The notes beneath the pieces were generated by a model. It ran no database searches, was not told the DNA's origin, and saw nothing but the letters and a program-made list of their open reading frames with translations. Of a stretch of 6,300 nucleotides of DNA, positions 1-6,300 are shown piece after piece (the first letter of the stretch is position 1; the number at the start of each line of letters is the position of its first letter). Source of the DNA: an uncultured Alistipes sp. (GTDB lineage: Bacteria > Bacteroidota > Bacteroidia > Bacteroidales > Rikenellaceae); contig CALGRZ010000046.1 of the NCBI GenBank assembly GCA_937880705.1, forward strand, positions 1 through 6,300, read 5' to 3'. Both the position numbers and the translations under genes were made by a program.

Positions 1-376
1 CCTCGGGCAGTGCACCCAGCAGCCTCTCGGCGAAGTCCGAGAGCATATTCTCGCATGTCGGCTGGTAGTCCGTCAGGACGATCTTCGAGAAGCGGTAGCC
101 GAGGTCGTTGGCCACCTGCTCGGCTGCGAGCGTATTGCGCATCATGAACGAGTGGTCGAGGCGGTCGACAATCTGCTCATTGACAATGCGTTTGAGCATG
201 CCGAAGTCCATCACCATGCCCAGCTTGGGCGAGTTGGGATCGCTCATGGGCTCACCCTTGATGGTGACAAAGAGACGGTACGAGTGTCCGTGTATTTCGC
301 GGCATAGGCCGTCGTAGCCCTCCAGCATGTGGGCGGCCTCGAAGGTGAACTCCTTGGTAAGTCGAATAACTGACAT
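1..376 (-). CDS. queD: 6-carboxy-5,6,7,8-tetrahydropterin synthase QueD (partial, C-terminus off the left edge)
   Basis: The first 125 residues are present; the gene continues past position 1. Family knowledge: QueD/PTPS enzymes convert 7,8-dihydroneopterin triphosphate to 6-carboxytetrahydropterin, the second step toward preQ0 and queuosine, in the cytoplasm. Seen here: the zinc-binding histidines in FEAAH (His16) and in IHGHSY (His29, His31), the catalytic Cys25 just before them (GLCREIHGHSY), the Asp74-His75 pair in RLDHSF, and a PTCEN motif at 106-110 that matches the family PTSEN. The expected catalytic Glu near the C-terminus lies outside the window. The start is the ATG at 376-374, which sets the family N-terminus (MSVIRLTKEFTFEAAH) with no extra residues. 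No Shine-Dalgarno is visible. No other que gene lies in the window; partners could be downstream, beyond the left edge. A sepiapterin-type PTPS is less likely because the Cys and HGH spacing fit QueD. Confidence 0.93.
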   Translation of the reverse strand, partial: MSVIRLTKEFTFEAAHMLEGYDGLCREIHGHSYRLFVTIKGEPMSDPNSPKLGMVMDFGMLKRIVNEQIVDRLDHSFMMRNTLAAEQVANDLGYRFSKIVLTDYQPTCENMLSDFAERLLGALPE

Positions 377-410
377 AGGCTTTATACTCTTATATATTAT
401 GAGTGTACGA

Positions 411-418
411 CAAAGATA
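411..418 (-). promoter_or_regulatory. Predicted -7 element of the queD promoter
   Basis: On the minus strand the bases read TATCTTTG, an exact match to the Bacteroidota -7 consensus TAnnTTTG. It sits 34 nt upstream of the queD ATG, giving a predicted leader of roughly 30 nt. No convincing -33 TTTG is seen at the usual 19-21 bp upstream, so the call rests on the -7 box and its placement. Confidence 0.55.
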
Positions 419-544
419 CTCTATTTATTTGAAATATCGGCCATGCCGAGGATAATATTTATACAATAGGGGTCGAATGGTTGTCGGCGTTTAGGCGGAG
501 GTCCGACATAGGCAGGCCTGCGAAAAGCACTCGCCATACAGCTT

Positions 545-590
545 AAAACCAAAAAGGGCTGTCGCAACACCGAGGTTGGACAGCCCAAAA
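545..590 (-). terminator. Intrinsic terminator of kbl
   Basis: An 8-bp perfect stem (GGGCTGTC at 556-563 with GACAGCCC at 579-586) continues as CAAC/GTTG (565-568 with 575-578) after one unpaired base, with a 6-nt loop. In the kbl direction the stem is followed by TTTTTGGTTTT (555 down to 545). It starts about 20 nt after the kbl stop codon. A run of A on the other side (587-590) is shorter, and no plus-strand gene ends here, so it serves kbl. Confidence 0.9.
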
Positions 591-605
591 TATCGAAAGG
601 GTCTG

Positions 606-1793
606 CTACTTCAGTACGCCGAGAGCCTTACCCACCTTCACGAATGCCTCAACACAGCGGTCGAGCTGCTCGGTGGTGTGGCCTGCCGACACCTGAACGC
701 GGATGCGTGCCTGGCCCTTGGGAACTACGGGGTAGTAGAAGCCGGTTACGAATACGCCCTCCTTCTGCAACTCGGCAGCGAAGTCCTGCGAGAGCTTTGC
801 ATCGTAGAGCATAACGGCGCAGATAGCCGACTGTGTAGGCTTGATGTCGAAGCCGGCAGCGATCATCTTGCTGCGGAAGTGCTCAACATTGGCTACGAGC
901 TGATCGTGCAGCTTGTCGCTCTCCTCCAACATCTTGAACATCTCGATGCTGGCACCCACAACGGCGGGGGGCAGTGAGTTAGAGAAGAGGTAGGGACGTG
1001 AACGCTGACGGAGCATGTCGATGATCTCCTTGCGACCGGTAGTGAAGCCACCTACGGCACCACCAAAGGCCTTACCCAGCGTACCGGTGAGGATATCCAC
1101 CTTGCCACGCAGGTCGAAGAGCTCTGTAATACCGCGACCGGTCTTACCCAGAACACCTGCCGAGTGGCACTCGTCAACCATTACCAGAGCATCATACTTC
1201 TCGGCCAGCTCGCAAATCTTGTCCAGCGGAGCGGCGTTGCCATCCATCGAGAATACACCGTCGGTGACGATGATGCGGAAACGCTGTGCCTGGGCCTGCT
1301 TGAGGCACTCCTCCAGCTCGGCCATGTCGGCATTGGCGTAGCGGTAACGCTGTGCCTTGCAAAGACGTACACCGTCGATGATCGAGGCGTGGTTCAGGGC
1401 ATCCGAGATGATAGCATCCTCGGCTGTGAACAGAGGCTCAAACACACCACCATTGGCGTCGAAGCAGGCTGCGTAGAGGATGGTATCCTCGGTGCCGAAG
1501 TAGTCGGCGATAGCCTTCTCGAGCTCCTTGTGCATATCCTGGCAACCGCAGATGAAGCGTACCGACGACATGCCGAAGCCACGCTCGTCCATAGCCTTCT
1601 TGGCGGCATCGATAAGACGCTGGTTGTCCGAGAGGCCAAGATAGTTGTTGGCGCAGAAGTTCAATACGGGGCGGTTAGCCACGTCGATCTCTGCTCGCTG
1701 GGGAGACTCGATGATACGCTCGGTCTTGTACAAGCCGGCAGCCTTAATCTCGGCCAGCTCGTTCTGCAAATGCTGCTGAAATTTTCCGTACAT
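606..1793 (-). CDS. kbl: Glycine C-acetyltransferase / 2-amino-3-ketobutyrate CoA ligase
   Basis: The product is 395 residues, close to the 398 of E. coli Kbl. It is a PLP-dependent alpha-oxoamine synthase that cleaves 2-amino-3-ketobutyrate with CoA to glycine and acetyl-CoA (reversible), the second step of threonine degradation after threonine dehydrogenase. Visible fold-type I landmarks: substrate-binding NNYLGLS (49-55), the PLP-stacking His135 in NHASIIDG, Asp207 and His210 in VDECHSAG (PLP pyridine contact), and Schiff-base Lys241 in TGTLGKAFGG. RSRPYLFSNSLPP (264-276) and the C-terminal RIRVQVSAGHT (363-373) are also typical. The frame is open upstream to 1931, but the family N-terminus is MYGKF with ATG at 1793-1791; the added 46 residues do not look like protein and run across the promoter. 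No threonine dehydrogenase gene adjoins it, unlike the E. coli kbl-tdh operon. The related synthases BioF and KAS are less likely given the close Kbl-type motifs. Confidence 0.96.
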   Translation of the reverse strand: MYGKFQQHLQNELAEIKAAGLYKTERIIESPQRAEIDVANRPVLNFCANNYLGLSDNQRLIDAAKKAMDERGFGMSSVRFICGCQDMHKELEKAIADYFGTEDTILYAACFDANGGVFEPLFTAEDAIISDALNHASIIDGVRLCKAQRYRYANADMAELEECLKQAQAQRFRIIVTDGVFSMDGNAAPLDKICELAEKYDALVMVDECHSAGVLGKTGRGITELFDLRGKVDILTGTLGKAFGGAVGGFTTGRKEIIDMLRQRSRPYLFSNSLPPAVVGASIEMFKMLEESDKLHDQLVANVEHFRSKMIAAGFDIKPTQSAICAVMLYDAKLSQDFAAELQKEGVFVTGFYYPVVPKGQARIRVQVSAGHTTEQLDRCVEAFVKVGKALGVLK

Positions 1794-1888
1794 TGTAGTT
1801 AGGTTTAAGTTATTGTATATTGTTAAAGCTATTGACAATCGGGTGTTGTGGTTCGATGGCTCACACCTGCCAGGGTCACAATCCAGTA

Positions 1889-1896
1889 CAAAGATA
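1889..1896 (-). promoter_or_regulatory. Predicted -7 element of the kbl promoter
   Basis: The minus strand reads TATCTTTG (TAnnTTTG consensus), 95 nt upstream of the kbl ATG. This implies a leader of about 90 nt, which contains no obvious riboswitch or strong hairpin. A possible -33 (TTTCG, 1923-1919) is about 22 bp away, slightly long for the class. It lies in the 165-bp gap behind the SUI1 gene, suggesting that kbl is transcribed independently of it. Confidence 0.55.
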
Positions 1897-1958
1897 GTAA
1901 AAAAATGCGAACTTATTTCGAAAGGCTGCATTTATTTTTGATGGGTCGGGGCTGTGGA

Positions 1959-2300
1959 CTATCCACCGGCCTTCTTGCAGCGGTAACCCGCCTTGAGGAG
2001 CAGCTCAAGGATGCGGTCGCGGTGGTCGCCCTGGATGATTATCTCGCCATCCTTGGCCGTGCCGCCCACGCCACAGCTCCTCTTAAGCTCCTTGGCCAGC
2101 GCAGCCAGGTCGTCCGACGAGCCTACGAAGCCCTTTACCACGGTGGCCACACGTCCGCCCTTGAGCCTGTCGAGCCACAGTCGCAGGTTCTGCTTCTCGG
2201 GTGCGAGGGTGTCGGCCTCGACCTCGGCCGAGCTCTTGTATTGGTAGTCGGGGTTGGTCGAGAAGACCACACCCAGACGCTCTTTCCAGTCACTTGCCAT
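1959..2300 (-). CDS. yciH: SUI1/eIF1-like translation factor (YciH family)
   Basis: A 113-residue protein with an N-terminal extension of about 38 residues followed by one SUI1 domain (about 38-108). Motifs seen: the basic loop LKGGRVATVVKGF (46-58), KRSCGVGGTAKDGEIIIQGD (73-92), which matches the family core GxGGTxKDGEIxIQGD, and the closing helix RDRILELLLKAGY. Family knowledge: bacterial YciH is related to eukaryotic eIF1, binds the small ribosomal subunit, and has been linked to initiation fidelity; its role in Bacteroidota is not well established. The start is the ATG at 2300-2298; the leader has no Shine-Dalgarno, as is usual here. It is divergent to the DUF4435 gene and precedes kbl on the same strand, but kbl has its own promoter. 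I see no clear terminator directly after its stop codon. Confidence 0.92.
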   Translation of the reverse strand: MASDWKERLGVVFSTNPDYQYKSSAEVEADTLAPEKQNLRLWLDRLKGGRVATVVKGFVGSSDDLAALAKELKRSCGVGGTAKDGEIIIQGDHRDRILELLLKAGYRCKKAGG

Positions 2301-2355
2301 AGGTGATATCTATAATATGTGGGGTTAAAATTACTCTAAAGTGCCTAATTGAATA

Positions 2356-2386
2356 CAAAGTTAAGAAATTTTTTGTATCTTTACAA
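2356..2386 (-). promoter_or_regulatory. Predicted promoter of the SUI1-family gene
   Basis: On the minus strand TAACTTTG (2363-2356) matches the -7 consensus TAnnTTTG exactly, and TTG (2386-2384) lies 20 bp upstream as a -33 core. The predicted transcript start is near 2350, giving a leader of about 50 nt. The -33 core falls just beyond the divergent plus-strand -7 box at 2376-2383, so the two promoters share DNA. Confidence 0.65.
2376..2383 (+). promoter_or_regulatory. Predicted -7 element of the DUF4435 gene
   Basis: TATCTTTA fits TAnnTTTG except for its last base. It ends only 5 bp before the GTG start codon at 2389, so the transcript would begin at or next to the start codon. A -33 partner is poor (nearest TTG at 2349-2351 is 24 bp away). 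It is interleaved with the minus-strand promoter of the SUI1 gene. Confidence 0.5.
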
Positions 2387-2388
2387 CT

Positions 2389-3468
2389 GTGAAACAGGAG
2401 AAGCGAAGAGAACGCCGTCGCCGTAAGCGCGACCTCACGGCCTACAACCCCGACCGTCTGCCCGAGATACTACCACCGGAGGACGATCGCAGGTTGGTGC
2501 GTGTATATGTCGAGGGCTATGAGGATGTGGCCTTCTGGCGCGGCATCTTCGACCACTTCCACAACCCATATCTGCGCTTCGAGATCTCGGTGCCCAACCG
2601 CGACGACCTGCCCAAGGGCAAGAAGGTGCTTATGTCGATGCTGGGCCACACCTCGGCCGATGAGGTGCTGCTGTGCGTGGACTCCGACTTCGACTATCTG
2701 TTCAACGGAGCTACGGAGCAGTCACGCGAGATACTCGAGGCCGACAATATGTTTCACACCTACACCTACGCCACGGAGAACTATCTGTGTTATGCCCCGT
2801 CGTTGCGCAACGTATGCGTGAAGGCGACCAAGAACGATACGCGTATCTTCGACTTCCAGCGATTCTTCGAGGAGTACTCGCGCATCATATACCCTCTGTT
2901 TTTGTGGTATGCCTACTCGGCACGCCTATCCTCGGAGCGAGTCTTTACGCTGGCCGAGTTCCGCGCCTCGGTGCGTCTGAACTATGTCGACATCCGTCTC
3001 AATGGCGAGAATACACTGGCCTGGTTGCAGCGTAATGTTGAGCGACGTGTCGAGGCTCTGGAGCGCGATAACCGAGATATGGTCGATGCCCTTGCAGCCT
3101 TTGGCGAGGAGCTGCGCGAGCGTGGTGTGGAGCCGCAGAATTGCTACCTCTTCATGCACGGACATACGCTGATGGACAACGTCACGATGCCCGTGCTCTC
3201 GGCCGTGTGCGATAAGCTGCGCCAGCTATCCATAGCCAAGATCAACCGCTCGAAGGTCGAGGGTGTGGCACTGAAGAACGAGTTGCAGAACTACACCAAC
3301 ACGCTGCGCTCGATACGCGATGTGCTGCTCGACAACGAGAACTACACCTCGTGCCCGCTATACAAGCGTTTGAGGGATGATATTCAGCACTACCTCGATC
3401 AGATGATTGCCCGTATCAAGGCCGAGCAGGAGCCACCGACGATGTTGCGCTGCAACTTTGAACCATAG
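2389..3468 (+). CDS. DUF4435 (Toprim-like) domain protein, function unknown
   Basis: The product is 359 residues. After a very basic N-terminal tail (residues 2-14, mostly K/R) comes a Toprim-like core. It has Glu42 in VYVEGYEDVAFW (39-50), then VLLCVDSDFDYL (93-104) with an Asp98-x-Asp100 pair and Asp102, and TYATENYLCY (126-135), the Glu-Asn-Tyr signature typical of DUF4435. A second region (about 155-235) is helical, and MHGHTLMDNV (256-265) resembles the conserved C-terminal block of the family. Family knowledge: DUF4435 proteins are related to the Toprim of OLD nucleases, and AriB of the PARIS anti-phage system is one. Here no AAA ATPase partner is encoded nearby, so defence is not supported; a housekeeping nucleic-acid enzyme is equally possible. 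The start is GTG 2389, the only standard start upstream of the first motif, because an in-frame TAA lies at 2362-2364. No signal peptide or membrane segment is seen. Codon use matches its neighbours. Confidence 0.85.
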   Translation: MKQEKRRERRRRKRDLTAYNPDRLPEILPPEDDRRLVRVYVEGYEDVAFWRGIFDHFHNPYLRFEISVPNRDDLPKGKKVLMSMLGHTSADEVLLCVDSDFDYLFNGATEQSREILEADNMFHTYTYATENYLCYAPSLRNVCVKATKNDTRIFDFQRFFEEYSRIIYPLFLWYAYSARLSSERVFTLAEFRASVRLNYVDIRLNGENTLAWLQRNVERRVEALERDNRDMVDALAAFGEELRERGVEPQNCYLFMHGHTLMDNVTMPVLSAVCDKLRQLSIAKINRSKVEGVALKNELQNYTNTLRSIRDVLLDNENYTSCPLYKRLRDDIQHYLDQMIARIKAEQEPPTMLRCNFEP

Positions 3469-3538
3469 ATGCTACGATAATATATTCAAAAATATTATTC
3501 AGAGTGTAGTATCTGTACCTCCAAAAGACATCATATCG

Positions 3539-3580
3539 GCACTTTTTGCACATTTTTTTAGTGTTTCGCCTCAAAAATGC
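3539..3580. repeat. Inverted repeat abutting the AraC-gene promoter
   Basis: GCACTTTTTG (3539-3548) and CAAAAATGC (3572-3580) can pair over 9 bp with a single unpaired C, around a T-rich spacer. The right arm ends at the -33 element of the araC-type gene. It could be an operator or a weak 3' structure behind the DUF4435 gene. No T-run follows it, which argues against an intrinsic terminator. Confidence 0.35.
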
Positions 3581-3610
3581 TTGGATATTCAAAATTCTTG
3601 CGTATATTTG
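3580..3610 (+). promoter_or_regulatory. Promoter of the AraC-family regulator gene
   Basis: CTTG (3580-3583) and TATATTTG (3603-3610) are separated by 19 bp, matching the Bacteroidota -33/-7 layout. The predicted start is near 3615, with a leader of about 47 nt. An inverted repeat, GTTGC (3612-3616) and GCAAC (3624-3628) with a 7-bp spacer, overlaps the predicted start and could serve as an operator or a small 5' hairpin. Confidence 0.75.
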
Positions 3611-3661
3611 TGTTGCAAACATAGCAACCCAATCGAAACATAAACCTTAAAACGAGATAGT

Positions 3662-4519
3662 ATGTCCAACCAGTGTCCAGCAACATGTCACTCTTATACC
3701 CTGGAGCCCGAAGCAGGCTTCACCTACGTTACCCTTAAGGCTGGTGAGAAATTAACCATCGAGCGTGGCGATCAGAACAACCTTATCTTCCTAATGTCCG
3801 GAAGCTTCGAGATTACCTCGGAGGAGCGTCGTGACTACGCTGTGCGCGAGGGACACTTCGTATTCTGCTTCCGTGCCTACAGCTACGACATTGTGGCCGT
3901 CACCGATGTTGAACTTATTCGTGCCCACTTCATCACCGCAGGTGCTGCATGCGACATGATCCCCTTCAACAGCATCGTGGGTAAGATCAAGAAGATTAAC
4001 TATAAGTTTACGCAGGTGGCCTTCAACGAGCCCCTCGAGTTGTTGCTGCGCTCGGTGAAGTACTACCAGCAGAACAATATCAAGTGTAACCATCTGCACG
4101 GAGCGAAGATTCAGGAGATGTTCGTCATCTTCAAGTTCTTCTACTCGCCGCAGATACAGCTCCGCACCTTCTACAACCTCTTCGACCGCAACCAGTCGTT
4201 TGCATCGCTCGTGCGCAACAACGCCCCGCGTGTCAAGACCGTTGAGGAGCTTGCCGATATTTGCGGTTTCAGCATCCAGCACTTCAACAACATGTTCAAG
4301 CAGGAGTTCAACGACACGCCCTACAGCTGGATGCAGAAGCAGCGCATCGTGGAGATAGAACGACTGCTCACCGAGACCAACGTACCTCTGAAGAGCATCA
4401 TCAAGATGTACAGCTTCACCAACCATGGTCACTTCGCCCTCTTCTGCCGCAAGTATCTGAAGAAGACTCCTCTGAAGATCCGCAAGGAGGCAAGGGCCAA
4501 GAAGGAGGCTACGGCATAG
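3662..4519 (+). CDS. AraC-family transcriptional regulator
   Basis: The product is 285 residues. Residues about 10-100 resemble the cupin-like sensing domain of AraC regulators, with beta-rich stretches such as LIFLMSGSFEI and a REGHFVFC turn. Residues about 105-190 are mostly helical linker. The DNA-binding domain is at 191-272. Its first helix-turn-helix is in TVEELADICGFSIQHFNNMFKQ, and the second is in VPLKSIIKMYSFTNHGHFALFCRKY, where the family usually has F.D..YFsR.FKK. The protein ends in a lysine-rich tail. The effector cannot be told from the sequence. The start is ATG 3662, with an A-rich leader and no Shine-Dalgarno. It has its own promoter and points toward the EF-G-like gene 523 bp downstream, so regulation of that gene is possible but unproven. 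No carbohydrate-use genes lie beside it, unlike many Bacteroidota AraC-type regulators. Confidence 0.88.
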   Translation: MSNQCPATCHSYTLEPEAGFTYVTLKAGEKLTIERGDQNNLIFLMSGSFEITSEERRDYAVREGHFVFCFRAYSYDIVAVTDVELIRAHFITAGAACDMIPFNSIVGKIKKINYKFTQVAFNEPLELLLRSVKYYQQNNIKCNHLHGAKIQEMFVIFKFFYSPQIQLRTFYNLFDRNQSFASLVRNNAPRVKTVEELADICGFSIQHFNNMFKQEFNDTPYSWMQKQRIVEIERLLTETNVPLKSIIKMYSFTNHGHFALFCRKYLKKTPLKIRKEARAKKEATA

Positions 4520-4530
4520 AGTTAGACCTA

Positions 4531-4638
4531 AACGGGGCAATACAACGGGGCAATACAACGGGGCAATACAACGGGGCAGTACAACGGGGCCATGTAGCGG
4601 TGTGATGCAACGGTGTGATGCAACGTGGTAATGCAACG
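4531..4638. repeat. 13-bp tandem repeat array, about 8.3 copies
   Basis: The array starts 12 bp after the AraC-gene stop codon. The unit is AACGGGGCAATAC. Copies at 4531, 4544 and 4557 are identical, and the one at 4570 differs by one base (A to G). The copy at 4583 is AACGGGGCCATGT. Copies at 4596 and 4609 form a diverged pair (A[G/A]CGGTGTGATGC), the one at 4622 is AACGTGGTAATGC, and AACG at 4635-4638 ends the array. The period is exactly 13 throughout, so it is a minisatellite that grew from the left or decays to the right. Since 13 is not a multiple of 3 and no gene spans it, it is not protein-coding. Confidence 0.95.
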
Positions 4639-4667
4639 CATATAGTAATAAAGTAATATAGTTGGCG

Positions 4668-4694
4668 AGGCCGTCTGCGACAAGCGGGCGGCCT
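4668..4694 (+). terminator. Strong GC-rich hairpin, probable transcription end of the AraC gene
   Basis: AGGCCGTCTGC (4668-4678) pairs with GCGGGCGGCCT (4684-4694) over 11 bp, counting two G-U pairs, around the loop GACAA. It lies 148 nt after the AraC-gene stop codon and just past the tandem repeat. The following GCTTTGTG is a weak U-tract, so termination by this hairpin alone is uncertain. It could also be an mRNA 3'-end stabiliser. Confidence 0.5.
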
Positions 4695-4914
4695 GCTTTG
4701 TGAGGCTCCCCCTCTGTCGATAGTCTATACACCGACACGCAAAAAAGAATATATTTTTATAATATAATGTAGACTCTCGGCTGTGGGGTAGTGTGGTGTT
4801 GCGACACCTCCGATTTTGAGAACATATATAGGGGTTAGGGGGTTGTGTTTCTATTCGGTGAGCTGTGTCGAGGGGTGAAAAGTAGCCATACTTAATAAAT
4901 TGTTGGTCTAAAGT
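4695..4914. other. Non-coding stretch upstream of the EF-G2 promoter, with a small palindrome
   Basis: No convincing gene on either strand. An AT-rich block lies at 4741-4769. A perfect 14-bp palindromic hairpin, GGTGT/ACACC with the loop TGCG (4795-4808), lies about 107 bp upstream of the EF-G2 -33 element. UGCG is a stable UNCG-type loop, so the element could be an RNA hairpin, or a DNA operator for an activator. G-rich runs follow at 4832-4846. Nothing else was recognised. Confidence 0.4.
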
Positions 4915-4945
4915 TTTGCAGTTTGAAAAAAAGTATCTAACTTTA
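4915..4945 (+). promoter_or_regulatory. Promoter of the EF-G-like gene
   Basis: TTTG (4915-4918) and TAACTTTA (4938-4945) are separated by 19 bp. This matches the Bacteroidota TTTG-N19-TAnnTTTG layout except for the final base. The predicted start is near 4950, leaving a leader of about 92 nt. Confidence 0.7.
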
Positions 4946-4949
4946 TAAT

Positions 4950-5042
4950 CTGCAAAGGTCGATAAGCCGAGTGATGCTCGCCGAGGTGGGGTCGCTGCGG
5001 TGGTCGAGCCCGATGGAAAAAACCTAAAAAACTAATATACTT
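4950..5042 (+). promoter_or_regulatory. 5' leader of the EF-G-like mRNA, possibly structured
   Basis: The first two thirds are GC-rich and can fold. CGAG/CTCG (4968-4971 with 4977-4980) forms a small hairpin, and GGTCGA (4957-4962) can pair with TCGAGCC (5004-5010) with one bulge to enclose it. The last 28 nt are A/T-rich and unpaired up to the ATG, as is common for translation starts in this phylum. It matches no riboswitch class I recognise, and the pairing is short, so function is unproven. Confidence 0.35.
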
Positions 5043-6300
5043 ATGAAAAACTATTCAGCAAAAGAGATTAAGAACATCGTTCTTATTGGTGCGCCCGGCG
5101 CCGGAAAAACTACCCTTGCAGAGGCAATGGCTTTCGAGGGTAAGGTTATTGATCGCAGGGGTAGTATCGAGGCCAACAACACGCTCTCGGATAATACCGA
5201 CATTGAGCACGAATATAAGCGTTCGATATATTCGACAACCCTCTTTACCGAGTTTATGGACCGTAAGCTCAACATCATCGACTGCCCCGGTTCGGACGAC
5301 TTCTGTGGTTCGCTCTTCTCGGCTTTCAAGGTGGGCGATGTTGGCGTTATGGTTCTTAATGCTCAGAATGGCTGGGAGGTAGGCTCAGAGCTTCAGTCTC
5401 GCTATGCTCGTCTCTTGAACAAGCCCCTTATCGGCGTTGTTAACCAGCTCGACGGCGACAAGGCTAACTTCGATGCTACCGTTGAGGGTATTCGTGCCAA
5501 CTCATCGGTTAAGCCCGTTATCGTGCAGTACCCCATCAACCAGGGTGCAGGTTTCGACTCGTTCATCGATGTATTGATGATGAAGATGTATAAGTTCGTC
5601 GATGAGAATGGTAAGCGCGAGGAGCACCCCATTCCTGAGAACGAGTTGGAGCGTGCCAATGCTCTTAATCAGGAGCTTGCTGAGGCTGCTGCCGTTTATG
5701 ATGACGCACTTATGGAGCTCTACTTCGAGAAGGGTTCACTCACTCAGGACGACATCCGTGCAGGTTTGAAGCTCGGCGTATCGAAGCGTGATGTAATGCC
5801 TATCTTCTGTGCATCGGGCAAGCGCGACATCGGTACTAAGCGTCTTATGGAGTTTATCATCAATGTAGCTCCCGGCCCATTGAAGGCGCCTGCATTCCTC
5901 TCTACCGAGGGTGAGGAGCTCGTTGCAAATGCCGAGGAGCCTACCGTAGTATTCGTATTCAAGAGCCAGATTGAGCAGCATATCGGCGAGATCACCTACT
6001 TCCGCGTTATTCGTGGTAAGGTCACCGAGGGTATGGAGCTTGTAAACTCACGCACTGGCAATAAGGAGAAGCTCTCGCAGCTCTTCGCCGTTGCTGGTAA
6101 GAACCGTGTTAAGGTTTCAGAGCTTTCGGCAGGTGATATCGGTTGCACCGTGAAGCTTAAGGGCACTCGCACCAACGACACCCTTGCAGCTCCCTCTGCA
6201 CCTGTTACCGTTGAGCCTATCGTATTCCCTGAGCCTCGCTACCGCGCAGCTATCAAGGCTAAGGAGCAGAACGATGAGGAGAAGTTGGGCAAGTTGCTCA
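5043..6300 (+). CDS. fusA2: Elongation factor G paralogue, EF-G2 type (partial, runs off the right edge)
   Basis: The first 419 residues are present, covering the G domain and domain II; domains III-V, including the decoding-site domain IV, lie beyond the window. G1 is GAPGAGKT (16-23), where standard EF-G has AHIDAGKT. The switch I segment (about 55-68, EHEYKRSIYSTTLF) lacks the canonical RGITI. G3 is DCPGS (80-84), where standard EF-G has DTPGH, so the GTPase-critical His is Ser84. G4 is NQLD (134-137) instead of NKMD. CASGKRDIG (256-264) is the G5 region. Domain II begins at about 301 (VVFVFKSQIEQHIGEITYF). Family knowledge: Bacteroides EF-G2 supports ribosomal translocation without GTP hydrolysis and is induced on carbon starvation. 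Here this is inferred from motifs. The start is ATG 5043, where the family sequence begins. Codons ending in T (GGT, CGT, GTT) are commoner than in the DUF4435 gene, which fits high expression. TetM-type protection proteins keep DTPGH and are excluded. Confidence 0.9.
   Translation, partial: MKNYSAKEIKNIVLIGAPGAGKTTLAEAMAFEGKVIDRRGSIEANNTLSDNTDIEHEYKRSIYSTTLFTEFMDRKLNIIDCPGSDDFCGSLFSAFKVGDVGVMVLNAQNGWEVGSELQSRYARLLNKPLIGVVNQLDGDKANFDATVEGIRANSSVKPVIVQYPINQGAGFDSFIDVLMMKMYKFVDENGKREEHPIPENELERANALNQELAEAAAVYDDALMELYFEKGSLTQDDIRAGLKLGVSKRDVMPIFCASGKRDIGTKRLMEFIINVAPGPLKAPAFLSTEGEELVANAEEPTVVFVFKSQIEQHIGEITYFRVIRGKVTEGMELVNSRTGNKEKLSQLFAVAGKNRVKVSELSAGDIGCTVKLKGTRTNDTLAAPSAPVTVEPIVFPEPRYRAAIKAKEQNDEEKLGKLL

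What the first reader, a model, noticed from the sequence alone, without database searches (positions are those of the whole stretch)
5043..6300. EF-G paralogue lacking the catalytic His of G3 and the Lys of G4
The sequence shows DCPGS (residues 80-84) in place of DTPGH and NQLD (134-137) in place of NKMD, with an altered switch I. In translational GTPases the His positions the attacking water, so Ser84 predicts little or no GTP hydrolysis, while the intact GKT P-loop predicts that nucleotide still binds. This is the pattern expected for Bacteroides EF-G2, reported to translocate without hydrolysis. The G4 change may also alter guanine specificity, which would be worth testing separately.
Basis: partly seen in the sequence, partly recalled or inferred. 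Interest (0 to 1): 0.7.

Follow-up and report, generated by a model that had tools for sequence, protein, structure and literature searches.

The report
Alistipes copy of Bacteroides elongation factor EF-G2
This gut-bacterium gene encodes a spare version of the protein that moves the ribosome along its message, very probably without burning the usual fuel (GTP); it is the Alistipes counterpart of a factor already studied in Bacteroides, and the missing catalytic residue is also absent from every close relative examined here.

Summary
Window 5043-6299 encodes the first 419 of about 717 residues of an EF-G paralogue with an intact GKT P-loop, DCPGS at 80-84, NQLD at 134-137 and YKRSIYS where canonical EF-G has RGITIT. 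It is the Alistipes orthologue of Bacteroides EF-G2: NCBIfam NF058620 matches, and the chain deposited as ribosome-bound B. thetaiotaomicron EF-G2 (8dmf) carries the same DCPGS and NQLD. A separate canonical fusA with DTPGH exists in related genomes.

Two corrections. The missing His is not special to this gene: it is absent from all 134 non-Alistipes Bacteroidota EF-G2-type proteins and all 10 EFG II proteins from other phyla that I read, including T. thermophilus EF-G-2, reported to hydrolyse GTP. Ser84 alone therefore does not prove loss of hydrolysis. On the tree the His changed once, at the EFG I/EFG II split; the domain IV insert that I recall being blamed for the lost GTPase came later, inside Bacteroidota. 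The G4 change spares the guanine-specifying Asp137.

Best reading: a GTP-binding, hydrolysis-independent translocation factor like Bacteroides EF-G2. It is a new member of a known kind; the ordering of the changes makes the cause of the GTPase loss testable.

The parts
5043..6299 (+). fusA2 (EF-G2), residues 1-419 of about 717; cut by the window end
   Evidence: NF058620, 618 bits over profile 1-419 of 717; 120 of 120 listed relatives are 717 aa
5088..5111 (+). G1/P-loop GAPGAGKT, with Gly19 in place of the Asp of canonical HIDAGKT
   Evidence: G21, K22, T23 invariant in 227 of 227 family rows; Asp19 in 17 of 17 canonical rows
5214..5234 (+). Switch I / G2, YKRSIYS in place of RGITIT; Ser61 stands where the Mg-binding Thr is
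   Evidence: position 61 is S in 223 and T in 4 of 227 family rows; T in 14 of 14 canonical rows
5280..5294 (+). G3 DCPGS: Ser84 in place of the catalytic His
5442..5453 (+). G4 NQLD: Gln135 in place of Lys, Asp137 kept
4915..4945 (+). Promoter-like element upstream: TTTG (4915-4918), 19 bases, TAACTTTA (4938-4945)
   Evidence: In an alignment of the window with 79 upstream regions, six of the eight bases 4938-4945 (T, A, T, T, T, A) agree in 79 or 80 of 80 rows; the TTTG part is looser, 33 to 71 of 80 per base. Likeness to the Bacteroidota consensus is recalled; activity not tested

Best explanation
The gene is the Alistipes orthologue of Bacteroides EF-G2. The protein keeps the residues that hold GTP-Mg (GKT, Ser61, Asp80, Asn134, Asp137) and, in full-length relatives, the domain IV tip that enters the decoding site, but lacks the elements by which the ribosome triggers GTP cleavage: the G3 His, the P-loop Asp and the switch I Ile. 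It most likely binds the ribosome with GTP, promotes tRNA-mRNA translocation through its binding energy and shape, and leaves without ribosome-triggered hydrolysis; the domain IV hairpin (residues about 511-536 of the full protein, outside this window) is the likely aid to release. Shown here: identity, motifs, conservation, a separate canonical fusA in relatives, order of changes on a rooted tree. Inferred: GTP binding, translocation, absence of hydrolysis, role of the hairpin in this species.
For: Full-length relative P0002 scores 1220 bits to NF058620, cut-off 1000, and its model matches 8dmf, titled ribosome-bound B. thetaiotaomicron EF-G2, at TM 0.93 and 54% identity. That chain has DCPGS and NQLD. 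EF-G2 of B. thetaiotaomicron is described as enabling GTP-independent translation (PMC10294740 passage) and cited as an EF-G paralogue that translocates without GTP hydrolysis (PMC12775393 passage). 218 of 238 family rows lack all three triggering elements and none has the His; 17 of 17 canonical rows have all three. Domain IV tip His593 is kept in 220 of 220 family rows that have a residue there. Ser for this His in IF2 leaves GTP binding near normal (Kd about twofold up) and abolishes GTPase with and without ribosomes (PMC7037019). Purifying selection, dN/dS about 0.06.
Against: No activity was measured on any Alistipes protein. E. coli EF-G H91A keeps one seventh of its ribosome-stimulated rate, and intrinsic GTPase is unaffected by H91 changes. 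T. thermophilus EF-G-2, which also lacks the His and the P-loop Asp, is reported to hydrolyse GTP and to be active in poly(Phe) synthesis. From the abstract as I recall it, the Bacteroides study (Han 2023, not held) traces the loss of GTPase to a 26-residue region rather than to the His. No site for the Bacteroides regulator Cur was found upstream, so the starvation control may differ.
Confidence: 0.82

Rival explanations
1. It still hydrolyses GTP, slowly or only intrinsically, as T. thermophilus EF-G-2 is reported to do; the His loss mainly slows phosphate release and turnover.
For: E. coli H91A: 28/s hydrolysis but 0.32/s Pi release; 1WDT G3 is DAPGY, yet T. thermophilus EF-G-2 hydrolyses GTP; IF2 H301Y keeps ribosome-independent GTPase.
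Against: The window has Ser, not Tyr; IF2 H301S loses ribosome-independent GTPase too; the chain with the same DCPGS and NQLD belongs to a factor reported as GTP-independent.
Confidence: 0.12
2. It is not a translocase but a specialised recycling, hibernation or ribosome-protection factor.
For: Some EF-G paralogues split translocation and recycling (PMC3150367 introduction passage and reference title); the PDB chain carries the molecule name TetQ.
Against: Tet(Q) model score is 99.6 bits against a cut-off of 1425 for P0002; the 8dmf entry title names it EF-G2; the domain IV tip His and the QSGGxG loop are conserved.
Confidence: 0.05
3. A decaying duplicate of fusA without function.
For: Catalytic residues are missing.
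Against: dN/dS about 0.06; a match over the family cut-off in 55 of 61 genomes sampled from the taxonomic family of A. montrealensis.
Confidence: 0.01

Closest known systems
Bacteroides thetaiotaomicron EF-G2 (fusA2, BT2167; PDB 8dmf, 7uvp)
   Same: DCPGS, NQLD, GKT P-loop, Ser in G2, domain IV insert of the same length class in full-length relatives, separate canonical fusA.
   Different: 54% identity over the model of a relative; switch I YKRSI instead of YGYSV; no Cur-like site found upstream; activity untested in Alistipes.
Thermus thermophilus EF-G-2 (1WDT, EFG II)
   Same: No G3 His (DAPGY), no P-loop Asp, EFG II type.
   Different: Tyr in place of Ser, TKLD in G4, reported to hydrolyse GTP. 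Its own domain IV loop was not in the 280-residue query; no insert was found in 9 other-phyla EFG II proteins.
Mycobacterium smegmatis EFG2
   Same: Reported to bind guanine nucleotides but to lack ribosome-dependent GTPase (PMC3150367 passage).
   Different: Its sequence was not read here, so its G3 letters are unknown to me.
Canonical EF-G (fusA, EFG I) of Alistipes
   Same: Same fold class; second EF-G in the same genomes.
   Different: DTPGH, HIDAGKT and NKMD kept; about 32% identity to EF-G2.

Membership tests
Bacteroides EF-G2 (NCBIfam NF058620) | Score above the curated cut-off of 1000 bits | tested here: inconclusive
   Window fragment 618 bits because it is cut at 419 of 717 positions; its 99% identical full-length relative P0002 1220 bits
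Bacteroides EF-G2 (NCBIfam NF058620) | Same G3 and G4 letters as the deposited B. thetaiotaomicron EF-G2 chain | tested here: met
   DCPGS and NQLD in both
Bacteroides EF-G2 (NCBIfam NF058620) | Insert in domain IV | tested here: inconclusive
   Outside the window; loop of 37-38 residues in 74 of the 80 closest loci, the other 6 being cut by the contig end within or before it
Bacteroides EF-G2 (NCBIfam NF058620) | Translocation without GTPase activity | not testable with these tools
   Needs purified protein
Bacteroides EF-G2 (NCBIfam NF058620) | Cur (BT4338) site in the promoter | tested here: not met
   Best match has 7 mismatches of 14 fixed bases in the 200 bases upstream; 80 upstream regions look like shuffles. 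A trait of regulation in Bacteroides, not of the protein family
EFG II subfamily (Margus 2011, PMC3150367) | Gly16 in the P-loop and Ser in G2 (xxxSx) | tested here: met
   Gly16 and Ser61; criteria read
EFG II subfamily (Margus 2011, PMC3150367) | G4 NKxD | tested here: not met
   NQLD; but the B. thetaiotaomicron chain has it too, and the paper itself lists a Bacteroidetes EFG II sub-group with G2 YGYSV, the motif of that chain, so I take it that the Lys does not define the subfamily
EFG II subfamily (Margus 2011, PMC3150367) | Falls outside canonical EF-G in a tree, with other EFG II proteins | tested here: met
   Canonical EF-G is one side of a fully supported branch in both trees; P0002 (99% identical) stands for the window gene
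Canonical EF-G (EFG I) | G3 DTPGH with the catalytic His | tested here: not met
   DCPGS; His in 17 of 17 canonical rows
Tet(Q) ribosomal protection protein | Score above the NCBIfam cut-off of 1425 bits | tested here: not met
   99.6 bits for P0002

The most novel reading that the evidence does not exclude
Loss of the ribosome-triggered hydrolysis machinery (G3 His, mostly also P-loop Asp and switch I Ile) is the founding trait of the whole EFG II subfamily across bacterial phyla, so that translocation not driven by ribosome-triggered GTP cleavage is old and widespread rather than a Bacteroides invention. The letter that replaced His (Tyr against Ser, Thr or Leu) sets how much intrinsic GTPase remains, and the Bacteroidota domain IV insert, gained later in two steps, is a release device rather than the origin of the GTPase loss.
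Probability: 0.35. Interest if true: 0.7.

Novelty: new member of a known kind. Interest (0 to 1): 0.4.

Why it matters
The gene itself extends a known factor to Alistipes. The comparison separates two candidate causes of the missing GTPase: on the tree the His was lost before the domain IV insert appeared. If His-less, insert-free EFG II proteins also fail in ribosome-stimulated hydrolysis but translocate, then hydrolysis-free translocation is a general bacterial option, which bears on the old question of what GTP hydrolysis by EF-G is for.

Tried and rejected
Window genome: none is held, so canonical fusA was sought in genomes of 12 of the 80 closest loci instead.

Cur site: not found. Conserved neighbours as a clue to function: the AraC-type gene, DUF4435 gene and SUI1 gene of the window matched 0 of 80 loci near EF-G2; kbl 2 of 80, PTPS 1 of 80 (many loci end at contig edges). 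Rfam: no family at gathering threshold in the window.

Link between a small residue at G3 and the insert: only 5 independent pairs, which cannot reach significance; left open. The same holds for G4 Lys and the insert, 4 pairs on supported branches (108 non-canonical rows of the second tree).

An EF-G-like stretch inside a 3304-aa frame (G064) was followed up and is an artefact of a masked run of N.

Papers: Han 2023 (EMBO J, PMC9841332) is not held; its 26-residue claim is recalled from the abstract, and a search for it gave nothing of use. Searches for a printed statement that EFG II lacks the G3 His were made; none of the listed titles and abstract openings states it. PMC3150367 has no occurrence of histidine, His84 or His87 in its main text. 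I do not claim that it is unpublished.

Limits: the 227 family rows include 12 repeats (L088-L099) of genes already in L001-L080; 6 of the 80 closest loci are cut by the contig end before or within the domain IV loop. The 134 non-Alistipes rows are those I fetched, not all relatives: loci (29 of 30; L116 is A. montrealensis and was dropped; 60; 30; 14 of 20; the other 6 are canonical EF-G by motif, and those put in the trees group with it) and L263. Other-phyla proteins: 13 of 50 listed hits (1018 records matched) were fetched, of which 9 are EFG II, 3 canonical and 1 Bacteroidota; in one of the 9, L256, switch I is short or badly aligned and the P-loop reads GKS. L262 was left out of the second tree (long branch); 1WDT is in neither tree because only 280 residues were at hand. 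Trees are quick searches with SH-aLRT support only, both flag some long branches, and the order of events depends on rooting them on canonical EF-G.

Full report
WHAT IS THERE. The ORF 5043-6299 (+) starts with ATG and runs off the window. Its 419 residues hold a P-loop GAPGAGKT, switch I YKRSIYS, G3 DCPGS (80-84) and G4 NQLD (134-137). Full-length relatives at 94-99% identity are 717 aa in 120 of the 120 rows listed (7975 proteins passed the threshold), with the EF-G domains in Pfam. The closest genome loci are Alistipes sp. assemblies, mostly from ruminant gut, best 98% in protein (L001) and 95.3% in DNA. The window's own genome is not held, so its species is inferred.

REAL AND SELECTED. 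DCPGS is found in 80 of the 80 loci kept (best of 403). The Ser84 codon drifts among four Ser codons and Gln135 between two Gln codons in 78 of 78 loci long enough; median dN/dS is 0.06 over 67 of them. The gene is kept by selection.

IDENTITY. NCBIfam NF058620 (EFG2_Bacteroid) is the best family (618 bits over the 419 residues; 1220 bits for the full-length relative against a cut-off of 1000). In the PDB the best sequence match is the chain of 7uvp and 8dmf, named TetQ in the molecule field; the title of 8dmf is Cryo-EM structure of the ribosome-bound Bacteroides thetaiotaomicron EF-G2. That chain has DCPGS and NQLD. In B. thetaiotaomicron fusA2 is induced 238-fold on carbon limitation and needed for gut colonization (PMC6989115, passages), is described as enabling GTP-independent translation (PMC10294740, passages), and is cited as an EF-G paralogue that translocates without GTP hydrolysis (PMC12775393, passages). 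The primary paper, Han 2023, is not held; I recall from its abstract that a 26-residue region unique to EF-G2 was found essential for release from the ribosome and responsible for the missing GTPase. In the alignment of P0002 to T. thermophilus EF-G the stretch left unmatched in domain IV is residues 512-536, which fits that region in length.

A SEPARATE CANONICAL fusA. Of 12 genomes of closest loci searched (12 of 80), 7 have a match of 1019-1031 bits to TIGR00484, cut-off 659.4; all 7 read DTPGH. In the five without it, which include the genome of the closest locus, rpsG is absent (three) or cut at a contig end (two), against intact rpsG in the 3 of 7 fusA-bearing genomes tested; the absence is therefore most likely an assembly gap. 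In 61 genomes of the taxonomic family of A. montrealensis, 55 have EF-G2 above the cut-off; 52 of these 55 also have a second, weaker match of 290-333 bits, mostly broken near position 510 as canonical EF-G is, and 3 do not; 4 genomes have only the second kind (the second matches were not read residue by residue).

HOW UNUSUAL IS THE MISSING HIS. I aligned 227 EF-G2-type rows (12 are repeats of the same genes) with 14 canonical EF-Gs. Position 84 is never His in the family (S 100, Y 72, L 21, T 21, F 10, A 2, P 1) and always His in the 14. Among the 134 non-Alistipes rows it is Y 72, L 21, T 21, F 10, S 7, A 2, P 1. Nine EFG II proteins from Fusobacteriota, Clostridia, alpha-, beta- and gammaproteobacteria and Actinomycetota, and T. 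thermophilus EF-G-2 (1WDT, DAPGY), lack it too: Y 7, L 1, G 1, S 1. Two further conserved elements mostly go with it: the P-loop Asp and the switch I Ile. 218 of 238 rows lack all three, 14 keep only the Ile, 5 only the Asp, 1 both, none the His; 17 of 17 canonical rows keep all three. That the Asp and Ile serve ribosome-triggered hydrolysis in translational GTPases is recalled knowledge.

ORDER OF EVENTS. The domain IV stretch measured (505-541 of P0002) is 8-21 residues long in the 14 canonical EF-Gs (8-10 in 11 of them) and 8 in 40 of 133 Bacteroidota EFG II rows, 28-30 in 88 rows and 37 in 5 rows (classes); in the 80 closest loci it is 37-38 in 74 and cut by the contig end in 6. None of the 9 other-phyla proteins has the insert. 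In a tree of 119 rows, and again in a tree of 118 rows without the insert, G3, P-loop Asp and G4 columns, the His changes once, the insert classes need two changes, and five groups need only four, the minimum. Position 135 changes between Lys/Arg and other residues seven times. So, with the root on canonical EF-G, His loss came first, then a gain of about 20 residues within Bacteroidota, then about 9 more in the Bacteroides/Alistipes lineage, where Ser84 (Ala in one row, L113) and Gln135 are found. The AlphaFold2 model of the full-length relative (53 sequences, mean pLDDT 90) shows strands at 517-520, 523-526 and 531-536 in the insert.

WHAT THE LETTER MEANS. Against: E. coli EF-G H91A hydrolyses at 28/s (wild type 202/s) on the ribosome, intrinsic hydrolysis is unaffected, and Pi release falls to 0.32/s from 28/s; the same paper notes an earlier report of H91A as fully inactive (PMC4532990, passages). 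Also against: T. thermophilus EF-G-2, without the His, is reported to hydrolyse GTP, with intrinsic activity higher than EF-G-1, and to be active in poly(Phe) synthesis (PMC3150367, passages). For: in IF2 the same His changed to Ser, Leu, Tyr or Arg keeps GTP binding within about 2.5-fold and abolishes ribosome-dependent GTPase; His to Tyr keeps ribosome-independent GTPase, Ser and Leu do not; none of the mutants dissociated on 70S formation, and the authors see no direct link between the two defects (PMC7037019, abstract and passages). For: M. [quoted passage not shown] sequence not read). A consistent reading is that Tyr-type EFG II proteins keep intrinsic GTPase, while Ser-type ones such as this keep none. 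This is inference.

G4. Lys to Gln removes a contact to the nucleotide, but Asp137 is kept in 225 of 227 rows. Guanine specificity rests on that Asp (established knowledge), so weaker binding is likelier than altered specificity.

REGULATION AND NEIGHBOURS. A promoter-like element at 4915-4945 has a near-invariant core TA..TTTA at 4938-4945 across the window and 79 upstream regions; no Cur-like site stands out. Neighbouring genes are not conserved in the 80 loci.

VERDICT. A new Alistipes member of the known Bacteroides EF-G2 kind, itself a branch of EFG II.

Noticed in passing
window 4531-4590 and 4598-4638: Two short tandem arrays of 13-base units (AACGGGGCAATAC x4.6 and CGGTGTGATGCAA x3.2) right after the AraC-type gene, between it and fusA2.
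   Followed up: no
window 1-4519: Neighbours by Pfam: PTPS (2-376 -), aminotransferase class I/II, probably 2-amino-3-ketobutyrate CoA ligase (606-1931 -; name and a probably too early start are my judgement), SUI1 (1959-2300 -), DUF4435 (2389-3468 +), AraC-type regulator (3662-4519 +).
   Followed up: partly
PDB 7uvp and 8dmf: The chain of the ribosome-bound Bacteroides EF-G2 entry bears the molecule name Tetracycline resistance protein TetQ; its Alistipes relative P0002 scores far below the Tet(Q) cut-off.
   Followed up: yes
L205, L211, L251, L260: Four of four EFG II proteins without insert and without the G3 His that were scanned score 682-698 bits to TIGR00484 EF-G, above its equivalog cut-off of 659.4, so this model does not tell them from canonical EF-G.
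   Followed up: partly
L270 (G200) and L271 (G306): EFG II-type genes that look broken near the N-terminus in two Bacteroidota genomes: in L270 the open frame begins about residue 70, in L271 the first part lies in another frame.
   Followed up: no
G007:C2:334781-336658: A third EF-G-like frame of 658 aa in a related genome, of about the length of ribosomal protection proteins; not classified.
   Followed up: no
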